Below are positions 1 through 64,000 of a stretch of DNA of 64,000 nt, one piece after another. The notes below the pieces were generated by a model. It saw nothing but the letters and a program-made list of their open reading frames with translations. It ran no database searches and had not been told where the DNA came from. Location of the stretch: the NCBI GenBank assembly GCA_905479115.1, contig CAJQLF010000053.1, forward strand, positions 1-64,000, in the 5' to 3' direction. The DNA is from an uncultured Flavobacteriales bacterium. Its GTDB lineage: Bacteria > Bacteroidota > Bacteroidia > Flavobacteriales_D > Sanyastnellaceae. Position 1 is the first letter of the stretch, and each line of letters starts with the position of its first letter. The position numbers were made by a program, and so were the translations under genes.

Positions 1-476
1 GCGCGGCAGACACAGACAGCGATGGCATTTGCGACACGGCAGACAACTGCACGGACACGTCGGCCTGCAACTTTGATGATGCGGCTAACGGCACCTGCCA
101 GACAGCCGATGCGTGCGGCGTCTGCGGCGGATCAGGCATCCCCGTTGGTGATTGTGATTGCAACGGCAACACATTGGATGCGTTGGGAGTTTGCGGTGGC
201 ACTTGCGCGGCAGATACAGACAGCGACGGTATTTGCGACACGGCAGACAACTGCACGGACACTTCGGCCTGCAACTTTGATGATGCGGCTAACGGCACCT
301 GCGAGACCGTCGACGCGTGTGGCGTCTGCGGGGGATCAGGCATCCCCGTTGGTGATTGCGATTGCAACGGCAACACGTTGGATGCGTTGGGAGTTTGCGG
401 CGGCACTTGCGCGGCAGATACAGATAACGACGGCGTTTGCGACACGGCAGACAACTGCACGGACACGTCGAATGCT
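1..476 (+). repeat. Tandem 204-bp DNA repeat inside the surface-protein gene
   Basis: Copies begin at 1, 205 and 409 (the last is partial, ending near 476), giving an exact 204-bp period, or 68 codons. Copies 1 and 2 differ at only about a dozen positions by eye, mostly synonymous. The protein-level copy at 1072-1200 is much more diverged at the DNA level. The array continues left of the window, so total copy number cannot be seen. Confidence 0.9.
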
Positions 477-3400
477 TTGATTTACAGTGATTTTGAGCAT
501 ACGGAGGGGGGCAATGGTAACTCCAATAGCGAAGACGATGAGGACGACGACGGTAACAACGGCGCTTCAGGTGGGAGCAACGGTTACACCAATGGATACG
601 GAACGAGTGAGGTGTTTTGGAGCATTTGGAATGAGGGAGGCTCGGATTGTCGTTTGGCGGGAGCTGATGCGAGCTTTGCCACGAGCGGTACACGATGTGT
701 GCGTTTGCGCGATGGCAGTTCCACTTCCAATATGACAACAGATGATTTGGCATTTTCGGATTTCGAGGTAATCACGATCACATTCAATTTTGAGGCTCAA
801 TCCATGGAAAACGGTGAGTCATTTCACCTGGAATACTCAACTGATGGCGGGGCTTCTTTCGAGACGGCGGCAACGTATGTGAGGGGAGTGGATTTCTCGA
901 ACAGCGTATCTTATGTAGGCTGGAATGAGAGCATCTCAGCTGAATTCACAGATGTCACCCAATTTCGGTTCCGGAATGATGCCTCTAACAACAACGACTT
1001 TATCTACCTGGACGATATTTACATCAACGGCTGTTCGGATGGAGGAAATGCTGAGCCTTGTATCGGAGGTGATTCTGATGGAGATGGTGTGTGTGATAAC
1101 ATCGACCTCTGCACGGACACAAATGCTTGCAACTATGACGCCGATGCGAATGCGGCTTGTCAGATGGTAGATGCTTGCGGCGTGTGCGGAGGAATCAATG
1201 CGGCGTACGATGCTGATGAAGTCGATAACCCCACAACATTAATTGCCGGAGATATCGCTCTGACTGCATTAGCTGACGACAGAGGGAACAACCGAAATGA
1301 ATCCATGTTAGGTTTCGTTCTTTTGCGTGATGTTGGAAAGGGCACGGTCGTTCACTTCACTTCGAATGAATGGAATGGGACAGATTGGATAGCGGATCAC
1401 AATGAAAGAATTACATGGACGGCCACCAAATCTTTGGCAGCCGGGCAGCAAGTGATCCTGAACCGCATTGATGACAATGACTCCAACGCGGAATGCCTCA
1501 TATTGGGGTGTGCTGCTAATTTTGAAAGCGGAGGCGTTTCAGATACAGATTACCTGCGAGGTGGAACCAGTGTAGGTGCAGGAGCACTGACGTTTTATGG
1601 TGGTGGAGTGGACTTTTGGGGAGATGCGGTGGTTTGGATTTATCAGGAAGAGGATGCCACTCCAAGGCATCTGTATGTCTTCGGAGATGATTTGGGATCC
1701 AATGGCAATACAGGAATTGGCACGCTGATTGGGGATGATCTAGCTGTGGATGACTTGGATCCGGTGTTCTCCTTTGAATACACCCCGAGTAACAACTCAC
1801 AATTCGTCTTGAGACAAGCGTCTCGTTCAGCGTTGAGTTCTGCGGGTGCACTTGGTTTTTTCGAAGCTTTGAGGGTTGAGAGTGAATACAACTTCCATCA
1901 CGACCCCAACAAGATTAAAAACATCAGCGATTACATTGACTTTGAGATTTCGAACGCGGCAAATTCCATTTCCCTAGCGGATGGTGGATCGGTATCGACC
2001 GATATTGTGGTCATCAATGGCAACAGCTCAGTCTTTATAAGTGAAGAGAGTGATTGCGATGACATCAAGCTATACAATGGCAGTTTTTACTCTTGCGATG
2101 GCCAAAACAGAACATTGAAGGTCAAGGGGGATTTCGCGCGATACAGCGCATCAGCCAGCTTCAATGGGGGGCAAGGAATCGTAGAATTTGATAGCATAGA
2201 TGACCAGATGATTGATGCGGGTAACCATTCATCTCCGGATAGCGACGTCTCCTTCAAGAAGGTAAAAATCAAGGGAGGAAAATCCCTGAAGGTGAAGGGG
2301 CACGTGAAGATGAAATCAGGAGGCTCATTGGAGTTTGAGGACAATGTAAGCAGTCAAAAAATCGAAATGGATCCAAATTTCAGTTCTTCCCTGACGTTTC
2401 AATCCAACGGAACGGGCACAGCAGCCATTGGTCCTTGCACGGTGGATAATTTTGGAATGGGCTTGAACCAAACCTTCACTTTCGAACGATTCGTTCCCTC
2501 TGATACGGACAACTCGTGGATTAACATCGGCGCTTACGTGACCGGAACAACCGTTGCAGACTGGACTTCAGGGGTTTCGGGCATGCTGTTGTTTGAATAC
2601 AACGAGGCATCCTATGGCTCTCAGGGAGCGGGCTGGAGCTACTTGTGGGATGGCACAGCTGAATTGACTCCGGGCAACGGATACATGGCGCTGATTCCTG
2701 CAGGTGTTTCGGGAACCATCAGTGTCACGGGCAAGTTTGAAATGGGAGATGTAACGCTTCCTTTGACGTTCACCGATGATCCCAACCAGAGCGATGTGAC
2801 GGTAGACGGCTGGAATCTGGTTTCTAACCCGTACCCTGCACCGGTGAACATGCTATCGGTGTTGGCTCACACCGAGAATGCGCTTGTGACCTCGTACTAC
2901 CTTTTCGATAACTCAGGAGCAGGAAGTTATGTTGAGACGCTGGCCAATGGCACGGGTGATGCTCCGACAACGTTGGATGTAGGGCAATCTATTTGGGTGA
3001 AGGTCGACCAGACCACGTCGATCACATTCAAAGAATCGGACAAGGTGGTTGGTACGAGCGGCACGTTTGTGCGCGAGCATGAACCTTCTTTCCAAGGGGC
3101 TATCGGACTGGAAATTGCCAATTATTCAGCGCAGTGGGCGCATGCCTTTGTTCGCTTTGATGAAACAGCGACTGCAGCCTTCGTTCCAAATGAAGATGCA
3201 TTGCACTTGAATTCAGAGGCTAACAGTGATCTCCGGATTTGGATGGAGGCCGAGAACGGCGAGCATTTGTCGATCCAAACAGCCGGCTCTTTGGCCAACA
3301 CGCCCTCTATGCCACTGCACGTGACGTCAGGTGCAGGGGGCGATGTTGTTTTCTCGTTATTGGAGCAAGAAGATATGCCGGTGAATGTGTGTGCCGTGAT

Positions 3401-3917
3401 TGAAGACATGGAGACTGGAGCACGAGCGCAGCTGGGCGTGGATCCGTTTGTGGTGAATCTCCCGGCCAATACATTGTATGCGGAACGCTTTGTGTTGCAC
3501 TTCAATGCGATGCCTAGCCTATCCTTGACGAGTTCAGTCTGCGATGGCTTGGATGTAACTGAACTTGAAGGCGAATGGGATGCGTGGTCGTTGACTTGGT
3601 CATCGGATGACGGGTCTGTTTCAGGTGAGGGGATGCCGAACGAACTGACCAATGGCCATTATATCTTCATGTATTCCCTGCCAAGTGTGGCGTGTTCTAA
3701 CGAAATCGAGGTGGAGGTAAACGCTGCATGTTTGGGCGACTTCAACCTGAACGGTGATCGCGATATCGTCGATTTGTTGTTCTTGTTGGCGGGCCTTCCA
3801 GGTAACAACGGTGCTGTGAATTTGGATTTCGAGACAGCGGATTGCGACTGCGATGGTGCAGTCACGGTGTCAGACATGCTGACGTTCCTGACGGTGTTTG
3901 CCTCGCAATGCGACTAA
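3..3917 (+). CDS. Repeat-rich surface protein with thrombospondin-3/MopE-like repeats and dockerin-like C-terminus (5' partial)
   Basis: The reading frame is open from base 3, so the true start lies left of the window; 1304 residues are visible. Residues 1 to about 157 are two and a part copies of a 68-residue Cys/Asp-rich repeat (DTDSDGICDTADNCTDTSAC, then DACGVCGG), typical of calcium-binding thrombospondin-3/MopE-like repeats in Flavobacteriales. An acidic Gly/Asn linker and a probable jelly-roll domain follow (nt about 480-1060). A diverged copy of the repeat lies at nt 1072-1200, so the jelly roll sits inside the repeat array. Next come an unassigned beta-rich region (nt 1200-2000) and a T9SS-protein-like stretch with LTPGNGYMALIP and GWNLVSNPYPAP motifs (nt 2400-3100). 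The C-terminus (nt 3730-3914) carries two dockerin-like Ca loops (GDFNLNGDRDIVDLLFLLAG and DCDCDGAVTVSDMLTFL) instead of an ordinary T9SS sorting domain. It is probably secreted or surface-bound; its function is unknown. Confidence 0.85.
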   Translation, partial: AADTDSDGICDTADNCTDTSACNFDDAANGTCQTADACGVCGGSGIPVGDCDCNGNTLDALGVCGGTCAADTDSDGICDTADNCTDTSACNFDDAANGTCETVDACGVCGGSGIPVGDCDCNGNTLDALGVCGGTCAADTDNDGVCDTADNCTDTSNALIYSDFEHTEGGNGNSNSEDDEDDDGNNGASGGSNGYTNGYGTSEVFWSIWNEGGSDCRLAGADASFATSGTRCVRLRDGSSTSNMTTDDLAFSDFEVITITFNFEAQSMENGESFHLEYSTDGGASFETAATYVRGVDFSNSVSYVGWNESISAEFTDVTQFRFRNDASNNNDFIYLDDIYINGCSDGGNAEPCIGGDSDGDGVCDNIDLCTDTNACNYDADANAACQMVDACGVCGGINAAYDADEVDNPTTLIAGDIALTALADDRGNNRNESMLGFVLLRDVGKGTVVHFTSNEWNGTDWIADHNERITWTATKSLAAGQQVILNRIDDNDSNAECLILGCAANFESGGVSDTDYLRGGTSVGAGALTFYGGGVDFWGDAVVWIYQEEDATPRHLYVFGDDLGSNGNTGIGTLIGDDLAVDDLDPVFSFEYTPSNNSQFVLRQASRSALSSAGALGFFEALRVESEYNFHHDPNKIKNISDYIDFEISNAANSISLADGGSVSTDIVVINGNSSVFISEESDCDDIKLYNGSFYSCDGQNRTLKVKGDFARYSASASFNGGQGIVEFDSIDDQMIDAGNHSSPDSDVSFKKVKIKGGKSLKVKGHVKMKSGGSLEFEDNVSSQKIEMDPNFSSSLTFQSNGTGTAAIGPCTVDNFGMGLNQTFTFERFVPSDTDNSWINIGAYVTGTTVADWTSGVSGMLLFEYNEASYGSQGAGWSYLWDGTAELTPGNGYMALIPAGVSGTISVTGKFEMGDVTLPLTFTDDPNQSDVTVDGWNLVSNPYPAPVNMLSVLAHTENALVTSYYLFDNSGAGSYVETLANGTGDAPTTLDVGQSIWVKVDQTTSITFKESDKVVGTSGTFVREHEPSFQGAIGLEIANYSAQWAHAFVRFDETATAAFVPNEDALHLNSEANSDLRIWMEAENGEHLSIQTAGSLANTPSMPLHVTSGAGGDVVFSLLEQEDMPVNVCAVIEDMETGARAQLGVDPFVVNLPANTLYAERFVLHFNAMPSLSLTSSVCDGLDVTELEGEWDAWSLTWSSDDGSVSGEGMPNELTNGHYIFMYSLPSVACSNEIEVEVNAACLGDFNLNGDRDIVDLLFLLAGLPGNNGAVNLDFETADCDCDGAVTVSDMLTFLTVFASQCD

Positions 3918-3952
3918 ATTGAGCGGCAGGCGTGTGACATCAAGTCAGAACA

Positions 3953-3974
3953 GTTAAGGAGGTTTACCCTTAAC
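3953..3974 (+). terminator. Weak hairpin after the surface-protein gene
   Basis: A 7-bp perfect stem, GTTAAGG (3953-3959) with CCTTAAC (3968-3974), lies 36 bases after the stop codon and is followed by TTTC. The stem is AT-rich and the T tract is short, so this is only a weak terminator candidate. Confidence 0.35.
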
Positions 3975-4049
3975 TTTCTGAATCTATTATGTTCGTCACA
4001 GTTCTTCCTTGCGGAAGTAGAATACGATGAACTGGAATGTCAAAAAAAA

Positions 4050-5045
4050 ATGAATCGAATACTTCCCACATGCGCTTCGATGCTCATTGTTTTGCTCTCT
4101 TTTTTCTCGGGCCAAGTCGATGCGCAGAACCTACTCAGTGATCCGGGATTTGAAAGCGGAAGTGAAGTTTTCTGCGGTATCATGGGGCCGAATGACTTTG
4201 GTGAAAATTTGAACGAATGGACGAGCCCCACCCAAGGCACCCCCCAGTTGTTCTTCACCGACCTCGATTCCGATTGCTGGAACGCGCAACCTACGAGTAC
4301 CTACCCGGGCCCGATAGGCATCAAAGGTTCGCAAATGCCCCTGGATGGTGAATCCATGGCGGGTATTTACGCCTACACCATTGCTGATTTCAACCAGCGG
4401 CATTACATCCAAACACCGCTTTCTTCTCCGCTCATTCCCGGGCAGGCGTATGAAGTTGGATTTTACACATCACTCGCAGATTTCATAGAGTTTGGATCCA
4501 ATGGATTGGGGGCGGTTTTGAGTGTCGGGGCAATTACTGCGAACAACGATGGTGTGCTCGCGGCAAATCCACAAGTCGTTTCGGAAGAAGTCTTGAGTGA
4601 TTACATCCGCTGGACCTTGGTTTCAGATACGGTGATCGCGGATGCAGCCTACGATCACATCACCATCGGTAACTTTCAAACGGATGCAAATACAGTCTTA
4701 GTGTCCAATCCAGCTCATACGGGGGACGTCGGCACCTACGGTTCATTCTACTTTATTGATGGTGTGTACATTGAGCCAGTAACATTGTCCAATACCGCTA
4801 ATTCTGAAGGTCCTGAAGCCTGGAATTTTCAGGTCTCATCAACAGGGTTGTCGATCATCGACACGTCCACTGGAAACCGATTTACCGCCACGCTGTATGG
4901 CGTAGATGGTAAACGGATTTATCATGCCGAAGGAGTTCATCAATTGGTCATTCCGTGGACTGAATGGTGGGGGACTTGCGCCGTGGTTCAACTTCAAGGT
5001 GGAACTCGGCAATTTACCCAGCGCTTCTGCCGTCCACTCGAATAA
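4050..5045 (+). CDS. Secreted protein with Bacteroidetes jelly-roll-like domain and degenerate T9SS-type C-terminus
   Basis: The 331-residue product has a clear signal peptide (residues 1 to about 25, cut after VDAQ). Residues 26-250 (NLLSDPGFESG, SMAGIYAYT, YIQTPLSSPLIPGQAYEV) match the lectin-like N-terminal domain seen in many Bacteroidetes gliding or OmpA-associated exported proteins. The last 80 residues (GLSIIDTSTGNRF, LYGVDGKRIYHA) have the layout of a type A T9SS sorting domain, but the final strand is atypical and ends in a Cys-containing tail. The ATG follows an A-rich run. It stands alone, 132 bases after the previous gene. It is probably exported and possibly carbohydrate-binding; no catalytic motif was seen. 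Confidence 0.75.
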   Translation: MNRILPTCASMLIVLLSFFSGQVDAQNLLSDPGFESGSEVFCGIMGPNDFGENLNEWTSPTQGTPQLFFTDLDSDCWNAQPTSTYPGPIGIKGSQMPLDGESMAGIYAYTIADFNQRHYIQTPLSSPLIPGQAYEVGFYTSLADFIEFGSNGLGAVLSVGAITANNDGVLAANPQVVSEEVLSDYIRWTLVSDTVIADAAYDHITIGNFQTDANTVLVSNPAHTGDVGTYGSFYFIDGVYIEPVTLSNTANSEGPEAWNFQVSSTGLSIIDTSTGNRFTATLYGVDGKRIYHAEGVHQLVIPWTEWWGTCAVVQLQGGTRQFTQRFCRPLE

Positions 5046-5079
5046 CGATGAATCAGCACTCGGTCACAGCGCAAATTCG

Positions 5080-5865
5080 ATGAAGTATCCTTTGTATCAA
5101 ATTGATGCCTTTGCGAAGACTGTTTTTTCGGGCAACTCCGCTTGTGTCGTGGTGCTCAGTCATTGGATCTCTGATTCCATTTTGATGCAGATCGCCCGAG
5201 AAAATGCCGTGGCCGAAACCGCTTTTTTGATCTTGAATGAAGAAGGATGCCATTTGCGCTGGTTCACACCCGACATTGAGATGGACTTATGCGGCCATGC
5301 AACGTTAGCTGCAGGGCATGTTGTCCTTCAGCATCTTCAGCCCGAGCGAAATTCGGTTCATTTTCAGACCATGAGCGGTATTTTGGAGGTCCAGAAGCAG
5401 GGAGATAGGTACCGCATGGAGTTGCCTAATCGACGCCCCCAACCTGTGAAGTTGCCGATAGAAATCGCGGAAGCGCTCAGCATTCAACCCAGTGAGGTGA
5501 TGAAGGCAAGGGACTACGTGTTGGTTTACTCCAAAGAATCTGACGTGGCTGAGCTGGTTGTCAACCGAGTTTTATTTGACCGAATCAACTTAGACCCTGG
5601 CGGCGTTGCGGTCACCGCACCCGGAACACAGTGCGATTTTGTCTCTCGCTTTTTCACTCCACAGGCCAGTATTTTGGAAGATCCTGTTACGGGTTCAGCG
5701 CATTGTTCGCTGGCTCCTTTTTGGAGTGAGCGGCTGAATAAGCAATCACTGGAGGCCAAGCAGATTTCTGAACGGGGCGGCGAGATGCGCTGCGAAGTGG
5801 AAGATGCACGGGTTCTGCTTTATGGTCATGCCGTCACGTATGCTGAAGGACACATTCAGGTTTAG
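5080..5865 (+). CDS. PhzF family isomerase/epimerase
   Basis: The 261-residue product belongs to the PhzF/diaminopimelate-epimerase fold. It begins YQIDAFAKTVFSGNSACVV, the usual start of the family, and carries the catalytic Glu region NAVAETAFL, the DLCGHATLAAGHV motif and the second half-domain motif EDPVTGSAH. The frame stays open upstream to 4906, but the ATG at 5080 gives the family-typical N-terminus, so the longer form is rejected. It is cytosolic. The substrate is unknown; no phenazine genes are nearby, so a housekeeping isomerase role is more likely than phenazine synthesis. Confidence 0.9.
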   Translation: MKYPLYQIDAFAKTVFSGNSACVVVLSHWISDSILMQIARENAVAETAFLILNEEGCHLRWFTPDIEMDLCGHATLAAGHVVLQHLQPERNSVHFQTMSGILEVQKQGDRYRMELPNRRPQPVKLPIEIAEALSIQPSEVMKARDYVLVYSKESDVAELVVNRVLFDRINLDPGGVAVTAPGTQCDFVSRFFTPQASILEDPVTGSAHCSLAPFWSERLNKQSLEAKQISERGGEMRCEVEDARVLLYGHAVTYAEGHIQV

Positions 5866-5900
5866 TCGGTGCAGTGGGTGTTGAGCTTATTTTTGACACC

Positions 5901-7049
5901 ATGGTGAAGAGCCTCCTCAATGTCGCAGCTGTGTTTCTCTTCATGGGGGGTTCTCTGTTGTCGGCCAAGGCGCAGGAAGCGCCCTCCGAACCGAGCGGTT
6001 TTCTGCGAAACTATATTGGTAAAGTCCTTGGCAAGAGCGCTGATCCGGTGGATGCGAAATTTATCCTGTATCCAACATTGGCGTACACGCCTGAAACCAG
6101 TTTGGAGTTCGGGGCTTCCAGTTTATTTGTGTATTCAGCGAAGCGAGACCTGTCCAATCGGTTGAGTGAAATAAAGTCCTTCACCTTCTACACCCTCGAA
6201 AATCAGTATGGCTTTTGGTTGTACCATGCGATTTATACGGATGAGAATCAATGGTTCTTGTATGGTCGAGCACGATACCAAAGCTTCCCGCTATTTTACT
6301 ATGGCATCGGCCGGGATAGCCCTTCGGAAGTGCAGAGTGTCATTGACGGGCAGTACATTTTACTCAGGGAACGGGTGCTGAGAGAGACGTGGCCTTCTTT
6401 GTACGTAGGATTAGAATTGGACTACCAGCGACTGAATCGAGTCGAATATGTGAATGCGACGGAGGGCTTTACACCGCCCGCCGTTGGCACGTATGGATCG
6501 AATAATTTTGGAGTGGGATTGGGCGTACTTTACGACAACATTCACAACGCGATGAATCCAAGGAAGGGGTTCTACAGCGAGTGGGCCTTCCTCCGCTATG
6601 GCATGGGCGACGGGAGTGACTTCACCTCCTACATCGTCGATAATCGAATTTATAGATCCGTTCGGGAAAACACCGTCTTGGCGGCACAGCTTTATGGGCA
6701 ATTTACCAAGGGCTCTGCGCCGTTTAACATGCTCTCCCTCATGGGCGGTGAAAGCCTGATGCGAGGTTACTACCTCGGAAGGTACAGAGACCGGAATATG
6801 ATCTCTGGCCAAGTAGAATACCGCATCTTGCCATTTTCATTCTCCAAGCGGATTGGCGCAAGCCTTTTTCTGGCCGCGGGCCAAGTCTTTGGCGACGACC
6901 ATGGCTTTGCTTGGGAGCATTTCCTGCCCGCTGGGGGAGCGGGCCTCCGGTTCTTGATTTTCCCAGACAAAGATATTTTCACTCGCCTCGATGTAGCGTT
7001 TACGGGAGAGGGAAGCGGTGTCTATTTCTACATTGGGGAGGCTTTTTGA
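5901..7049 (+). CDS. BamA/TamA-family outer-membrane barrel protein (Omp85, no POTRA domains)
   Basis: The 382-residue product has a signal peptide (MVKSLLNVAAVFLFMGGSLL, cleaved after SAKAQ), then a series of amphipathic beta strands ending in an aromatic residue (GEAF-stop), as expected for an outer-membrane barrel. The segment GGESLMRGYYLGRYRDRNM followed by GQVEYR is the conserved Omp85 loop-6 region (VRGF/Y-type motif). No POTRA repeats fit before the barrel, so this is a short single-barrel member, not the essential BamA. The start at 5901 is preferred over 5874 because it begins the signal peptide cleanly. The next gene starts 14 bases downstream. Confidence 0.85.
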   Translation: MVKSLLNVAAVFLFMGGSLLSAKAQEAPSEPSGFLRNYIGKVLGKSADPVDAKFILYPTLAYTPETSLEFGASSLFVYSAKRDLSNRLSEIKSFTFYTLENQYGFWLYHAIYTDENQWFLYGRARYQSFPLFYYGIGRDSPSEVQSVIDGQYILLRERVLRETWPSLYVGLELDYQRLNRVEYVNATEGFTPPAVGTYGSNNFGVGLGVLYDNIHNAMNPRKGFYSEWAFLRYGMGDGSDFTSYIVDNRIYRSVRENTVLAAQLYGQFTKGSAPFNMLSLMGGESLMRGYYLGRYRDRNMISGQVEYRILPFSFSKRIGASLFLAAGQVFGDDHGFAWEHFLPAGGAGLRFLIFPDKDIFTRLDVAFTGEGSGVYFYIGEAF

Positions 7050-7063
7050 TTTAACTTTTTTCG

Positions 7064-7495
7064 ATGGTTAGACTGATGATTTTGGTTTGTTTCACGCTGC
7101 ATTGTTGCGGTCTTTGGAGCCAGCAGCTGGAAGGCTCCATGGCGGTCAAGGGTGGTTTCTTCTCGAATGGAACCAAAGTGGTGATGAACGGGCGGGTATA
7201 CAGGCCATCAGGCGCGGCGCAACTCTGTGATCAATGTTCGGATGCCCGAGACCACTTCAGACGTGCGAAGAGACTTCGCATTGGGAGCTTGATTTTGTCG
7301 AGCCTTGGAATTTCAGAATCCCTCGTCTCAGCGTTGAACATTGAAGATGATCGTGCTTTTGGAATTGCTCATGGAGCGGTTGGTGGTGCCATGTTGACGT
7401 GGGCTGTAGAACGTGGGCTCAAGGTCCAGCATGAAGTAAAATCCGGCGTAGATGCGTACAACCGATGTCAGTTTTTGGATCCTTATCTGAGATGA
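7064..7495 (+). CDS. Small secreted or inner-membrane protein of unknown function
   Basis: The 143-residue product is unrecognised. It has a signal peptide (MVRLMILVCFTLHCCGLWSQ). A short beta-rich section (MAVKGGFFSNGTKVVMNGRV) precedes a CxxC pair (LCDQCSDAR). Two moderately hydrophobic segments follow (about residues 72-88 and 103-118) with Gly-rich helix character. It lies 14 bases after the Omp85-like gene and is probably cotranscribed with it. The CxxC could bind a metal or form a disulfide; this is not established. Confidence 0.7.
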   Translation: MVRLMILVCFTLHCCGLWSQQLEGSMAVKGGFFSNGTKVVMNGRVYRPSGAAQLCDQCSDARDHFRRAKRLRIGSLILSSLGISESLVSALNIEDDRAFGIAHGAVGGAMLTWAVERGLKVQHEVKSGVDAYNRCQFLDPYLR

Positions 7496-7572
7496 TTGCA
7501 CATCCCATTCAATTTTGGCGCGAGGCTGCATAATCCCGGGTTTATGAATGAATTCCGCCCGAACTTTACACC

Positions 7573-8805
7573 ATGGATTCACTGTCTCAAATCGTGTTGG
7601 GTGCGGCCGTCGGCGAAGCAGTTTTGGGGCGGCGGATTGGCAACCGGGCCATGATTTGGGGGGCTGTGGCAGGCACGATTCCGGACATGGATGTGTTGGG
7701 CAAGTACTTCCTCAGCGAACTGGACAACCTCGCCTTTCACCGGGGTATTAGCCATTCTCTCCTGTTTTGTGTTCTCGGATCGTTGGTCTTCGGGTGGGTG
7801 ACGGACACCTTGTACCGCAGCCGGTATCATGCGTGGGTGGCAATTGTCACGAAAGTCGCAGCAGCGGTGATCGTTGGGTTTGTGGTTAATTTTCTAACCC
7901 AGATTTTGGCTCCAGGTGCCTGGTGGCCGGTCGCGGTGTACATCCCTGTGGTGGGATATTGGGCTTGGAAACATGGTCAAAGCAGGTATTTTCAAGGAAA
8001 TTGGAAGGCGCCGGATGCGGATCTAAAAGGGTGGGTACTGTTATTCTTTTGGGGGTTTTTGACCCACGTCCTGCTCGATTGCTTTACCACATTCGGCACG
8101 CAAATTTTTGCGCCGTTTTCCAACCAGCGAGTGGCTTGGGGGACGGTGTCGGTGGTAGATCCACTGTACACCTTGCCCTTCCTCGGATGCTTGCTCATGG
8201 CTGCGCGCTTTGCACGCGACCATTCCCGTCGAAGGATTTGGAACGGACTGGGTCTGGTATGGAGTTGTGCTTATTTGAGTTTGACCGCAGTGAACCGCCA
8301 AATCGTGCATCGAACGTTTGAAGAGGCCCTGCAGGAGCAAGGAAGGAGCGATAATCGATTTTTCATCACCCCCACTATTTTCAACAACCTTCTCTGGAAT
8401 GCTGTCGTGGATTCGGGAGACGAGTTTCTTCTTGCTCAGTATTCGATCTTGGATGAGGTGCCAATTGCATTCCATCCTGTGAGCAAGGGATATGATGAGC
8501 TTCACAACTTGGAAACGGACGAGACGCTTGGTGTTTTGCGGTGGTTCAGTGCGGGTTACTTTAACGCGGTGCGACGGGAAGATGGCTCACTTCAATTAAA
8601 TGACCTGCGTTTCGGGACATTTTCGGGACGTGCAGAAGACGCCGACGACTACATCTTTCGCTTCAAGCTGAGAGATCATGGTCTAACGGAACCTTATGGT
8701 TTCGAAGTCGCACAAGGAGGTCCGCCTGAGGAAACGGCGGAGGAAATGATGATGGACTTGTTCAATCGCGCCAGGGGGCTCTCTCCTGAAGATTCTCCAT
8801 CTTGA
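7573..8805 (+). CDS. YdjM/DUF457-family membrane-bound metal-dependent hydrolase
   Basis: The 410-residue product opens with MDSLSQIVLGAAVGEAVLG, the standard start of the LexA-regulated YdjM-like hydrolase family, followed by GTIPDMDVLGKYF and the HRGISHSLLF motif whose His and Asp residues are thought to bind metal. Several transmembrane helices follow (about residues 55-85, 95-135, 155-175, 200-240). FLTHVLLDCFTTFGTQIFAP matches the second conserved His/Asp block. The C-terminal 150 residues are soluble. It is an inner-membrane protein; the family has no firmly known substrate. Confidence 0.85.
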   Translation: MDSLSQIVLGAAVGEAVLGRRIGNRAMIWGAVAGTIPDMDVLGKYFLSELDNLAFHRGISHSLLFCVLGSLVFGWVTDTLYRSRYHAWVAIVTKVAAAVIVGFVVNFLTQILAPGAWWPVAVYIPVVGYWAWKHGQSRYFQGNWKAPDADLKGWVLLFFWGFLTHVLLDCFTTFGTQIFAPFSNQRVAWGTVSVVDPLYTLPFLGCLLMAARFARDHSRRRIWNGLGLVWSCAYLSLTAVNRQIVHRTFEEALQEQGRSDNRFFITPTIFNNLLWNAVVDSGDEFLLAQYSILDEVPIAFHPVSKGYDELHNLETDETLGVLRWFSAGYFNAVRREDGSLQLNDLRFGTFSGRAEDADDYIFRFKLRDHGLTEPYGFEVAQGGPPEETAEEMMMDLFNRARGLSPEDSPS

Positions 8806-8861
8806 GCACAAGGATGAGATGGCCGGACGGATTACCTCCTGGTTGGGCTTATTTTTGAGCC

Positions 8862-9911
8862 ATGAACCGATTCACAGTGATTCTTCTCCTGGTCCTCCCG
8901 TTTGCTGCATTGAATGCCCAAAACGAGACCAAAGCCGAAAACCTGACAATTATTGCTGTTGGTGACATCATGCTGGGAACGAACTATCCCAATGCCTCCT
9001 ATTTGCCACCGAATGATGGCAAGGACGTGATGGCGGCTGTAGGATCTATTTTAGAAAAAGGGGATTTGACGGTAGGCAACCTCGAGGGGGTCATTCACGG
9101 TCCTGATGCAGCGGAGGGAAAGATTTGCAGTGACCCAAAGTATTGTTACCTGTTCAAAAGCCCGGATCATTACGTGGACCATTTCGTCTCTTCGGGGTTT
9201 GACTTTTTATGTGTTGCGAACAATCACATCAATGATTTTGGGAGCATGGGCAGGGAACATACATTGGCGTTATTGGACGAGGCGGGAATTTCATATGCGG
9301 GGGTCACCGACCATCCCACGTCTATTCTCGAAGTCAACGGATTGAGCGTCGGATTCGCAGGGTTTTCACCGAACCGAGGCACCCAATCCATCACCGATTA
9401 CGATTTGGTGGAACGCACTGTGCAAGCGTTGAGTGCGACGTGCGACGTGGTGGTTGTCTCCTTTCATGGCGGTGCAGAAGGAGAGGAGCACGAACATGTC
9501 CTTCCGGGCACAGAGACCTATTTGGGAGAAAATAGAGGGGATCCGATTCGATTGGCTCGGGTTGCAATTGATGCGGGCGCAGATGTGATTTGGGGCCATG
9601 GTCCGCACGTTCCGCGTGCAGTTGATCTCTACAAAGACCGTTTCATTGCGTATAGCTTGGGCAATTTTGCTACGTATGCACGATTCAGTCTCAAGGGTTC
9701 AAAATCGTTTGTGCCCATTTTGGAATTGGAGATTCGTGCGGACGGATCATTTGTTTCAGCGCAGATCCATTCTGCTCTCCAGAAAGACAACGGAGGTCCT
9801 CGGCCGGATGCTGGAGCGCATGCCTACCAACGAATTGAGTCATTGACCCGAGCGGACCGACCGGATGCGGGCCTGCGTTTTCCCGGCAATGGCATCATTG
9901 AAAAAGAATAA
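8862..9911 (+). CDS. CapA-family (PGA_cap) metallophosphoesterase-like protein
   Basis: The 349-residue product has a signal peptide (MNRFTVILLLVLPFAALNAQ). The PGA_cap fold follows: IIAVGDIMLGTNY, VGNLEGVI, FLCVANNHINDFG, VVVSFHGGAEGE and VIWGHGPHVPRAVDLYKDRF. The Asp, Asn and His residues in these blocks match the calcineurin-like metal site. Relatives include CapA of poly-gamma-glutamate capsule systems, but no capB, capC or capE genes are present, so a capsule role is not supported. It is probably a periplasmic hydrolase or polymer-handling enzyme. It follows the YdjM-like gene by 56 bases. Confidence 0.85.
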   Translation: MNRFTVILLLVLPFAALNAQNETKAENLTIIAVGDIMLGTNYPNASYLPPNDGKDVMAAVGSILEKGDLTVGNLEGVIHGPDAAEGKICSDPKYCYLFKSPDHYVDHFVSSGFDFLCVANNHINDFGSMGREHTLALLDEAGISYAGVTDHPTSILEVNGLSVGFAGFSPNRGTQSITDYDLVERTVQALSATCDVVVVSFHGGAEGEEHEHVLPGTETYLGENRGDPIRLARVAIDAGADVIWGHGPHVPRAVDLYKDRFIAYSLGNFATYARFSLKGSKSFVPILELEIRADGSFVSAQIHSALQKDNGGPRPDAGAHAYQRIESLTRADRPDAGLRFPGNGIIEKE

Positions 9912-9959
9912 AGCCAGAATTTTCAATGATTTTATTACCCATCGGGCAACATCACTGGG

Positions 9960-10082
9960 GTGAATGAATTGGAGGCTGACGAAGTCAAAGAACTCGCGGC
10001 GAGGCTGCTGGAAGAGTCGAATGACTTAGGTTGGTCCGAAGCCGAGTTCTATGAAAAAGAGCCTTGGGCAAAAGGTCTTTAA
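9960..10082 (+). CDS. Possible 40-residue acidic small protein
   Basis: The frame starts at GTG 9960 (no ATG in frame after the stop at 9927) and encodes VNELEADEVKELAARLLEES, then NDLGWSEAEFYEKEPWAKGL. The composition (charged, helical, two Trp near the end) looks like a real protein rather than random sequence, and it fills an otherwise empty gap between the CapA-like gene and a convergent gene. No family is recognised. An alternative is that it is chance coding. Confidence 0.4.
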   Translation: MNELEADEVKELAARLLEESNDLGWSEAEFYEKEPWAKGL

Positions 10083-10127
10083 GCATTCCCGCGCAATCGA
10101 CTAAAATCGAACTGAGCCACAGGGCTC

Positions 10128-10847
10128 TCACTCACGCAGATCGAGGTCATGGCGAACGCCAAGAAGCAGGGTCTGGTTGTTTTCCGCTCGGCCATCGCCT
10201 TTCCAAAGAACTTGTTGGAGCCATCCAACTTGCAAGGAGGTGCCGTTGTTGAGTCGGTAATTAAGGGCTGCAGACAATCGGTTCTGCTGAAGCAGGTTGA
10301 TCACCGGCATTGCGAGGTCTCTCAATCCGATGAATGCCTCTTCATACGCACTGATGGACCAGTTCGTGTGGTTCGGAATGGACCAGGAAATTTGAACGAA
10401 GTACCGCGCTCGGTGCTGCCATGCGCTGCCTTCGGGACGGTCCATGAAACGCTGCTCCAGGCGATAGCGATGGGTCCAATTGATTGCGCCGGTCTTTGAT
10501 TTGGTGATGAGTTGTTGCCAGATGCGGTGTTCATCAAAAAGTTGGGCAATGGGTTGCTCCCCGTATGGGTAGCTTCGGATCCATCCATAACCTGCGGTCA
10601 CCACATGCTGTTCGCTTCTGTGCCAATCGAGTCCAATCCGCATGAGCGATTGCTGCCAATCCTGTCCCAAGTCCGTGCGTCGGAATTGATATTCTGTATG
10701 CACCCCCCATGTGTCAGAGAGCCGATGATTGCCGAACGCCATAAACCACGTGTGTTGATGGGTTGCGACGTCCCTTGTCTCTTGGGCCGAAGTGCTCAAT
10801 ACGCTCAACATCCCCGCCACCAAGAGTCCGAATTGGATTCGTTTCAT
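10128..10847 (-). CDS. DUF2490 family outer-membrane beta-barrel-like protein
   Basis: The 239-residue product has a signal peptide (MKRIQFGLLVAGMLSVLSTS, cut after SAQ). Repeated aromatic-bearing strands follow (HTWFMAFGNHRLSDTWGVHT, RIGLDWHRSEQHVVTAGYGW), then the RLEQRF block and RYFVQISWSIP that mark DUF2490. The family is found mainly in Bacteroidetes and is predicted to form an outer-membrane barrel of unknown function. It lies 51 bases downstream of the RimK fusion on the same strand and may be cotranscribed. Confidence 0.85.
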   Translation of the reverse strand: MKRIQFGLLVAGMLSVLSTSAQETRDVATHQHTWFMAFGNHRLSDTWGVHTEYQFRRTDLGQDWQQSLMRIGLDWHRSEQHVVTAGYGWIRSYPYGEQPIAQLFDEHRIWQQLITKSKTGAINWTHRYRLEQRFMDRPEGSAWQHRARYFVQISWSIPNHTNWSISAYEEAFIGLRDLAMPVINLLQQNRLSAALNYRLNNGTSLQVGWLQQVLWKGDGRAENNQTLLLGVRHDLDLRE

Positions 10848-10898
10848 GGCACAAAATTAATGAGTGCATGTCAAACTGAAGTGAATTCCAGACGGGAT

Positions 10899-12260
10899 TC
10901 AGACGGCAAATTTCAACTTTCGTTCAATGGCTTGGATCATGCTTTGGGCGATATCGATTCCAGTGGCTTTTTCAATGCCTTCAAGTCCCGGTGATGAATT
11001 GACTTCGAGGAGCAAGGGACCCTTGTTGGAGCGGATGATGTCCACGCCAGCAACGGAGAGGTTCAGTGTCTTGGTTGCTTTGATCGCTAGTTTGCGTTCT
11101 TCAGGGGTAATCTTGATCAAAGAAGCCCGTCCCCCTTGGTGTATGTTGGCTCTGAACTCTCCCTTCTCAGCTTGACGTTGCATGGCCGCGACTACTCTGC
11201 CATTTACCACGAAACACCGAATGTCTTGGCCGTTGGCTTCCTTGATGAACTCCTGCACAAGGATGTTGGTTTTGACAGACTTGAAGGCGTTGATAACACT
11301 TTCAGCGGCCTTGTTCGTTTCTGCAAGGACAACGCCTCTTCCTTGGGTCGATTCAAGCAGTTTAATAATGAGCGGAGCGCCGTTGACCATGCGGATGAGG
11401 TCTTTGGTATCCATCGGGGATTTCGCAAACCCCGTGATGGGAATGTTGATGTCGTTTTCGGAAAAAAGAAGAGACGCAAAGAGCTTGTCGCGCGATTGGC
11501 TGATCGCATCGGCGGAATTTAAACAGTGCACCCCGAGGTTCTTGAACTGCCGCAACAAGGCGCAGCCGTAAAACGTTACCGCCGGTTTGATTCTGGGGAT
11601 AATGGCATCAAATTGATTGAGGATGTTGCCACCACGGTAGCGGATTTCAGGAGAGTGTACATCAAGCTTCATATACGCATGCTCAACATTGAGAAACACC
11701 ATTTCATGGCCCCGAGCTTCCCCGGCTTCCATGATCCGTTTGTTGCTGTAGAGGTTTGGGTTGGAGGCGAGCACTCCTACACGAAGCCCATCTTTTTCCT
11801 TCACGAACAGTTTGTACAATTGACTAAGTTCTTCACTGGAAATATCCCCTTGCACAAACGAACGGGATACGTCCACTAGAAATCGATCCTTGAATGCGTC
11901 CCGCCCAAGCAGCATGCGAAATTCCATCGAGTTGCGATTGGCGAGGGTCAAATCAATGGTGAGCATTTGATCTCCAATTTGCACGGACGTCTGAAAAGCA
12001 ATTCGCTCTTCCGTGATGCCCGAGGTGTTTTTGATCATCTTCCGGGTAACCACGCGTTCTTCGCAACTGATGACGATGCTCCGGTTTTCCTGGATTGGGT
12101 TGATGTCAAATTTGACCCATTCTTGGCCGTCCTTGATGAATGGTTTGATGTTGTCGGCTTGGATGGTGGATGTCTTCGCACCCGAATCAACTCTGGCCTT
12201 CACTGCAGGTACACCAAGTTGTTTGAACCTGCACCATTCGGCACTACCAATGATATTCAT
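10899..12260 (-). CDS. rimK: RimK-type ATP-grasp ligase with N-terminal RimB-like retropepsin-fold protease domain
   Basis: The 453-residue product is a two-domain fusion. Residues 1 to about 145 form the RimB/ATP-dependent zinc-protease-like domain (PF05618), with the retropepsin-style motif [13 protein letters not shown] and the MLLGRDAF block. Residues about 155-450 are a full RimK ATP-grasp enzyme: [46 protein letters not shown] and the hallmark [19 protein letters not shown]. In E. coli RimK adds glutamates to ribosomal protein S6; in Pseudomonas the RimB protein is a separate partner gene. An upstream ATG at 12422 is rejected because the added 54 residues are non-homologous and would run through the promoter. 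A TACTTTTG element sits 27 bases before the chosen start. Confidence 0.9.
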
Positions 12261-12286
12261 GTCTTTGTACGCAAAAATAATGGGCG

Positions 12287-12294
12287 CAAAAGTA
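12287..12294 (-). promoter_or_regulatory. Candidate -7 promoter element for the rimK fusion gene
   Basis: Read on the minus strand this is TACTTTTG, a perfect match to the Bacteroidetes TAnnTTTG -7 element, ending 27 bases before the chosen ATG. A TTG occurs 16 bases upstream, slightly closer than usual for the -33 element. Confidence 0.4.
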
Positions 12295-12399
12295 GTTTTA
12301 TTCTTTGCACCAACGACATCAGAAAATAAAGGAAAATACGGTCTGAGGGGTCGACGGTAGATTGGCACCATGAACGGCGAATGTCCTATTTTTAACTTC

Positions 12400-13644
12400 A
12401 TGAATTTGGTTGTCTTTTCCATCCCCCTATTTTTCGCTCTTATCGGGCTAGAAGTCGCATGGGACCAATGGAAGGGCAGAGGGCTCTATCGGTTGGGCGA
12501 CAGCCTAGCCAACATCGGATGCGGCATTATGGATCAGAGCAGTGCCTTGTTTTCAAAGGTGTTGACGGTCGGTGCGTACACGGCTGTTTTTCTTTGGGCC
12601 GCGACCTGGAGACCGTGGGAAATGTCGAATCATTGGGCGGTTTGGGTTGGGGCTTTTGTACTCGTGGACTTTGCTTATTACTGGGCCCACCGGCTGAGCC
12701 ACGAGGTTAACATTCTGTGGATTGGCCACCAAGTGCACCACCAAAGTGAAGACTACAACCTCAGCGTAGCGTTGCGGCAAAGTGTTCTTCAGAAGGTCTT
12801 ACTGATGTGGGTTTATTGGCCCCTCGCGATTATTGGATTTCCTCCAGAAATGTTTTTGACGAGTATGGCCATCAATTTATTGTACCAATTTTGGATCCAC
12901 ACCGAACTCATCGACCGCCTGGGTCCATTGGAGTGGGCGCTCAATACCCCCTCACACCATCGTGTTCACCACGGGCGCAATCCCGAATACATCGACCGCA
13001 ATCACGCGGGAGTTTTCATTGTGTGGGATCGGATGTTTGGCACCTTTCAGGAAGAAATTGTCAAGCCAACCTATGGTGTGACCCGGCCTACGGAATCCTT
13101 CAATCCTGTTCAGGCGCAGTGGAAGCCAGTCGTTGACCTGTGGAATGATATGAGAGGTATTCCTGGATGGAGGGATCGATTGCGATTTCTGCTCGCCCCT
13201 CCCGGTTGGTATCCCGAGAGTGCAGGAGGCCCCCAGGCTGCACCAGCTATTGTGGGTCCTCAGTTCAAGTTTGATCCCCGACCAATGCCTCGCCTTGCGG
13301 GGATGTTGATGGGACGGTGGGTGATGCTCTTAGCGGTGGCCTTGCTAGTTTTAGGGGCGAAGGATGCCATCACGTCGATCCAATTGGCAGCGATACTCGC
13401 ATGGGTTATGGCTGCTCTCGCTGCCGTTGGTGAACTTTGGAACAGCCCATCGGACCGGTTTCGGCTCGTTTTTGCCTGGACGGTGGATGCCTCATTCGTT
13501 CCGGTCATGGGAACCCTAGTCGCCTCGCCTCCTCGATTCTATGTCTTGTGGTGCGCCCTGGCTTTGCTATCAGCAGTGTTGACCCATTGGGCGGTTTTCA
13601 CTTCGAGTCGAGTTGATGAATTTCTCAAAAAGAAGAAAGGATGA
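12400..13644 (+). CDS. Sterol desaturase / fatty-acid hydroxylase superfamily membrane protein
   Basis: The 414-residue product is a membrane di-iron oxygenase. It has N-terminal transmembrane segments (residues 1-20, 45-70, 80-100), then the His clusters [19 protein letters not shown] and [12 protein letters not shown], with [18 protein letters not shown], the standard eight-His arrangement. The extra C-terminal 110 residues hold about four more transmembrane helices. Substrates in the family are lipids (sterols, fatty acids, carotenoids, ether lipids); which one applies here is unknown. An ATG at 12370 is also possible, but [16 protein letters not shown] is the usual family N-terminus. The stop overlaps the next ATG (ATGA), suggesting translational coupling. 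Confidence 0.88.
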
Positions 13645-13898
13645 GGACCATCTGCACCGTCATGCTCTGGATTTGTATGGGTAGCATTTTGTCATGCGCT
13701 ATGAATCAAGGGATTACGAGCACAACCTCTCAGATTACGTGTCCGATTTGCGGCCACCAGGAAGTGGAAACCTTGCCTACCGAATATTGTGTGATCGCGT
13801 ACGATTGCAAAAAATGTGGAGTCACGTTGCACCCCGAAGGAGACGATTGCTGTGTCTACTGCACGCACGGGGATCATAAATGTCCGTCTAAGCAATGA
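13641..13898 (+). CDS. GDCCVxC-type small Cys-rich lipoprotein
   Basis: The 85-residue product has a short signal sequence ending in a lipobox-like GSILSC, followed by Cys-rich sequence: CPICGHQEVETLPTEYC, CKKCGV and GDDCCVYCTHG. The last motif matches the GDCCVxC family, small putative metal- or redox-active proteins some of which are selenoproteins. Family members I know are mostly cytosolic and about 65-70 residues long, so the lipoprotein signal here is a noteworthy addition. Its ATG overlaps the desaturase stop by ATGA, so the two are probably translated together. Confidence 0.8.
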   Translation: MRTICTVMLWICMGSILSCAMNQGITSTTSQITCPICGHQEVETLPTEYCVIAYDCKKCGVTLHPEGDDCCVYCTHGDHKCPSKQ

Positions 13899-13932
13899 TC
13901 AAGAGACGGGGCGGGCCCGGCGATTAGGCTAT

Positions 13933-14919
13933 TCAGCGCTCAAAGGCCTCAAATGTGAAGTGTCCTTTGTCGCCATTCGAATCATAAAAATCCAGTATCC
14001 TGAGCTGAAATTCGCGTCCTTCAGACGTTACGACACCATAGAGGTTGTTCGCATCAATGCTATAAAATCCCGCATCAAGATCAAAGGATTTCCAATCGTA
14101 GCCGATGGCATTCCAATCTGTTAATTTGGGGAAGTTGGACCAGTCCATTTGGCTAAACTCCTCCCATCCCGTATCCACCGGTTCAATGATCTCAACGCGT
14201 TCACTCGGAGTCAGAATTCCAGTGACTTGGTAGGGTATGGTGCCTTCGAGTAGCTCCGTGTAGGACGTTAAAAGCAACTCCCATTGATCACTCGGTGGTT
14301 CGATTTCGGGCGAATTGGTGTGCAAGATGCTGAGGTACACAAAAGATTCGGATGGACTCAGGGGCACGATCACAGACTCACTTTGCTCCAGATTCGGCAG
14401 CTCAATTCGGATGTCAAAGCCGACCTCGGAGATGCTTTGTAGCGTGATTCGGCGCTTACCCAGCAGTTCGTTTTCGGCTCCATAACCCAAATCAACAAAA
14501 AAGGATTCGCCTACTTCAAATTGAGCTTCTGCCGAATCAGCAGACCAACCGGAAGGCGGGTCAATACGCCAAGCCAGTGCTTGGACCTCATCATCCGTAA
14601 GGCCTTGATCTGATCCCGATGCTGCGTCGCGGGCGATGCGCATGGTGCGGCTTGAATTCAATAGAATAGCGATCTTACCCGACTCAGGGAGCGGGGAGAG
14701 TTTGAGGCACCAATCCAAGGGAGAGTGGCTTGCAATCACTTTGCTGTTCTGAAGACTGTAATAAACACGCGTATCATACGAGGGCCCGATGGAGACTTCG
14801 TGGGTCACGAGTGAGCCTGCGGGTTTGATAGGAATCGCAAGCTCGTGTTCGATGCATCCGCCAAATGAGAAGAGCAGCAGACCAAAAACAGGAAGTCGGA
14901 GGATCAGGTTCATCGGCAT
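13933..14919 (-). CDS. HmuY-like lipoprotein
   Basis: The 328-residue product has a signal peptide with lipobox (LLLFSFGGC). The mature part shows HmuY-family blocks: VSIGPSYDTRVYYSLQNSKV, LDWCLKL, an IGYDWKSFD segment and the final REFQLRILDFYDSNGDKGHF, the classical end of HmuY proteins. In Porphyromonas HmuY is a surface haem-binding lipoprotein that hands haem to the TonB receptor HmuR. It is the third gene of a minus-strand operon, 4 bases after the TonB receptor stop, and is clearly a paralogue of the first gene of that operon. Haem ligands cannot be assigned by eye. Confidence 0.8.
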   Translation of the reverse strand: MPMNLILRLPVFGLLLFSFGGCIEHELAIPIKPAGSLVTHEVSIGPSYDTRVYYSLQNSKVIASHSPLDWCLKLSPLPESGKIAILLNSSRTMRIARDAASGSDQGLTDDEVQALAWRIDPPSGWSADSAEAQFEVGESFFVDLGYGAENELLGKRRITLQSISEVGFDIRIELPNLEQSESVIVPLSPSESFVYLSILHTNSPEIEPPSDQWELLLTSYTELLEGTIPYQVTGILTPSERVEIIEPVDTGWEEFSQMDWSNFPKLTDWNAIGYDWKSFDLDAGFYSIDANNLYGVVTSEGREFQLRILDFYDSNGDKGHFTFEAFER

Positions 14920-14923
14920 CGAT

Positions 14924-16963
14924 TCATCGGTTTTGATTCCACTGGTATGTCAACCGCACGACCGCGCTTCTTCCCCAAGCAATGGGAGTGAGGCCCGACG
15001 TATGGGTTTCAGGACCTGAAGTGTCGAAGCCGTTTGCCAGGGAGGTGACGTCCAATAGGTTCTTGAGCCGAAGGGCGATCTGAAGCCGATTGGAGGGGCT
15101 TTGCCAATGGAGTGCATTCAAGTCCAATAGGGTATAGGCGGGCGCTGTTACCAATTGCATCTCGTCGTTCGCATTTTGGACAACGCGCTGACGCGCACCA
15201 TTGTATTTGATGAAAATGGACGTTTGAAGGTGTGGATTGATGTGCCAAGTCAGTTCTGCTTGGCCTTCCATTGTGGCTGCCTGCGAAGGCGCAGCAGACT
15301 CATCGCCCTCGCCAGATTTTACCAGGTCGGTTTGGGCTTTGAATGCACTGAGTCCAATATTCCATTCGAGCTGCTTCCCTGTGGCATGGACTTGGGCTTC
15401 TATACCTTGGGAGGAAAATCCAGCGAAATTCACGTATTGATACGTGCCATCCAGCTGGTCAACCAAGCCTATTTGCTCTGCTACTGCATTGGAGTATCCC
15501 CGAAGAGAGAAATTCAAGGAACCTTCTTTTTGCCAGTGTATCTGCCAGAAATGCGAGGTTTCAGGGCGAAGGTTCGCGTTGCCAAAAAGTTGGTGGTTGA
15601 CATCCACAAACTGAAAGTGCAATTCTTTTAGGCTCGGTGCGCGAAATCCCTTGGCATATGCCAGGCGAAAGCGGTGTGTACCCCATTTCCACAAGCCGTT
15701 CCAGCTAGGGAGCACTGGAGCTGTGAAGGCCGAGTTGAAAGCTTTTCGCAACCCAAAACGATGGGACTGTGCGTCGCTTTCCCATGTGAAGGTTGCAAAT
15801 ACCGCTGCGTCGAATAGGATGTGCTCATTTTGAACTAAACGCCCTCCTGCAATGGTTTCATGCCGAGCATCCCACCCAGCAGAGCCGTGTGCGCGTTCGG
15901 ATATCGATACATGTCTGGTTCCGCGAGACATCCAGACGGACATGCGCGTGGAATCTTGCTCACTGGAAAGGGGGGTTTGGGCGAGGGTTTCAAGGTCGGT
16001 CAGGTGAGCGGCCCGAATCCGATGGTAACGCTGCCAAGACTGCGTAATGTTCCATACCGTGCCCTCGTCATTGAAGGATCGACATTGCAGCGTCGGGATC
16101 CAGCGTGTCGTGCTGTATAAGTCGTCAAATGCTGTTCGTCCATAGGGTGCTCGAGGCGCGCCACGGTTCTCGATGCGCTCTGATAACACCTGCACGGAAG
16201 GACGGAAGACCCAGTGGCCTGCAGTCAGCCGACTGTGCAACCGAGCATTTCGCTGCAACTTGGGATTCCAGAGAGCGATGCGACTGGAGTCAGCAAGAAA
16301 GTTGGAGAATCCGTCCACCAGCGGGTCCCCGGGAGACCAGCCGTCGAAATACGTTTGATTGGCTTCTATGCCCCATTGTACGCCATGGGCCTGATGAGCG
16401 AAAGAGGCCGAATTGGTGTGGCTTCCAACCGTTTCATACTGACTTGTCCATTGAAATTCACTGCCGGGTTGTCGCCTTGATTTGGTGATGAGGTTCACGG
16501 TTCCAGCCAAAGAGTTGGTTCCGTATTCCACTGCCATTGGTCCGTTGATGATTTCGATTCGCTCGATGTTATCGAGGGCCACTTGGCTCAAATCAAGTTC
16601 GCCATTGAGCCTTCCGGCAAGGGGGACGCCATCGATGAGGACATTGATGTTGTTTCCACCCAGTCCGTTGAGGGAAGCGGCCGCTCCAAGCACCGGATCT
16701 TGGGCCACCCGAAAATTCAATTGGCGGTTGAGCAATTCGTGGAGCGTGGGTGAGGCGTTTTGCTCAATGGCATCACGGCCAATAACCCGGGTAGGCCGCA
16801 AAGCTTGGTCCGCGGTTGTTGCATCGCGTTCCCCAGTGACCACAGCGTTGGACAATTCTACCCAGCGCGAGAGGGCACTGTCAACCGACAAGGGCACGGC
16901 CTGCTGTCCGAGCAGAACAGCCGACCATGCCAGTCCAATTATGACGCCGATGCAATGCCTCAT
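14924..16963 (-). CDS. TonB-dependent outer-membrane receptor (HmuR-like, haem/iron family)
   Basis: The 679-residue product has a signal peptide (MRHCIGVIIGLAWSAVLLGQ). The plug domain covers about residues 45-165 (LHELLNRQLNFRVAQDP, INVLIDGVPLAGRLNGELDL, IERIEIINGPMAVEYGTNSL, NLITK), followed by a 22-strand barrel with RLAYAKGFRAPSLKELHFQF, GNANLRPETS and a C-terminal LTYQW strand. It lacks the long N-terminal carboxypeptidase-like domain of SusC proteins, so it is a siderophore/haem/metal-type receptor. The flanking HmuY-like genes, at 3 and 4 bases distance, point to haem or a related tetrapyrrole as ligand. Confidence 0.88.
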   Translation of the reverse strand: MRHCIGVIIGLAWSAVLLGQQAVPLSVDSALSRWVELSNAVVTGERDATTADQALRPTRVIGRDAIEQNASPTLHELLNRQLNFRVAQDPVLGAAASLNGLGGNNINVLIDGVPLAGRLNGELDLSQVALDNIERIEIINGPMAVEYGTNSLAGTVNLITKSRRQPGSEFQWTSQYETVGSHTNSASFAHQAHGVQWGIEANQTYFDGWSPGDPLVDGFSNFLADSSRIALWNPKLQRNARLHSRLTAGHWVFRPSVQVLSERIENRGAPRAPYGRTAFDDLYSTTRWIPTLQCRSFNDEGTVWNITQSWQRYHRIRAAHLTDLETLAQTPLSSEQDSTRMSVWMSRGTRHVSISERAHGSAGWDARHETIAGGRLVQNEHILFDAAVFATFTWESDAQSHRFGLRKAFNSAFTAPVLPSWNGLWKWGTHRFRLAYAKGFRAPSLKELHFQFVDVNHQLFGNANLRPETSHFWQIHWQKEGSLNFSLRGYSNAVAEQIGLVDQLDGTYQYVNFAGFSSQGIEAQVHATGKQLEWNIGLSAFKAQTDLVKSGEGDESAAPSQAATMEGQAELTWHINPHLQTSIFIKYNGARQRVVQNANDEMQLVTAPAYTLLDLNALHWQSPSNRLQIALRLKNLLDVTSLANGFDTSGPETHTSGLTPIAWGRSAVVRLTYQWNQNR

Positions 16964-16966
16964 GCG

Positions 16967-18202
16967 TTAGTGAATGATCAGCGGTTCTGTGCTCAGCCCT
17001 CCGTTGCCGTCAAGGACTTGAACGATGAACATGCCTTTCGAGAGTGACTCGAGTGAAATCTGAGTAGCTTGACCGGATATGGATTGACGCATTTTCAGAG
17101 AACCATCCAAACCATAAATGGACACCTGTACATTGCTCGCAGACTGTTGATGCAGCTGGAAGTTGACCGTGCTGTGCAGCTCGGCAGGGTTGGGGTACAG
17201 TGCGAAGCGGTCTTTGGATGAAGATTCCACGACGGAATTTGTACCCGTTAACAGCACTTTGCCGAAACCGATGTTTCCGGTGGCGCTGCCCTCGAATTCT
17301 GTGAAGACGACGCGCCAAAAAGCACTGTCCTGGTCAGCTACGAAATAGCACCGCTCATTTTCCAGAACGTAACCTTGCTGAGGTACGTAGGTTTTCCAAT
17401 CGTGTCCAATCACATTGGTGGCTGAACTGAACGAATCAAAGCTGTAGTTTCCATCTTGAAATGGATCGGTCAATCCGTTGACTTCTTGCGTGGTAACTGC
17501 GGGGTGATTGAGCACGCCGGCAACAGCATAGTACGCACCGTTGCCTACATCTTCGAGGTACTTCAAGAAAACGAAGTCCCATGGCTCAGAAGGCTCTAAG
17601 TCACTCACAGTTTGATCTTCGAGGTTGCAGTATGCAAACAATTTGCCGGGATAGTCGGCTTTTTCGATGTCCATCGTGGTTTCTTCGGTTCCGTCTAGGT
17701 TAGCCCATTGTAGCTGGTAGACGCCACTTTCGAGAGAAAGCAAGGCCACTTTTTTCCAGCTTTCGTCCGCCAATTGGAGGAGGTATGTTTTGTCCGATGT
17801 GACGATGTGGGTAATGACGTCATAGACTCCCCAGCCAAAATCAAACATGCCATCACCACCTTGGCTAAAGGCCGCATTGGACCAATCCGATTGATCATTG
17901 AAATTTTGCCCTGTCATGTCCCAGCCTTCAAGCGTGGCAGTATCCCATTCATCTAGGGTGCCGTATTCAAATAATTGAACGCCGAGTCCTCCATTGATTC
18001 GCGCTGTGCTGCCCATCGGACGAACATCCAATGCGATGTGCCAATCTGCGAGCGCGGCGGTGCCGACTTCGCCATTGGAAAGGCTGTACCAAACCATGTT
18101 GGCGTTGCCTGCTCCGAGGGATACGTTGTCATAGGCAACGCCTTGGGCAAAGCAGGAAATAGAGGTTATAGCGGCCAAGATAAAAGCGTAAATGTTTTTC
18201 AT
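16967..18202 (-). CDS. HmuY-like protein with T9SS type A sorting domain
   Basis: The 411-residue product has a signal peptide (MKNIYAFILAAITSISCFAQ). The mature region is homologous to the HmuY-like lipoprotein two genes downstream: VSLGAGNANMVWYSLSNGEV, ADWHIAL, VIGHDWKTYVPQQGYV, RVVFTEFEG. Residues about 335-411 form a type A T9SS C-terminal domain (RFALYPNPAELHSTVNFQL, VQVSIYGLDGSLK, LSKGMFIVQVLDG). So this copy is predicted to be exported by T9SS and anchored at the cell surface, while its paralogue is a lipoprotein. It is the first gene of the operon, with the TonB receptor starting 3 bases after its stop. Confidence 0.82.
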   Translation of the reverse strand: MKNIYAFILAAITSISCFAQGVAYDNVSLGAGNANMVWYSLSNGEVGTAALADWHIALDVRPMGSTARINGGLGVQLFEYGTLDEWDTATLEGWDMTGQNFNDQSDWSNAAFSQGGDGMFDFGWGVYDVITHIVTSDKTYLLQLADESWKKVALLSLESGVYQLQWANLDGTEETTMDIEKADYPGKLFAYCNLEDQTVSDLEPSEPWDFVFLKYLEDVGNGAYYAVAGVLNHPAVTTQEVNGLTDPFQDGNYSFDSFSSATNVIGHDWKTYVPQQGYVLENERCYFVADQDSAFWRVVFTEFEGSATGNIGFGKVLLTGTNSVVESSSKDRFALYPNPAELHSTVNFQLHQQSASNVQVSIYGLDGSLKMRQSISGQATQISLESLSKGMFIVQVLDGNGGLSTEPLIIH

Positions 18203-18376
18203 AGCGTGAGATTTCGGGCGACAAAGTTGAAGCTCTAATCTGAGTTTAGATTCACTTCGAATGTCAATGATTTGTCACGAATGAATCACCTGTCTGGAAG
18301 GCATCCTGAGTGGTCGATTGGACGGTATAAAGCATCGGAGTTGCAAAAAATATAAGCTTGCTATGTACCTTTCGGT

Positions 18377-19252
18377 GTGGACTACAGCAAATGGATACCG
18401 CTTGCAACGTTGCTCGTATTGGGCGGCATTGAAGCACTGGGGGGCCTATATTTCGATGACAAGCGAACCCGAAATGATTTTTCTATCGAGCTGATCAGTT
18501 TAGCGGTCTTGCCAACGCTCATTCAACCCGGGATATTTTTGTTGGTTCTAGGTGCGATGGCGTGGTTGCTTCCCACATGGGATGGTGGTCTGGCATCCTG
18601 GGCACTTTGGATGCAGTTCGGTTGTTTTTTGATATTCGATGATTTAACGCAATATGGCTGGCACCGTTTATCCCATCAGCACCCCGTGCTTTGGAAATTG
18701 CATCGTCCACATCATGTGGTGCAGGAGATGGGAGTGTTGGTAACGTACCGAAATGCTTTTCTGTATTATGCGATGATGCCTGGAATCTGGCTGTCGGCAG
18801 TCTTGGTTTTTTTAGGGATGGGTCCGGTCTATGCAGGGTATTTGACCATCAAACTCGTGGTGATTTTGCTCGCCCATAGCGAAACCAGATGGGACCGTGT
18901 GCTCTACCATAACAAGTGGCTTCGCCCGCTGGCGTGGATCATTGAACGCACGATTTCGACGCCTGCCACGCATTTTGCCCATCACGGACTCACAGCGACC
19001 GATGGCGTCTCGAACCCCAATGGGAATTACGGCAACCTGCTCTTCATCTGGGATGTAGTATTCGGAACCGCCAAAATCACCCGTCGCTACCCGAAGGAAT
19101 TCGGTGCATGGAATCGAATCAATGAACCATGGCATGTGCAGCTCCTGTTTCCACTTCTCCGTTCTCCGGACCCTCAAAGTGAATTGAGCTCATTGAAATC
19201 GCCCGACGATTACGATCCAACGGTGGATGCCAAAGAGCTACAAGAAGAGTAA
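18377..19252 (+). CDS. Second sterol desaturase / fatty-acid hydroxylase family protein
   Basis: The 291-residue product starts at GTG 18377, since no in-frame ATG fits. Transmembrane helices lie at about residues 8-25, 45-75, 80-95 and 130-170. The His clusters are WHRLSHQHPVLWKLHRPHHV and HFAHHGLTATDG, with a GNYGNLLFIWDVVFGTAKIT end block. It is distinct from the enzyme at 12400-13644 and lacks that protein's extra C-terminal helices. The family hydroxylates or desaturates lipids using a di-iron site; the substrate is unknown. It stands alone between a divergent operon and a convergent gene. Confidence 0.85.
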   Translation: MDYSKWIPLATLLVLGGIEALGGLYFDDKRTRNDFSIELISLAVLPTLIQPGIFLLVLGAMAWLLPTWDGGLASWALWMQFGCFLIFDDLTQYGWHRLSHQHPVLWKLHRPHHVVQEMGVLVTYRNAFLYYAMMPGIWLSAVLVFLGMGPVYAGYLTIKLVVILLAHSETRWDRVLYHNKWLRPLAWIIERTISTPATHFAHHGLTATDGVSNPNGNYGNLLFIWDVVFGTAKITRRYPKEFGAWNRINEPWHVQLLFPLLRSPDPQSELSSLKSPDDYDPTVDAKELQEE

Positions 19253-19263
19253 TCCGTTGGATT

Positions 19264-19524
19264 TTATTGCCTCCTGCTCGATGCAGGGTCAGTTGCTTCG
19301 AGAGAGTCGATGGCCTCCGCGAGCGCGTAGTCTTTTCCCGTTATCGTATGGTCAGCATCATGGGTGGTCAGCTCAAGCCGCACTTGGCTGTGCGTGTTGA
19401 TGATGGTGGGGTGGTGGTGGTGCGCCTCGGCGAGAAGCCCAACTTCCTGAATGAATGCAAGTGCGGCAGCAAACGAATTGAAAGTAAACTCCCGAACAAG
19501 CTTTTGGTCTTCTTTTTTCCACAT
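19264..19524 (-). CDS. phhB: Pterin-4a-carbinolamine dehydratase
   Basis: The 86-residue product has the PCD motif EAHHHHPTIINTHSQVRLEL and the DYALAEAID end. The enzyme dehydrates 4a-hydroxytetrahydropterin during pterin recycling and is cytosolic. Its usual partner, an aromatic amino-acid hydroxylase, is not in this window. It starts 10 bases after the stop of the BaiN-like flavoprotein on the same strand, so both are probably in one transcript. Bacterial homologues without a hydroxylase partner have been linked to molybdopterin metabolism, but nothing here tests that. Confidence 0.88.
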   Translation of the reverse strand: MWKKEDQKLVREFTFNSFAAALAFIQEVGLLAEAHHHHPTIINTHSQVRLELTTHDADHTITGKDYALAEAIDSLEATDPASSRRQ

Positions 19525-19533
19525 GCCACGAAG

Positions 19534-20754
19534 CTAATCCAAGTCTTTGTCTTCTGCTCGCCCACTTAGTTTTCCAGCTACATAGCCTGTGGTCCACGCT
19601 GCTTGGAAATTGAACCCTCCGGTAACACCGTCCACATCAAGGACTTCGCCAGCGAAGTACATCCCCGGAGCGACACGACTTTGCATCGTGGTGAAGTCAA
19701 CCTCGGATCGTTCCACACCTCCGCAGGTTACAAACTCCTCTTTGAAGGTAGTTTTACCATTCACTTCATAGCAGTCGTTCAAAAGCATATTCAAGAGCCG
19801 ATTGCGTTCCTTTTTTGAGGTGTCCATCCAAGGAGAATCCGGATTGCAGCCCGCTTTTTCCAGTATGTATTCCCAAAATTTTCGGGGAAGTTCAAAGGGA
19901 CAGGCATTCGCCAGTTTCTTCTTTCGGAATGTGGCCATGGTGTTGTCCAATGCCGCGCTCGCCTCGGCTTCATTGGTTTCGCCGATCCAATTTATTTGTG
20001 CTGTGAAGCGATATTCGCATTGCGCCAATTCACGGGCGCCCCAAGCCGAAAGTTTCAATACCGCCGGACCGCTCATGCCCCAATGGGTAATGAGCACCGG
20101 GCCTTGCTCCGCCAATTTTGTGCCTTGAATGCGGACAATCGCATTGGGAATTACCACGCCCATCAAGTCAACCACCCGGTTGCCGGGCATATTAAAGGTG
20201 AATAAGGAGGGGACGGGGGAGGCAATGGTGTGCCCCAAGTCCACCAACCAGTCAAATCCTGTCACTTTTGGACTGCCGCCTGTGGCAACAATAATCGCGT
20301 CAAATGAAACGTCGTTGAGCCTGAATTGGTCCTTGTCCTGCAAAATCGCGCGAACCGGAGTTTGCATGCGCAGCTGAACGCCCGCTTCTTGCGCCGCCAG
20401 GACCAAACAATCAATGATGGTTTGAGAATCATCTGTAGTTGGAAACATGCGGTTGTCTGCTTCTGTATGCAATTCAACACCTCGCTCGGAAAACCACTCA
20501 ATGGTATCGGTCGCTTGAAATTGGCTGAATGTTTTTTTGAGCTGCTTGCCTCCGCGTGGATAGTTTTTCGAGAGCGCCGCGGGCGAGAAGGTGGCGTTGG
20601 TGACATTGCATCGACCTCCTCCTGAGACCTTCACTTTGGCAAGTGATTTCCCCGACTTTTCAAATAAGACGATGCGGGCATCAGGGTGGTGATGCGCCGC
20701 AGAAATGGCCGCGAAATATCCTGCTGCACCAGCTCCGATGACCGCGATTTTCAT
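19534..20754 (-). CDS. BaiN/HI0933-family FAD-dependent oxidoreductase
   Basis: The 406-residue product has an N-terminal dinucleotide-binding motif (IAVIGAGAAGYFAAISAAHH), the family blocks SGGGRCNVTNA, NYPRGGKQLKKTFSQF and ATGGSPKVTGFDW, and the C-terminal FAD-binding end (GGVERSEVDFTTMQSRVAPG, VLDVDGVTGGFNFQAAW). The family includes the YhiN/HI0933 proteins and the bile-acid BaiN reductase; the physiological substrate of most members is unknown. It is cytosolic. It lies directly upstream of the pterin dehydratase gene in the same transcript. Confidence 0.9.
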   Translation of the reverse strand: MKIAVIGAGAAGYFAAISAAHHHPDARIVLFEKSGKSLAKVKVSGGGRCNVTNATFSPAALSKNYPRGGKQLKKTFSQFQATDTIEWFSERGVELHTEADNRMFPTTDDSQTIIDCLVLAAQEAGVQLRMQTPVRAILQDKDQFRLNDVSFDAIIVATGGSPKVTGFDWLVDLGHTIASPVPSLFTFNMPGNRVVDLMGVVIPNAIVRIQGTKLAEQGPVLITHWGMSGPAVLKLSAWGARELAQCEYRFTAQINWIGETNEAEASAALDNTMATFRKKKLANACPFELPRKFWEYILEKAGCNPDSPWMDTSKKERNRLLNMLLNDCYEVNGKTTFKEEFVTCGGVERSEVDFTTMQSRVAPGMYFAGEVLDVDGVTGGFNFQAAWTTGYVAGKLSGRAEDKDLD

Positions 20755-20788
20755 GGGATTCGTTCAATTTAATGCTGGAAGCATCATT

Positions 20789-21202
20789 TCAATGTGGCAA
20801 TTTGCTCCGCAACGCTGCGTAGGCGAGTACGCCCAAAATGCCCATGACGACCGTGAGTATCATGATGGTGGTCCCACTCCCGATCAAGGCATAAAGGGGG
20901 CCAGGGCATGCGCCGGTCATCGCCCAACCCAGTCCGAAAATGGTCCCGCCGATATAAGCGGACTTGTATTGCGGGGCCTTGTCTTTTAATTCAATGACAT
21001 TGCCTTCGATACTTTTGATGCCCATCTTTCGAATGATGAATACGCTCAATGCACCAACGACGACAGCCAGGCCTATGATGCCGAACATGTGGATGCTTTG
21101 GAAGGCAAACATTTCTTGAATTCGGAACCAAGAAAGTACCTCAGCTTTGACTAAAATGATGCCGAAGAGGGTGCCTAAGACGAGTGCAAGAAAATTTCTC
21201 AT
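20789..21202 (-). CDS. YeeE/YedE-type sulfur transport half-protein (DUF6691)
   Basis: The 137-residue product has four transmembrane helices (about residues 4-20, 35-57, 80-105, 112-130). The conserved block GLGWAMTGACPGPLYALIGSG carries the Cys expected in one half of the YeeE/YedE thiosulfate or sulfur importer. It follows the other half-gene by 13 bases, and the two together equal one full-length YeeE/YedE. It is an inner-membrane protein. Confidence 0.85.
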   Translation of the reverse strand: MRNFLALVLGTLFGIILVKAEVLSWFRIQEMFAFQSIHMFGIIGLAVVVGALSVFIIRKMGIKSIEGNVIELKDKAPQYKSAYIGGTIFGLGWAMTGACPGPLYALIGSGTTIMILTVVMGILGVLAYAALRSKLPH

Positions 21203-21215
21203 GGTGTGACAGGGA

Positions 21216-21785
21216 TTAAGCGAATAAGAGAGGTAGAAAAACCCATGACATCAAGAGGCCACCGGTAAAAAAACCTAGCACTGCTACGAACGATGGGAGC
21301 TGGAGATGACTGAGGCCCATAATGGCGTGCCCCGAGGTGCACCCTCCTGCGTACCGGGTCCCAAATCCGACGAGAAATCCTCCGCCTACCACCAAGAGCA
21401 GCGTTCGCCAGTCGCCCAGCGAGCTCCATTCAAAAATTTGCTTGGGATGCTGACCGCTCAAATCGGTTATGCCGAAATCGGCCATGCGCGCTATGGCTGC
21501 TTGACTCAAATCGATCGGTGCATCCGTGCTCAGGTATCGTGCCGCAATGAACGCTCCGCCGAGGATGCCAACGGCAAAGATCAAGTTCCAGGTTTCTGAT
21601 TTCCAGTCATATTTGAGGAAATCAAGGTTGTTTGGAATTATCGCTGCGCAAACGTGGCGAAAAGAGGAGCTGATGCCAAACGTGCGATTCAATAGGATCA
21701 AATGCAAAGGAACCATTAAGCCGATGATGGGCCCTGCGACGTACCAGGGCCAAGGTTGACTGAGCCATACGAGGATTGAATTCAT
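21216..21785 (-). CDS. YeeE/YedE-family sulfur transporter, first half
   Basis: The 189-residue product has transmembrane helices at about residues 12-32, 66-83, 125-145 and 155-180, and the family motif YAGGCTSGHAIMGLS with its conserved Cys, which handles sulfur in related transporters such as TsuA. The companion half-protein is 13 bases downstream. The pair probably imports thiosulfate or another reduced sulfur species. A TAAATTTG element lies only 4 bases before the ATG, suggesting an extremely short leader. Confidence 0.87.
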   Translation of the reverse strand: MNSILVWLSQPWPWYVAGPIIGLMVPLHLILLNRTFGISSSFRHVCAAIIPNNLDFLKYDWKSETWNLIFAVGILGGAFIAARYLSTDAPIDLSQAAIARMADFGITDLSGQHPKQIFEWSSLGDWRTLLLVVGGGFLVGFGTRYAGGCTSGHAIMGLSHLQLPSFVAVLGFFTGGLLMSWVFLPLLFA

Positions 21786-21789
21786 GCGA

Positions 21790-21797
21790 CAAATTTA
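21790..21797 (-). promoter_or_regulatory. Candidate -7 promoter element for the split YeeE/YedE operon
   Basis: On the minus strand this reads TAAATTTG, a perfect TAnnTTTG element. It lies 4 bases before the ATG, so if used the mRNA would be nearly leaderless. No good -33 TTTG was found at normal distance. Confidence 0.3.
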
Positions 21798-21941
21798 ATA
21801 GCAGACGAGAGGGAGAATCGCATGAATAAAGTCGAGTTTTGGTAGTCGGTTTTTGGATAAGTCTGTTCCAGTCAAGTAGCAGCCTGTGCCCCTTTTAGGT
21901 CGTACTTAGAACTTATTTATACAGGTCTGGTTAAAAATGGT

Positions 21942-23507
21942 ATGTCCTCATCTATACCTTACTCCGCGCGCGAGCATTCCTCTTACTTGATTAATGGCAA
22001 TCTGCAGAATTGGTCTGGTTCAACAGCGGCGGTGCATAGCCCTATTCTCGCGCCCGATGGGAACAAAGCGAAGCCGATTTACCTTGGCTCCACTCCAGAT
22101 ATGTCGTCGGAGTATGGAATGGAAGCCTTGCGTGCTGCTCAATCAGCGTACGATCACGGACGAGGTGAATGGCCAACGGCCCCTGCTCATGTGCGAATTG
22201 CCGCCATGGAAAAGTTCATCGCGTTGATGCTTCCCAAACGTGATGAGGTCATCGAGTTACTGATGTGGGAGATTTGCAAGAAGCGGTCGGATGCAGAAAA
22301 GGAATTTGACCGCACAGTAATTTACTTGAAAGAGACGATTGCGGAATACAAAAATCTACACCGAGAAGGCAGTCACATCACCTCTGTGAATGGCACATTG
22401 GCTCAAATACGCCGAGGACCAATTGGTGTTGTGCTCTGCCTGGGCCCCTTCAACTATCCGCTGAATGAAACATTTTGTGTTCTTTTGCCTGCGCTATTGA
22501 TGGGGAATACGTGTGTTTTTAAGCCCGCCAAATACGGAGTCTTATTGATCACGCCGCTCCTTGAAGCTTTTGCTGAGAGTTTTCCTCCCGGTGTGGTCAA
22601 TGTGATTTTTGGCCGTGGCCGTACCCTTGCATCGCCCATTATGCAGTCTGGCAAAGTGGATGTGCTGGCGTTGATTGGGAATAGCAAAAGCAGCAATGCC
22701 TTGATCTCTCAGCACCCGAAACCGAATCGTGTGCGACAGGTGTTGGGGCTGGAAGCGAAAAACCCAGCGGTGGTGTTTCAGGATGCGGACATCGATGTGG
22801 CCGTGAAAGAATGTGTCAAAGGTGCATGGAGCTTTAATGGTCAGCGTTGCACGGCCTTGAAGGTGATCTATGTTCAAAAGGACGTTCGGGCGAAGTTCCT
22901 TGCAGCATTTGCGAAAGCGACGGATGAGCTTACTTGGGGGAGTCCATTTGAGGACATGGACATCACCCCTCTTCCTGAATTGGGCAAGGTGGGTTACATG
23001 GAAGAATACGTGCGTGAGGCATGCGATAAAGGCGCGAAGGTCGTGAACTCAAGAGGTGGGCAAGTCGAGGGCAATATGTTCTTCCCTGCCATTCTTTTCC
23101 CTGTTTCCAGAGAAACCACGCTCTTCCGGGAGGAGCAATTCGGACCGGTCTGTCCCGTATTGGAATTCGAAGATTTTGAGGAAGTTTTGACAGATATCGC
23201 TGAGAGCGACTACGGGCAACAAGTGAGCGTGTTCACGCGCAATCCAGAGACGGCTGGCATGTGCATCGATCACCTAGTCAATCAGGTGTGCCGAGTGAAC
23301 ATCAATGCTTCCTGCCAGCGTGGCCCTGATGCGCTTCCCTTTACCGGTCGCAAGGACAGCGCGGTGAGCACGTTAAGTGTGAAAGCTGCACTGCGCTCGT
23401 TCTCGATTCGAACCCTTGTGGCATGTTCGGAGGATCAGAAAGACCTCGTGGAGAAAGTTGTCGCGGGCGGACACTCGGAGTTCAGTTCCATGAATTACTT
23501 GCTCTGA
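21942..23507 (+). CDS. gapN: NADP-dependent non-phosphorylating glyceraldehyde-3-phosphate dehydrogenase
   Basis: The 521-residue product is an aldehyde dehydrogenase-superfamily enzyme. The GapN signatures are LGPFNYPLNETFCVLLPAL, VFKPAKYG, the Glu region VLGLEAKNPAVVFQDADID, the nucleophile block SFNGQRCTALKVIYV and EEQFGPVCPVLEFEDF. It oxidises glyceraldehyde-3-phosphate directly to 3-phosphoglycerate, producing NADPH and bypassing ATP formation. It is cytosolic and transcribed alone, convergent with tspO. It is slightly longer than typical GapN, with about 15 extra N-terminal residues. A related semialdehyde or aldehyde dehydrogenase cannot be wholly excluded. Confidence 0.85.
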   Translation: MSSSIPYSAREHSSYLINGNLQNWSGSTAAVHSPILAPDGNKAKPIYLGSTPDMSSEYGMEALRAAQSAYDHGRGEWPTAPAHVRIAAMEKFIALMLPKRDEVIELLMWEICKKRSDAEKEFDRTVIYLKETIAEYKNLHREGSHITSVNGTLAQIRRGPIGVVLCLGPFNYPLNETFCVLLPALLMGNTCVFKPAKYGVLLITPLLEAFAESFPPGVVNVIFGRGRTLASPIMQSGKVDVLALIGNSKSSNALISQHPKPNRVRQVLGLEAKNPAVVFQDADIDVAVKECVKGAWSFNGQRCTALKVIYVQKDVRAKFLAAFAKATDELTWGSPFEDMDITPLPELGKVGYMEEYVREACDKGAKVVNSRGGQVEGNMFFPAILFPVSRETTLFREEQFGPVCPVLEFEDFEEVLTDIAESDYGQQVSVFTRNPETAGMCIDHLVNQVCRVNINASCQRGPDALPFTGRKDSAVSTLSVKAALRSFSIRTLVACSEDQKDLVEKVVAGGHSEFSSMNYLL

Positions 23508-23529
23508 AGAGAGCAACAAGCAACTTCTG

Positions 23530-24012
23530 CTACACTGCCAGCGAATAGGCATTGAGTGAAGTGGCGATGATCAACCAAATCAAGTAAGGCAGGAGGGTCC
23601 AAACAGCGCTGCGTTGTCCGTGCGTCTTCCATGCGCGGAAAAAGAGCCAGAGAATTAGGCAGAACAGGCCGATAATTTCCAGCAGCGCCCACTCCACAAG
23701 ATGCCAGCGAAAAAAAAGGGGATTCCATCCCACGTTCATGGCCCATGAAACGGTGAGCCAACCCAGCCACCGCGACCGAGACTTCCGCGAGTCGGCGTTG
23801 GACAAAACAGCATGGCAGAACATACTGAACCCGACCATCACCACTGTCCATGCAGCTCCAAACACCCAGCCGGGTGGCGTCCATGGGGCTTTGGGAAGGG
23901 CAGCGTACCAATCCGACTGGACCCCTGGCCCAGTAAACCATCCTCCGATTGCAAGTCCCCCAAAGTTGATCAGCAAGATGCAGGCAAATAGCGGTATGTT
24001 TTTCAAGTTCAT
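23530..24012 (-). CDS. tspO: TspO/MBR family protein
   Basis: The 160-residue product has five transmembrane helices and the family motif WYAALPKAPWTPPGWVFGAA, with later Trp-rich blocks (SWAMNVGWNPLFFRWH, ILWLFFRAWK). TspO proteins bind porphyrins and lipids and act in tetrapyrrole and stress responses. The start at 24012 (MNLKNIPLF) is preferred over 24030, which would overlap the GH92 stop and only add a hydrophilic extension. It lies 4 bases downstream of the GH92 stop on the same strand, so it is probably cotranscribed. Confidence 0.9.
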   Translation of the reverse strand: MNLKNIPLFACILLINFGGLAIGGWFTGPGVQSDWYAALPKAPWTPPGWVFGAAWTVVMVGFSMFCHAVLSNADSRKSRSRWLGWLTVSWAMNVGWNPLFFRWHLVEWALLEIIGLFCLILWLFFRAWKTHGQRSAVWTLLPYLIWLIIATSLNAYSLAV

Positions 24013-24016
24013 GGAT

Positions 24017-26329
24017 TCATTCAAATTCAAAGGTTAGCGTTCCCCCCTGAACCAAATCAGCAGCGGCGATCTGCCAACCGTCGAGTGCTCTACCGTTCCA
24101 GCGGACTAGTTTCACGCGAGACTTTCCGACTTCATTTCCAAGGGTTTCAATAACCAATGTTCGCTCTTTCCCGACGGCAATTCGCGCCGAGTGAACGGAG
24201 GGACTGCCCAGGTCATACATGCCCGAACCGGGAGCAACAGGATAGAACCCCAAACTTGAAAACAGGTACCAGGCCGACATTTGGCCCGCGTCATCGTTAC
24301 CGCAAAGTCCATCGATTCCTGGCCCGTACATGGTCTCGCAAATCATCCGCACGCGTTCCTGGGTTTTTTCGGGGGCACCGGCGTAATTGTACAAATAGGC
24401 GATGTGGTGGCCGGGTTCGTTGCCGTGGACGTAGTTGCCGATGATGCCATCGCGCGAGATGTCCTCGGTATGGGCGAAGTAGGCATCGTCCAACTCCATG
24501 GTGAAGAGGGAATCCAGATGGGCGATAAATAAGTCGGGGCCTCCGTGCCAAGCAATAAGCGAATCTTGCGCATGCGGCACATACAGACCATAATTCCAAG
24601 CATTGCCTTCAATGAACCCTTGCCCGTGTGTTTCCATCGGATCGAACTCTTCTCGGAATTGACCTGAGGTCAACCGCGGTCGCATGAAACCTGAAGATGC
24701 ATCCCAGACTTCTCGATACGCTGCTGACCGCTGATCAAATTCCGCCGCAATTACTTGGTCTCCGGTGCTTTTTGCCAATTGACCAATGCACCAATCGTCA
24801 TACGCGTACTCCAATGTCTTCGAAACGGCGGAATGGCTCGAGTCATCTGGCACATACCCGTATTTCATGTACAAGTCCAGACCGTCGAAGTAAGGAACGC
24901 GAGCAGTCCGCACAGCCGCATCCAGCGCGCGATCGCGGTCCCAGCCTGGGATGTTATGTACAGCGCCATCCGCTAGAACAGAGACGGCGTGGTAGCCGAT
25001 CATGCACCAGTTTTCATTGGCATAATGGCTCCAAATGGGCAGCATCCCGTGCACGCTTTCATCTGCATGGGCGAGCATGCTGTTGATGAGGTCTGCCGAT
25101 CGATCCGGTTGCGTCAGATTCACCCAAGGATGCAAAGCACGGTAGGTGTCCCAAAGCGAAAAGATCGTGTAATTCGTGAATCCCTCCGAAGTGTGAATGG
25201 TTTGGTCCAGTCCGCGGTAGCGTCCGTCGACATCCTCGTAAATGATCGGACTCAGCATGCTGTGGTACAATGCTGTGTAAAAGGTGGTCCGGTCAGACGG
25301 GCGAAGCGGCTCTATTTTCACGCCAGAGAGTGCTTGGTTCCATCTTGCTTTTGCTGCCTCACGGTAAAACTCAAATCCGGAGTTGGGGGCTTCAGCGTGC
25401 AGGTTTTTCAAGGCGCCTTCCATGGAAACTCCGGACAACGCAACCCGAATGCCCAGTTGCTCCCCTTTTTCGACCGATCCAAAGTCAAACCATGCACGCA
25501 GATCTCTTCCAGCCATTTCGGGGAATCCATGCTCTTCTTCAAAGCGACGGTAGAATCCATTGTAGCCCAGGTCTTGCCCCTGCGTGTAGCCGTAATCCTT
25601 CACTGGGCGGTCAAATCGCATGGCGAAATGAACAAGCCGTGTGCGTCCCCACCCCGTGGTTTGCCGGTAGCCCACAACCGTGCTGTCATTTTCTACACGC
25701 ACAAAGGTCCACACGTTCTTGTCAGGGTGGTGGTAGATGTTGTAAGCCAAATCCAGAGCGATGTGTGCGTCTCCTCCCGATTCAAACCGATACTGGTGGA
25801 TGCCCACACGCTCTGTTGTACTCAAGTCTGCTTGGATGCCGTACCGGTCCAAATGCACTGCATAATGGCCTGGCGATGCCTGTTCTCGGCTGTGATCGAA
25901 TCGGCTGCCAAACAAAGGTCCTCCATTGGGATCAGAGGTTAAGTCGGGCCGTCCCGTAGTCGGCATAATGAGAATGTCGCCTAAATCGCTGTGACCTGTG
26001 CCGCTGAATGCGGTGTGTGCAAAGCCAAGGATGGCGGTATCGGCATGCTGATACCCTGCGCAGTATTCATAGGTTGCCGGGTTGTATTGGCCGTTGGCTT
26101 GTGTGAACGGTTCATAATGGGTTTGCGGTGAGAGTTGCACCATTCCGTGGGGCACGGTGGCTCCGGGAAAGGTGTGTCCCATGCGGGTGGTGCCGATCAT
26201 AGGGTTCACCCATTCCGAAGCATTGGGGACCTCAGGTTCAGGCAAGCCTTCGCGTTGTTCAGCGCAACTGGCGCACGTCAAAGCCAAAACGATCGTCGCC
26301 GCTAAGGAGGGGTTAAACGTGCGTAACAT
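24017..26329 (-). CDS. GH92 family alpha-mannosidase lipoprotein
   Basis: The 770-residue product is a near-complete GH92 enzyme. It has a signal peptide with lipobox (IVLALTCASC), the N-terminal beta-sandwich start WVNPMIGTTRMGHTFPGATV, and the catalytic domain with FTNYTIFSLWDTYRALHPWV, EGNAWNYGLYVPH and the C-terminal signature GNDDAGQMSAWYLFSSLGFY. GH92 enzymes remove alpha-linked mannose (often alpha-1,2) from glycans by a calcium-dependent inverting mechanism. It is probably anchored in the outer membrane or periplasm. The start at 26329 gives a proper lipoprotein signal; an upstream ATG at 26356 lies against a TAGATTTG promoter element and is unlikely. Confidence 0.93.
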   Translation of the reverse strand: MLRTFNPSLAATIVLALTCASCAEQREGLPEPEVPNASEWVNPMIGTTRMGHTFPGATVPHGMVQLSPQTHYEPFTQANGQYNPATYEYCAGYQHADTAILGFAHTAFSGTGHSDLGDILIMPTTGRPDLTSDPNGGPLFGSRFDHSREQASPGHYAVHLDRYGIQADLSTTERVGIHQYRFESGGDAHIALDLAYNIYHHPDKNVWTFVRVENDSTVVGYRQTTGWGRTRLVHFAMRFDRPVKDYGYTQGQDLGYNGFYRRFEEEHGFPEMAGRDLRAWFDFGSVEKGEQLGIRVALSGVSMEGALKNLHAEAPNSGFEFYREAAKARWNQALSGVKIEPLRPSDRTTFYTALYHSMLSPIIYEDVDGRYRGLDQTIHTSEGFTNYTIFSLWDTYRALHPWVNLTQPDRSADLINSMLAHADESVHGMLPIWSHYANENWCMIGYHAVSVLADGAVHNIPGWDRDRALDAAVRTARVPYFDGLDLYMKYGYVPDDSSHSAVSKTLEYAYDDWCIGQLAKSTGDQVIAAEFDQRSAAYREVWDASSGFMRPRLTSGQFREEFDPMETHGQGFIEGNAWNYGLYVPHAQDSLIAWHGGPDLFIAHLDSLFTMELDDAYFAHTEDISRDGIIGNYVHGNEPGHHIAYLYNYAGAPEKTQERVRMICETMYGPGIDGLCGNDDAGQMSAWYLFSSLGFYPVAPGSGMYDLGSPSVHSARIAVGKERTLVIETLGNEVGKSRVKLVRWNGRALDGWQIAAADLVQGGTLTFEFE

Positions 26330-26360
26330 GCATGCACCAAGTGAATTTGTAAGCATGCTT

Positions 26361-26368
26361 CAAATCTA
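26361..26368 (-). promoter_or_regulatory. Candidate -7 promoter element for the GH92 gene
   Basis: On the minus strand this reads TAGATTTG, a perfect TAnnTTTG element, 31 bases before the chosen ATG at 26329. It supports that start over the upstream ATG at 26356. No clear -33 element was seen. Confidence 0.4.
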
Positions 26369-26419
26369 ATTGAATTGCCTGCATTAGCTTGCACTACCGT
26401 CTATTCCATCGCAACCTCC

Positions 26420-27694
26420 ATGAAACCTACACCGTTGATCTTTTTGATTGTTGCTGCTGCAATCGCGTCGCTGCTAGGGTGCGCCGATTCTGCCCATGCA
26501 CCAGCATCCAATCTTGCCCAAGCAATCGCCGCTGAATTGCCCCAATCTGAGGATTATGCTCCTCTCGACTCTATGCTCGATCGTGCCGTTGCAGACAGCC
26601 AAGTTCCGGGTGGTATTGCATTGGTTGTCAAGGAAGGAGAGGTGGTTCACTTTCGGGCCTTCGGTTATGCTGACCCGCTGGAGCAAAATCGCATGCCTGA
26701 AGATGCTATTTTCAGGATATGCTCCCAGACAAAAGCATTGACTTCTTCTGCAGCTATGATATTATGGGAGAGGGGATTACTGGGATTAGATGATCCTGTT
26801 TCTAAGTATATTCCCGCCATGGGTTCCATGGGAGTCATCGAGGAGTTTTTTACAGATTCGACATGTTCAACTCGCCCCGCAACTTCAACCATGACGGTGC
26901 GGCATTTGATGACTCACCAGGCCGGACTTTCCTACGGAGAAATTGGTGATCCTCGATTCAAAATGCTATACGAGAAACAAGGCGTGAAGGATTTGTTCTC
27001 GAACGATCCTTTGACGGCAGAAGAAAACTGCAACCGCCTTTCGACGACGGCATTGATTCATGATCCGGGCGCACAATGGAATTACAGTTTGGGATTGGAT
27101 GTGCTGGTGCGCGTCATTGAAGTTGCTTCTGGTGAGCCTTTTGATGATTTCCTGAGGCGTGAGGTGCTGGAACCTCTTGGCATGAACGACACCTATTTTT
27201 ATCTCCCAGATTCGCTTGAAGATCGCCTGGTTCCGGTTTGGGAGCCGGACTCGTTGTCCACATGGACCTTGCACACGCATCCGTTGTACCGGACAGATTA
27301 TCCGGTGGCAGGCGCTAAGACTTATCTAAGCGGCGGTGCGGGACTATGCAGTACACCGTTGGATTATGCCAAGTTCTTGCAGATGTACTTGAACCTCGGT
27401 GAATTCAACAGTCAGCGCATTCTGCGAGAGTCTACCATCGACACGATTATGGCCAATCAGGAGGTTCAGCTGCGAGAATCCACGTGGCACCAGGGCCTGG
27501 CTTTTGGCGTTCAGAAGGCAGATGAAGAAAATCCGGAAGCACGCGGTGCCTTTTTCTGGGGTGGTTACTTCAACACGACCTACACGGCTGATCCTGAAAC
27601 AGGGACCATTGGTATCCTCATGAAGCAGACCTTTGGAGCGAATGAGCCCACTACGCAGCAATTCAACGACTTTATTTTTGCGACCTCGGATTGA
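26420..27694 (+). CDS. Serine hydrolase / class C beta-lactamase-like lipoprotein
   Basis: The 424-residue product has a signal peptide with lipobox (AAAIASLLGC). The penicillin-binding/beta-lactamase fold follows: SxxK motif in FRICSQTKALTSSA, the Tyr motif in WNYSLGLDVLVRVIE, and LGMNDTYFYLP. The C-terminal HxG-like region (AFFWGGYFNTTY) is a variant of the third motif. Such proteins are usually esterases, D-amino peptidases or peptidoglycan-modifying enzymes rather than true beta-lactamases. It is a periplasmic or surface lipoprotein. The frame is open from 26375, but 26420 begins the lipoprotein signal. Confidence 0.87.
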   Translation: MKPTPLIFLIVAAAIASLLGCADSAHAPASNLAQAIAAELPQSEDYAPLDSMLDRAVADSQVPGGIALVVKEGEVVHFRAFGYADPLEQNRMPEDAIFRICSQTKALTSSAAMILWERGLLGLDDPVSKYIPAMGSMGVIEEFFTDSTCSTRPATSTMTVRHLMTHQAGLSYGEIGDPRFKMLYEKQGVKDLFSNDPLTAEENCNRLSTTALIHDPGAQWNYSLGLDVLVRVIEVASGEPFDDFLRREVLEPLGMNDTYFYLPDSLEDRLVPVWEPDSLSTWTLHTHPLYRTDYPVAGAKTYLSGGAGLCSTPLDYAKFLQMYLNLGEFNSQRILRESTIDTIMANQEVQLRESTWHQGLAFGVQKADEENPEARGAFFWGGYFNTTYTADPETGTIGILMKQTFGANEPTTQQFNDFIFATSD

Positions 27695-27788
27695 ATCCAT
27701 CGCAGCCGGCATCCGCAGGTGAAGTTTCGCGTGCGATTTGGAGACAGAGCCCACACAGGGCTATCTTCAGGCCAACTGTAAGAGCAAG

Positions 27789-29195
27789 ATGACATCGACT
27801 GAAATGGAGGCCTTGGATTTGAAATCCATCGTTTCTCGCCTGCCTGAACTATGTCCTTCACCGTTGACCTATGAGTCGCTGTGCGATTGGGTAGCGGACG
27901 TGGACTGGAGTGAAAGCAAATGGAAGGAACACCTGCCTCAAATCACGGACCCCAACGATTATGCACGGAATATTTTGTGCTTGGAACCTTTCGAGGTTGT
28001 CTTGCTGCACTGGCCCCCGGGTGTGGAAAGTGCTGTGCACCATCATGAGGGATTTTGGGGGAGTGTAATCTGCTTGGAAGGCATGCTCGAAAACGTGACC
28101 TATCGATTAAAGGATGGCGTGCTGGAAGTACAAGATGTTTTGCGTGCTGTGCCAGGCGGCCTGGTCCCCGAGCCGGATGGGACGCTCCATAAAATCCAAA
28201 ATGGAAGTGAATCCGAAGCGCTTGTTACCTTGCATTTTTACAGCCCGGCGCTGGCTAATTTGGATGGATTGGTTTTGTACGACTTGCCCACAGGCCGGAA
28301 ATTCACATGCAATCAAAAAGCGCCCACGGCTTCAGTGCATTTGAGTGATGACCACTATCACAGCATTGAAAAGGATGCCTTTGAATTCAAAGAGCTCAGC
28401 GAAGCATCTCATATCCAGTGCAATGTGGTTCCCAAGCCCAGTGCCTCAGACATAGAGCAGATGGTTTTAAACTATTTTGCTGAGCATGCCGCACAATACG
28501 ACGAGCTAGATGACCAGATTAAGAAGCGCAAGCAATACACCGATGGCATCGATCAGCGAATCGCCACGGGCCTTCAGACCCTGAATACAACTCAGTCGGT
28601 CCGTCGTGTAATGCACCTTGCTTGTGGCACCGGACGCAGAGCCGCCACGATTCAATCCAAGTCAGGACTGAAGTACCGAATGGATGGAGTGGATCTCTGC
28701 GATGACATGTCGGACCAAGCTGAAGCACGGGGCCTCCAGATACAGATCGGATCGCTGAGTGACCCGAGTAAATGGATGGTACACGGAGAATACGATGCCG
28801 TCACGTTGCTGTACGCTTACGGTCATTTACCCGATCGGGAAACCCGGGAAGGGATCATTCAAGCAGCGTTTGATATGTTGAAGCCAGGCGGCAGGTTTTA
28901 TTTCGATGCATTTGATATTGACGATCCCAACGAATGGGGACCTGTAGCGTTAAGTCAATTTAAAAATCAACGCTTAGAGAAGCAGGGATATCAGGCAGGA
29001 GATGTGTTTTATCGAAGGGCCAAAGGAGATCACTTGGCTTTCTTGCATTACTGCTCTGTTAGCCGTTTAAAGGAGCTGATGGACACCGCGGGTTTTTGCG
29101 AGGTCCAAATGACGACCATTGGGTATGATGAATCTTCGGGTGTGGAGTCACATGACGGCAAGATATTCGTTGCAGGAACCAAACCTTTGGCCTAA
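27789..29195 (+). CDS. Fusion of cysteine dioxygenase-like cupin and SAM-dependent methyltransferase
   Basis: The 468-residue product has two domains. Residues about 1-190 match thiol dioxygenases of the cysteine dioxygenase type: the cupin block HWPPGVESAVHHHEGFWGSV, LEGMLENVTYRL and the third metal-ligand region LHKIQNGSESEALVTLHFYS. Residues about 230-465 are a class I methyltransferase with motif I MHLACGTGRRAATI, the acidic VDLCDDM, YDAVTLLYAYGHLP and MLKPGGRFYFDAF. This suggests coupled oxidation of a thiol and methylation of the same or a related molecule. The first start (27738) is rejected in favour of 27789, nearer the homologous region. The next gene starts 9 bases after its stop. 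The substrate is unknown. Confidence 0.82.
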   Translation: MTSTEMEALDLKSIVSRLPELCPSPLTYESLCDWVADVDWSESKWKEHLPQITDPNDYARNILCLEPFEVVLLHWPPGVESAVHHHEGFWGSVICLEGMLENVTYRLKDGVLEVQDVLRAVPGGLVPEPDGTLHKIQNGSESEALVTLHFYSPALANLDGLVLYDLPTGRKFTCNQKAPTASVHLSDDHYHSIEKDAFEFKELSEASHIQCNVVPKPSASDIEQMVLNYFAEHAAQYDELDDQIKKRKQYTDGIDQRIATGLQTLNTTQSVRRVMHLACGTGRRAATIQSKSGLKYRMDGVDLCDDMSDQAEARGLQIQIGSLSDPSKWMVHGEYDAVTLLYAYGHLPDRETREGIIQAAFDMLKPGGRFYFDAFDIDDPNEWGPVALSQFKNQRLEKQGYQAGDVFYRRAKGDHLAFLHYCSVSRLKELMDTAGFCEVQMTTIGYDESSGVESHDGKIFVAGTKPLA

Positions 29196-29204
29196 TATCG
29201 GCCC

Positions 29205-30272
29205 ATGAAAACTTCTTATTTCTCAAGACTTCTTTTGTTCGCCGTTGTTTTTTCAGTTGGTTTCTTGTCCATCGGGTGCGGTGAACAATCGTCTTCGAGC
29301 GAAGGAGCAGATTCGTCAGCTGAGCGCAGAGCATGGGCGATAGCCATCCACGGAGGTGCGGGACATTTTGGGGAGGAAGACTTGAGTGATGCAGAGCAGA
29401 AGGCCTATCAAGCTTCGCTATCGAACGCGCTTCAAAGGGGAGAGGAAATGCTGTCTTCTGGCGCTGGGGGAGTCGATGTGGTCGAAGCGGTGATTCGTTT
29501 GTTGGAAGACGATTCCTTGTTTAATGCCGGTCGCGGTGCGGTTTTTACAGCCGAAGGGGTACAAGAACTGGACGCTTCAATTGCAGATGGAGCGTCACGC
29601 AACTGCGGGGCCGTCACGGGAGTTCGCGGGTTTAAGCATCCGATATCGGTGGCTCGCTCCGTGATGGATTCGAGTGAACATGTGTTTTTTAGTGGGCACG
29701 GAGCAGGTGAATTCGCGTCGTCGATGGGCCATGAACCCGCTTCGAACGAATGGTTTTGGACGAAAAAAGCATTCGATCGATACGAACGGGCGAAGTCCAA
29801 ATCCCAGAAGGAGGAGGATGCGCTGGCCAATAAAAGAGGCACGGTGGGTTGCGTTGTGCTGGACAAAAGCGGCCACCTCGCAGCCGGCACATCAACAGGT
29901 GGTATGACCTACAAGCGGCACGGTCGCATCGGGGACAGCCCAGTGATTGGGGCAGGAACGTGGGCAGATGATCGCACGTGTGCCATCTCCGCAACGGGAT
30001 GGGGTGAGTATTTTATCCGCACCGGCGTTGCGCAGGATGTTCACGCCAGGATGCTCTATGGCAAGCAGCTGCTTGGACGAGCTTGTCGCGGAGCAATCTT
30101 TGACGAGATGGGCTCGCTAGGAGGAGATGGCGGCGTGGTAGGAGTCGACGCACAGGGCAGTATCGCGTTAGTATGCAATAGCGCAGGGATGTTCCGAGCA
30201 TGGGCCACACCTGAAGAGCGCGGCGTTGCCATGTTCGGTGCAACCCTGGAGGGCACGGTAGAGGTGCACTAG
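29205..30272 (+). CDS. Isoaspartyl peptidase / plant-type L-asparaginase lipoprotein (Ntn hydrolase)
   Basis: The 355-residue product has a signal peptide with lipobox (VGFLSIGC). The Asparaginase_2 fold follows: AIHGGAGHFGEEDLS, the alpha subunit region LFNAGRGAVFTAEG, the processing site and Thr nucleophile in NKRGTVGCVVLD, then TSTGGMTYKRHGRIGDSPVI and GTWADDRTCAISATGWGEYF. The precursor cleaves itself before the Thr to form two chains. It hydrolyses beta-aspartyl dipeptides and asparagine. Its lipoprotein export is seen in Bacteroidetes relatives. It sits 9 bases after the dioxygenase-methyltransferase fusion, suggesting one operon. Confidence 0.92.
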   Translation: MKTSYFSRLLLFAVVFSVGFLSIGCGEQSSSSEGADSSAERRAWAIAIHGGAGHFGEEDLSDAEQKAYQASLSNALQRGEEMLSSGAGGVDVVEAVIRLLEDDSLFNAGRGAVFTAEGVQELDASIADGASRNCGAVTGVRGFKHPISVARSVMDSSEHVFFSGHGAGEFASSMGHEPASNEWFWTKKAFDRYERAKSKSQKEEDALANKRGTVGCVVLDKSGHLAAGTSTGGMTYKRHGRIGDSPVIGAGTWADDRTCAISATGWGEYFIRTGVAQDVHARMLYGKQLLGRACRGAIFDEMGSLGGDGGVVGVDAQGSIALVCNSAGMFRAWATPEERGVAMFGATLEGTVEVH

Positions 30273-30273
30273 T

Positions 30274-31131
30274 CTAAGATTGATTTACTTCGGGCGTTCT
30301 GCTTGTCAAGCCCCGGTGAAGGAGCAAAACGAGCACGGCCAAAATGCCACTGGTCAACTCGTACGACAGTGCATGCCAGGCCTCAAGGGCCAGAGCTCTG
30401 CGCAAGAGAATTGTGCTGATGATGAATCCGCAGTTGCGCATCACCAAACCAAAATCGCTGAGGTACCGGAAGGAAATGACCAGCAAGAGGACATCTACGA
30501 GAATGAGGGCCGTGAAAAAATCATTGTAGAAAAAATCGTTGGGATCATGAATGCCGCTAGCCGGCAAGGTGAGTACCTCTTGCGCCCAGCTATAGAATGA
30601 CCAGCCACTGAGGAAAATCAAATAAACAAAAAGAAAACTTGCCAATAGCTTCTTGATTTGGATGAACCGATTGAGATCATTCTCCTCCATTCGCGCAATT
30701 CGACGTGGCAGAATTCGGTAGAACAAGGCGAGCATGCCGCTCAAGGCAACCGCGCCCAATAAATGCGGAAAGAACTCAGCCTCCCAGGGCCATTTAGAAG
30801 TGAAATCTACGTCCTTGAAAACGGAACGAATTTCAATTAAGGCCACTATTTCCATTTGCTTTCCCATAGAGCGTGCGAAGCTTGTAGGCAGGTAATGAAT
30901 AAGCAGGTAAACTTCTGCCACAAGAATCGCTGAAAAGGGCGTGTAGAGGGTTTGCAGCGGATGAGTAAAATAAGCTGCAGCCCAATTCAATTCCAGCAGC
31001 ATGTTCGCTCCAAAGAGGAGCAAGTGAATTAAAAACATCCCCAAAGCGAACCCCACCAGTCCCCGTTCAATGCGCTCTTTTGTTTGCTGGGAAAGGATAA
31101 TGTCGGAAGCGGATTGGATCGATTCTATCAT
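30274..31131 (-). CDS. Uncharacterised polytopic membrane protein
   Basis: The 285-residue product is not assigned to a family. Hydrophobic helices are visible at about residues 27-50, 64-85, 125-143, 165-190, 205-225, 232-250 and 255-270. The cytoplasmic-looking loops are charged (MGKQMEIVALIEIRSVFKDV, RRIARMEENDLNRFIQIKK). The pairing of short amphipathic linkers with transmembrane helices (IEIRSVFKDV, VMRNCGFIISTILLRR) recalls channel-associated proteins, but no pore motif is seen. Its stop is 2 bases from the stop of the convergent asparaginase gene. Confidence 0.75.
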   Translation of the reverse strand: MIESIQSASDIILSQQTKERIERGLVGFALGMFLIHLLLFGANMLLELNWAAAYFTHPLQTLYTPFSAILVAEVYLLIHYLPTSFARSMGKQMEIVALIEIRSVFKDVDFTSKWPWEAEFFPHLLGAVALSGMLALFYRILPRRIARMEENDLNRFIQIKKLLASFLFVYLIFLSGWSFYSWAQEVLTLPASGIHDPNDFFYNDFFTALILVDVLLLVISFRYLSDFGLVMRNCGFIISTILLRRALALEAWHALSYELTSGILAVLVLLLHRGLTSRTPEVNQS

Positions 31132-31330
31132 GTAAGTATTTGTAAGTCAACAACTAAACAGGCCTATGCGGGAATTGTTCTCAACCACCGATTACGTGTT
31201 TTTCTTTGGATGAGTCGAAGGGTGCTGAGATTTTCTTTTACACAAACTGAAGCAAGGACCATTGGGTATTTTTAGCTGGATCACGAACAAATTGTGGGCC
31301 AGTGCAGTTAAATTAGCCCACGCAACGAAA

Positions 31331-31666
31331 ATGATGTTCCACCGACTCTTTGCCTATTCCTTGATTGCTCTGACTGCAGCCTGCTGGGCGTTGGTCCCCG
31401 TTGTGCAATTGCTGAACCATCACCGTGGAGAAGAAATGGTCTGGGTTATTACGGACGGGTCGGAGGAGGACCGAGGTGAAGAGAATAAAGAAGGGGAAAA
31501 CAAAGGAGAGGTGGAAGATGATGGTAAGAAGTGGTCTTCGAGTACGCTAGAGCGTTCGCATAAAATGATTTTCCGCGAAGCGTGGTCTCGAGCTGCTGGA
31601 CCAGCCAACTGGGTTTCCCCAGTGCTCAAGGGAATCCTCGAACCGCCAGAACGAAGCGTTGGATAG
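31331..31666 (+). CDS. Small single-pass membrane or secreted protein with acidic segment
   Basis: The 111-residue product has one N-terminal hydrophobic helix (RLFAYSLIALTAACWALVPV), then a highly acidic low-complexity stretch (about residues 40-65, many Glu and Asp with Lys and Gly), then an amphipathic C-terminal tail. No family is recognised. The frame is open upstream to TTG 31262, but ATG 31331 begins the hydrophobic helix directly. It precedes the SulP transporter by 67 bases on the same strand. I infer a membrane-anchored protein with an acidic exposed part. Confidence 0.6.
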   Translation: MMFHRLFAYSLIALTAACWALVPVVQLLNHHRGEEMVWVITDGSEEDRGEENKEGENKGEVEDDGKKWSSSTLERSHKMIFREAWSRAAGPANWVSPVLKGILEPPERSVG

Positions 31667-31733
31667 AGGCCTGAGAAGGTGCGCCTTTACAGAGCCTTTC
31701 TGCTCAATCTTCGTTTCACTCAAATTGATTTAG

Positions 31734-33302
31734 ATGTTTAAGTATTTGTCAAAGGATGTTCCGGCATCCTTGGTTGTTTTTTTGGTTGCACTGCCCCTGT
31801 GTTTGGGCATTGCTTTGGCATCAGGTGCCGAGCCCATAGCAGGGCTAATTGCGGGAATTATTGGAGGAATTGTTGTCGGTATGATCAGTGGCTCGGCCAT
31901 CGGGGTCAGTGGACCTGCAGCTGGACTGGCAGTAATCGTTTTGAATGGCATTCAAACCATGCCGTCCTACGAGATTTTTCTCTTGGCCGTGGTTGTTGGA
32001 GGGTTCGTTCAACTGATGCTCGGAGTCCTGAAGGCGGGCATCATTGGATTTTATTTTCCCTCTTCTGTTATTCAAGGAATGCTGTCCGCCATTGGGTTGA
32101 TCATTATTCTCAAACAGATTCCGCATGCATTTGGTTATGATGCCGAGCCGGAGGGTTCTTTGCAGTTTGCTCATGATGCGACCCACAATACCTTCTCAGA
32201 ATTGTCCTACATGATGGATATGCTCCAGCCCGTGGCAGTGGCCATCTCTGCTGCAGGTCTGGCTATATTGATCTTATGGGAAATGCCCTTCATGAAGCGC
32301 TTGACTTTCACGCAATTTCTGCCCGGCTCGTTGGTCGCGGTCATGACGGGGATTGGCTTGCACTTAGTCACGCGGGACGGAGCCTTAGGATTAGGCGCCG
32401 ATCACCTCGTACAAATCCCGAAAATTGTCAATGGTTGGAGCGATGTGGTGCGACTTCCTGATTTTGGAGCGTGGAATCGAAGTGATGTGTGGATTTTGGG
32501 AGTGACAATTGCCATCGTCGCCTCCTTGGAGACCTTGCTATGCGTTGAAGCTACGGACAAGCTGGACCCTGAAAAGCGAGTCACCCCAACCAACCGGGAG
32601 TTGATTGCACAGGGAACAGGGAATGTCTTATCTGGCTTGATTGGAGGGCTTCCCATTACCCAAGTAATTGTGCGCAGTTCTGCGAATATCCAAAGTGGAG
32701 GAAAAACAAAGCTGTCGGCAATCCTTCATGGATTCTTGTTGCTGGGTTCAGTGTTTTTAATTCCCAATCTTCTGAGCCTCATCCCGCTGTCGAGCTTGGC
32801 TGCAATCCTGCTTGTTGTTGGCTATAAGCTGGCGAAGCCGGCTCAGTTCAAAGCCATCGCTCAACAAGGCGCTCGGCAATTTCTGCCATTTATTATTACG
32901 GTATTGGCTATCCTGCTCACCGATCTGCTCGTAGGCATCGGCATCGGCATTGTGGCTGCTTTGTTGGTTATTTTGTTTGACCACTTTCATCAGCCCATCA
33001 TTGATTTTGAAGTGGACGATGAAAAGAAGCTCTGTATCATCCACCTAGGTGAAGACGTGACATTCATGCACAAAGTCGGCATCCGCAAGGTGTTTGAGTC
33101 CGTCCCACGAGACTTTAAGATGGTCATCGATGCGAAGCGGACCGTTCGCATGGATGCTGATGTGCGCCTTATTATCAATGAATGGCTCGATAGTGCCCGT
33201 GCTGGCGGATGGGATTGGACGGTTGAGAATGGAGAGGATAATCCTTCGCGTTCGAGACCTCTCGCTAAATTCGCCCGTAAATTGGGGGCTAACCGAGGGT
33301 GA
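31734..33302 (+). CDS. SulP-family inorganic anion transporter
   Basis: The 522-residue product starts MFKYLSKDVPASLVVFLVAL, with LPLCLGIALASGAEPIAGLI, the typical SulP opening, followed by about 12-14 transmembrane helices. The GLIGGLPITQVIVRSSANIQ block is the conserved SLC26/SulP anion-site region. Residues about 430-510 form a reduced STAS domain (CIIHLGEDVTFMHKVGIRKV, VVIDAKRT-like strand). Family members move sulfate, bicarbonate or other anions. No carbonic anhydrase gene is adjacent, so the substrate is open. Confidence 0.92.
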   Translation: MFKYLSKDVPASLVVFLVALPLCLGIALASGAEPIAGLIAGIIGGIVVGMISGSAIGVSGPAAGLAVIVLNGIQTMPSYEIFLLAVVVGGFVQLMLGVLKAGIIGFYFPSSVIQGMLSAIGLIIILKQIPHAFGYDAEPEGSLQFAHDATHNTFSELSYMMDMLQPVAVAISAAGLAILILWEMPFMKRLTFTQFLPGSLVAVMTGIGLHLVTRDGALGLGADHLVQIPKIVNGWSDVVRLPDFGAWNRSDVWILGVTIAIVASLETLLCVEATDKLDPEKRVTPTNRELIAQGTGNVLSGLIGGLPITQVIVRSSANIQSGGKTKLSAILHGFLLLGSVFLIPNLLSLIPLSSLAAILLVVGYKLAKPAQFKAIAQQGARQFLPFIITVLAILLTDLLVGIGIGIVAALLVILFDHFHQPIIDFEVDDEKKLCIIHLGEDVTFMHKVGIRKVFESVPRDFKMVIDAKRTVRMDADVRLIINEWLDSARAGGWDWTVENGEDNPSRSRPLAKFARKLGANRG

Positions 33303-33329
33303 GCCTTGATAGGTTAGGGAATTTTTTGG

Positions 33330-34109
33330 TCATTCAATTGAGAAAGTCATCCCCAGGTCAGGACGGTTGGTAATGATGGCGTGAACACCGAGATTTTGGA
33401 GGTGTCGCATTTCCGCGACGTCGTCTACGGTCCATCGCCAGACTTCGAGGTCCATTGCCGCAGCTTCGTTGATGAATGCTTCATCCAATTTTGTCTTTCC
33501 TCCCACACCGATCGCTGCCGCCCCGATGTCCAGGCAGTGATTCAGATCGTCGCTGGTTGCATCAGATTTGAGGAACAACAATTTCAGGTGAGGCGCAATT
33601 GAATGGATTTGGGTGAGTACCTCGGGCAAAAAAGAGAAAATCACGACATCCTCGTCCATTTTCCATTTTTGGATGTCTGCGACAATGGCTGATTCTATGC
33701 CTGCCACCTTAATCTCGACACACACTCGAATGCGACCTTGAGCCAATTGGAGGGCATCGCTCAATGTCGGAAGGGGTTCGTTTTCAAATGCTCGGCCAAA
33801 TCGCTCAGGGTATCCGATTCGAACGGTCTGCAATTCTTCATCGCTCAGGCTTTGGATGAGTCCGATGGCATTGGAAGAAGCTGTGCGCTCGAGTGTTTCG
33901 TCGTGGATAACGATGGGCGTTCCATCGGCGCTTTTTTGTACATCAAGCTCGAAGTAAGGCGCGCCCACAGCAATGGCCGCTTCAAAGGCTGTCAATGAAT
34001 TTTCAGGTGCAACATGCGAATAGCCTCGGTGTGCGACGATAAGAGAAGATTGTGACATGGCATTCGGTATGAAGACAAGGAGAGCGCCGAGGAGGGTTAT
34101 GGACTTCAT
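33330..34109 (-). CDS. Glycerophosphodiester phosphodiesterase
   Basis: The 259-residue product has a signal peptide (MKSITLLGALLVFIPNAMSQ), so it is periplasmic. GDPD motifs are VAHRGYSHVAPENSLTAFE, the metal-binding ELDVQKSADGTPIVIHDETL and VCVEIK. It hydrolyses glycerophosphodiesters to glycerol-3-phosphate and an alcohol. It is the last gene of the glycerol operon (glpK, glpD, glpF, GDPD), 7 bases after glpF, and so feeds glycerol-3-phosphate or glycerol into the same pathway. Confidence 0.93.
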   Translation of the reverse strand: MKSITLLGALLVFIPNAMSQSSLIVAHRGYSHVAPENSLTAFEAAIAVGAPYFELDVQKSADGTPIVIHDETLERTASSNAIGLIQSLSDEELQTVRIGYPERFGRAFENEPLPTLSDALQLAQGRIRVCVEIKVAGIESAIVADIQKWKMDEDVVIFSFLPEVLTQIHSIAPHLKLLFLKSDATSDDLNHCLDIGAAAIGVGGKTKLDEAFINEAAAMDLEVWRWTVDDVAEMRHLQNLGVHAIITNRPDLGMTFSIE

Positions 34110-34116
34110 TGTGATG

Positions 34117-34830
34117 TTACGAGATGAGTAAGTAGTGAAGACCAGCTCCTAAGATTCCTCCTGCAATGGGACCTAAAATCGGAACCCAAGCGTAATCCCA
34201 GTCGCTGGTTCCTTTGTTCCGGATTGGCAGCAGCGCGTGAGCGATTCGTGGACCAAGGTCGCGCGCAGGGTTGATGGCATACCCCGTGGGCCCGCCCAAT
34301 CCCATGCCAATCCCCATAACCAGCAGACCCACTGGAAGCGCATCCAAAGCACCCAAAGTACTCTCTGGCGCTGAAGCGCTGAGCGCACCAAGAACCAAAA
34401 CAAAGGTTCCAATGGCTTCGGTCAAAAAGTTGGCAGGTTTATTCCGAATGGCGGGCGCTGTGCTGAATACAGCGAGAATGGCTCCAGGATCGGTTGTTTC
34501 GCGGAAATGCGCGATGAAAGCCATCCAGCCTGTGATGGCGCCAAAAAATGCACCCAGAATCTGAGCGACGACGTAGCCTCCGAGCAATTCGATGTCCAAT
34601 CCACCAAAAGCTGATAATCCGATACTTACAGCAGGATTTAAGTGGCCGCTTCCGCCGAGTGAGGTCGCCGAATAGACTCCTAAAAAGACGGCGATTCCCC
34701 ATCCTATTGAGATGACAATCCAGCCGGAGTTATTTCCTTTCGTTTTTGCCAACACGACATTGGCATTGATGGCGGCACCGACGGTGATCAATAAGTAAGT
34801 GCCGATAAATTCTGCGATATATGGACTCAT
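34117..34830 (-). CDS. glpF: Glycerol uptake facilitator (MIP/aquaporin family)
   Basis: The 237-residue product has six transmembrane helices and the two half-helix NPA motifs: GHLNPAVSIGLSAFGG and INPARDLGPRI. The Asp after the second NPA motif (NPARD) is typical of glycerol facilitators rather than water channels. It is an inner-membrane channel. It lies between glpD (12 bases upstream) and the GDPD gene in the glycerol operon, consistent with glycerol import. Confidence 0.93.
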   Translation of the reverse strand: MSPYIAEFIGTYLLITVGAAINANVVLAKTKGNNSGWIVISIGWGIAVFLGVYSATSLGGSGHLNPAVSIGLSAFGGLDIELLGGYVVAQILGAFFGAITGWMAFIAHFRETTDPGAILAVFSTAPAIRNKPANFLTEAIGTFVLVLGALSASAPESTLGALDALPVGLLVMGIGMGLGGPTGYAINPARDLGPRIAHALLPIRNKGTSDWDYAWVPILGPIAGGILGAGLHYLLIS

Positions 34831-34842
34831 GTGGGAAAGTAT

Positions 34843-36339
34843 TCAATCTTGAGGAAGATACAATTGTGCCAGAGCATTGAACGATTCGATTTGCTCGGTT
34901 TTCCAAGTTTCATCTCGAATTAATTGCTCTGCGAGGCATGCGGCGATGAACGGGGCGCGCTTTATGGCGTGGCGCGCGTCCAGCAATAACTGGCGCGTTC
35001 GACGCGCTAAGAAGTCCTCAACAGTGAGGCAAGCAGATTGCTCGACTTCGAGTCGGATGCGTTCTTTCAATTCGGCATCGTTCATGTTTTCAATGGAAGG
35101 GGAGAGCGGAGGTGTGTTGCAGTCAACTAAGCGAAGCATTCGGGTGTCAGAAAGCGCAATTTTTTCGCTGGAGAGGGACTGTATCTTCCGCATGACATCC
35201 GCGGCCATTTTGCGGTAGGTCGTCCATTTCCCTCCCAAAATCGAAATCAACCCGGAGCGACTTACACGAATCACGTGGTCCCGTGCCAATTCCGCCGTTT
35301 TTTTGTTGGTCAATTTGACCAGTGGCCGAATGCCAGAAAATGCGCTCAATACATCGGTGCGCTGAGGAGCGTGTCGCAGGTAGCGCTGCAGATGGGTCAG
35401 GATGAAATCAATCTCGCTATCGAAGGGCACAGGTTCAGCCGAAGCAGCGTCTACAGGGGTATCCGTTGTACCCAAGATGATTTTGCCATGCCAAGGAACA
35501 GCGAATAGGATACGGCCGTCATCCGTTTTTGGAATTAACATGGCAGTATTACCAGGAAAAAACGACGAGTCGACCACCACATGGGTCCCTTGACTGGGTT
35601 TGATCACGGGTTTATGCTTTGGATTGTCCAACGCCATCATTGAATCACTAAAAGGACCGGTGGCATTGATGACAAAGCGGGCTCGAACATTTCGCTTCTC
35701 CGCATCTAAAGGGCTGTGCACCTCAACGCCCTGGATGCGCTTATTTACTGAAATAAATGAAGTGACTTCGCAATAATTGAGTAACGCAGCCCCGTGGTGA
35801 ACAGCTGTTTTTGCCAATGAAAGGGCCAAATACGCATCGTCAAATTGTCCATCATGGTAGCTGGCACCTCCAGCGATTTCGTCGGTTTTGATTCCCGGCA
35901 GTAGGGCGACTGTTTCTTCTTTGCTGAGCGATTCGGATCGCCCTAAGCCCAGCCTTCCTGCCAGCCGATCATATACCTTAAGTCCCAAAGCATAATACCA
36001 TGTTCGCCATGGCTTGAATGTGGGCAACACAAATTTCATATTCTGCACGAGATGAGGTGCATTCTGCATAAGCAGGCCTCGTTCTCGAAGTGATTCTTTG
36101 ACCAGTTTGATGTTTCCTTGCTGCAAATACCGGACGCCACCGTGGATTAATTTGGTGCTTTTACTGGATGTGCCTTTCGCGAAATCGTCTCGCTCAAAAA
36201 GTGCTGTTTTCAGTCCGCTGGATGCCGCATGCACGGCGATTCCTAAACCTGAGGCGCCTCCGCCAATGATCACCACGTCCCATTCTTCCGTGGTGCGAAT
36301 GCGATCCCAATGGTGCTCTCGTTGTCTCATCCCGCTCAT
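34843..36339 (-). CDS. glpD: Aerobic glycerol-3-phosphate dehydrogenase
   Basis: The 498-residue product has the FAD-binding motif WDVVIIGGGASGLGIAVHAA, the GlpD block KLIHGGVRYLQQGNIKLVKE, then GTHVVVDSSFFPGNTAMLIP, FAVPWHGKIILGTTDTPVD and GKWTTYRKMAADV, with a C-terminal helical domain. It oxidises glycerol-3-phosphate to dihydroxyacetone phosphate and passes electrons to quinone at the membrane. Its ATG overlaps the glpK stop (ATGA at 36336-36339), so the two are translationally coupled, which decides this start over the Met three codons later. Confidence 0.96.
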   Translation of the reverse strand: MSGMRQREHHWDRIRTTEEWDVVIIGGGASGLGIAVHAASSGLKTALFERDDFAKGTSSKSTKLIHGGVRYLQQGNIKLVKESLRERGLLMQNAPHLVQNMKFVLPTFKPWRTWYYALGLKVYDRLAGRLGLGRSESLSKEETVALLPGIKTDEIAGGASYHDGQFDDAYLALSLAKTAVHHGAALLNYCEVTSFISVNKRIQGVEVHSPLDAEKRNVRARFVINATGPFSDSMMALDNPKHKPVIKPSQGTHVVVDSSFFPGNTAMLIPKTDDGRILFAVPWHGKIILGTTDTPVDAASAEPVPFDSEIDFILTHLQRYLRHAPQRTDVLSAFSGIRPLVKLTNKKTAELARDHVIRVSRSGLISILGGKWTTYRKMAADVMRKIQSLSSEKIALSDTRMLRLVDCNTPPLSPSIENMNDAELKERIRLEVEQSACLTVEDFLARRTRQLLLDARHAIKRAPFIAACLAEQLIRDETWKTEQIESFNALAQLYLPQD

Positions 36340-37880
36340 GAAGAAAACGGATTGGAGTGATCATTCGATGCGTCTTCGTCGATGCCTTCGTCGTTCGCCC
36401 AAAGAGTAGAGGCCGCTATCGCACGTTTCCATCCGTGAATCTTGGCGTCCATGCTGCGTGAATTCTCGGCAGGCTTAAAGGTGTCGCGACGTTCCCATGA
36501 GGCAGTCAAAGCGTCCATGTCGCTCCAAAATCCACAACCAAGGCCGGCTAGATACGCAGCGCCCATTGCTGTAGTTTCTGTGTTTTGAGGCCGAACGATG
36601 TCAATGCCCAGCGCATCGGATTGGAACTGCATGAGCATCGAATTGTTTGCTGCCCCGCCATCCACACGCACCTCGCTAATGGCCATTTTGCTGTCTTTTT
36701 GCATGCATTCGAGCAAGTCCATGGACTGAAAGGCGATGCTTTCTAAAACGGCTCGAGCGATGTGGCCTTTTCCCGATCCTCGTGTCATTCCAAAGATGCT
36801 GCCGCGGGCATGTGGGTTCCAATGCGGCGCTCCCAATCCAGCGAAGGCAGGAACGACGTAGACTCCGCCGCTATCATGAACAGAACTGGCCAAAGCCTCA
36901 ATTTCAGCCGCATCATCAATAAAGCAGAGTTCGTCTCGCAGCCATTGGACAGCCGCGCCTGCGATGAAAACGCTTCCTTCGAGCGCATAATGGACATCGT
37001 CACCGATCTTCCAAGCGATGGTTGTTAGCAGCGAATGATGAGAACGTACGGCCTGCTTTCCAGTATTCATGAGCATGAAACATCCAGTCCCATATGTGTT
37101 TTTCACCATGCCCCGGGAGAGGCATTGTTGACCGAACAAAGCGGATTGTTGGTCACCTGCGATGCCCGAGATGGGAATCGGGTGGTCAAAGCATGTGGCC
37201 TCAGCGAGTTGTCCGCTGCTATCGACCACTTTGGGAAGCATGGCCATCGGAATCCCAAACAAAGCGCACAGGGAGTCATCCCACTGCAGCGTGTGGATGT
37301 TGAACAACATAGTGCGCGAGGCATTCGAGGCATCCGTGATGTGGGATGCGCCATTGCTCAATTTCCAGACCAACCAGCTGTCAACCGTTCCAAAGAGCAA
37401 TTCACCAGTCTCCGCTCGTTCCCGAGCTCCTTCCACATGGTTCAAGATCCATCGGATTTTAGAAGCCGAGAAATAAGCATCGACCATTAAACCGGTGCTG
37501 GATTGAATTTGGTCCTTGATGGTGGAATCGGATTTCAAGGCATCGCAATAGTCCCCGGTGCGTCGGTCTTGCCAGACAATGGCCGGGTAGATAGGTTCGC
37601 CAGTCAATCGATCCCATACAAGGGCGGTCTCGCGTTGGTTGGTGATTCCAATGCCGGCGATGGCCTTGGTTCCTGAATCAACTTTCGCCAAAACATCCTG
37701 AATCGTTGCCCACTGTGAACTCCAGATTTCTCTTGGGTCGTGTTCTACCCAGCCAGGTTTCGGATAGTGCTGGGTGAATTCCTTTTGGGCTTGAAACAAG
37801 ACGTGACCTCGTGCATCAACGATGAGGCTTCGGCTGCTCGTGGTGCCTTGATCGAGCGCAAGAATATAGGAGGAGGTCAT
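36336..37880 (-). CDS. glpK: Glycerol kinase
   Basis: The 514-residue product is a FGGY kinase with the glycerol kinase blocks LALDQGTTSSRSLIVDARG, GIGITNQRETALVWDRLTG, PAIVWQDRRTGDYC, GIAGDQQSALFGQQC, YGTGCFMLMNTG and FAGLGAPHWNPHARG. It phosphorylates glycerol to glycerol-3-phosphate. It is the first gene of the minus-strand glycerol operon and drives uptake through GlpF by trapping glycerol. The C-terminal tail is a little longer than usual, with an acidic Asp/Glu-rich end. Confidence 0.97.
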   Translation of the reverse strand: MTSSYILALDQGTTSSRSLIVDARGHVLFQAQKEFTQHYPKPGWVEHDPREIWSSQWATIQDVLAKVDSGTKAIAGIGITNQRETALVWDRLTGEPIYPAIVWQDRRTGDYCDALKSDSTIKDQIQSSTGLMVDAYFSASKIRWILNHVEGARERAETGELLFGTVDSWLVWKLSNGASHITDASNASRTMLFNIHTLQWDDSLCALFGIPMAMLPKVVDSSGQLAEATCFDHPIPISGIAGDQQSALFGQQCLSRGMVKNTYGTGCFMLMNTGKQAVRSHHSLLTTIAWKIGDDVHYALEGSVFIAGAAVQWLRDELCFIDDAAEIEALASSVHDSGGVYVVPAFAGLGAPHWNPHARGSIFGMTRGSGKGHIARAVLESIAFQSMDLLECMQKDSKMAISEVRVDGGAANNSMLMQFQSDALGIDIVRPQNTETTAMGAAYLAGLGCGFWSDMDALTASWERRDTFKPAENSRSMDAKIHGWKRAIAASTLWANDEGIDEDASNDHSNPFSS

Positions 37881-37969
37881 GGTTCAATTTGATTCGCTAC
37901 AAAGTAGGAAGAAATTAAAAATTCCCATCCTTTAAATGGGTCAACCCTTACCTTGCATTCACATTCGCT

Positions 37970-38497
37970 ATGGCAAATTTATTCCAAAACCCTACCTCAC
38001 CCCTCGAGTCTCTTCCTCCAATAGATGAGGATGAATTTGAGCCGATGCCTGCGCGGTATCGGAGACAACGCTGGACGGTGTTTGCCGTGGTTGTCTGCCT
38101 AGGCATTGGGGTGCTGTGTGCGCCGATTGTGTGGCTGGCCCTCCAAGAAGAAGTCATCCCGGATCCAGTCTGGGGCATGCTCATTGCGATGGGGTTGATT
38201 TCAGTACTCTGGGCGATCGAAGAATTCAGAGGCTTTCCTGTGAGAGGGGTCTTGCTTCGGGAACGCGACTTGACCTTTCGTTCTGGCTTTTGGGTGCGCG
38301 AAACGGTCACGGTTCCATTCAATCGCATTCAACACAGCGAAGTTTCTCAAGGACCGCTTGCCCGCGCATTTGGCGTATGCACGTTAAAACTGTATACCGC
38401 AGGCAGTTCGGGGGCGAACTTGCGCGTTCCTGGATTGGATTTTGAACGAGCACAGGAATTGAGAGCCTATTTGGATGAACGAGCAGGCAAGAGTTAA
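37970..38497 (+). CDS. ydbS: PH domain-containing membrane protein (YdbS-like)
   Basis: The 175-residue product has two transmembrane helices (about residues 35-57 and 65-83) followed by a bacterial PH-like domain (bPH2): LTFRSGFWVRETVTVPFNRI, QHSEVSQGPLARAFGVCTLK, LYTAGSSGANLRVPGL. It overlaps the next gene by 23 bases. The YdbS/YdbT pair is widespread and membrane-bound; its biochemical role is unsettled. Confidence 0.85.
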   Translation: MANLFQNPTSPLESLPPIDEDEFEPMPARYRRQRWTVFAVVVCLGIGVLCAPIVWLALQEEVIPDPVWGMLIAMGLISVLWAIEEFRGFPVRGVLLRERDLTFRSGFWVRETVTVPFNRIQHSEVSQGPLARAFGVCTLKLYTAGSSGANLRVPGLDFERAQELRAYLDERAGKS

Positions 38498-39932
38498 ACC
38501 GGTGTTCAGTCAAGCGAAGCGTCAGCATGTGCTGGGGGTGCTCCGTTTTTTCACGCGAAATGTTTGGACACTTGCAAGAAGTTTTTGGCCGGTATTGGCG
38601 GGATTGGCCATTTCGGATTCCATCCGCATGTATGCTGGGTTGATTGGAGCAGTGGGCGTTCTTTTTCTGTCTGTGGTTGCTTTTCTGGAGCACTGGCGGT
38701 TCACGTTCAAAATCGAAGCTTCCGCATTGGTCATTGAACGGGGCATCATAGAGCGGGAGCGGATGGTGATACCGTTCGATCGGATTCAAACGGTTCACAC
38801 GGAGGAGTTGTTTTGGCACCGGATGTTTGGCCTTGTCGGCTTGCGAATAGACACGGCGGGTTCCTCTGGGGCAGAAGTCGAAATTTCGGCACTGAAAAAA
38901 AGTGAGGCGCAGCAACTGAATACCATTTTGAGTCGCGGTGCAATGAGCCACAGCGAGGCAGTGCAACCGCTCGTTCAGCTGGATTGGCAAAAGTTGCTCC
39001 GGATCGGTTTAACGCAGAATCATCTACGCAATGCCATTATTTCATTTGGCGCAGTCGTCGCGGTCATAGAGCCCTTGATGCAATGGTTGGAGCAGGGAAT
39101 GGATGCCCTGCCATGGGCATGGGTTTGGGCATTGAAGTTGATTTGGGTGCTCGCAATCCCCCTTTTTTTCTTGTTTTTCCTTCTCGTGGGATTGCTTGTT
39201 TCCCTGGTCGGCGCGATACTCAGGTACCACAAGCTCACGGTGAGACTAGCCGATAATCAATTGGAAATGAGTGGGGGGTTTCTGAAAAGATTTGAGTTCA
39301 AGTTACCGCTCCATAAAATTCAGATGCTCGAGAGTAAAAGCGGAATTTTGCAGCGAATCGCAGGATTTGAGACCGTAAGGATTCATCAGGCAAGGTCGCA
39401 GGTGACTTCCGATGGAGGAGCGGTGAATGTGCTGATCCCCGGTCTGAACGATCAGGAGACAGCTGTGCTTGCATCTCGCCTGTTTTTGGAGGATTTCACC
39501 CGGGGTGCGAAAGTTCTGAGACCCCATCGCTTGTTTTGGATCCGCAGAAGTATCTGGAGAAGCGTATTCGGACTGATTCCATTTTTGTTGTTGCCCCATC
39601 CTTTGGTATTGGTCCTCTTCATAGCATGGATGCTATGGAGCGTCCTGGCTTCATTGCGAAAGTATCAGGGGACCTCGTTTGTTGTTAAACCAACAGAATT
39701 GTTGTTTAGGACGGGGTGGAGAGTGCAGGTGAAACGACGTGTTGAATGGAGAAAGCTCCAACGGGTGAGCATTCGATCCAACTGGTTCATGCAGCGAAAA
39801 GGATTAGCTGACGTCGTCCTTTCTACGGCAGCTGGGCCGATTACCCTCCCGTATGTCCGAGTGGAATCAGCGAAGCAACTGCGAGACTGGGGGCTTTTTC
39901 AAATCGAATCGTCCTCAGCGCCGTGGATGTAG
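38475..39932 (+). CDS. ydbT: PH domain-containing membrane protein (YdbT-like)
   Basis: The 485-residue product has paired transmembrane helices at about residues 30-65, 180-250 and 365-395, each followed by a bPH2 domain: ALVIERGIIERERMVIPFDR, NQLEMSGGFLKRFEFKLPLH and ELLFRTGWRVQVKRRVEWRK. Three copies of the helix-pair plus PH unit are thus visible, as in YdbT proteins. Its ATG lies inside the YdbS-like gene (23-base overlap), indicating coupled translation. Confidence 0.88.
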   Translation: MNEQARVKPVFSQAKRQHVLGVLRFFTRNVWTLARSFWPVLAGLAISDSIRMYAGLIGAVGVLFLSVVAFLEHWRFTFKIEASALVIERGIIERERMVIPFDRIQTVHTEELFWHRMFGLVGLRIDTAGSSGAEVEISALKKSEAQQLNTILSRGAMSHSEAVQPLVQLDWQKLLRIGLTQNHLRNAIISFGAVVAVIEPLMQWLEQGMDALPWAWVWALKLIWVLAIPLFFLFFLLVGLLVSLVGAILRYHKLTVRLADNQLEMSGGFLKRFEFKLPLHKIQMLESKSGILQRIAGFETVRIHQARSQVTSDGGAVNVLIPGLNDQETAVLASRLFLEDFTRGAKVLRPHRLFWIRRSIWRSVFGLIPFLLLPHPLVLVLFIAWMLWSVLASLRKYQGTSFVVKPTELLFRTGWRVQVKRRVEWRKLQRVSIRSNWFMQRKGLADVVLSTAAGPITLPYVRVESAKQLRDWGLFQIESSSAPWM

Positions 39933-39936
39933 TTGC

Positions 39937-39980
39937 AGAATAGAAGTTTCCTGAGTTTTAGTTCCGAGTTCTATTCTCGG
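39937..39980 (+). terminator. Inverted repeat after the YdbT-like gene
   Basis: AGAATAGAA (39937-39945) pairs perfectly with TTCTATTCT (39969-39977) across a 23-base loop. A competing hairpin CCGAG (39964-39968) with CTCGG (39976-39980) overlaps it. It starts 5 bases after the stop codon. A short T run (GGCTTTTAA) follows about 11 bases later. This is a possible terminator or 3' structure, of modest strength. Confidence 0.35.
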
Positions 39981-40053
39981 CGTGGTGGCTTTTAATCTCA
40001 GTAATCAACTGAAATAAAGCTCATTATTCCAGAGTAAATCCCAAACGGAAAAT

Positions 40054-41235
40054 TCATAATTCGTTCATTTCGGAACGTGTCAATTGAATCATCTTGTCGG
40101 AGATGGGCTTGTAATCGGAAGGCCAAATAGTCGACTCATACTGTTCGATAATAGCACGGGCTTTCTCGACTTGGTTTTGCCGAGCAAAAAGCCAGGCTTG
40201 TGCAATGTGGATTTGGTTTTGAGAGCTTTGTTGAAGCCAGTGCAGGGAAGAATCAGAGAAGAAGTCAAAGTGTTCAAACAGCTCTTGGACTTCATCCTCT
40301 TTCTCTAGCAAGACGAGCATCGGAATACCGGCCTTGAAGTAAAAAATCTCTTCACCGGGACTTGGTCTGCAGTGTGATACGATGGAGGAAGTATTCTTGT
40401 TTGTGAGGTAAAACAAAACATCTATTCTTCCCTGAAGAATGGAAAAGTAGTCCCTGTCTCTATTGATTGAATGGAGGTGCTGCTTCGCGGTTATGTGATC
40501 TCCTTCCGTTAGCGCATGAGAGGCCAAAAGGCTGTGTCCATATGCTTGGTGCTCATCCTCATTTGAGAGTTCTACCATCTTTCGCACATGCCGTCCAAAG
40601 TCGCCACCCAAGTCCATGATTGGAGCATAGAAGGACAGGACCAAATTTAAATACGGTGTTTCAGTAATCAACCGATTGATGAATGATTCGTCCTTTACTT
40701 GGTGGAATTTGGGTGCGACGTAATGGGCGAAAACGGATGAAATGGAGTAATAATGAGTTCTTTTTTCATCCAGTTTTTTCAGCGTTTGGAGCATGCGAAT
40801 AACCCGGTCATGGTCCCCTTGTTCGAGTCGAATTAAGATCATGTGGGCGGCCATCATGACGTCCTCCATGGTCACACCTTCATCCAGAGATTGCTTAATG
40901 AAATACTCGTCAATGTCCACCTTCTCAACTTGAAGCTTAACTAGAATTTCGACGAGGTTTTCTTGGTCCTGAATGCGCCTAATTAAGTCATTGCTGCTGC
41001 TTTCACCAGCATACCGTGCAAGAGCATCTAACGTGGTCTTTCTAAACTCTCCATTCCATTCTACGATGCCAAAAAGCCTTCGGAGCGTATGGCTTCCTAC
41101 CTTTGAGTTTGTTTTGAGGAGTATTGCCGCTGCCAAGTCTATGCAGTCGCGCTGGGTTGTAATTTTAGTCCCCCAGATTTTTTGAATTTCATCTCGAAAG
41201 GCGACAAGAAAAGACTGACTTAGTTTCACGTTCAA
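40054..41235 (-). CDS. Uncharacterised cytosolic protein with Bacteroidetes N-terminal domain and helical repeats
   Basis: The 393-residue product has no signal peptide or membrane segment. Residues about 25-80 (RDCIDLAAAILLKTNSKVGS, HTLRRLFGIVEWNGEFRKTT, LDALARYAG) match a short helical domain I recall at the N-terminus of varied Bacteroidetes proteins, possibly DNA-binding-like. The rest is helical and resembles TPR-like solenoid packing (EHQAYGHSLLASHALTEGDH, QIHIAQAWLFARQNQVEKAR). The gene looks clearly AT-richer than its neighbours, and it stands alone with more than 100 bases on each side, which would fit acquisition by transfer. Function unknown. Confidence 0.75.
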   Translation of the reverse strand: MNVKLSQSFLVAFRDEIQKIWGTKITTQRDCIDLAAAILLKTNSKVGSHTLRRLFGIVEWNGEFRKTTLDALARYAGESSSNDLIRRIQDQENLVEILVKLQVEKVDIDEYFIKQSLDEGVTMEDVMMAAHMILIRLEQGDHDRVIRMLQTLKKLDEKRTHYYSISSVFAHYVAPKFHQVKDESFINRLITETPYLNLVLSFYAPIMDLGGDFGRHVRKMVELSNEDEHQAYGHSLLASHALTEGDHITAKQHLHSINRDRDYFSILQGRIDVLFYLTNKNTSSIVSHCRPSPGEEIFYFKAGIPMLVLLEKEDEVQELFEHFDFFSDSSLHWLQQSSQNQIHIAQAWLFARQNQVEKARAIIEQYESTIWPSDYKPISDKMIQLTRSEMNEL

Positions 41236-41335
41236 CGAATAGAAAAAAAAAATAATACACTCTATTTCTTCGAAAAGAATTGTTTTACGAGCGCAGGAGG
41301 TTGCTTTGTAGTCGTAAAATCTGCGGACGGGTTTT

Positions 41336-41692
41336 CTACCGTTTTCGGTGCTGAAGCGCGAAGCGCAGGGCTACCTTGTATAGGTCTTGAGCGTGCTCGT
41401 TTGTCAATCCATGAACGTTGACCCATTCATTCAGCAACGCTTCGGACATGGGAACCGGCGCACCCGCACCTTTCATAGATTCCATGGTTCGAAGCATGGA
41501 GACGGCTAAGCCCGGAGCCATTGGGTCTTCACTTTGAGTAATTTGATTGGCCATGCTATTGACATGCTCGTAATTGAAACCGGCCTTGGCGTAGATGGAT
41601 TCAATTTCGGAAGTGTTGACTGCCTCTTGGGCCGATGCGTGAACGTTTGCCCCGAGGATCAAAGCAAATAGGAAGAAGATGACTTTATTCAT
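41336..41692 (-). CDS. Small secreted helical protein of unknown function
   Basis: The 118-residue product has a signal peptide (MNKVIFFLFALILGANVHAS, then AQE). The mature part is helical (IESIYAKAGFNYEHVNSMAN, LAVSMLRTMESMKGAG, LNEWVNVHGLTNEHAQDLYK) with no Cys and no known motif. It starts 13 bases after the stop of the Gly-rich T9SS protein gene on the same strand, so it is probably cotranscribed with it. Confidence 0.75.
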   Translation of the reverse strand: MNKVIFFLFALILGANVHASAQEAVNTSEIESIYAKAGFNYEHVNSMANQITQSEDPMAPGLAVSMLRTMESMKGAGAPVPMSEALLNEWVNVHGLTNEHAQDLYKVALRFALQHRKR

Positions 41693-41704
41693 GGTGTATG
41701 GTTC

Positions 41705-44512
41705 TTATCGAAACAAGGATATGGTCCCACTGCAGTAGGGTTGTAGTTGCGGGGTTTCGTTGCAGGGGTACTCTAGGATTTCCATCGTGTAGTAGTAAAC
41801 TCCTTCTGGCAATGGATTTCCATTCTCATCGTTCCCAGCGAATGCAGCAGTAGCGGGAGTCATGGAATACACCAATTGCCCCCACCGATTGAAGATATCG
41901 ACTTCATAATTAAGGCAAGCGGAAACAGCACTAGGAATGAGGAACGTGTTATTGTATGGGTCTCCATTCGGAGAGAAGACATTGGGCACATAAAACCCCT
42001 CTATATTCAATGCGTTTTGCAGGAGCACCTGTTCGGTAGTGGAATAGGTGCAACCGTACTGATCCGTAACGGCCAGTTCCAAATCGAAGGTTCCACTTTC
42101 ATCAAAGAAATAGGTGGGATTTGAATAGACCCCCACCAATTCATTTTGCAAGAACCATGTATATCCGAAAAGGTCATTGGGGTCTGAAACGGTGCTGATC
42201 AATTCCAGCTCATTGCAGATCATTTCGAAATCAAATGTCGGTTCAATTGGCGTGGCCAAAACGTAGTTGACTTGATCCACATTGGTGCAACCGTTCGCAT
42301 CGGTAACGCTGTAAGCAACCTGATAATTTCCGGGTTCAGCCCCTTCGTGTTCCAATGTTGTGCCTGAAATCAAGTCACCAGAAAAAGATCCGTCAGAGGG
42401 CATTGGATAGAGTTCAATGTCACCATCATAAAGACAATAACTGTCATTGGCACCGCTGGAAACATCAGGCAATGGATGGACGGTCAATTGCACTGTAATT
42501 GCACTGTCGCATCCTGCGTTGGTTTGTAAGATAGATGTGTACGGACCACCCACTTCAATGGCATTTCCGTCTGGCATGAGGTAGGATTGCCCAGAACAGA
42601 TGGCGTCACTATAGGTGATGTCATAAGCAGGATTGAGCGTCAAGTCGATGGTAACGCTGCTGTCGCATCCCAAGGTTGTCTGGAGGTCAAAATTAAATGT
42701 GCCCGAGTTGGTTGGAAGTGTTCCGTCCGGAAACAAGTATGAACCGTCATCGCATTCATCCAATTCAACGGCTACATCATAGTTCGGTTGAAAAATCACA
42801 TTGGATGTGACCGTGCTGTCGCACCCATTAGTCGCTGAGGTCAGGACCACCGTGTAAACGCCTTCTTCCGTAATCACCGTGCCATCTCCCAGGGTTACGG
42901 GTTCACCTTCACACAGTGCCAGGGTATTTTCAGTTGTGAAGGGCTGTAAAATGCTAATTACAGTTGTTATGATGCTGTCGCACTGGGCCGTGTTCGTCTG
43001 TAAAACCACGGGAAATGTTCCTGGCTCATCCACAATTGAGCCATCCGGTAAGGTCCATGATTCTCCTGCACATAGTTGAACGGGCATCTGAAAATCATAC
43101 GTGGATTGCTCAAAAAGGTTGACTGTTACGATGCTATCGCAACCCTCTAATGAAACATAATTAGCGATGTACGTTCCTTCTTCACCGACTTCCGTTCCAT
43201 CAGGTAATCCATAGGTTCCACCTTCACAGAAATATTCAGTGGATTCAACTTCGAGCTGGTAGGCCACGGTTACGGTGGTGTCTGAACTGCACCCGCTGTT
43301 GGTGCCCGTAACGGTATAGACGGTTGTCTCCGTTGGATTGGCGTATTGAATGGGCCCAAATCCATTTCCAGATAAGCTCTCATTCGGGGTCCATTCGAGT
43401 TGAAACGCACCCGTAGCGGTCAATGTTACTTCTTCGTTGCACGTTGTGATGTACGATGGATTAACAGTGATGATGGGGTAAGGAATGACCGTAACATTCA
43501 CGTCGACGGTATCGATGCATTTTTCGTTGGATGCGATTACGCTGTATACAGTGGTTTCCAGTGGGCTCACCCAGGCTGTAGGGCCATCGACGACGTTGAG
43601 CCCATCAGCCTCGAACCAATCGTAGTTGTCTGCTCCCGAAAGCGTCAAGAGAAGTGAGTCTCCTTCGCAGAATTGGGGGCTTGTGGGTTCGATCACCATG
43701 CCCACCCCCCCAATGGGTGTGATTGTAATGGATCCTGCACTCGGCACATTGCCTCCGACACACGTAAAACCTGCAGGGGTCAGGCTCGAACCGCCACCGC
43801 CACCGCCACCGCCCAACGTTCCTGAGGCGAAGCAGTCACTTCCACCGCCACCGCCACCGTAATAGCCGCCGCCGCCGCCGCCGCCTGGGCCAACATTGTA
43901 ACACGGGTCAATCGCACCGTCACCACCGTTTGCCAGGCTACCTGCTGAACCGTTATTTCCTGAGCCAATCCAAGGTGGACCGCCCAATCCACCAGCATTC
44001 TGTGTCGCCCCGTTGCCGCCCTGTCCGAAAGGGCTTTCTCCTTCGAGGCCAGAAGTGCAACCACCCGCTCCAGCATTCGCATCGGTATTTCCTCCGCCCA
44101 TGCCTCCGCCTCCAGAGGCAACGACCACGCGGTCGGCCGCTGTTGATCCACCTATCCGAATGTCGGATGCACCTCCACCGCCGCAGCCGGCGTTGGCTCC
44201 ACCTGCACTGCCACCCTCACCACCTCCGTTGAATCCAGCTGAAGGGCAGCCTCCTGTGCCGCCCACTCGAATTTCCAATACCTCGCCTTCAACCACGTCG
44301 AGAATCCCTGATACAGTTGATCCATTGCCGCCGTTGGCTCCACCTCCTTTAGCTCCTTTGATTACAAATTCCAATTGCGCAACGCAATTGGGAACGGTAT
44401 ATGTTTCCACTTCACCCGTGTAGCTAAAAGTGATGGGAGTCTGGGCTATCCCCTGAACCGAGAAGGCAGCAACTAAGAACAGGAAAAAACCAATTTGAGC
44501 GGACGTTTTCAT
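41705..44512 (-). CDS. Gly-rich T9SS type B surface protein
   Basis: The 935-residue product has a signal peptide (MKTSAQIGFFLFLVAAFSVQ, then GIAQ). Residues about 30-265 form a glycine-rich domain (PF12810-like: GGGGASDIRIGGSTAADRVV, GGGGGGYYGGGGGGSDC). Ig-like SxGD/ECD segments follow, then five repeats of about 70 residues each with the pattern LPDGT-x-GTY-x-GCDSIVTV. The C-terminus is the gliding-motility-associated type B domain (FYVPNVFSPNGDPYNNTFLI, VDIFNRWGQLVYSM, EGVYYYTMEI). It is secreted by T9SS. The upstream ATG at 44548 would only add 12 hydrophilic residues before the signal peptide and is rejected. Confidence 0.9.
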   Translation of the reverse strand: MKTSAQIGFFLFLVAAFSVQGIAQTPITFSYTGEVETYTVPNCVAQLEFVIKGAKGGGANGGNGSTVSGILDVVEGEVLEIRVGGTGGCPSAGFNGGGEGGSAGGANAGCGGGGASDIRIGGSTAADRVVVASGGGGMGGGNTDANAGAGGCTSGLEGESPFGQGGNGATQNAGGLGGPPWIGSGNNGSAGSLANGGDGAIDPCYNVGPGGGGGGGYYGGGGGGSDCFASGTLGGGGGGGGSSLTPAGFTCVGGNVPSAGSITITPIGGVGMVIEPTSPQFCEGDSLLLTLSGADNYDWFEADGLNVVDGPTAWVSPLETTVYSVIASNEKCIDTVDVNVTVIPYPIITVNPSYITTCNEEVTLTATGAFQLEWTPNESLSGNGFGPIQYANPTETTVYTVTGTNSGCSSDTTVTVAYQLEVESTEYFCEGGTYGLPDGTEVGEEGTYIANYVSLEGCDSIVTVNLFEQSTYDFQMPVQLCAGESWTLPDGSIVDEPGTFPVVLQTNTAQCDSIITTVISILQPFTTENTLALCEGEPVTLGDGTVITEEGVYTVVLTSATNGCDSTVTSNVIFQPNYDVAVELDECDDGSYLFPDGTLPTNSGTFNFDLQTTLGCDSSVTIDLTLNPAYDITYSDAICSGQSYLMPDGNAIEVGGPYTSILQTNAGCDSAITVQLTVHPLPDVSSGANDSYCLYDGDIELYPMPSDGSFSGDLISGTTLEHEGAEPGNYQVAYSVTDANGCTNVDQVNYVLATPIEPTFDFEMICNELELISTVSDPNDLFGYTWFLQNELVGVYSNPTYFFDESGTFDLELAVTDQYGCTYSTTEQVLLQNALNIEGFYVPNVFSPNGDPYNNTFLIPSAVSACLNYEVDIFNRWGQLVYSMTPATAAFAGNDENGNPLPEGVYYYTMEILEYPCNETPQLQPYCSGTISLFR

Positions 44513-44556
44513 TTCCAGTGGTTTGCTTAAATATAGGGTGAATTTCATGAATTCAT

Positions 44557-45843
44557 TTATTCCATGCGCTCTCCGTGCTGGGAATGATCCAAGCCTCGCT
44601 GCTCCTGGTCGCTTCTAACGCGAAGCGGGATGATGCGATTTACCGCAGCATAGAGCAAATAGCTTACTCCAAAGGTTCCAATTGCTACTCCGACTAGGGT
44701 GACCATGTGACGAATAAAAACCGTCGAATCACCGTGAATTAAGCCAACGTCTTCTGCCAAAACCCCAGTGAGAATCATACCGACCACACCGCCAACACCA
44801 TGGCTAGGAAATACATCCAGTGTGTCATCAATGGCGAATCTTTTTTGAATTTGAATGGCCCAATTGCTCGTCAAAGCGGCGATAAAACCAATGAGGATAC
44901 TATGGCTCAGCGATACAAATCCAGCCGCTGGGGTGATGGCGACTAGACCGACGATGGCCCCGATGCAAGCGCCCAACGCAGACATCTTACGGTTTTGATA
45001 GCGTTCATAGAAAACCCACGTTATCATGGCTGTGGCACTTGCGAGGTTGGTGTTTGCAAAGGCCTTCACAGCAACGCCATTCGCACCCAGCGCAGAACCT
45101 GAATTGAATCCAAACCAACCAAACCACAATAGCCCAGTACCTAAGATGACAAATGGGATGTTAGCCGGTTGATTAACCGAATCTTTTCGTTGACCCAAAA
45201 AAATAGCTCCCGCCAAAGCGGCAAAACCCGCCGACATGTGAACCACCGTTCCGCCTGCAAAGTCAAGAACACCCAAGTTGCGAAGCAACCCATCGGGATG
45301 CCATGTCATATGGGCTAGGGGAGGATAAACGATTAGGCTGAACAGGACGATAAAAAGAATGTATCCACGGAATCGAATACGTCCGGCGAAACTGCCTGTG
45401 ATGAGCGCTGGTGTGATGATGGCAAATTTCAGCTGGAATAAGGCAAAAAGCAGAAAAGGAATGGTCTCAGCAAAAGCGCTGTTGGGCGCGAGCCCGACGC
45501 CATCAAAGACGAAGAATGTACGGGGATCTCCAATGACACCCCCCAAGGATTCTCCAAAGCATAAACTGAAGCCGACCACGACCCACAGCACACTAATGAC
45601 TCCGAGCGCTACAAAGCTTTGCAGCATCGTAGAAATCACGTTCTTTTTATTCACCATCCCGCCATAGAAAAAGGCCAGGCCAGGGGTCATAAGGAGCACG
45701 AATGCGCTGGCAACAATCATCCAAGCGATGTCGCCTGAATCGTATGCCGAAGAATCGACAGAGGAGGTTTCGTAATCAACACCAAATACACAGGCTACCG
45801 TCACTAAGAGTGAGAGCAACAAAAAATTCCATTTCCTATTCAT
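44557..45843 (-). CDS. amt: Ammonium transporter
   Basis: The 428-residue product has an N-terminal cleavable-looking segment and 11 transmembrane helices. Family blocks are TPGLAFFYGGMVNKKNVIST, the first pore His in GGTVVHMSAGFAALAGAIFL, WFGWFGFNSGSALGANGVAV, and the second pore His in DVFPSHGVGGVVGMILTGV. It imports ammonium or ammonia. No glnK/PII gene is adjacent in this window. A promoter-like pair and an intrinsic terminator of an upstream RNA lie between 45888 and 45991, so it probably has its own promoter. Confidence 0.95.
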   Translation of the reverse strand: MNRKWNFLLLSLLVTVACVFGVDYETSSVDSSAYDSGDIAWMIVASAFVLLMTPGLAFFYGGMVNKKNVISTMLQSFVALGVISVLWVVVGFSLCFGESLGGVIGDPRTFFVFDGVGLAPNSAFAETIPFLLFALFQLKFAIITPALITGSFAGRIRFRGYILFIVLFSLIVYPPLAHMTWHPDGLLRNLGVLDFAGGTVVHMSAGFAALAGAIFLGQRKDSVNQPANIPFVILGTGLLWFGWFGFNSGSALGANGVAVKAFANTNLASATAMITWVFYERYQNRKMSALGACIGAIVGLVAITPAAGFVSLSHSILIGFIAALTSNWAIQIQKRFAIDDTLDVFPSHGVGGVVGMILTGVLAEDVGLIHGDSTVFIRHMVTLVGVAIGTFGVSYLLYAAVNRIIPLRVRSDQEQRGLDHSQHGERME

Positions 45844-45887
45844 AATAGAGGGGAAAACCAAGAAAGAGTCGGGTAATTGCCGGAGCC

Positions 45888-45918
45888 GAAAAATACCTCA
45901 ATGTTTTGAGTTTTTCAA
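45888..45918 (-). promoter_or_regulatory. Candidate amt promoter with palindromic spacer
   Basis: On the minus strand, TTG (45918-45916) and TATTTTTC (45895-45888, seven of eight matches to TAnnTTTG) are 20 bases apart, 45 bases before the amt ATG. Between them is the palindrome CTCAA-N4-TTGAG (45898-45911), which could be an operator. It lies just downstream of the terminator at 45942-45991. Confidence 0.4.
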
Positions 45919-45941
45919 GCGTCAATCCTAGAATTAGGCAT

Positions 45942-45991
45942 AAAAAAACAGCATCGAAGTAAACTCTTTCGAATATACTTCCATGCTGTTT
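45942..45991 (-). terminator. Strong intrinsic terminator ending the structured RNA
   Basis: On the minus strand AAACAGCAT (45991-45983) pairs with ATGCTGTTT (45954-45946), and after one G-G mismatch GAAGT (45981-45977) pairs with ACTTC (45960-45956), closing a 16-base loop. The T run continues through TTTTTTT next to the stem. There is no T tract on the other side, so it acts for minus-strand transcripts, 100 bases upstream of amt. Confidence 0.8.
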
Positions 45992-46587
45992 CCTTCGCGA
46001 TCTTCCTCATATTGATTCAGACCATCCGAAACATGCATTTCGAACATGCCATGGGCATACGAACTGCTTGGAATGGCACCTTTCTGTTCACGTCTCCGTG
46101 CTCATTTTTCAATGAAATAACCTCATTTGCATGGGGTCACTACGTCCAGCTTGGTTCCGAACAGGTGCTCCCCGGTTGCCCGGTTCGCTGAAAAGAGCGT
46201 GCTGGCTTTATGGGCCCGCCCAACTTGTCTGTATTTGTGCGTTAACACAGGCTTACACATGTTTCCTCTCGGTTACACAACCGTTCAGCCACTGAACGAT
46301 TCCTTTGCAGGTTTGGGCTTAAATAAATTTGAGCCCAAGACAAGTGAAATTCGGTTCGGTCTTCTTGCATTCTGCTTCTTCGATCTTGCGACCGTCCAAG
46401 TTTCCAGCTCGGGACCTACTTCGCGTCATTCTCAGACGCGTCGTCCTCCTTTCTTCTTTTCATTGCACGGCACCTTTGTGCCCTGCTTGTCCAGCCTAAT
46501 CATGAATCTTGCAATCCGTGACCGTTCGCGAGTAGCTCTTCATTCTCATAAATCGCTTGCTCAAGTGGCCGTGGGTGTTTCCACCCG
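45942..46587 (-). ncRNA. Candidate large structured non-coding RNA, class unknown
   Basis: This fills most of the only long gene-free interval. On the minus strand a series of good hairpins is visible: 46573-46586 (GGGTG-GAAA-CACCC), 46469-46482 (GGCAC/GTGCC), 46422-46440 (CGCGTC/GACGCG), 46381-46394 (GCAA loop), 46313-46338 (TTGGGCT/AGCCCAA), 46282-46298 (CGTTCAG/CTGAACG), 46270-46283 and 46172-46183 (CCGG-GCAA-CCGG). Three loops are GNRA only on the minus strand, which fixes the direction. It ends in a strong terminator with a T tract. A near-consensus TGGCTTTG (46599-46592) could place the start near 46587, giving about 645 nt. tmRNA, RNase P, 6S and group II domain V signatures were looked for and not found. 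A very long amt leader is an alternative. Confidence 0.6.
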
Positions 46588-46657
46588 TTGACAAAGCCAA
46601 GTAACGTCAAAAGTTGAAAGAGGGCAATTATTTAAGTGATTGGAAATCAACACGCTA

Positions 46658-46684
46658 TTCACATTTGATTTCAACAATTGTGAA
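46658..46684. promoter_or_regulatory. 27-bp imperfect palindrome, possible operator
   Basis: The arms TTCACA and TGTGAA are perfect, with further inner matches (TTG with CAA), giving a symmetric TTCACANTTGNT pattern around a central axis. It lies between the structured RNA (minus) and the giant adhesin gene (plus, start 46769), where a shared regulator could bind. No regulator can be named from the sequence. Confidence 0.35.
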
Positions 46685-46768
46685 AATGAAACGGATCTCG
46701 AATAGATACCCGCGCTTATCTGAGCTAAAAACGCAACGTTGGAGGCTATCTGTGCGTATTAGACGCGG

Positions 46769-49700
46769 ATGCACACATTAGACTTTCAAAAGAATTCATT
46801 GCTGATGCTCAGGCTGACGGCCGTTTTGTGCGCGCTCTTTGGAGTGAATGGCGCGAATGCTCAGACCTGCACATCTCTGTGCGATAGCCTTCCAGCGACC
46901 GTTGAATGGTCCTCGGTAACTGATTGTGCTGTTGAGTTTTCCCTCAGTTTCGTTTCAGATTCTGATGGCGAGGCATTGGATGCCGCGAATGCAATTTGGG
47001 AACTAAACGGAAACGAAGTTGCAACAGGTGCTCAGTGCGCGATTCCTGCAGCGGAAGTTCAGGCAGGGGGAACGTTGGTTGTCACAAGGAGCGGTCTCGA
47101 TGCATTTGCTGATTGTTCGTGCAGCCAAACGATTTCACTCGCTGAAGTTTCAGATGATATGGTGTGGCCTTGCTCATGCCATCCGTTTCAAGGAACACAG
47201 GTTATCGAATACGTCTCGGAAGATGCCTGTATTCCTGTTCATTCTGCTTTATCAGTTTCGACAGAATTGGGTAGTTTGACCCATGTGGCTTTTGACTGGT
47301 CCATTCAAGGTGGGGATTTTGAATTTGACACAGAAACGCATGCGGGCTCGATGGAGCCATCGGTTGTTTTTCTCGAGGCGACGAGTTACCAAGTGGCTGT
47401 TCAGTTGACGGATACGTTGACGGGGTGCACAACGTGGGTCGCGCCGACGAATGTTTCCATGCAAGGAGCGCCGACAGTTTCCATCTTGAATGAATTGGAG
47501 GTGTGTGCTCAGGAGGAGGGAACCCTCGAAGTTTTGGTGAACCCGGGCAATACGGCGTTGACATCATTTGAGTGGATCACCGAGGGTGTTGCAGAATCGC
47601 TTCAATTTCCCGCGCCCTTGACCCAAGGTTATGAAACTTCTGGGCTCACTGAAGTGGTTGCTCTCTCCCAAAATGCATGCGGGATTGGAACAGACACGAC
47701 GTTTGTCTTGGCTCATCCGTCCCCGGTGCTGGAGGTGAGCACTTCGCATAATTGGTATTGCTTGGGATCGTATGTGGACATTGAAGCGACCGGTGAAGGT
47801 GAGTTTTTGTGGAATTCAAGCTCGGAACTCTTAAGTGATGGTCAGCCAGGTGACTCTGTCGCACGCTATGTGGTGGGTTCACAGGTCGTAGGGTCGGTAT
47901 TTACCACGGTGGACCATGGAAACATTCAGTGCTCGACCAGCCAGGGATTTGCGGTGTATGGCTTTTTTGTCCCTTCAATCTCTTTGGAATTAGATGACAC
48001 CTATTGCATCGGAGATACGGTAGCCGCGCAAGCCAATATTGTCAGCTACGGTTGGGATACGGCTGTAGAGTGGATTCTGAATGGTGAACCGGTTGATACC
48101 ACTTTGGCGCCAACCGCTTCTGTGGGTGCCTCCACAGGCATTGCTTTCGCTGCGGATGAACTCGGAATTGGCGCGCAGACCTTGGAGGCTGCCCTCACCT
48201 TCTTTCCCTACCCAACGTGGTTGCCTGATTACGGCTGTGCGAACAACGTATCTCAAGAAATTGAGGTCAAGCCGCTTCCGGTTGTTACGGCACCATCGTC
48301 CTTTGCATTTTGCGATCAGTCCTTTATCGAAACTTTGCCCGATGGCGTTCCATCTGGTGGCACTTGGTCCGGACTATTCCCATTGGAAAACAACGAGGTG
48401 AATCCGGCGAACTTTGGAGTGGGTAATCACGAATTGATTTATACGTATTCAGATGAATTCGGATGCTCGGCATTGGATACCTCATCCATGACCATTTCCC
48501 CTCCGGTCAGCGCTCAGGCTGTAGAAGATACAACGCTTTGTGAAAGCAATGATCTAATTCAGTTGCCTCTGGTCGGCGGTTTTGAGACGGAATATTGGGA
48601 GGGAGTGGGCATCACAGACCCCTCTTCAGGACTTCTCGACTTGGGTGAATTGGTCCCCGGATATTGGAATTTGGTGCATCACCTCGGCTCAGGGTCCTGC
48701 GCGACGAGTGATACGGCCTTGTGGCATATCCTAGAGCAGCCCACAGTATTTCTTTCGACCGAAGGCAGCGTCGCGTGCGACGGTGATACAGTATGGATGA
48801 ACGTGTTTGCTGGAGGTGGGACCTTGGCAGCGGAGGGTGAGTATACCTATGATTGGACGGATGAGGTCACGCTGACTTCTTCGGGCGAGGCTTATTGGAT
48901 TGCTGACCTCAATGAAAACTTCACGATTATAGGATTGACGGTAACAGATGATTTAGGATGCGCTGACGATGCGACGACTTTTATAACCCCAATGGCGTTG
49001 CCTGACATCACGATACCCGAACTGACATCAGAATGCGCCCAAGACATCGAAGTCCCTTTGCCTCTAGTGAGTCCAAATGGGGGATACTGGGAAGGGGAAG
49101 GTATTGTAGATTCATCGGGTGTGTTCAATCCTGGAATTGGTGGTGTAGGTTCCTTTGTGTTGACCTACACCGGTCAAAACTCCCTGGGTTGTACCAATTC
49201 AGATACGGTTGTACTGGAGGTGATTTCGGCACCAGAGATAACCGTGATGGATGACGTGAGCGTCTGTGCAAACGAAGCGACCGTGACCTTGCTCGCGGTG
49301 ACTCCGCTGAACGGAATCTGGAGTGGGCCTGGCATTGCTGGGGTGGATGAATTTAGCCCCACAGCGGCTGGAGTGGGAGAGCACGCCCTGGTCTATCAGG
49401 CTGGAGTTGGTTCGTGTGCTGTATCGGATACTGTCTGGGCTTCTGTCACCGGGCTGCCTGAAATTTCTATTGCTGCTCCTGAATGGGTGTGTGCCGGAGA
49501 TTCTTCAACCGTAACCGCGACTGTGAATGGCGACGTAGCAAATCATCAGTTGATATGGTCAGGAGCATCAAGTAGTTTAGAATCTGAAGGTTGGTTACTT
49601 GTTACGGAAGCATGGGAAGAAGGCGACCAGCCGAATATTTCCTTTTCTGTGGTCAATGAATTTGGTTGCGTAAGTGACTTTCAATCGAGCTGGTCTGTGG

Positions 49701-52700
49701 CGTCGCTTCCGAACGTTGTGGTTCCTCCGATTTGGACCGTCTGCCAATCCGATTCAGCAGCTGCCTTGCCAGATGCGGAGCCAATGGGCGGAACGTGGAC
49801 TGGGCCGGGCATTGCAGACGCAGCTTTCAATGCGACGATGTTGAACTCTGGGGGGTATGCTGCAGTTTATTCTGCCGTGGATGCGAATGGTTGTGTGGGC
49901 CAGGATTCGATGGAAATCATAGTCAGCGCAGTTCCAGAGTTGAATCTCGAGACGACGCTCGCAGTGTGTTTTGGGGATACGACTGTATCGTTGCCCACAC
50001 CTGAAAACTTTGAGGGAGACTGGGAGGGGCCAGCGATTGTTGGTGATACGGCTTCAACAGTGGCCATTGGTTCGTTGACACCGGGTACATACATGTATAC
50101 TTTTAGTCATGCCGGGCCGGTTTGTTCAGTGATGGATTCAGTTGAATTGGTGGTCCATTCGTTGCCTGTTGTTGAGCCGATGTTTGAAGCGCAAGCATGC
50201 CCAGACTCAACCGTTTCATTGGGCGTGAATGTGTCGGGTTCCTCCGCACCTTACCTCGCCACTTGGACGCTCAATGGCCAGCCTCAATCTGGCAATAACC
50301 TCGCAATTGAGGTGGCTTGGTCAACACCCGGAATTCAGGAGGTGATGTGCACGGTGGATGATGAATTGGGATGCTCAGCTGCGGCCGAATGGCTGGTGGA
50401 CATCTTGGAACCGGTGGAAGCTGACATCGACTCCATGATCTCCGTTTGCAACCAAGACATTTCCATCGAACTATCGGATTTCGCAAATTTTGATGCATCC
50501 ACTCAGGTTTGGTATACGGGTGTCGGGACATCGGAAGGCGCTATAGCACCCGATGGGCAGTTGAACCCAGCCTCTCTTGCGGAGGGAGAATATCAAGTCG
50601 AGGTGTTGTTTCAATCTGAAACAGGTTGTAATGCACTTGATACGGCCGTGATTGTAGTTTCCATTCCTGAGTTTGTTGAAACAGCTTTGGACACCAGCGT
50701 ATGCGCGTTGACGGGATTGCATGTCTTCAATGCGCTCCCTGAGGAAGGCGCATTCACCTGGTCTGGCACCGACGAGTTTAGTGAAGCGGCAATTGCAGAT
50801 TCAGAAGCGGGTTTGATCAATGTGAATGCATTGCCCTCGGGCGCTCATTCCTTTGCGGTTTCCATGGGGCACGCTACGTGCTTGACGACGGATACATTGA
50901 CCGTTCATGTAACGGCGTTGCCTGAAATTCAGTGGCCGGCGTTGGATGTCCTTTGCGTTGATGCGGGAACGGTCGATTTCGATGGAGTCCAGCCTGCAGG
51001 CGGTCTATGGACAGGTGACGGAATTATCGATGCCGAGTTGGGCACGTTTGATCCGGTCGCGGCAGGAATTGGAATCCATGCGGTGGAATACGCGGTTACA
51101 GATTTATTGACCCAATGCTCGGCCTCTGATTCAATGGAATTGCAAGTTGTAGCTCCTGTTCAAGCTGAATTCAGTGCGCCCTTAAATTCATGTGCTGGAA
51201 TTCCGGTTGTTTTGAATGCCTTGAGTGCAGATCAAATGGTTGCTGCATCCTGGTGGCAAGCGGATACCCTCATAGGACAGGGGGTGTCGATTGAATGGCT
51301 TTCAGAAGACGATGCCAACATCGTTTTGATGACGACCGACATGAATGGTTGTCAGGATTCGACGATGCAGTTCTTGGCTTGGGAGCATGTGCCTGAGGCC
51401 CAAGTTGAAATGTCGGCTGCCACGGGTTGCGCTCCTTTGGATGTTTCTTTCCAGCCTTCAACGGATTGGGATGATGTTAGTTGGTCGTGGTACATCGACG
51501 GGGACTTGGTATCTGAAGAAGCTGCTTTTGATGGGGTGTTGGATGCGGAGAGCGATTCCGTGGTCTATGCGATATCCCTTGAATTGAACCATGCGTGCGG
51601 TGTATATCAATCCATGGATTCAATCGTTGTTATACCAAGACCCGTTTTAGATTTCTCGAATACCGTGGCCGATGGATGCGTTGAGGAAGAGATGGTACTT
51701 GCTGTAGAATCTGAGTTTTCGGACCAGCTGACCTGGGTCTTGGGTGGACAACCCGAGGTGACGGCCGATTCGTTGGATGTGGAATGGACCAATGCAGGAC
51801 TGTATGAGGTTCAGGTGACGGCGACCCACTTGATCAATGGATGCAGCACTGAGGCGGAGTGGATCATTGAAGTGCACGCAGCTCCTGATTTCACGCTGTC
51901 TGTCGATGCTACCGAAGGATGTTCTCCGCTGCTAGTTCAGTTTTCTTCTGAAGGAAGCGAAGCGGGTTGGGACTGGAGCTGGGACTTTGGTGACGGTTCC
52001 ACAGGAACTGGAGAAGCCAACGAGACTCATTCCTATTCGAACGACGGAGTGAGCGAGGAGTGGGTGGCCGTAGCAACTGTGACGGATGTTTGGGGCTGCA
52101 CGGGTGATGCGTCGGTTTCGATGGAAGTATATCCTCAGCCTGAGACAGATTGGGGTTTGATTCCTGAGGAAATTTGCGGTGTGCCTTCAACCTTGATATT
52201 GGAAAGGGGAGGAGAAGAGGTCGAGGAGGTGTACTGGAATGTGAATGGTGAGTTGTCCGCGCTTGGAGATACCGTTCAGTTGCTGCTGAATCAGCTTGGT
52301 TGGAATCAAATTGAACAGGTTGTAACCAATGAATTTGGTTGCAGCGCCAGCGCTTTGGATTCCATCGAAGTCTTGGCTTTGCCAAGCGTCTCTTTGTCGG
52401 TTCAGCCGATGATGGGCTGTGGTCCGCTTGAAGTCGATGTTGAAGCGAATTCCAATGGGGTGATGACCATGTTGGAGATTACGCAATCGGGCAACGAAAT
52501 TTATGCGGGCCAGGCGGATTCGATCATCGCATTGCACGGTGATGGAAGCTATCACTTTGAATTGGTTAGTACGTCAGATCGGGGGTGCGTCAATGCAGTC
52601 GAACTCGCGGATAGTGTCATCGTTTTCCCGAGTCCAGCGGTTTATTTTGAAGCCCAGCCGTACTCCGGCACATTCGAAGATCCTCATCCGCTGAATAGCA

Positions 52701-53197
52701 CGTGGACTTTTGAGAATGGATCAGATGCGGGCCAATCCATCTGGGATTTTGGCGATGGTGCGATGTCTTCCGAATGGAATGGTACGCACACGTATACTGC
52801 CCCTGGCACGTATGAGGTGGTATTGCTGGTGGTGAATGAAATGGGATGTTCGAATGAATGGTCCAGAACCATTGCGGTTGAGGAAAATTTACAGGTGTTT
52901 GTTCCCAACGCATTTACACCGCCAAACGCAGGCTATTCAGACGGAGTGAACGATGGGTGGAGACCGGAAGTTTCTGCACCAGACTTGGTGGACCGCTACT
53001 TGTTGCGCATTTTCAATCGGTCCGGTCGGCTCATTTGGGAAACGCAGGACCCCGAGGCGTATTGGATTGGGGAGGCCCAAGTGGACGGTGAATTCTTTGG
53101 AATGAACGACGTCTACACGTGGGTACTGCGCATTGACTCGCGTGCTCAATTGCCGGCCACGCAGGAGTGGCGTGGCCATGTCACCCTTATTCGGTGA
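46769..53197 (+). CDS. Giant T9SS type B adhesin-like protein with Ig-like and PKD repeats
   Basis: The 2142-residue product has a signal peptide (MLRLTAVLCALFGVNGANAQ, beginning at Met 13; the start could be 46805). The middle (about residues 480-1450) contains nine recognisable repeats with the pattern LP-x-GGTWSGPGI-x-GVGEHALVY-x-GC-x-SD. Two or more PKD domains follow (WDWSWDFGDGSTGTG and SIWDFGDGAMSSEW with THTYTAPGTYEV). The end is the gliding-motility-associated type B sorting domain (LQVFVPNAFTPPNAGYSDGV, LLRIFNRSGRLIWE). It is exported by T9SS, probably acting as a cell-surface adhesin or matrix protein. Its 3' end overlaps the convergent multicopper oxidase gene by 11 bases. Confidence 0.92.
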   Translation: MHTLDFQKNSLLMLRLTAVLCALFGVNGANAQTCTSLCDSLPATVEWSSVTDCAVEFSLSFVSDSDGEALDAANAIWELNGNEVATGAQCAIPAAEVQAGGTLVVTRSGLDAFADCSCSQTISLAEVSDDMVWPCSCHPFQGTQVIEYVSEDACIPVHSALSVSTELGSLTHVAFDWSIQGGDFEFDTETHAGSMEPSVVFLEATSYQVAVQLTDTLTGCTTWVAPTNVSMQGAPTVSILNELEVCAQEEGTLEVLVNPGNTALTSFEWITEGVAESLQFPAPLTQGYETSGLTEVVALSQNACGIGTDTTFVLAHPSPVLEVSTSHNWYCLGSYVDIEATGEGEFLWNSSSELLSDGQPGDSVARYVVGSQVVGSVFTTVDHGNIQCSTSQGFAVYGFFVPSISLELDDTYCIGDTVAAQANIVSYGWDTAVEWILNGEPVDTTLAPTASVGASTGIAFAADELGIGAQTLEAALTFFPYPTWLPDYGCANNVSQEIEVKPLPVVTAPSSFAFCDQSFIETLPDGVPSGGTWSGLFPLENNEVNPANFGVGNHELIYTYSDEFGCSALDTSSMTISPPVSAQAVEDTTLCESNDLIQLPLVGGFETEYWEGVGITDPSSGLLDLGELVPGYWNLVHHLGSGSCATSDTALWHILEQPTVFLSTEGSVACDGDTVWMNVFAGGGTLAAEGEYTYDWTDEVTLTSSGEAYWIADLNENFTIIGLTVTDDLGCADDATTFITPMALPDITIPELTSECAQDIEVPLPLVSPNGGYWEGEGIVDSSGVFNPGIGGVGSFVLTYTGQNSLGCTNSDTVVLEVISAPEITVMDDVSVCANEATVTLLAVTPLNGIWSGPGIAGVDEFSPTAAGVGEHALVYQAGVGSCAVSDTVWASVTGLPEISIAAPEWVCAGDSSTVTATVNGDVANHQLIWSGASSSLESEGWLLVTEAWEEGDQPNISFSVVNEFGCVSDFQSSWSVASLPNVVVPPIWTVCQSDSAAALPDAEPMGGTWTGPGIADAAFNATMLNSGGYAAVYSAVDANGCVGQDSMEIIVSAVPELNLETTLAVCFGDTTVSLPTPENFEGDWEGPAIVGDTASTVAIGSLTPGTYMYTFSHAGPVCSVMDSVELVVHSLPVVEPMFEAQACPDSTVSLGVNVSGSSAPYLATWTLNGQPQSGNNLAIEVAWSTPGIQEVMCTVDDELGCSAAAEWLVDILEPVEADIDSMISVCNQDISIELSDFANFDASTQVWYTGVGTSEGAIAPDGQLNPASLAEGEYQVEVLFQSETGCNALDTAVIVVSIPEFVETALDTSVCALTGLHVFNALPEEGAFTWSGTDEFSEAAIADSEAGLINVNALPSGAHSFAVSMGHATCLTTDTLTVHVTALPEIQWPALDVLCVDAGTVDFDGVQPAGGLWTGDGIIDAELGTFDPVAAGIGIHAVEYAVTDLLTQCSASDSMELQVVAPVQAEFSAPLNSCAGIPVVLNALSADQMVAASWWQADTLIGQGVSIEWLSEDDANIVLMTTDMNGCQDSTMQFLAWEHVPEAQVEMSAATGCAPLDVSFQPSTDWDDVSWSWYIDGDLVSEEAAFDGVLDAESDSVVYAISLELNHACGVYQSMDSIVVIPRPVLDFSNTVADGCVEEEMVLAVESEFSDQLTWVLGGQPEVTADSLDVEWTNAGLYEVQVTATHLINGCSTEAEWIIEVHAAPDFTLSVDATEGCSPLLVQFSSEGSEAGWDWSWDFGDGSTGTGEANETHSYSNDGVSEEWVAVATVTDVWGCTGDASVSMEVYPQPETDWGLIPEEICGVPSTLILERGGEEVEEVYWNVNGELSALGDTVQLLLNQLGWNQIEQVVTNEFGCSASALDSIEVLALPSVSLSVQPMMGCGPLEVDVEANSNGVMTMLEITQSGNEIYAGQADSIIALHGDGSYHFELVSTSDRGCVNAVELADSVIVFPSPAVYFEAQPYSGTFEDPHPLNSTWTFENGSDAGQSIWDFGDGAMSSEWNGTHTYTAPGTYEVVLLVVNEMGCSNEWSRTIAVEENLQVFVPNAFTPPNAGYSDGVNDGWRPEVSAPDLVDRYLLRIFNRSGRLIWETQDPEAYWIGEAQVDGEFFGMNDVYTWVLRIDSRAQLPATQEWRGHVTLIR

Positions 53198-54341
53198 CGA
53201 TGAAACGCGAGGCGCTGCCGTTCGGAAAGGTGGCGATGTAAACACCGTTGGGCCAATTTCGCACATCCAGCACGCCATCTTCTAGTCGCTCTGTTGTGAC
53301 GAAGTTTCCACGTGCGTCAAATACGGTCACCGTCAGCTGCTTCGATCCGGACCATTGGATGTGATGGTTAGCTGGATTGGGAAATCCGTTTTGTTGATCC
53401 CATGAAATGTTTGGGACTTCCAGGGCTGCATCTCTTATGTGAATGGATTCGGTCCCTTCCAATGTCCCATCGGCAAGGCTCCAAAATTCGCAGGGCAAGT
53501 GACCATCCCAGTCTGCATCGGGCTCAATCAGCACCGTAAAGCGCTCTCCGGGAAAAATGTCCAAGGTGTCGGGTGCGAATGCATTGGGCACGGGCCTTCC
53601 GTCACTCATGTAACATACAGCGTTGAGCTCCTCTGGAAAGATGCAGCGAATGAGGCTGTAGGCTACCGAGCCAAGCCTCAACGCGAGGGGCTGCCCCGGT
53701 TCAAAATGAACGATGCGATCCGAAGCTTCGAGTTGATCTCCTGAAACGCCATTGACCATGAACACATCGGGACGAATGTCATGGAAGGGATACGAACCAA
53801 CGGGATCCAAATTGGTTTCAATCGCTAAGTCGCTGAACAGCAGGGGGATATCTTCCGAATAAGCTGGACCTTCTTCATAAAGGGTCATGTCTGGCCTGGT
53901 TACCAGCACCATTCCGTACATGCCCATGGTCAAATGGAGCGTAGTAGTTACATGGCAATGATAGAGAAAAGTGCCCGAGTGAGCGGCTGTGAACTCGTAG
54001 GTTGTTTCGTCCCCTGTCACCAACAGAAAGCTGGTCGATGGCACGCCATCGTTGGCTTGATCCACATCCAATCCGTGAAGATGTATGGTGTGGCTTTCGG
54101 GACTTGGATTTGAAAAGTTTAGTTGCACAAAATCTCCCTGTTCATAAGAGAGCAGGGGCCCTGGAAGGGTGATGTACCCATCGGCTACCCATCCATATCC
54201 CCAAATGGGAATAGGCGTGCCATCAGGAAGAAATGTATAGCCATCCATTCCCGAAAAAAGTTGGGGAGGGACCTGTTGTGCACGAGCACTTGATCCAGCG
54301 ATGCCGAGGCTAAGAATGGCCAGGATTAAAAGATTCTTCAT
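53187..54341 (-). CDS. Multicopper oxidase-like protein with T9SS type A sorting domain
   Basis: The 384-residue product has a signal peptide (MKNLLILAILSLGIAGSSAR, then AQQ). The first cupredoxin domain holds ESHTIHLHGLDVDQANDG and GTFLYHCHVTTTLHLTMGMY, which supply His-X-His pairs and the Cys/His/Met set of a type 1 copper site. The second cupredoxin-like domain (about residues 190-310) shows no copper ligands. Residues about 320-384 form a type A T9SS domain (NGFPNPANHHIQWSGSKQLT, FDARGNFVTTERL, NGVYIATFPNG). The ATG overlaps the stop of the partner gene by ATGA (54338-54341), so the pair is coupled. The frame runs further upstream but 54341 begins the signal peptide. Confidence 0.88.
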   Translation of the reverse strand: MKNLLILAILSLGIAGSSARAQQVPPQLFSGMDGYTFLPDGTPIPIWGYGWVADGYITLPGPLLSYEQGDFVQLNFSNPSPESHTIHLHGLDVDQANDGVPSTSFLLVTGDETTYEFTAAHSGTFLYHCHVTTTLHLTMGMYGMVLVTRPDMTLYEEGPAYSEDIPLLFSDLAIETNLDPVGSYPFHDIRPDVFMVNGVSGDQLEASDRIVHFEPGQPLALRLGSVAYSLIRCIFPEELNAVCYMSDGRPVPNAFAPDTLDIFPGERFTVLIEPDADWDGHLPCEFWSLADGTLEGTESIHIRDAALEVPNISWDQQNGFPNPANHHIQWSGSKQLTVTVFDARGNFVTTERLEDGVLDVRNWPNGVYIATFPNGSASRFIVTE

Positions 54342-55225
54342 GGCTGCACATTGATGTGGGTGATCATGCCTCCCGGATAAAAACCCGCATTGGTCACGGC
54401 GATGAGGTTGTGATTGTGAACGGGATAGGTGCCGGGTAGGTTGGCTATGAGGCGAAGGGTCATTCCTTCGCCGCGTTTGATGGGGACGGTGTCCTTGGAC
54501 CAACCAATCCGTTCGGGGTGATGGGTGCTGGTCTCAATGAGAACATGGAATCCATGGAAGTGCAGTACATGGTCCATGAGACCGTGGTTGGCGATGGCAA
54601 TCCAACAGGTGTCTCCGAGTTGCACTTCGATCGCACCATTCGGGTCTTCGGTTGTGGCCGGATACGATTGCTCATTGATGGTGAATTGATTGGGCATGTA
54701 GGACTCGCCTTCTCCGGTGTAGTCACCTGCATCGATTTGCCAAATGCTTTCTGTGTTCCAGTCGCCGAGGTTCCAATAAAATAAATCCGCTTCGTCTGCG
54801 GTCAATTCAGTCAATCCCGCTTGCACCATGCTCACAGCTCCGAGTCGGTCACCGATGGTGTCCACAAGGCCAAGTCGGTGCACACCGAGAGGCAGAGCGG
54901 GCATTTCAATGATGGCACTTGATCCCGCCGGAATGAGCGTGCTTTCCGAAGCATCTGCAATCAGCGTGCACAGGTGATCCAGGCTATCGGTATTGTGCAC
55001 AGTGATGCTACTCGGGATATCCGCTGGTCTGGATATCGCAGCGTTGCGGCCGGTCCAAATCGAGTCGCTTTCCAGTCGGAGTGCCGGAACCGAATCCGGA
55101 AAGGTGTTCCACGTTCCACGCATGATCCATAATTCACTTTGGGCCCACGTGGTATTCCCTTGAAGAGGAAGCACGAAGGCGAGCAGAACTGCAGCGTGAG
55201 TGAGGTGGTGAACAGTTTTAAACAT
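54338..55225 (-). CDS. Cupredoxin partner protein lacking the type 1 copper Cys
   Basis: The 295-residue product has a signal peptide (MFKTVHHLTHAAVLLAFVLP, cut near TTWAQ). The C-terminal cupredoxin domain has DHVLHFHGFHVLIETSTHHP and PGTYPVHNHNLIAVTNAGFY, the multicopper-oxidase pattern HxxHxHG plus HxH, but with Asn in place of the usual Cys of HCH. The N-terminal half is beta-rich and unassigned. It has no T9SS sorting domain. It is coupled by ATGA to the oxidase-like gene downstream, and the pair looks like one multicopper oxidase split into two chains. Frames opening at 55288 and 55267 give hydrophilic extensions and are rejected. Confidence 0.82.
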   Translation of the reverse strand: MFKTVHHLTHAAVLLAFVLPLQGNTTWAQSELWIMRGTWNTFPDSVPALRLESDSIWTGRNAAISRPADIPSSITVHNTDSLDHLCTLIADASESTLIPAGSSAIIEMPALPLGVHRLGLVDTIGDRLGAVSMVQAGLTELTADEADLFYWNLGDWNTESIWQIDAGDYTGEGESYMPNQFTINEQSYPATTEDPNGAIEVQLGDTCWIAIANHGLMDHVLHFHGFHVLIETSTHHPERIGWSKDTVPIKRGEGMTLRLIANLPGTYPVHNHNLIAVTNAGFYPGGMITHINVQP

Positions 55226-55401
55226 GATGGGAAAGTACTCAATAAAGTGCACTTTCCTGACTGCCATAGCCTCGAGTACAAATTTCATGGCATTGGGTTA
55301 ACGGTTTTTGATTGTCTGTCGGTATTCGATGTGATAATCATTGTCTATTAATGCACTTTTGCGCTTCCTTTAGCCTCCTGCACAGGGATAAGAAAATCTT
55401 C

Positions 55402-55851
55402 ATGAATCGGAAGTCGACCTTACTTGCTAACATGCTGTCTCAATTGGAAAGCGCGCTGACTTCGTTGTCAAAGGACATTCAATCGCTGAGGGATTCACGT
55501 GCGAGCGATGGAAAGAGTACGGCAGGAGACAAGCATGAAACTGCTCGTGCCATGGTGGACCAGGAGCTCAAGCAGCTTGAAAATCAGCAGGCGAAAACAG
55601 CCAAGATGCGCGCTGATTTGCTCAGTTTGTCTTTGGCACCCTCAGCAAGGGTTCAAGCCGGATCACTTGTGGAAACAGCGCGCGGCACTTTTTTTCTGTC
55701 GGTATCCTTGGGCAAAATCAACGAGTCTGATGGTCGAGGCGTGTTCGCGGTTTCTCCGATTTCTCCTATCGCTCAAGCCATGCTAAGCCTCCAGGAGGGG
55801 GATGCCTTCGAGGTTAATGGAGTAGCCAATGAAGTCAAAGCAGTGAGTTAA
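55402..55851 (+). CDS. GreA-like C-terminal domain small protein (often mislabelled 3-oxoacyl-ACP synthase)
   Basis: The 149-residue product starts MNRKSTLLANMLSQLESALT. An N-terminal coiled-coil region contains SAGDKHETARAMVDQELKQL, and a C-terminal beta domain contains VQAGSLVETARGTFFLSVSL, FAVSPISPIAQAML and GDAFEVNG. This layout (coiled coil plus GreA/GreB-like C domain) is common in Bacteroidetes. It probably binds RNA polymerase or another protein, but this is not shown. It is cytosolic. The start at 55312 is rejected because the extra 30 residues are not family-like. Confidence 0.8.
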   Translation: MNRKSTLLANMLSQLESALTSLSKDIQSLRDSRASDGKSTAGDKHETARAMVDQELKQLENQQAKTAKMRADLLSLSLAPSARVQAGSLVETARGTFFLSVSLGKINESDGRGVFAVSPISPIAQAMLSLQEGDAFEVNGVANEVKAVS

Positions 55852-55861
55852 TTGCACTTGT

Positions 55862-58438
55862 TCAAGAGCGGGATCTATTCGTTGCTTGGTACTGAGCAAA
55901 ATGTTCCAGCTTCACATCAGTTGAATGAAGTTGCAAAGTGGGGTCGTTGGGTATGAACCGGATTTGGCGAACCCCCTCTTTTCCGGGAAAGAGCATGAAA
56001 CCATTCTGTTCAAAGCGCCCCGGAACGTCCGTTATGAGTCGCACGCCGTAGGCCATGGCATCAGACTGTAATTCCACTGAATTCCCCTGTACATTCCATG
56101 TGATCGTGGGCTGTGGCCACATGATTTCGCTTGGTTTTTTTAATGAGACGGCCCCTTCGTCCAAGGCGAATCCAGAGGAATCGAGCCAGTTCCAGCGAAC
56201 GACAGCAGCATTTACCCATGGAACCGAAGGTTCATTCCAGGCGAGGTGCATTGAAGAAAACGGCGGCACATCCAGCCGTTGAGTCATGGAATGGAGGACA
56301 TCGCCATTCTCCTCCATCCACTGCACATGGACGGTTGAATTGTGGTGCATGAGGGGTTGGTCGTTGTGCGCGGTAAGTGACCTGCTGGTGGAATCGGTGC
56401 GGTTGTATATGATGCGACATGGTTTGTTGGCAGCTTGAGCAGCGTAGTGCCCCAATTTCCATTTTCCGGCATGGTCTATCGTCGACCATGAAACGGTGGG
56501 CCAGACATCATTGAGCTGCCAATAGAGCGATCCGGCATATCGGCCTTGGCTATTTCGGTGGCGTTCCAGTGCTTCGCGCAATCCAATGGCTTGGGTGAGC
56601 TGAGTGAGATAAATCCATCGTTGAAGGCTGCTGTGAACGGTGTCAGATGCAGCAGGGTCGGCCGTGTAGCGACGCGCGTAGATGCGCATCATGCCCCAAC
56701 CGTCCAAACCAGGCTTGAGCCATTCCATCTTCGAGCGCTGCCTGAACTGAAGGGCCTCATCTTCAAAGGCTGCGACTCCCACTTTGGCGAGCGTTGACGA
56801 ATCTGGAATGCTCTGCAGGCCGTATTCACTCGCAAAACGCCCATTGTGCTCCGAAAAAAAACTAAAATCCAACGTATCGAACCAAACCCTCCACGCATGC
56901 TCGTCTCCGGAATTGGATGATTTCACAGGAAGGTCCCAGTCGTGGCTGGGTGAAGAGGGCCAATACAAGGTGGCATTCGAATGGTGCTCTACAATGTGGG
57001 GGAGTCGTTCGTGAAACATGCGGTTGTAAGCCACTTCTGTCGCCACGGAGTCTGCTCCATGCAAGTTGTACAAGTCAGGCCACCCCCACGCTTCCCACGC
57101 TTTTTGGGACTCGTTATTCCCACACCAAAGCGCCAAAGCCGTGTGGTTGCGCAACCGCCTAACTTGGTGGATGGCCTCTTCACTCACATTGTTCAAGAAA
57201 GCTGAATCGCCGGGAACCATGGCACAAGCGAACATGAAATCTTGCCAAACCAAGAGGCCGTTTTCATCGCAAAAATCGTAGAATTCTTCACTGGGATAAA
57301 CCGCTCCTCCCCATATGCGGATCATGTTCATGTGGGCGTCGATTGCCTGCTTCAGGATTACAGTGTCTTGAGCTTGACCGCGGGCGTAAAAATAATCTGC
57401 AGGAATCACATTGGCCCCGCGCGCTTGGACTCGTTGTCCGTTGACGTGGCATTCAAATGAATGACCGAAGGCATCTGGTTGCCGAATCCAGCTTAATTCG
57501 CGGACTCCCACCTTCCAATTCAGCGAGTTAAACGAGGGAGATTCTGGAGCCCATTTTAATCGGTACAGCGGTTGCTCGCCCATTCCATTGGGCCACCAGC
57601 GTTGAGGTGATTTAATCTCAGCAACCCAACAAGAATCCGAGCGAGAGACAGAGATGTCCTCGCTCGTGGCATCAGGCGATTGGAGAGACCATTGGCCCCG
57701 AGGCCACTCTTCGGTGTCCCATATTCCCAATATCGCCAACGTGTCGGTGATGGCAACCCAGGAAATACGCGCTTCTTCTGGCGACGGTTGCAACGCACTT
57801 TCGATGCGGACGTTTCCGCTGATTCCAGCACCGGTGAGCCGAGGTGCCCAGTCCCAACCGAACTGGTAGGTAGGTTTGCGGGTTACACTGCTCGTTTGCT
57901 GGCCTTGTGGCTTCATTTCATTGCTTACAGGCACCAGGCGAGGCTGCTTATCGAGGATGTCTTGGCCTTTCGCAACCGCGGAATGCAGCACCACTTTCAA
58001 TGTGCAAGCTTCAGCTGAGGGATTCCAGGGCACGCTGTAGGAGCGATGTGCATTGTTGGTTTCGAGTGCCAGGGAATCGTTGATATAGACGGAGGCATAA
58101 GTGTCCAGTCCATCGAATCGAATGACGGGATCAGCAATGAGATGTCGGGTCAATTGATTTGCGTTAGGCAGGACGGTCTGGTAGGTCCAGTCCTGCCGTT
58201 CTACCCATTGAACCTTGCGTTCGTTTGTTTGGTAGTAGGGCTGGGGAATGGCAGCCGCTGCCAATAAATCTTGCATCACATCGCCCGGGACAATGGCGGG
58301 TTGCCACCCCAAGGTGTCGCCGGCTTCAAACTCCCATTGGTTTAATATGATGGTGGGGACGGAGGAATCCGTCATGCAGGAATTCAATCCGAGCAGTATG
58401 CAAAAGAGCGGCAAGCCAATCGAGTGCAAATTGCTCAT
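55862..58438 (-). CDS. GH2 family beta-mannosidase lipoprotein
   Basis: The 858-residue product has a signal peptide with lipobox (LPLFCILLGLNSC). GH2 domains follow: the N-terminal sugar-binding domain (GWQPAIVPGDVMQDLL, the usual mannosidase opening), PTYQFGWDWAPRLTGAGISG, and the catalytic barrel with MIRIWGGAVYPSEEFYDFCD, the acid/base Glu in ALWCGNNESQKAWEAWGWP and the nucleophile Glu in SEYGLQSIP, then ASDTVHSSLQRWIYLTQLTQ and LYWQLNDVWPTVSWSTID. It removes beta-linked mannose from oligosaccharides. Its ATG overlaps the stop of the upstream sensor-regulator gene (ATGA, 58435-58438), tying it to that regulator. Confidence 0.93.
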   Translation of the reverse strand: MSNLHSIGLPLFCILLGLNSCMTDSSVPTIILNQWEFEAGDTLGWQPAIVPGDVMQDLLAAAAIPQPYYQTNERKVQWVERQDWTYQTVLPNANQLTRHLIADPVIRFDGLDTYASVYINDSLALETNNAHRSYSVPWNPSAEACTLKVVLHSAVAKGQDILDKQPRLVPVSNEMKPQGQQTSSVTRKPTYQFGWDWAPRLTGAGISGNVRIESALQPSPEEARISWVAITDTLAILGIWDTEEWPRGQWSLQSPDATSEDISVSRSDSCWVAEIKSPQRWWPNGMGEQPLYRLKWAPESPSFNSLNWKVGVRELSWIRQPDAFGHSFECHVNGQRVQARGANVIPADYFYARGQAQDTVILKQAIDAHMNMIRIWGGAVYPSEEFYDFCDENGLLVWQDFMFACAMVPGDSAFLNNVSEEAIHQVRRLRNHTALALWCGNNESQKAWEAWGWPDLYNLHGADSVATEVAYNRMFHERLPHIVEHHSNATLYWPSSPSHDWDLPVKSSNSGDEHAWRVWFDTLDFSFFSEHNGRFASEYGLQSIPDSSTLAKVGVAAFEDEALQFRQRSKMEWLKPGLDGWGMMRIYARRYTADPAASDTVHSSLQRWIYLTQLTQAIGLREALERHRNSQGRYAGSLYWQLNDVWPTVSWSTIDHAGKWKLGHYAAQAANKPCRIIYNRTDSTSRSLTAHNDQPLMHHNSTVHVQWMEENGDVLHSMTQRLDVPPFSSMHLAWNEPSVPWVNAAVVRWNWLDSSGFALDEGAVSLKKPSEIMWPQPTITWNVQGNSVELQSDAMAYGVRLITDVPGRFEQNGFMLFPGKEGVRQIRFIPNDPTLQLHSTDVKLEHFAQYQATNRSRS

Positions 58439-61347
58439 ATGCTTTGGATGAATTGGATGAGGTTGTGTTCTTTCAATAGGCCCAAGCGTTTTCGAAGCCG
58501 GGAACGACTTACCTCGATAGCGCGCACTGTCACAAACATAAGGGTGGAGATTTCTTTGGATGACAAATTCATGCGCAAATAAGTGCACAGTTTAAGATCG
58601 TTTTTGGTCAAATGCGGAAACCGCTCCGTAATGCGTTGTTGAAATTCGATATGCACTTGATCAAACTGTTCGGTGAATTGTTCCCACGCATCATCCAATT
58701 TTCCGCCATCGTGAATGATGCGAACGAGTTGATCAATTTTGATTGATTCCTGATCAGGAACATGGGGCTTGATTTCCGACAATCCAGTCTCAAGGGTTTG
58801 GAGCAACTGAGCCTTTTGGACCAGGTTCATGGTCACCGATGCCAGTTCTTTGTTTTTCATTGCAAGCTGTCGTTTTTGCGTGTCTTCCAGCTCTTTTTGA
58901 AGGGCAGCTTCCGTGGCTTTAATGGAGGCCTCTAAGTTGGCTTCTGTTTCTCGACGCGCTCGGATTTGCACAGCTTTTTCGAGTTTATGCTCGGCCTGGA
59001 GAATTTGACGGTTTCGGCGGAGATAGAAGTAAAATAGCCATACAAGGGCGAGCAATCCGAGGCCTTGAATACTTGTGCGCTGGTACCAAAACGGGGCAAT
59101 GTAGAAGTTTTGGTGCCGCACAGGACCTGTCAAGTTATTGTGAATAAAGGTTCGGAATTCCAGTCGATGGTTGCCGGGTTCGAGGCCCGATAAGTTGATG
59201 TTGGGCGAGGGAGTAGGGTGTGACCAAGCCGGAGAAACATTTTTTATTCGCCACTGATAGCGCTGAATCCCGAGCCAATTGGAATTCAAGCTGCGCAACT
59301 GGATTTCTAAGGCATGCATGCCAGCCTCTAGTTCTATGATGGAGGTCAAGGGCAACGATCTTCGGTCAGATGCGTTGAGGTGTCTAATGTTGCTAATGGA
59401 AACTTCAGGAGCATTTTCTGGTGCGAGCATCCGGTTCGGATCGAGGTAGACAAAGCCCGTTTCTATGGGAACACAGACCCGGCCATCGGGCATGAACTCC
59501 AAGGATTCGAATGGAGCGATGGGACGACTCAACTGCATGGGAGCAATGCCGATGCTTTGGTCCTTGATCAAGGCGCTTCCTCCGAGGGGTATGTGCGCAA
59601 TTTCAGTGCCTTCGAATACCCACAACCCTCCATTCGGGTCTTCGATAAGCCGTTGAAATGCTCCTTCAGAGTTGACCCATTGAGTGAGTCCGTTGCGGTC
59701 TATTACCATGGCATTGCTCGCGGGGTCAAATCTGTAAAATCCGCGCTGAGTGGCAAAGCGAATCGCGCCATCAATCGAGCAGAGATTGACCTGCAGCGGT
59801 TGAGGAAATCCGTGTTCTTCGCCATAGGTTTCGATGACCTCAATTTCCCTTTTTTGTTCGTGCAGGGCCAAATGATAAGCTCCGCGGTAAGGATGGGTTA
59901 CCCACCACGTCGTGTCCTGATCCTGTCCGAGGAACCGAGTGCTCTCCTCGAATCCCTTCATTCGACCTTCCACAATCCACCGCTCGGCAAGATTGACAGC
60001 CTCCGGGTCGTGCCGCACTTGAAGAATTCCATTGTAGGTTCCGATGTACCATCGGGTGTTGGATTCACTCGGCCACATATTCCAACAACCTTCATCCTTG
60101 ACGAGCGGATAGTAGACATCGTCGATTAAAAAGCCTGCGCCATTGGGGTGGGATACCCAGAAATCGGTTGACGCTTTTTTTAATGACCAAATGGGTCCGT
60201 TCACCTCGCCGATTGATCGCACTTCAACGGACTCATTTTTTTGGTGCAATAAACCCTGAGAAGTTCCCCAGTAAACTTCACCGTTGTCCAGGTGCAAAGA
60301 AGAATAACCCACAACCTTCTCTTGTGCTAGTGTGCTGGGAATGCGATGTGGCCACGAATATCGGAGCAATTCAATGCCACCTTCCATCGCCACCCACACG
60401 TTTCCGTTTTCGTCGGATTTTAAATCAAGTACGGTGTTGCTGGTCAGCCCTGTTCGTGTGTTGTGGCCAATTTCATATTGATGGAAATCGGATGTTGCGA
60501 GAATTCCATTCTCTGACGTACCGATGAACCAGCGACGCTGATGCTTCAGGATGCAATTGACCCGCGCCGATTTGAGTGCTTCAGAGAGAGGGCTTCGAAC
60601 AGGTTTCCACTCTTCTTGCTTTAATTCGAAAATACCTCGACGGTGTGTGAAAAGGATCGGTGGTGAAAGCGAGTTTTCCCAAATCAACCCCTCAATTCTG
60701 CAGTCCTCTGGGGCCTGCAGCTTGCGTTCGATTAGTCCCTTGTTGTTGAAGACAAATAAGCTGTCAAGGGTTTGGACTCCGAAGCCAACGGAGGACTCGA
60801 AGGCGTTGACGATGGGGCCTGCTTGCCACTCGCGGTAGGCTCCAGTTTCATCAAAGGCGCCCATGAAATCACTGGTTGCAATAATTACCTGGTAGTGCGG
60901 GCCGTTAACCTGACCGTACAAGCGCCATACATCTTCAATGGGACCGGAAATTGCTTGAATTGAATCGGTCAGATCTGTCCACTCCGCCTCCCTGGTGTTC
61001 GTGTTTTCTGAATAGACGCCCACAAAACCCTGCCCTCCGCAAACGACCTGTCCCCCGTGTGCCCAAACCGATCTACTTTGCGTGCCATTCGGCAAAGGGA
61101 CGAGGTTCCATTCTGCGCCCGTATAGATCAGAAGACCCAGGTTGTTGGCAGCGGCGATTTGAGCCGAGTCATCGATGCTAATGTACGGATTGTGAATGCC
61201 CCCATGGGTCTCAAAAGGGGTGAATGGATGCCGAAGCGCAAGGTTGAACGGTGTCTGCGAGTGCCCAATGCTGTTGGCTGCAAATGCTGTTCCAAAAAGT
61301 AAGGCGATGAGAGGTCTGGTTACGTGCCTTGTAAATTTCAGGCTCAT
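58435..61347 (-). CDS. Transmembrane one-component regulator with propeller/YYY sensor and LuxR-type HTH
   Basis: The 970-residue product has a signal-like N-terminus (MSLKFTRHVTRPLIALLFGT). A large periplasmic sensor of two-component propeller repeats follows (GLTSNTVLDLKSDENGNVWV, EVYWGTSQGLLH, FDPASNAMVIDRNGL), then a YYY-type domain (about residues 650-730), one transmembrane helix (IQGLGLLALVWLFYFYLR), a coiled coil (about residues 770-850) and a C-terminal LuxR-like HTH (PHLTKNDLKLCTYLRMNLSS, VRAIEVSRSRLRKRLGL). There is no histidine kinase domain. It resembles hybrid sensors that respond to sugars. It is coupled by ATGA to the beta-mannosidase and likely controls it and perhaps the divergent GH3 gene. 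Confidence 0.85.
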   Translation of the reverse strand: MSLKFTRHVTRPLIALLFGTAFAANSIGHSQTPFNLALRHPFTPFETHGGIHNPYISIDDSAQIAAANNLGLLIYTGAEWNLVPLPNGTQSRSVWAHGGQVVCGGQGFVGVYSENTNTREAEWTDLTDSIQAISGPIEDVWRLYGQVNGPHYQVIIATSDFMGAFDETGAYREWQAGPIVNAFESSVGFGVQTLDSLFVFNNKGLIERKLQAPEDCRIEGLIWENSLSPPILFTHRRGIFELKQEEWKPVRSPLSEALKSARVNCILKHQRRWFIGTSENGILATSDFHQYEIGHNTRTGLTSNTVLDLKSDENGNVWVAMEGGIELLRYSWPHRIPSTLAQEKVVGYSSLHLDNGEVYWGTSQGLLHQKNESVEVRSIGEVNGPIWSLKKASTDFWVSHPNGAGFLIDDVYYPLVKDEGCWNMWPSESNTRWYIGTYNGILQVRHDPEAVNLAERWIVEGRMKGFEESTRFLGQDQDTTWWVTHPYRGAYHLALHEQKREIEVIETYGEEHGFPQPLQVNLCSIDGAIRFATQRGFYRFDPASNAMVIDRNGLTQWVNSEGAFQRLIEDPNGGLWVFEGTEIAHIPLGGSALIKDQSIGIAPMQLSRPIAPFESLEFMPDGRVCVPIETGFVYLDPNRMLAPENAPEVSISNIRHLNASDRRSLPLTSIIELEAGMHALEIQLRSLNSNWLGIQRYQWRIKNVSPAWSHPTPSPNINLSGLEPGNHRLEFRTFIHNNLTGPVRHQNFYIAPFWYQRTSIQGLGLLALVWLFYFYLRRNRQILQAEHKLEKAVQIRARRETEANLEASIKATEAALQKELEDTQKRQLAMKNKELASVTMNLVQKAQLLQTLETGLSEIKPHVPDQESIKIDQLVRIIHDGGKLDDAWEQFTEQFDQVHIEFQQRITERFPHLTKNDLKLCTYLRMNLSSKEISTLMFVTVRAIEVSRSRLRKRLGLLKEHNLIQFIQSI

Positions 61348-61524
61348 TATAATTGTATATAAATACTTGTTAAACAATGACTTATGTTCATCCGCTTGAA
61401 AAATCACCTTGGTGGTGTTCAGTAGAATAATGCAAATTGTGCAGGTAATGTGTAGGTAAATTTAGGGTAAATTTCGAGGACCTATGGTAGGAACATGTAA
61501 TTTGCACACTCTTAGAAAGAGGGA

Positions 61525-63816
61525 ATGAGAAGATTGTGTATCGAGCGAAACATCCTGGTTTGGATTGCCTGCAGTTGGTCGATTGTGGGATGTGAAAGTC
61601 TCCCTCTTGATGCCAGTCAAGGCTCAAATTCTGCGTTTGTTGATTCGGTTTTGCAATCGATGACGCTTGAGGATAAAGTAGGAGAGATGACTCAGTTGAC
61701 CCTCGGTTCAATTGGGGTCGGTAAACCATACAAATTGGATGAGCCTCAGCGATTAGACACCTCGAAAGCCTTCACTGCGCTCGTAAAGTATCGGGTAGGT
61801 AGCATACTGAATTGCGGCAACCATCAGCATACGCCCGAGCAATGGCATGAATTTATTGAAGCTATTCAGAAATATGCGCAGCAGAAGGAATCTCAAGTTC
61901 CAGTGCTGTACGGAGTAGATGCCATTCATGGGCCGACATACACGACCAACGGTGTGATGGGGCCGCAACAAATAGGCTTGGCAGCAACTTGGAACGATTC
62001 TTTGGTGCGTGAGAATGCAGAAAATACGGCGGTCCAAGTTTTTGGATGCGGAATTCCATGGAATTTTTCACCTGTACTCGATTTGGGAAGAGACCCCCGT
62101 TGGCCTCGGTTTTGGGAAACGTTTGGCGAGGATCCGCTTTTGGCGAGCCGGATGGGCGTTGCCATGGTCGAAGGCTACCAGAATGGAGAGGTGCCTATCG
62201 CGGCAACGTTGAAGCATTTTTTCGGATACGGATTTACTCTTTCGGGAAAGGATCGGACTCCGGCTTGGATTCCAGAGCGGGAGTTGAGAGAATACTTCTT
62301 GCCTAGCTTCAAAGCGGCAATTGATGCTGGCGCAATGTCCATCATGGTCAACAGTGGAGAAATCAATGGCATCCCCGTCCACACGAATAAATTTATGCTC
62401 ACGGATCTCCTACGCGATGAATTGGGTTTTGAAGGAGTGGTTGTCACCGACTGGGAGGATGTGAAGTATTTGTACACCCGTCACATGGTCGCGAAGGATT
62501 ATAAGGAGGCCACGCGCATGTCCATCGAGGCGGGAATAGATTTGTGCATGGTGCCCATTGGGTTTGGTTTTACGAATTCCCTGTTGGATTTGGTGAAAGA
62601 AGGCAGTATTTCCGAAGCTCGAATTGACGAATCCGTTCGGCGAATTCTCATGATGAAAAAGCAATTGGGGTTGTTCGAGACGGGTGGGATGCCACCTCCT
62701 CTTGAAGATTACCCCGACAGAAGGGAGTTTGAAGGCGGAGCCGCCCAAGCAGCGCTTGAGTCCATCACATTGCTCAAAAATGAGGGCCAGCATTCCACGG
62801 ACGCTGCCCAGCCTGTATTGCCTTTGGGTGGAACAGGAAAAGTTTTCGTGACGGGGCCAACTGCCCACAGTTTGAACGCGCTCAACGGAGGCTGGACTGG
62901 AACGTGGCAAGGAACGGATACATTGCACAATACGCCGGGAATGCCGCATTTGGCAGAGGCGCTAACCAATCGATTAGGCGCCAACCGAGTCGTGGATCAA
63001 AGGTTGTCTATGGATTTTAAAACGGCGGACATTGATCGTGTGGTTCGATCCATTCAACAAACACGGCCGGATCATGTAGTACTCGCCTTGGGAGAAATGC
63101 CCTATACCGAAATGCCGGGTAACGAGGAGGATTTAGCGCTCTATCCCAACCAGAAGGCATTGGTTCGAGCCATTCATCAAACAGGCGTTTCCATCATCGG
63201 TGTGTTCATCGAAGGCCGTCCGCGCACATTCAATGATGTGGAGCCGCTGATGGATGCCATCGTCATGGCATACCTGCCTGGTGATTTTGGTGGAGATGCC
63301 ATTGCCCAAGTTTTGGAAGGATCTTACAACCCAAGTGGTCGATTGCCTTTCACATGGCCTCGTCACCCTTCGTCGCATTTGACCTATGATCATAAACACA
63401 CGGAAGAAATTAGCGCGGACTCTTCTACGAACGCATTTAATCCTCAATACCAATTTGGGCATGGCTTGAGCTACTCATCCGTGGAAGTGACGGAGTTGCG
63501 ACTGGATCAAACGGCCTATGCGATGAGTGATACCATTCATTTGATGGTACTTTTGACCAACATGGGAAATCGAAGCACCAATGAATTGGTTTGCGTGTTT
63601 AGTCAAGACAGTGTAGCCTCTATTACGCCGAGTGTCGATCGATTGCGGTATTTTGACCGTGTAATGGTTGGCCCGCATGAATCAATGACGTTAAATGCCT
63701 CATTGCCCGTGGAGGACTTGTCCTTTATCAATGCTGACCTTCAAGAGGTGGTGGAACCTGGTGCATTCTCACTTCGAGTAGGCTCCAAGACTATCGCCTT
63801 CAATGTAAATGAATAG
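61525..63816 (+). CDS. bglX: GH3 family beta-glucosidase lipoprotein
   Basis: The 763-residue product has a short signal with lipobox (CSWSIVGC). The GH3 N-domain has SMTLEDKVGEMTQLTLGSIG, RDPRWPRFWETFGEDPLLAS and the nucleophile Asp in GFEGVVVTDWEDVKYL. The C-domain has the alpha/beta sandwich (SITLLKNEGQHSTDAAQPVL) and the end domain FGHGLSYSSVEVTELRL. It hydrolyses beta-linked glucosides, or a related sugar, from non-reducing ends. It starts 177 bases from the divergent regulator gene. The next gene, a probable carbohydrate-binding protein, follows by 30 bases, suggesting one polysaccharide locus. Confidence 0.93.
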   Translation: MRRLCIERNILVWIACSWSIVGCESLPLDASQGSNSAFVDSVLQSMTLEDKVGEMTQLTLGSIGVGKPYKLDEPQRLDTSKAFTALVKYRVGSILNCGNHQHTPEQWHEFIEAIQKYAQQKESQVPVLYGVDAIHGPTYTTNGVMGPQQIGLAATWNDSLVRENAENTAVQVFGCGIPWNFSPVLDLGRDPRWPRFWETFGEDPLLASRMGVAMVEGYQNGEVPIAATLKHFFGYGFTLSGKDRTPAWIPERELREYFLPSFKAAIDAGAMSIMVNSGEINGIPVHTNKFMLTDLLRDELGFEGVVVTDWEDVKYLYTRHMVAKDYKEATRMSIEAGIDLCMVPIGFGFTNSLLDLVKEGSISEARIDESVRRILMMKKQLGLFETGGMPPPLEDYPDRREFEGGAAQAALESITLLKNEGQHSTDAAQPVLPLGGTGKVFVTGPTAHSLNALNGGWTGTWQGTDTLHNTPGMPHLAEALTNRLGANRVVDQRLSMDFKTADIDRVVRSIQQTRPDHVVLALGEMPYTEMPGNEEDLALYPNQKALVRAIHQTGVSIIGVFIEGRPRTFNDVEPLMDAIVMAYLPGDFGGDAIAQVLEGSYNPSGRLPFTWPRHPSSHLTYDHKHTEEISADSSTNAFNPQYQFGHGLSYSSVEVTELRLDQTAYAMSDTIHLMVLLTNMGNRSTNELVCVFSQDSVASITPSVDRLRYFDRVMVGPHESMTLNASLPVEDLSFINADLQEVVEPGAFSLRVGSKTIAFNVNE

Positions 63817-63846
63817 AAAAAAAAACAAACCTTTAAACCTTCTAAT

Positions 63847-64000
63847 ATGAAGCACATTTTTACCCTAGCCTTTTTGGCATGTATGCTGGGTTCATACGCT
63901 CAAGTCGGAATCGTCACTTGGGAAGTGAACATGGCGAACGAAGAAGTCTCTCCGGATGGTGTTTACCTCGCAGGCGGAGATTATTTTGGAATTCCTGGAG
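63847..64000 (+). CDS. Secreted carbohydrate-associated protein (3' partial)
   Basis: Only the first 51 residues are in the window: a signal peptide (MKHIFTLAFLACMLGSYAQ) and VGIVTWEVNMANEEVSPDGV, then YLAGGDYFGIPG. The VTWEVNM...VSPDGVYLAGG pattern matches carbohydrate-binding or starch-binding-like domains that open many Bacteroidetes T9SS glycan-active proteins. It follows the GH3 gene by 30 bases and is probably cotranscribed. The catalytic part, if any, lies beyond the window. Confidence 0.7.
   Translation, partial: MKHIFTLAFLACMLGSYAQVGIVTWEVNMANEEVSPDGVYLAGGDYFGIPG

Follow-up and report, generated by a model that had tools for sequence, protein, structure and literature searches.

The window, that is the whole stretch of 64,000 nt that was analysed, holds on its minus strand a region of about 650 nt lying between amt, which is the next gene downstream, and a divergently oriented gene for a giant secreted protein (Table 1). 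The initial annotation had proposed for this region a possible new class of large structured RNA that starts at 46587 and ends in a terminator with a T tract. The terminator was borne out, whereas the start had to be moved: we place the 5' end near 46593, since the conserved helix P1 starts there, just downstream of promoter-like boxes. In the aligned copies of the window and of the seven full relatives described below, an upstream TTG box and a TTnnTTTG-like (TTTG-like) box abutting the conserved 5' end are seen at similar spacing. The boxes resemble the -33/-7 pattern of Bacteroidota (consensus TAnnTTTG), to which the -7 box of the window is a weak match. A terminator closes every full homologue, and its sequence differs in the divergent copies. 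Judged by these signals, the region is a predicted transcription unit of its own with promoter-like boxes and with ends fixed within a few bases, and we infer that the minus-strand RNA is transcribed.

Table 1 Features of the RNA locus and its surroundings. Positions refer to the window unless another locus is given. Column Strand gives the strand of each feature.
Feature	Position	Strand	Remarks
Structured RNA (type A)	45942..46593	-	About 650 nt, helix P1 to terminator end; based on fold, homologues, covariation and no Rfam match
Promoter-like boxes of RNA gene	46598..46627	-	TTG (46627-46625), 19 bases, GTTACTTG (46605-46598)
Rho-independent terminator	45942..45990	-	Long hairpin then T7; based on sequence and fold
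5' domain	46421..46593	-	Recovered blind by covariance model R1
P1, 5' strand UGUC	46590..46593	-	Pairs with downstream GACA; invariant in 8/8 copies holding it
P2 hairpin GGGUG-GAAA-CACCC	46573..46586	-	GNRA loop; 3/5 pairs changed on both sides, 100% paired
P5 hairpin GGCAC-AAAG-GUGCC	46469..46482	-	Loop invariant; CGCAC/GUGCG stem in G015
P6 hairpin	46422..46440	-	7-nt T-loop-like loop UGAGAAU (46434-46428); 6/7 pairs changed on both sides across family
3'-domain hairpin CCGG-GCAA-CCGG	46172..46183	-	Relatives: GCGG/CCGC, UCGG/CCGA
amt, ammonium transporter	44557..45861	-	Next gene downstream, context, outside RNA; Pfam PF00909, E 5e-112
Giant secreted-protein (adhesin-like) gene	46769..53197	+	Divergent neighbour, context; ORF of 2142 aa
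Type-B RNA, G020	L223:1600-2442	+
Type-B RNA, G014	L224:1795-2641	-
Type-B RNA, G008	L225:1794-2639	-
Type-B RNA, G011	L226		Partial
Type-B RNA, G010	L216:469-1315	-

The minus strand of 45942-46605 folded with -235.1 kcal/mol and a z-score of -6.63 against dinucleotide-preserving shuffles, and the plus strand scored -3.93 in the same test. A second fold run on 655 nt gave -6.72 for the minus strand vs -3.38 for the plus strand. Of the 15 four-base hairpin loops in the most stable minus-strand fold, 10 are GNRA, and the plus-strand fold has 0; the energy model rewards GNRA loops, a bias that is equal for both strands. The same one-sided pattern (5-13 vs 0 by strand) was also seen in seven homologues and in three RNAs of a second type, type B. 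The initial annotation is thus in agreement with the fold as regards the many hairpins on the minus strand (z about -6.7) and the restriction of GNRA loops to this orientation, and the three GNRA loops that it had named are all present in the minus-strand minimum-energy fold, namely GAAA at 46578-46581 and GCAA at 46386-46389 and at 46176-46179.

We then collected homologues, as the initial annotation had suggested. The RNA has a single copy in the window's genome, and with the window as blastn query against 200 relatives the only credible match was in G019, over 32 bases with 91% identity. The locus in G019 is a stretch of the same length with a terminator at its end, and used as query it led to G001, G004, G012, G013 and G016, as well as to G007, where the copy is cut by the contig end; all of these belong to the same genus. 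The pattern GCACAAAGGTGC-(20-50)-TGAGAATG was also searched in GTDB contigs, where the real matches were these relatives only, in metagenome-assembled genomes labelled Flavobacteriales or Crocinitomicaceae, the titles of which suggest that the genus is probably marine. Pattern matches in other phyla and in viral contigs were rejected, being without the remainder of the structure.

In order to have a test that is blind to the window, a covariance model (R1) was made with the sequences of six relatives and a hand-drawn structure; the helix list behind it was derived with the window in view, but no window sequence entered the model. R1 recovered 46593-46421 on the minus strand with 52.5 bits (E 3.5e-14) as its sole match in the 64 kb on both strands, and additionally recovered a divergent copy in G015. 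Since R1 was built without the window, this match places the window RNA in the type-A family, which has nine copies (window included), one per genome, among 22 genomes of one Flavobacteriales genus. No type-A copy was detectable in the other 13, where the core pattern had scattered matches only. Neither R1, run on 114 genomes of the family, nor R3, a model with the window and G015 among its sequences that was run on 399 genomes of the order, had a credible match beyond the genus. Weak model matches in G089, G091, G018, G006, G002, G017 and G112 lie mostly inside protein-coding genes, one being an ordinary terminator, and a match in G037 was too weak to count. A model of the 3' domain (R2) recovered close relatives only and missed the window and G015, so that the 3' half is either far less well conserved than the 5' half or constructed in another way.

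The relatives keep the shape of the RNA while its sequence changes. The stem of P2 reads GGAUG/CAUCC in relatives, and in G015 both P2 and P5 have altered stems and unaltered loops (GAACG-GAAA-CGUUC and CGCAC-AAAG-GUGCG). The P6 loop resembles a T-loop by sequence. In the 3' domain, several relatives (L033, L035, L036, L038, and L204 near 5000) have a second UGAGAAU/UGAGAA loop, in the form UUGC-UGAGAAU-GCAA or, in G015, CAC-UGAGAA-GUG; the window counterpart is CACG-GAGA-CGUG (46093-46096), so that at this site one loop type seems to be replaced by the other.

With eight sequences aligned to R1 over the 5' domain, 97.3% of the cells pair and 13 of the 36 pairs are changed on both sides, a value reached by 0 of 500 shuffles; slid controls drop to 33-48% paired. 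The R1-based alignment leans toward structure. In a MAFFT alignment not fitted to structure, helices P2, P5 and P6 were 99.2% paired, and in 6/17 pairs both partners were changed (0/500 shuffles). For the 3' domain the corresponding values were 93.3% and 14/45 (0/500 shuffles), with a structure derived from the same alignment that was used to score it. MAFFT placed the window poorly mid-way in both domains, and helix counts there were not used as structure evidence. Since kinship among the sequences inflates the shuffle tests, we put the main weight on the blind recovery, on helices P2 and P6 with their double changes, and on the slid controls. Most of the sequences come from near relatives, so that many of the covariation events are supplied by the divergent copies of the window, G015 and G016. 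Compensatory changes are seen in several helices, and the covariation of the 5' domain is strong.

Once the filters of R3 were relaxed, its search of the 22 genus genomes yielded further matches with 20-23 bits in G008, G011, G014 and G020 and with 14 bits in G010. These lie in a second RNA, type B, which is likewise structured and conserved, is about 830 nt long and has a terminator at its end, and which is found in these five genomes and is undescribed as far as can be told. In four type-B sequences, 44 pairs are changed on both sides. Type B has three hairpins in common with type A, namely one with the C-AAAG-G loop, one with UGAGAAU/UGAAAAU and the GNRA hairpin that follows; their order is unchanged and their spacing nearly so, but type B is longer and has little sequence similarity to type A beyond this three-hairpin core. 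The two types never occur in one genome, and 8 of the 22 genomes have neither; the chance of zero overlap is about 0.05 by a hypergeometric count that ignores kinship, and mutual exclusivity is only suggestive. The type-B pattern had no matches in viral contigs, and no RNA was found in G018 at the site of the gene that lies downstream of type B.

Several other explanations of the locus were considered. A protein-coding gene or a pseudogene at this place would seem to gain support from antisense frames of 120-219 codons, which are open opposite the RNA in several copies (window 46127-46591, plus strand) and broken in others. However, 112 variable sites in five close copies are spread evenly over the codon phases (40/39/33), the long frame is interrupted in G013, and the compensatory changes preserve helices instead. 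The ORFs at the locus are all short and have no family match on either strand, the lone Pfam line being an antisense ORF with E 0.032, below its cut-off. The antisense frames look like chance, the probability of a coding origin is close to nil, and the earlier statement that the stretch has no believable protein stands. A highly diverged RNase P RNA, tmRNA, 6S RNA or group I/II intron would be comparable in size and would likewise have GNRA loops and a T-loop-like loop, and the initial annotation had found no signature of these. The Rfam 15 search is in line with this, having no match in the window at gathering thresholds and, once E-values were relaxed, nothing in the region beyond chance hits to lncRNA families (E 0.28-3.2); the type-A and type-B homologue loci matched no family, with one chance match outside the RNA. 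Moreover, the RNase P RNA of this genome (RF00010) is at a separate locus (G000:C43, 214.5 bits), tmRNA (RF00023) is elsewhere in five of the type-A carriers (G001, G007, G013, G016, G019), and the RNA ends in its own terminator. We therefore regard a diverged copy of a known RNA as extremely improbable. As a side observation, tmRNA was found at separate loci in 11 of the 22 genomes of the genus and not above the cut-off in the other 11, the window's included. Several of the tmRNA matches (G007, G013, G014, G019) start no more than about 50 bases from where the contig ends, and the missing ones are probably due to assembly breaks at the tmRNA gene.

The RNA closely precedes amt, shares its strand and has a terminator at its end, which could suggest a cis-acting, riboswitch-like leader controlling ammonium uptake. 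This arrangement is seen in the window and in G015, which are two of the nine copies; the remaining seven adjoin a photolyase gene (G001, G004, G007, G013), a gene for an EF-hand-like secreted protein (G012, G019) or a PhoH gene (G016). Together with the length of the RNA, which is much greater than that of known riboswitches, the differing neighbours and its own promoter-like boxes and terminator make such a leader very unlikely, and genomic context has largely refuted it. The change of neighbours between subgroups of one genus and the patchy presence in 9/22 genomes would also be expected from a mobile or selfish element or its remnant (HEARO-like or intron-like) in place of a cellular gene. 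Against this, there is one copy per genome among the matches found, the site upstream of amt is shared by the window and G015, and no reverse transcriptase or nuclease gene was seen adjoining the RNA. Phages, plasmids and viral contigs had no credible type-A match, and the Rfam searches had no HEARO match. A mobile origin is accordingly judged to be unlikely.

We conclude with a probability of roughly 0.8 that the locus is a gene in its own right, with its own promoter-like boxes and intrinsic terminator, and that its product is a large, structured, non-coding RNA that represents a new class. It is regarded as new since it has no counterpart among the catalogued RNA families, and the open-access papers searched do not describe one like it from Flavobacteriales. 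What the initial annotation had proposed as a possibility is thus supported by homologues with compensatory changes, for a class confined so far to one genus. Type A folds as a string of hairpins together with multi-branched domains; GNRA loops cap many of these, and the T-loop-like UGAGAAU loop caps one. GNRA and T-loop-like loops are standard elements of tertiary contacts, so that a compact fold is likely, and we infer that these loops dock into helices and junctions to form one compact tertiary structure. We tentatively suggest, as something possible that falls short of being probable, that this structure may serve as a trans-acting RNA scaffold, through self-assembly with its own copies or through binding of a dedicated protein, as for OLE, ROOL and GOLLD. 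Rather unlikely, in our estimate, is the broader idea that A and B are two rapidly diverging forms of a single chromosomal large RNA with a shared P5-P6-P7 core, the compact fold of which would assemble into a homo-oligomer or a ribonucleoprotein, that is, an ornate RNA particle not borne by phages.

Bacterial RNAs so large and structured are rare, and the best-studied ones are ribozymes, machine parts or RNA-only cages. Type A adds a class with compensatory-change support and defined ends, and the longer type-B RNA with a common core in sister genomes provides a natural series for studying covariation and core function. The 32-base match, all that blastn with the window detected in its relatives, also illustrates how RNAs of this kind can escape notice in genera that have received little study, their evolution being too rapid for searches by sequence.

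OLE is a large ornate RNA of comparable size from a different bacterial group than the type-A carriers, and no OLE-type neighbour genes were seen at the present loci. ROOL and GOLLD are found in phages or prophages, often beside tRNA arrays, whereas the neighbours of type A are chromosomal genes, the window has no tRNA, and type A was not seen in phage collections. There was no match to the Rfam models of ROOL, GOLLD or OLE in the window or its homologues; type A is not a member of these three families by Rfam score, nor of ROOL or GOLLD by genomic setting. With GOLLD, the layout of which is not comparable, it shares large size, ornateness and many tertiary-contact motifs, and a conserved GAAA loop has been reported for GOLLD (PMC12286853). 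With ROOL (Rumen-Originating, Ornate, Large) it shares many hairpins, a nearly equal length and having no protein partner or function known. The copy of ROOL solved by cryo-EM has 659 nt (PMC12286853). The likeness to OLE, ROOL and GOLLD, the size range of which the initial annotation had cited, is one of size and style only. "Large ornate bacterial RNAs", the group that holds type A, is a loose descriptive one and not a family; OLE, ROOL and GOLLD, large ornate RNAs with tertiary contacts of the above kind, form homo-oligomers (PMC12286853).
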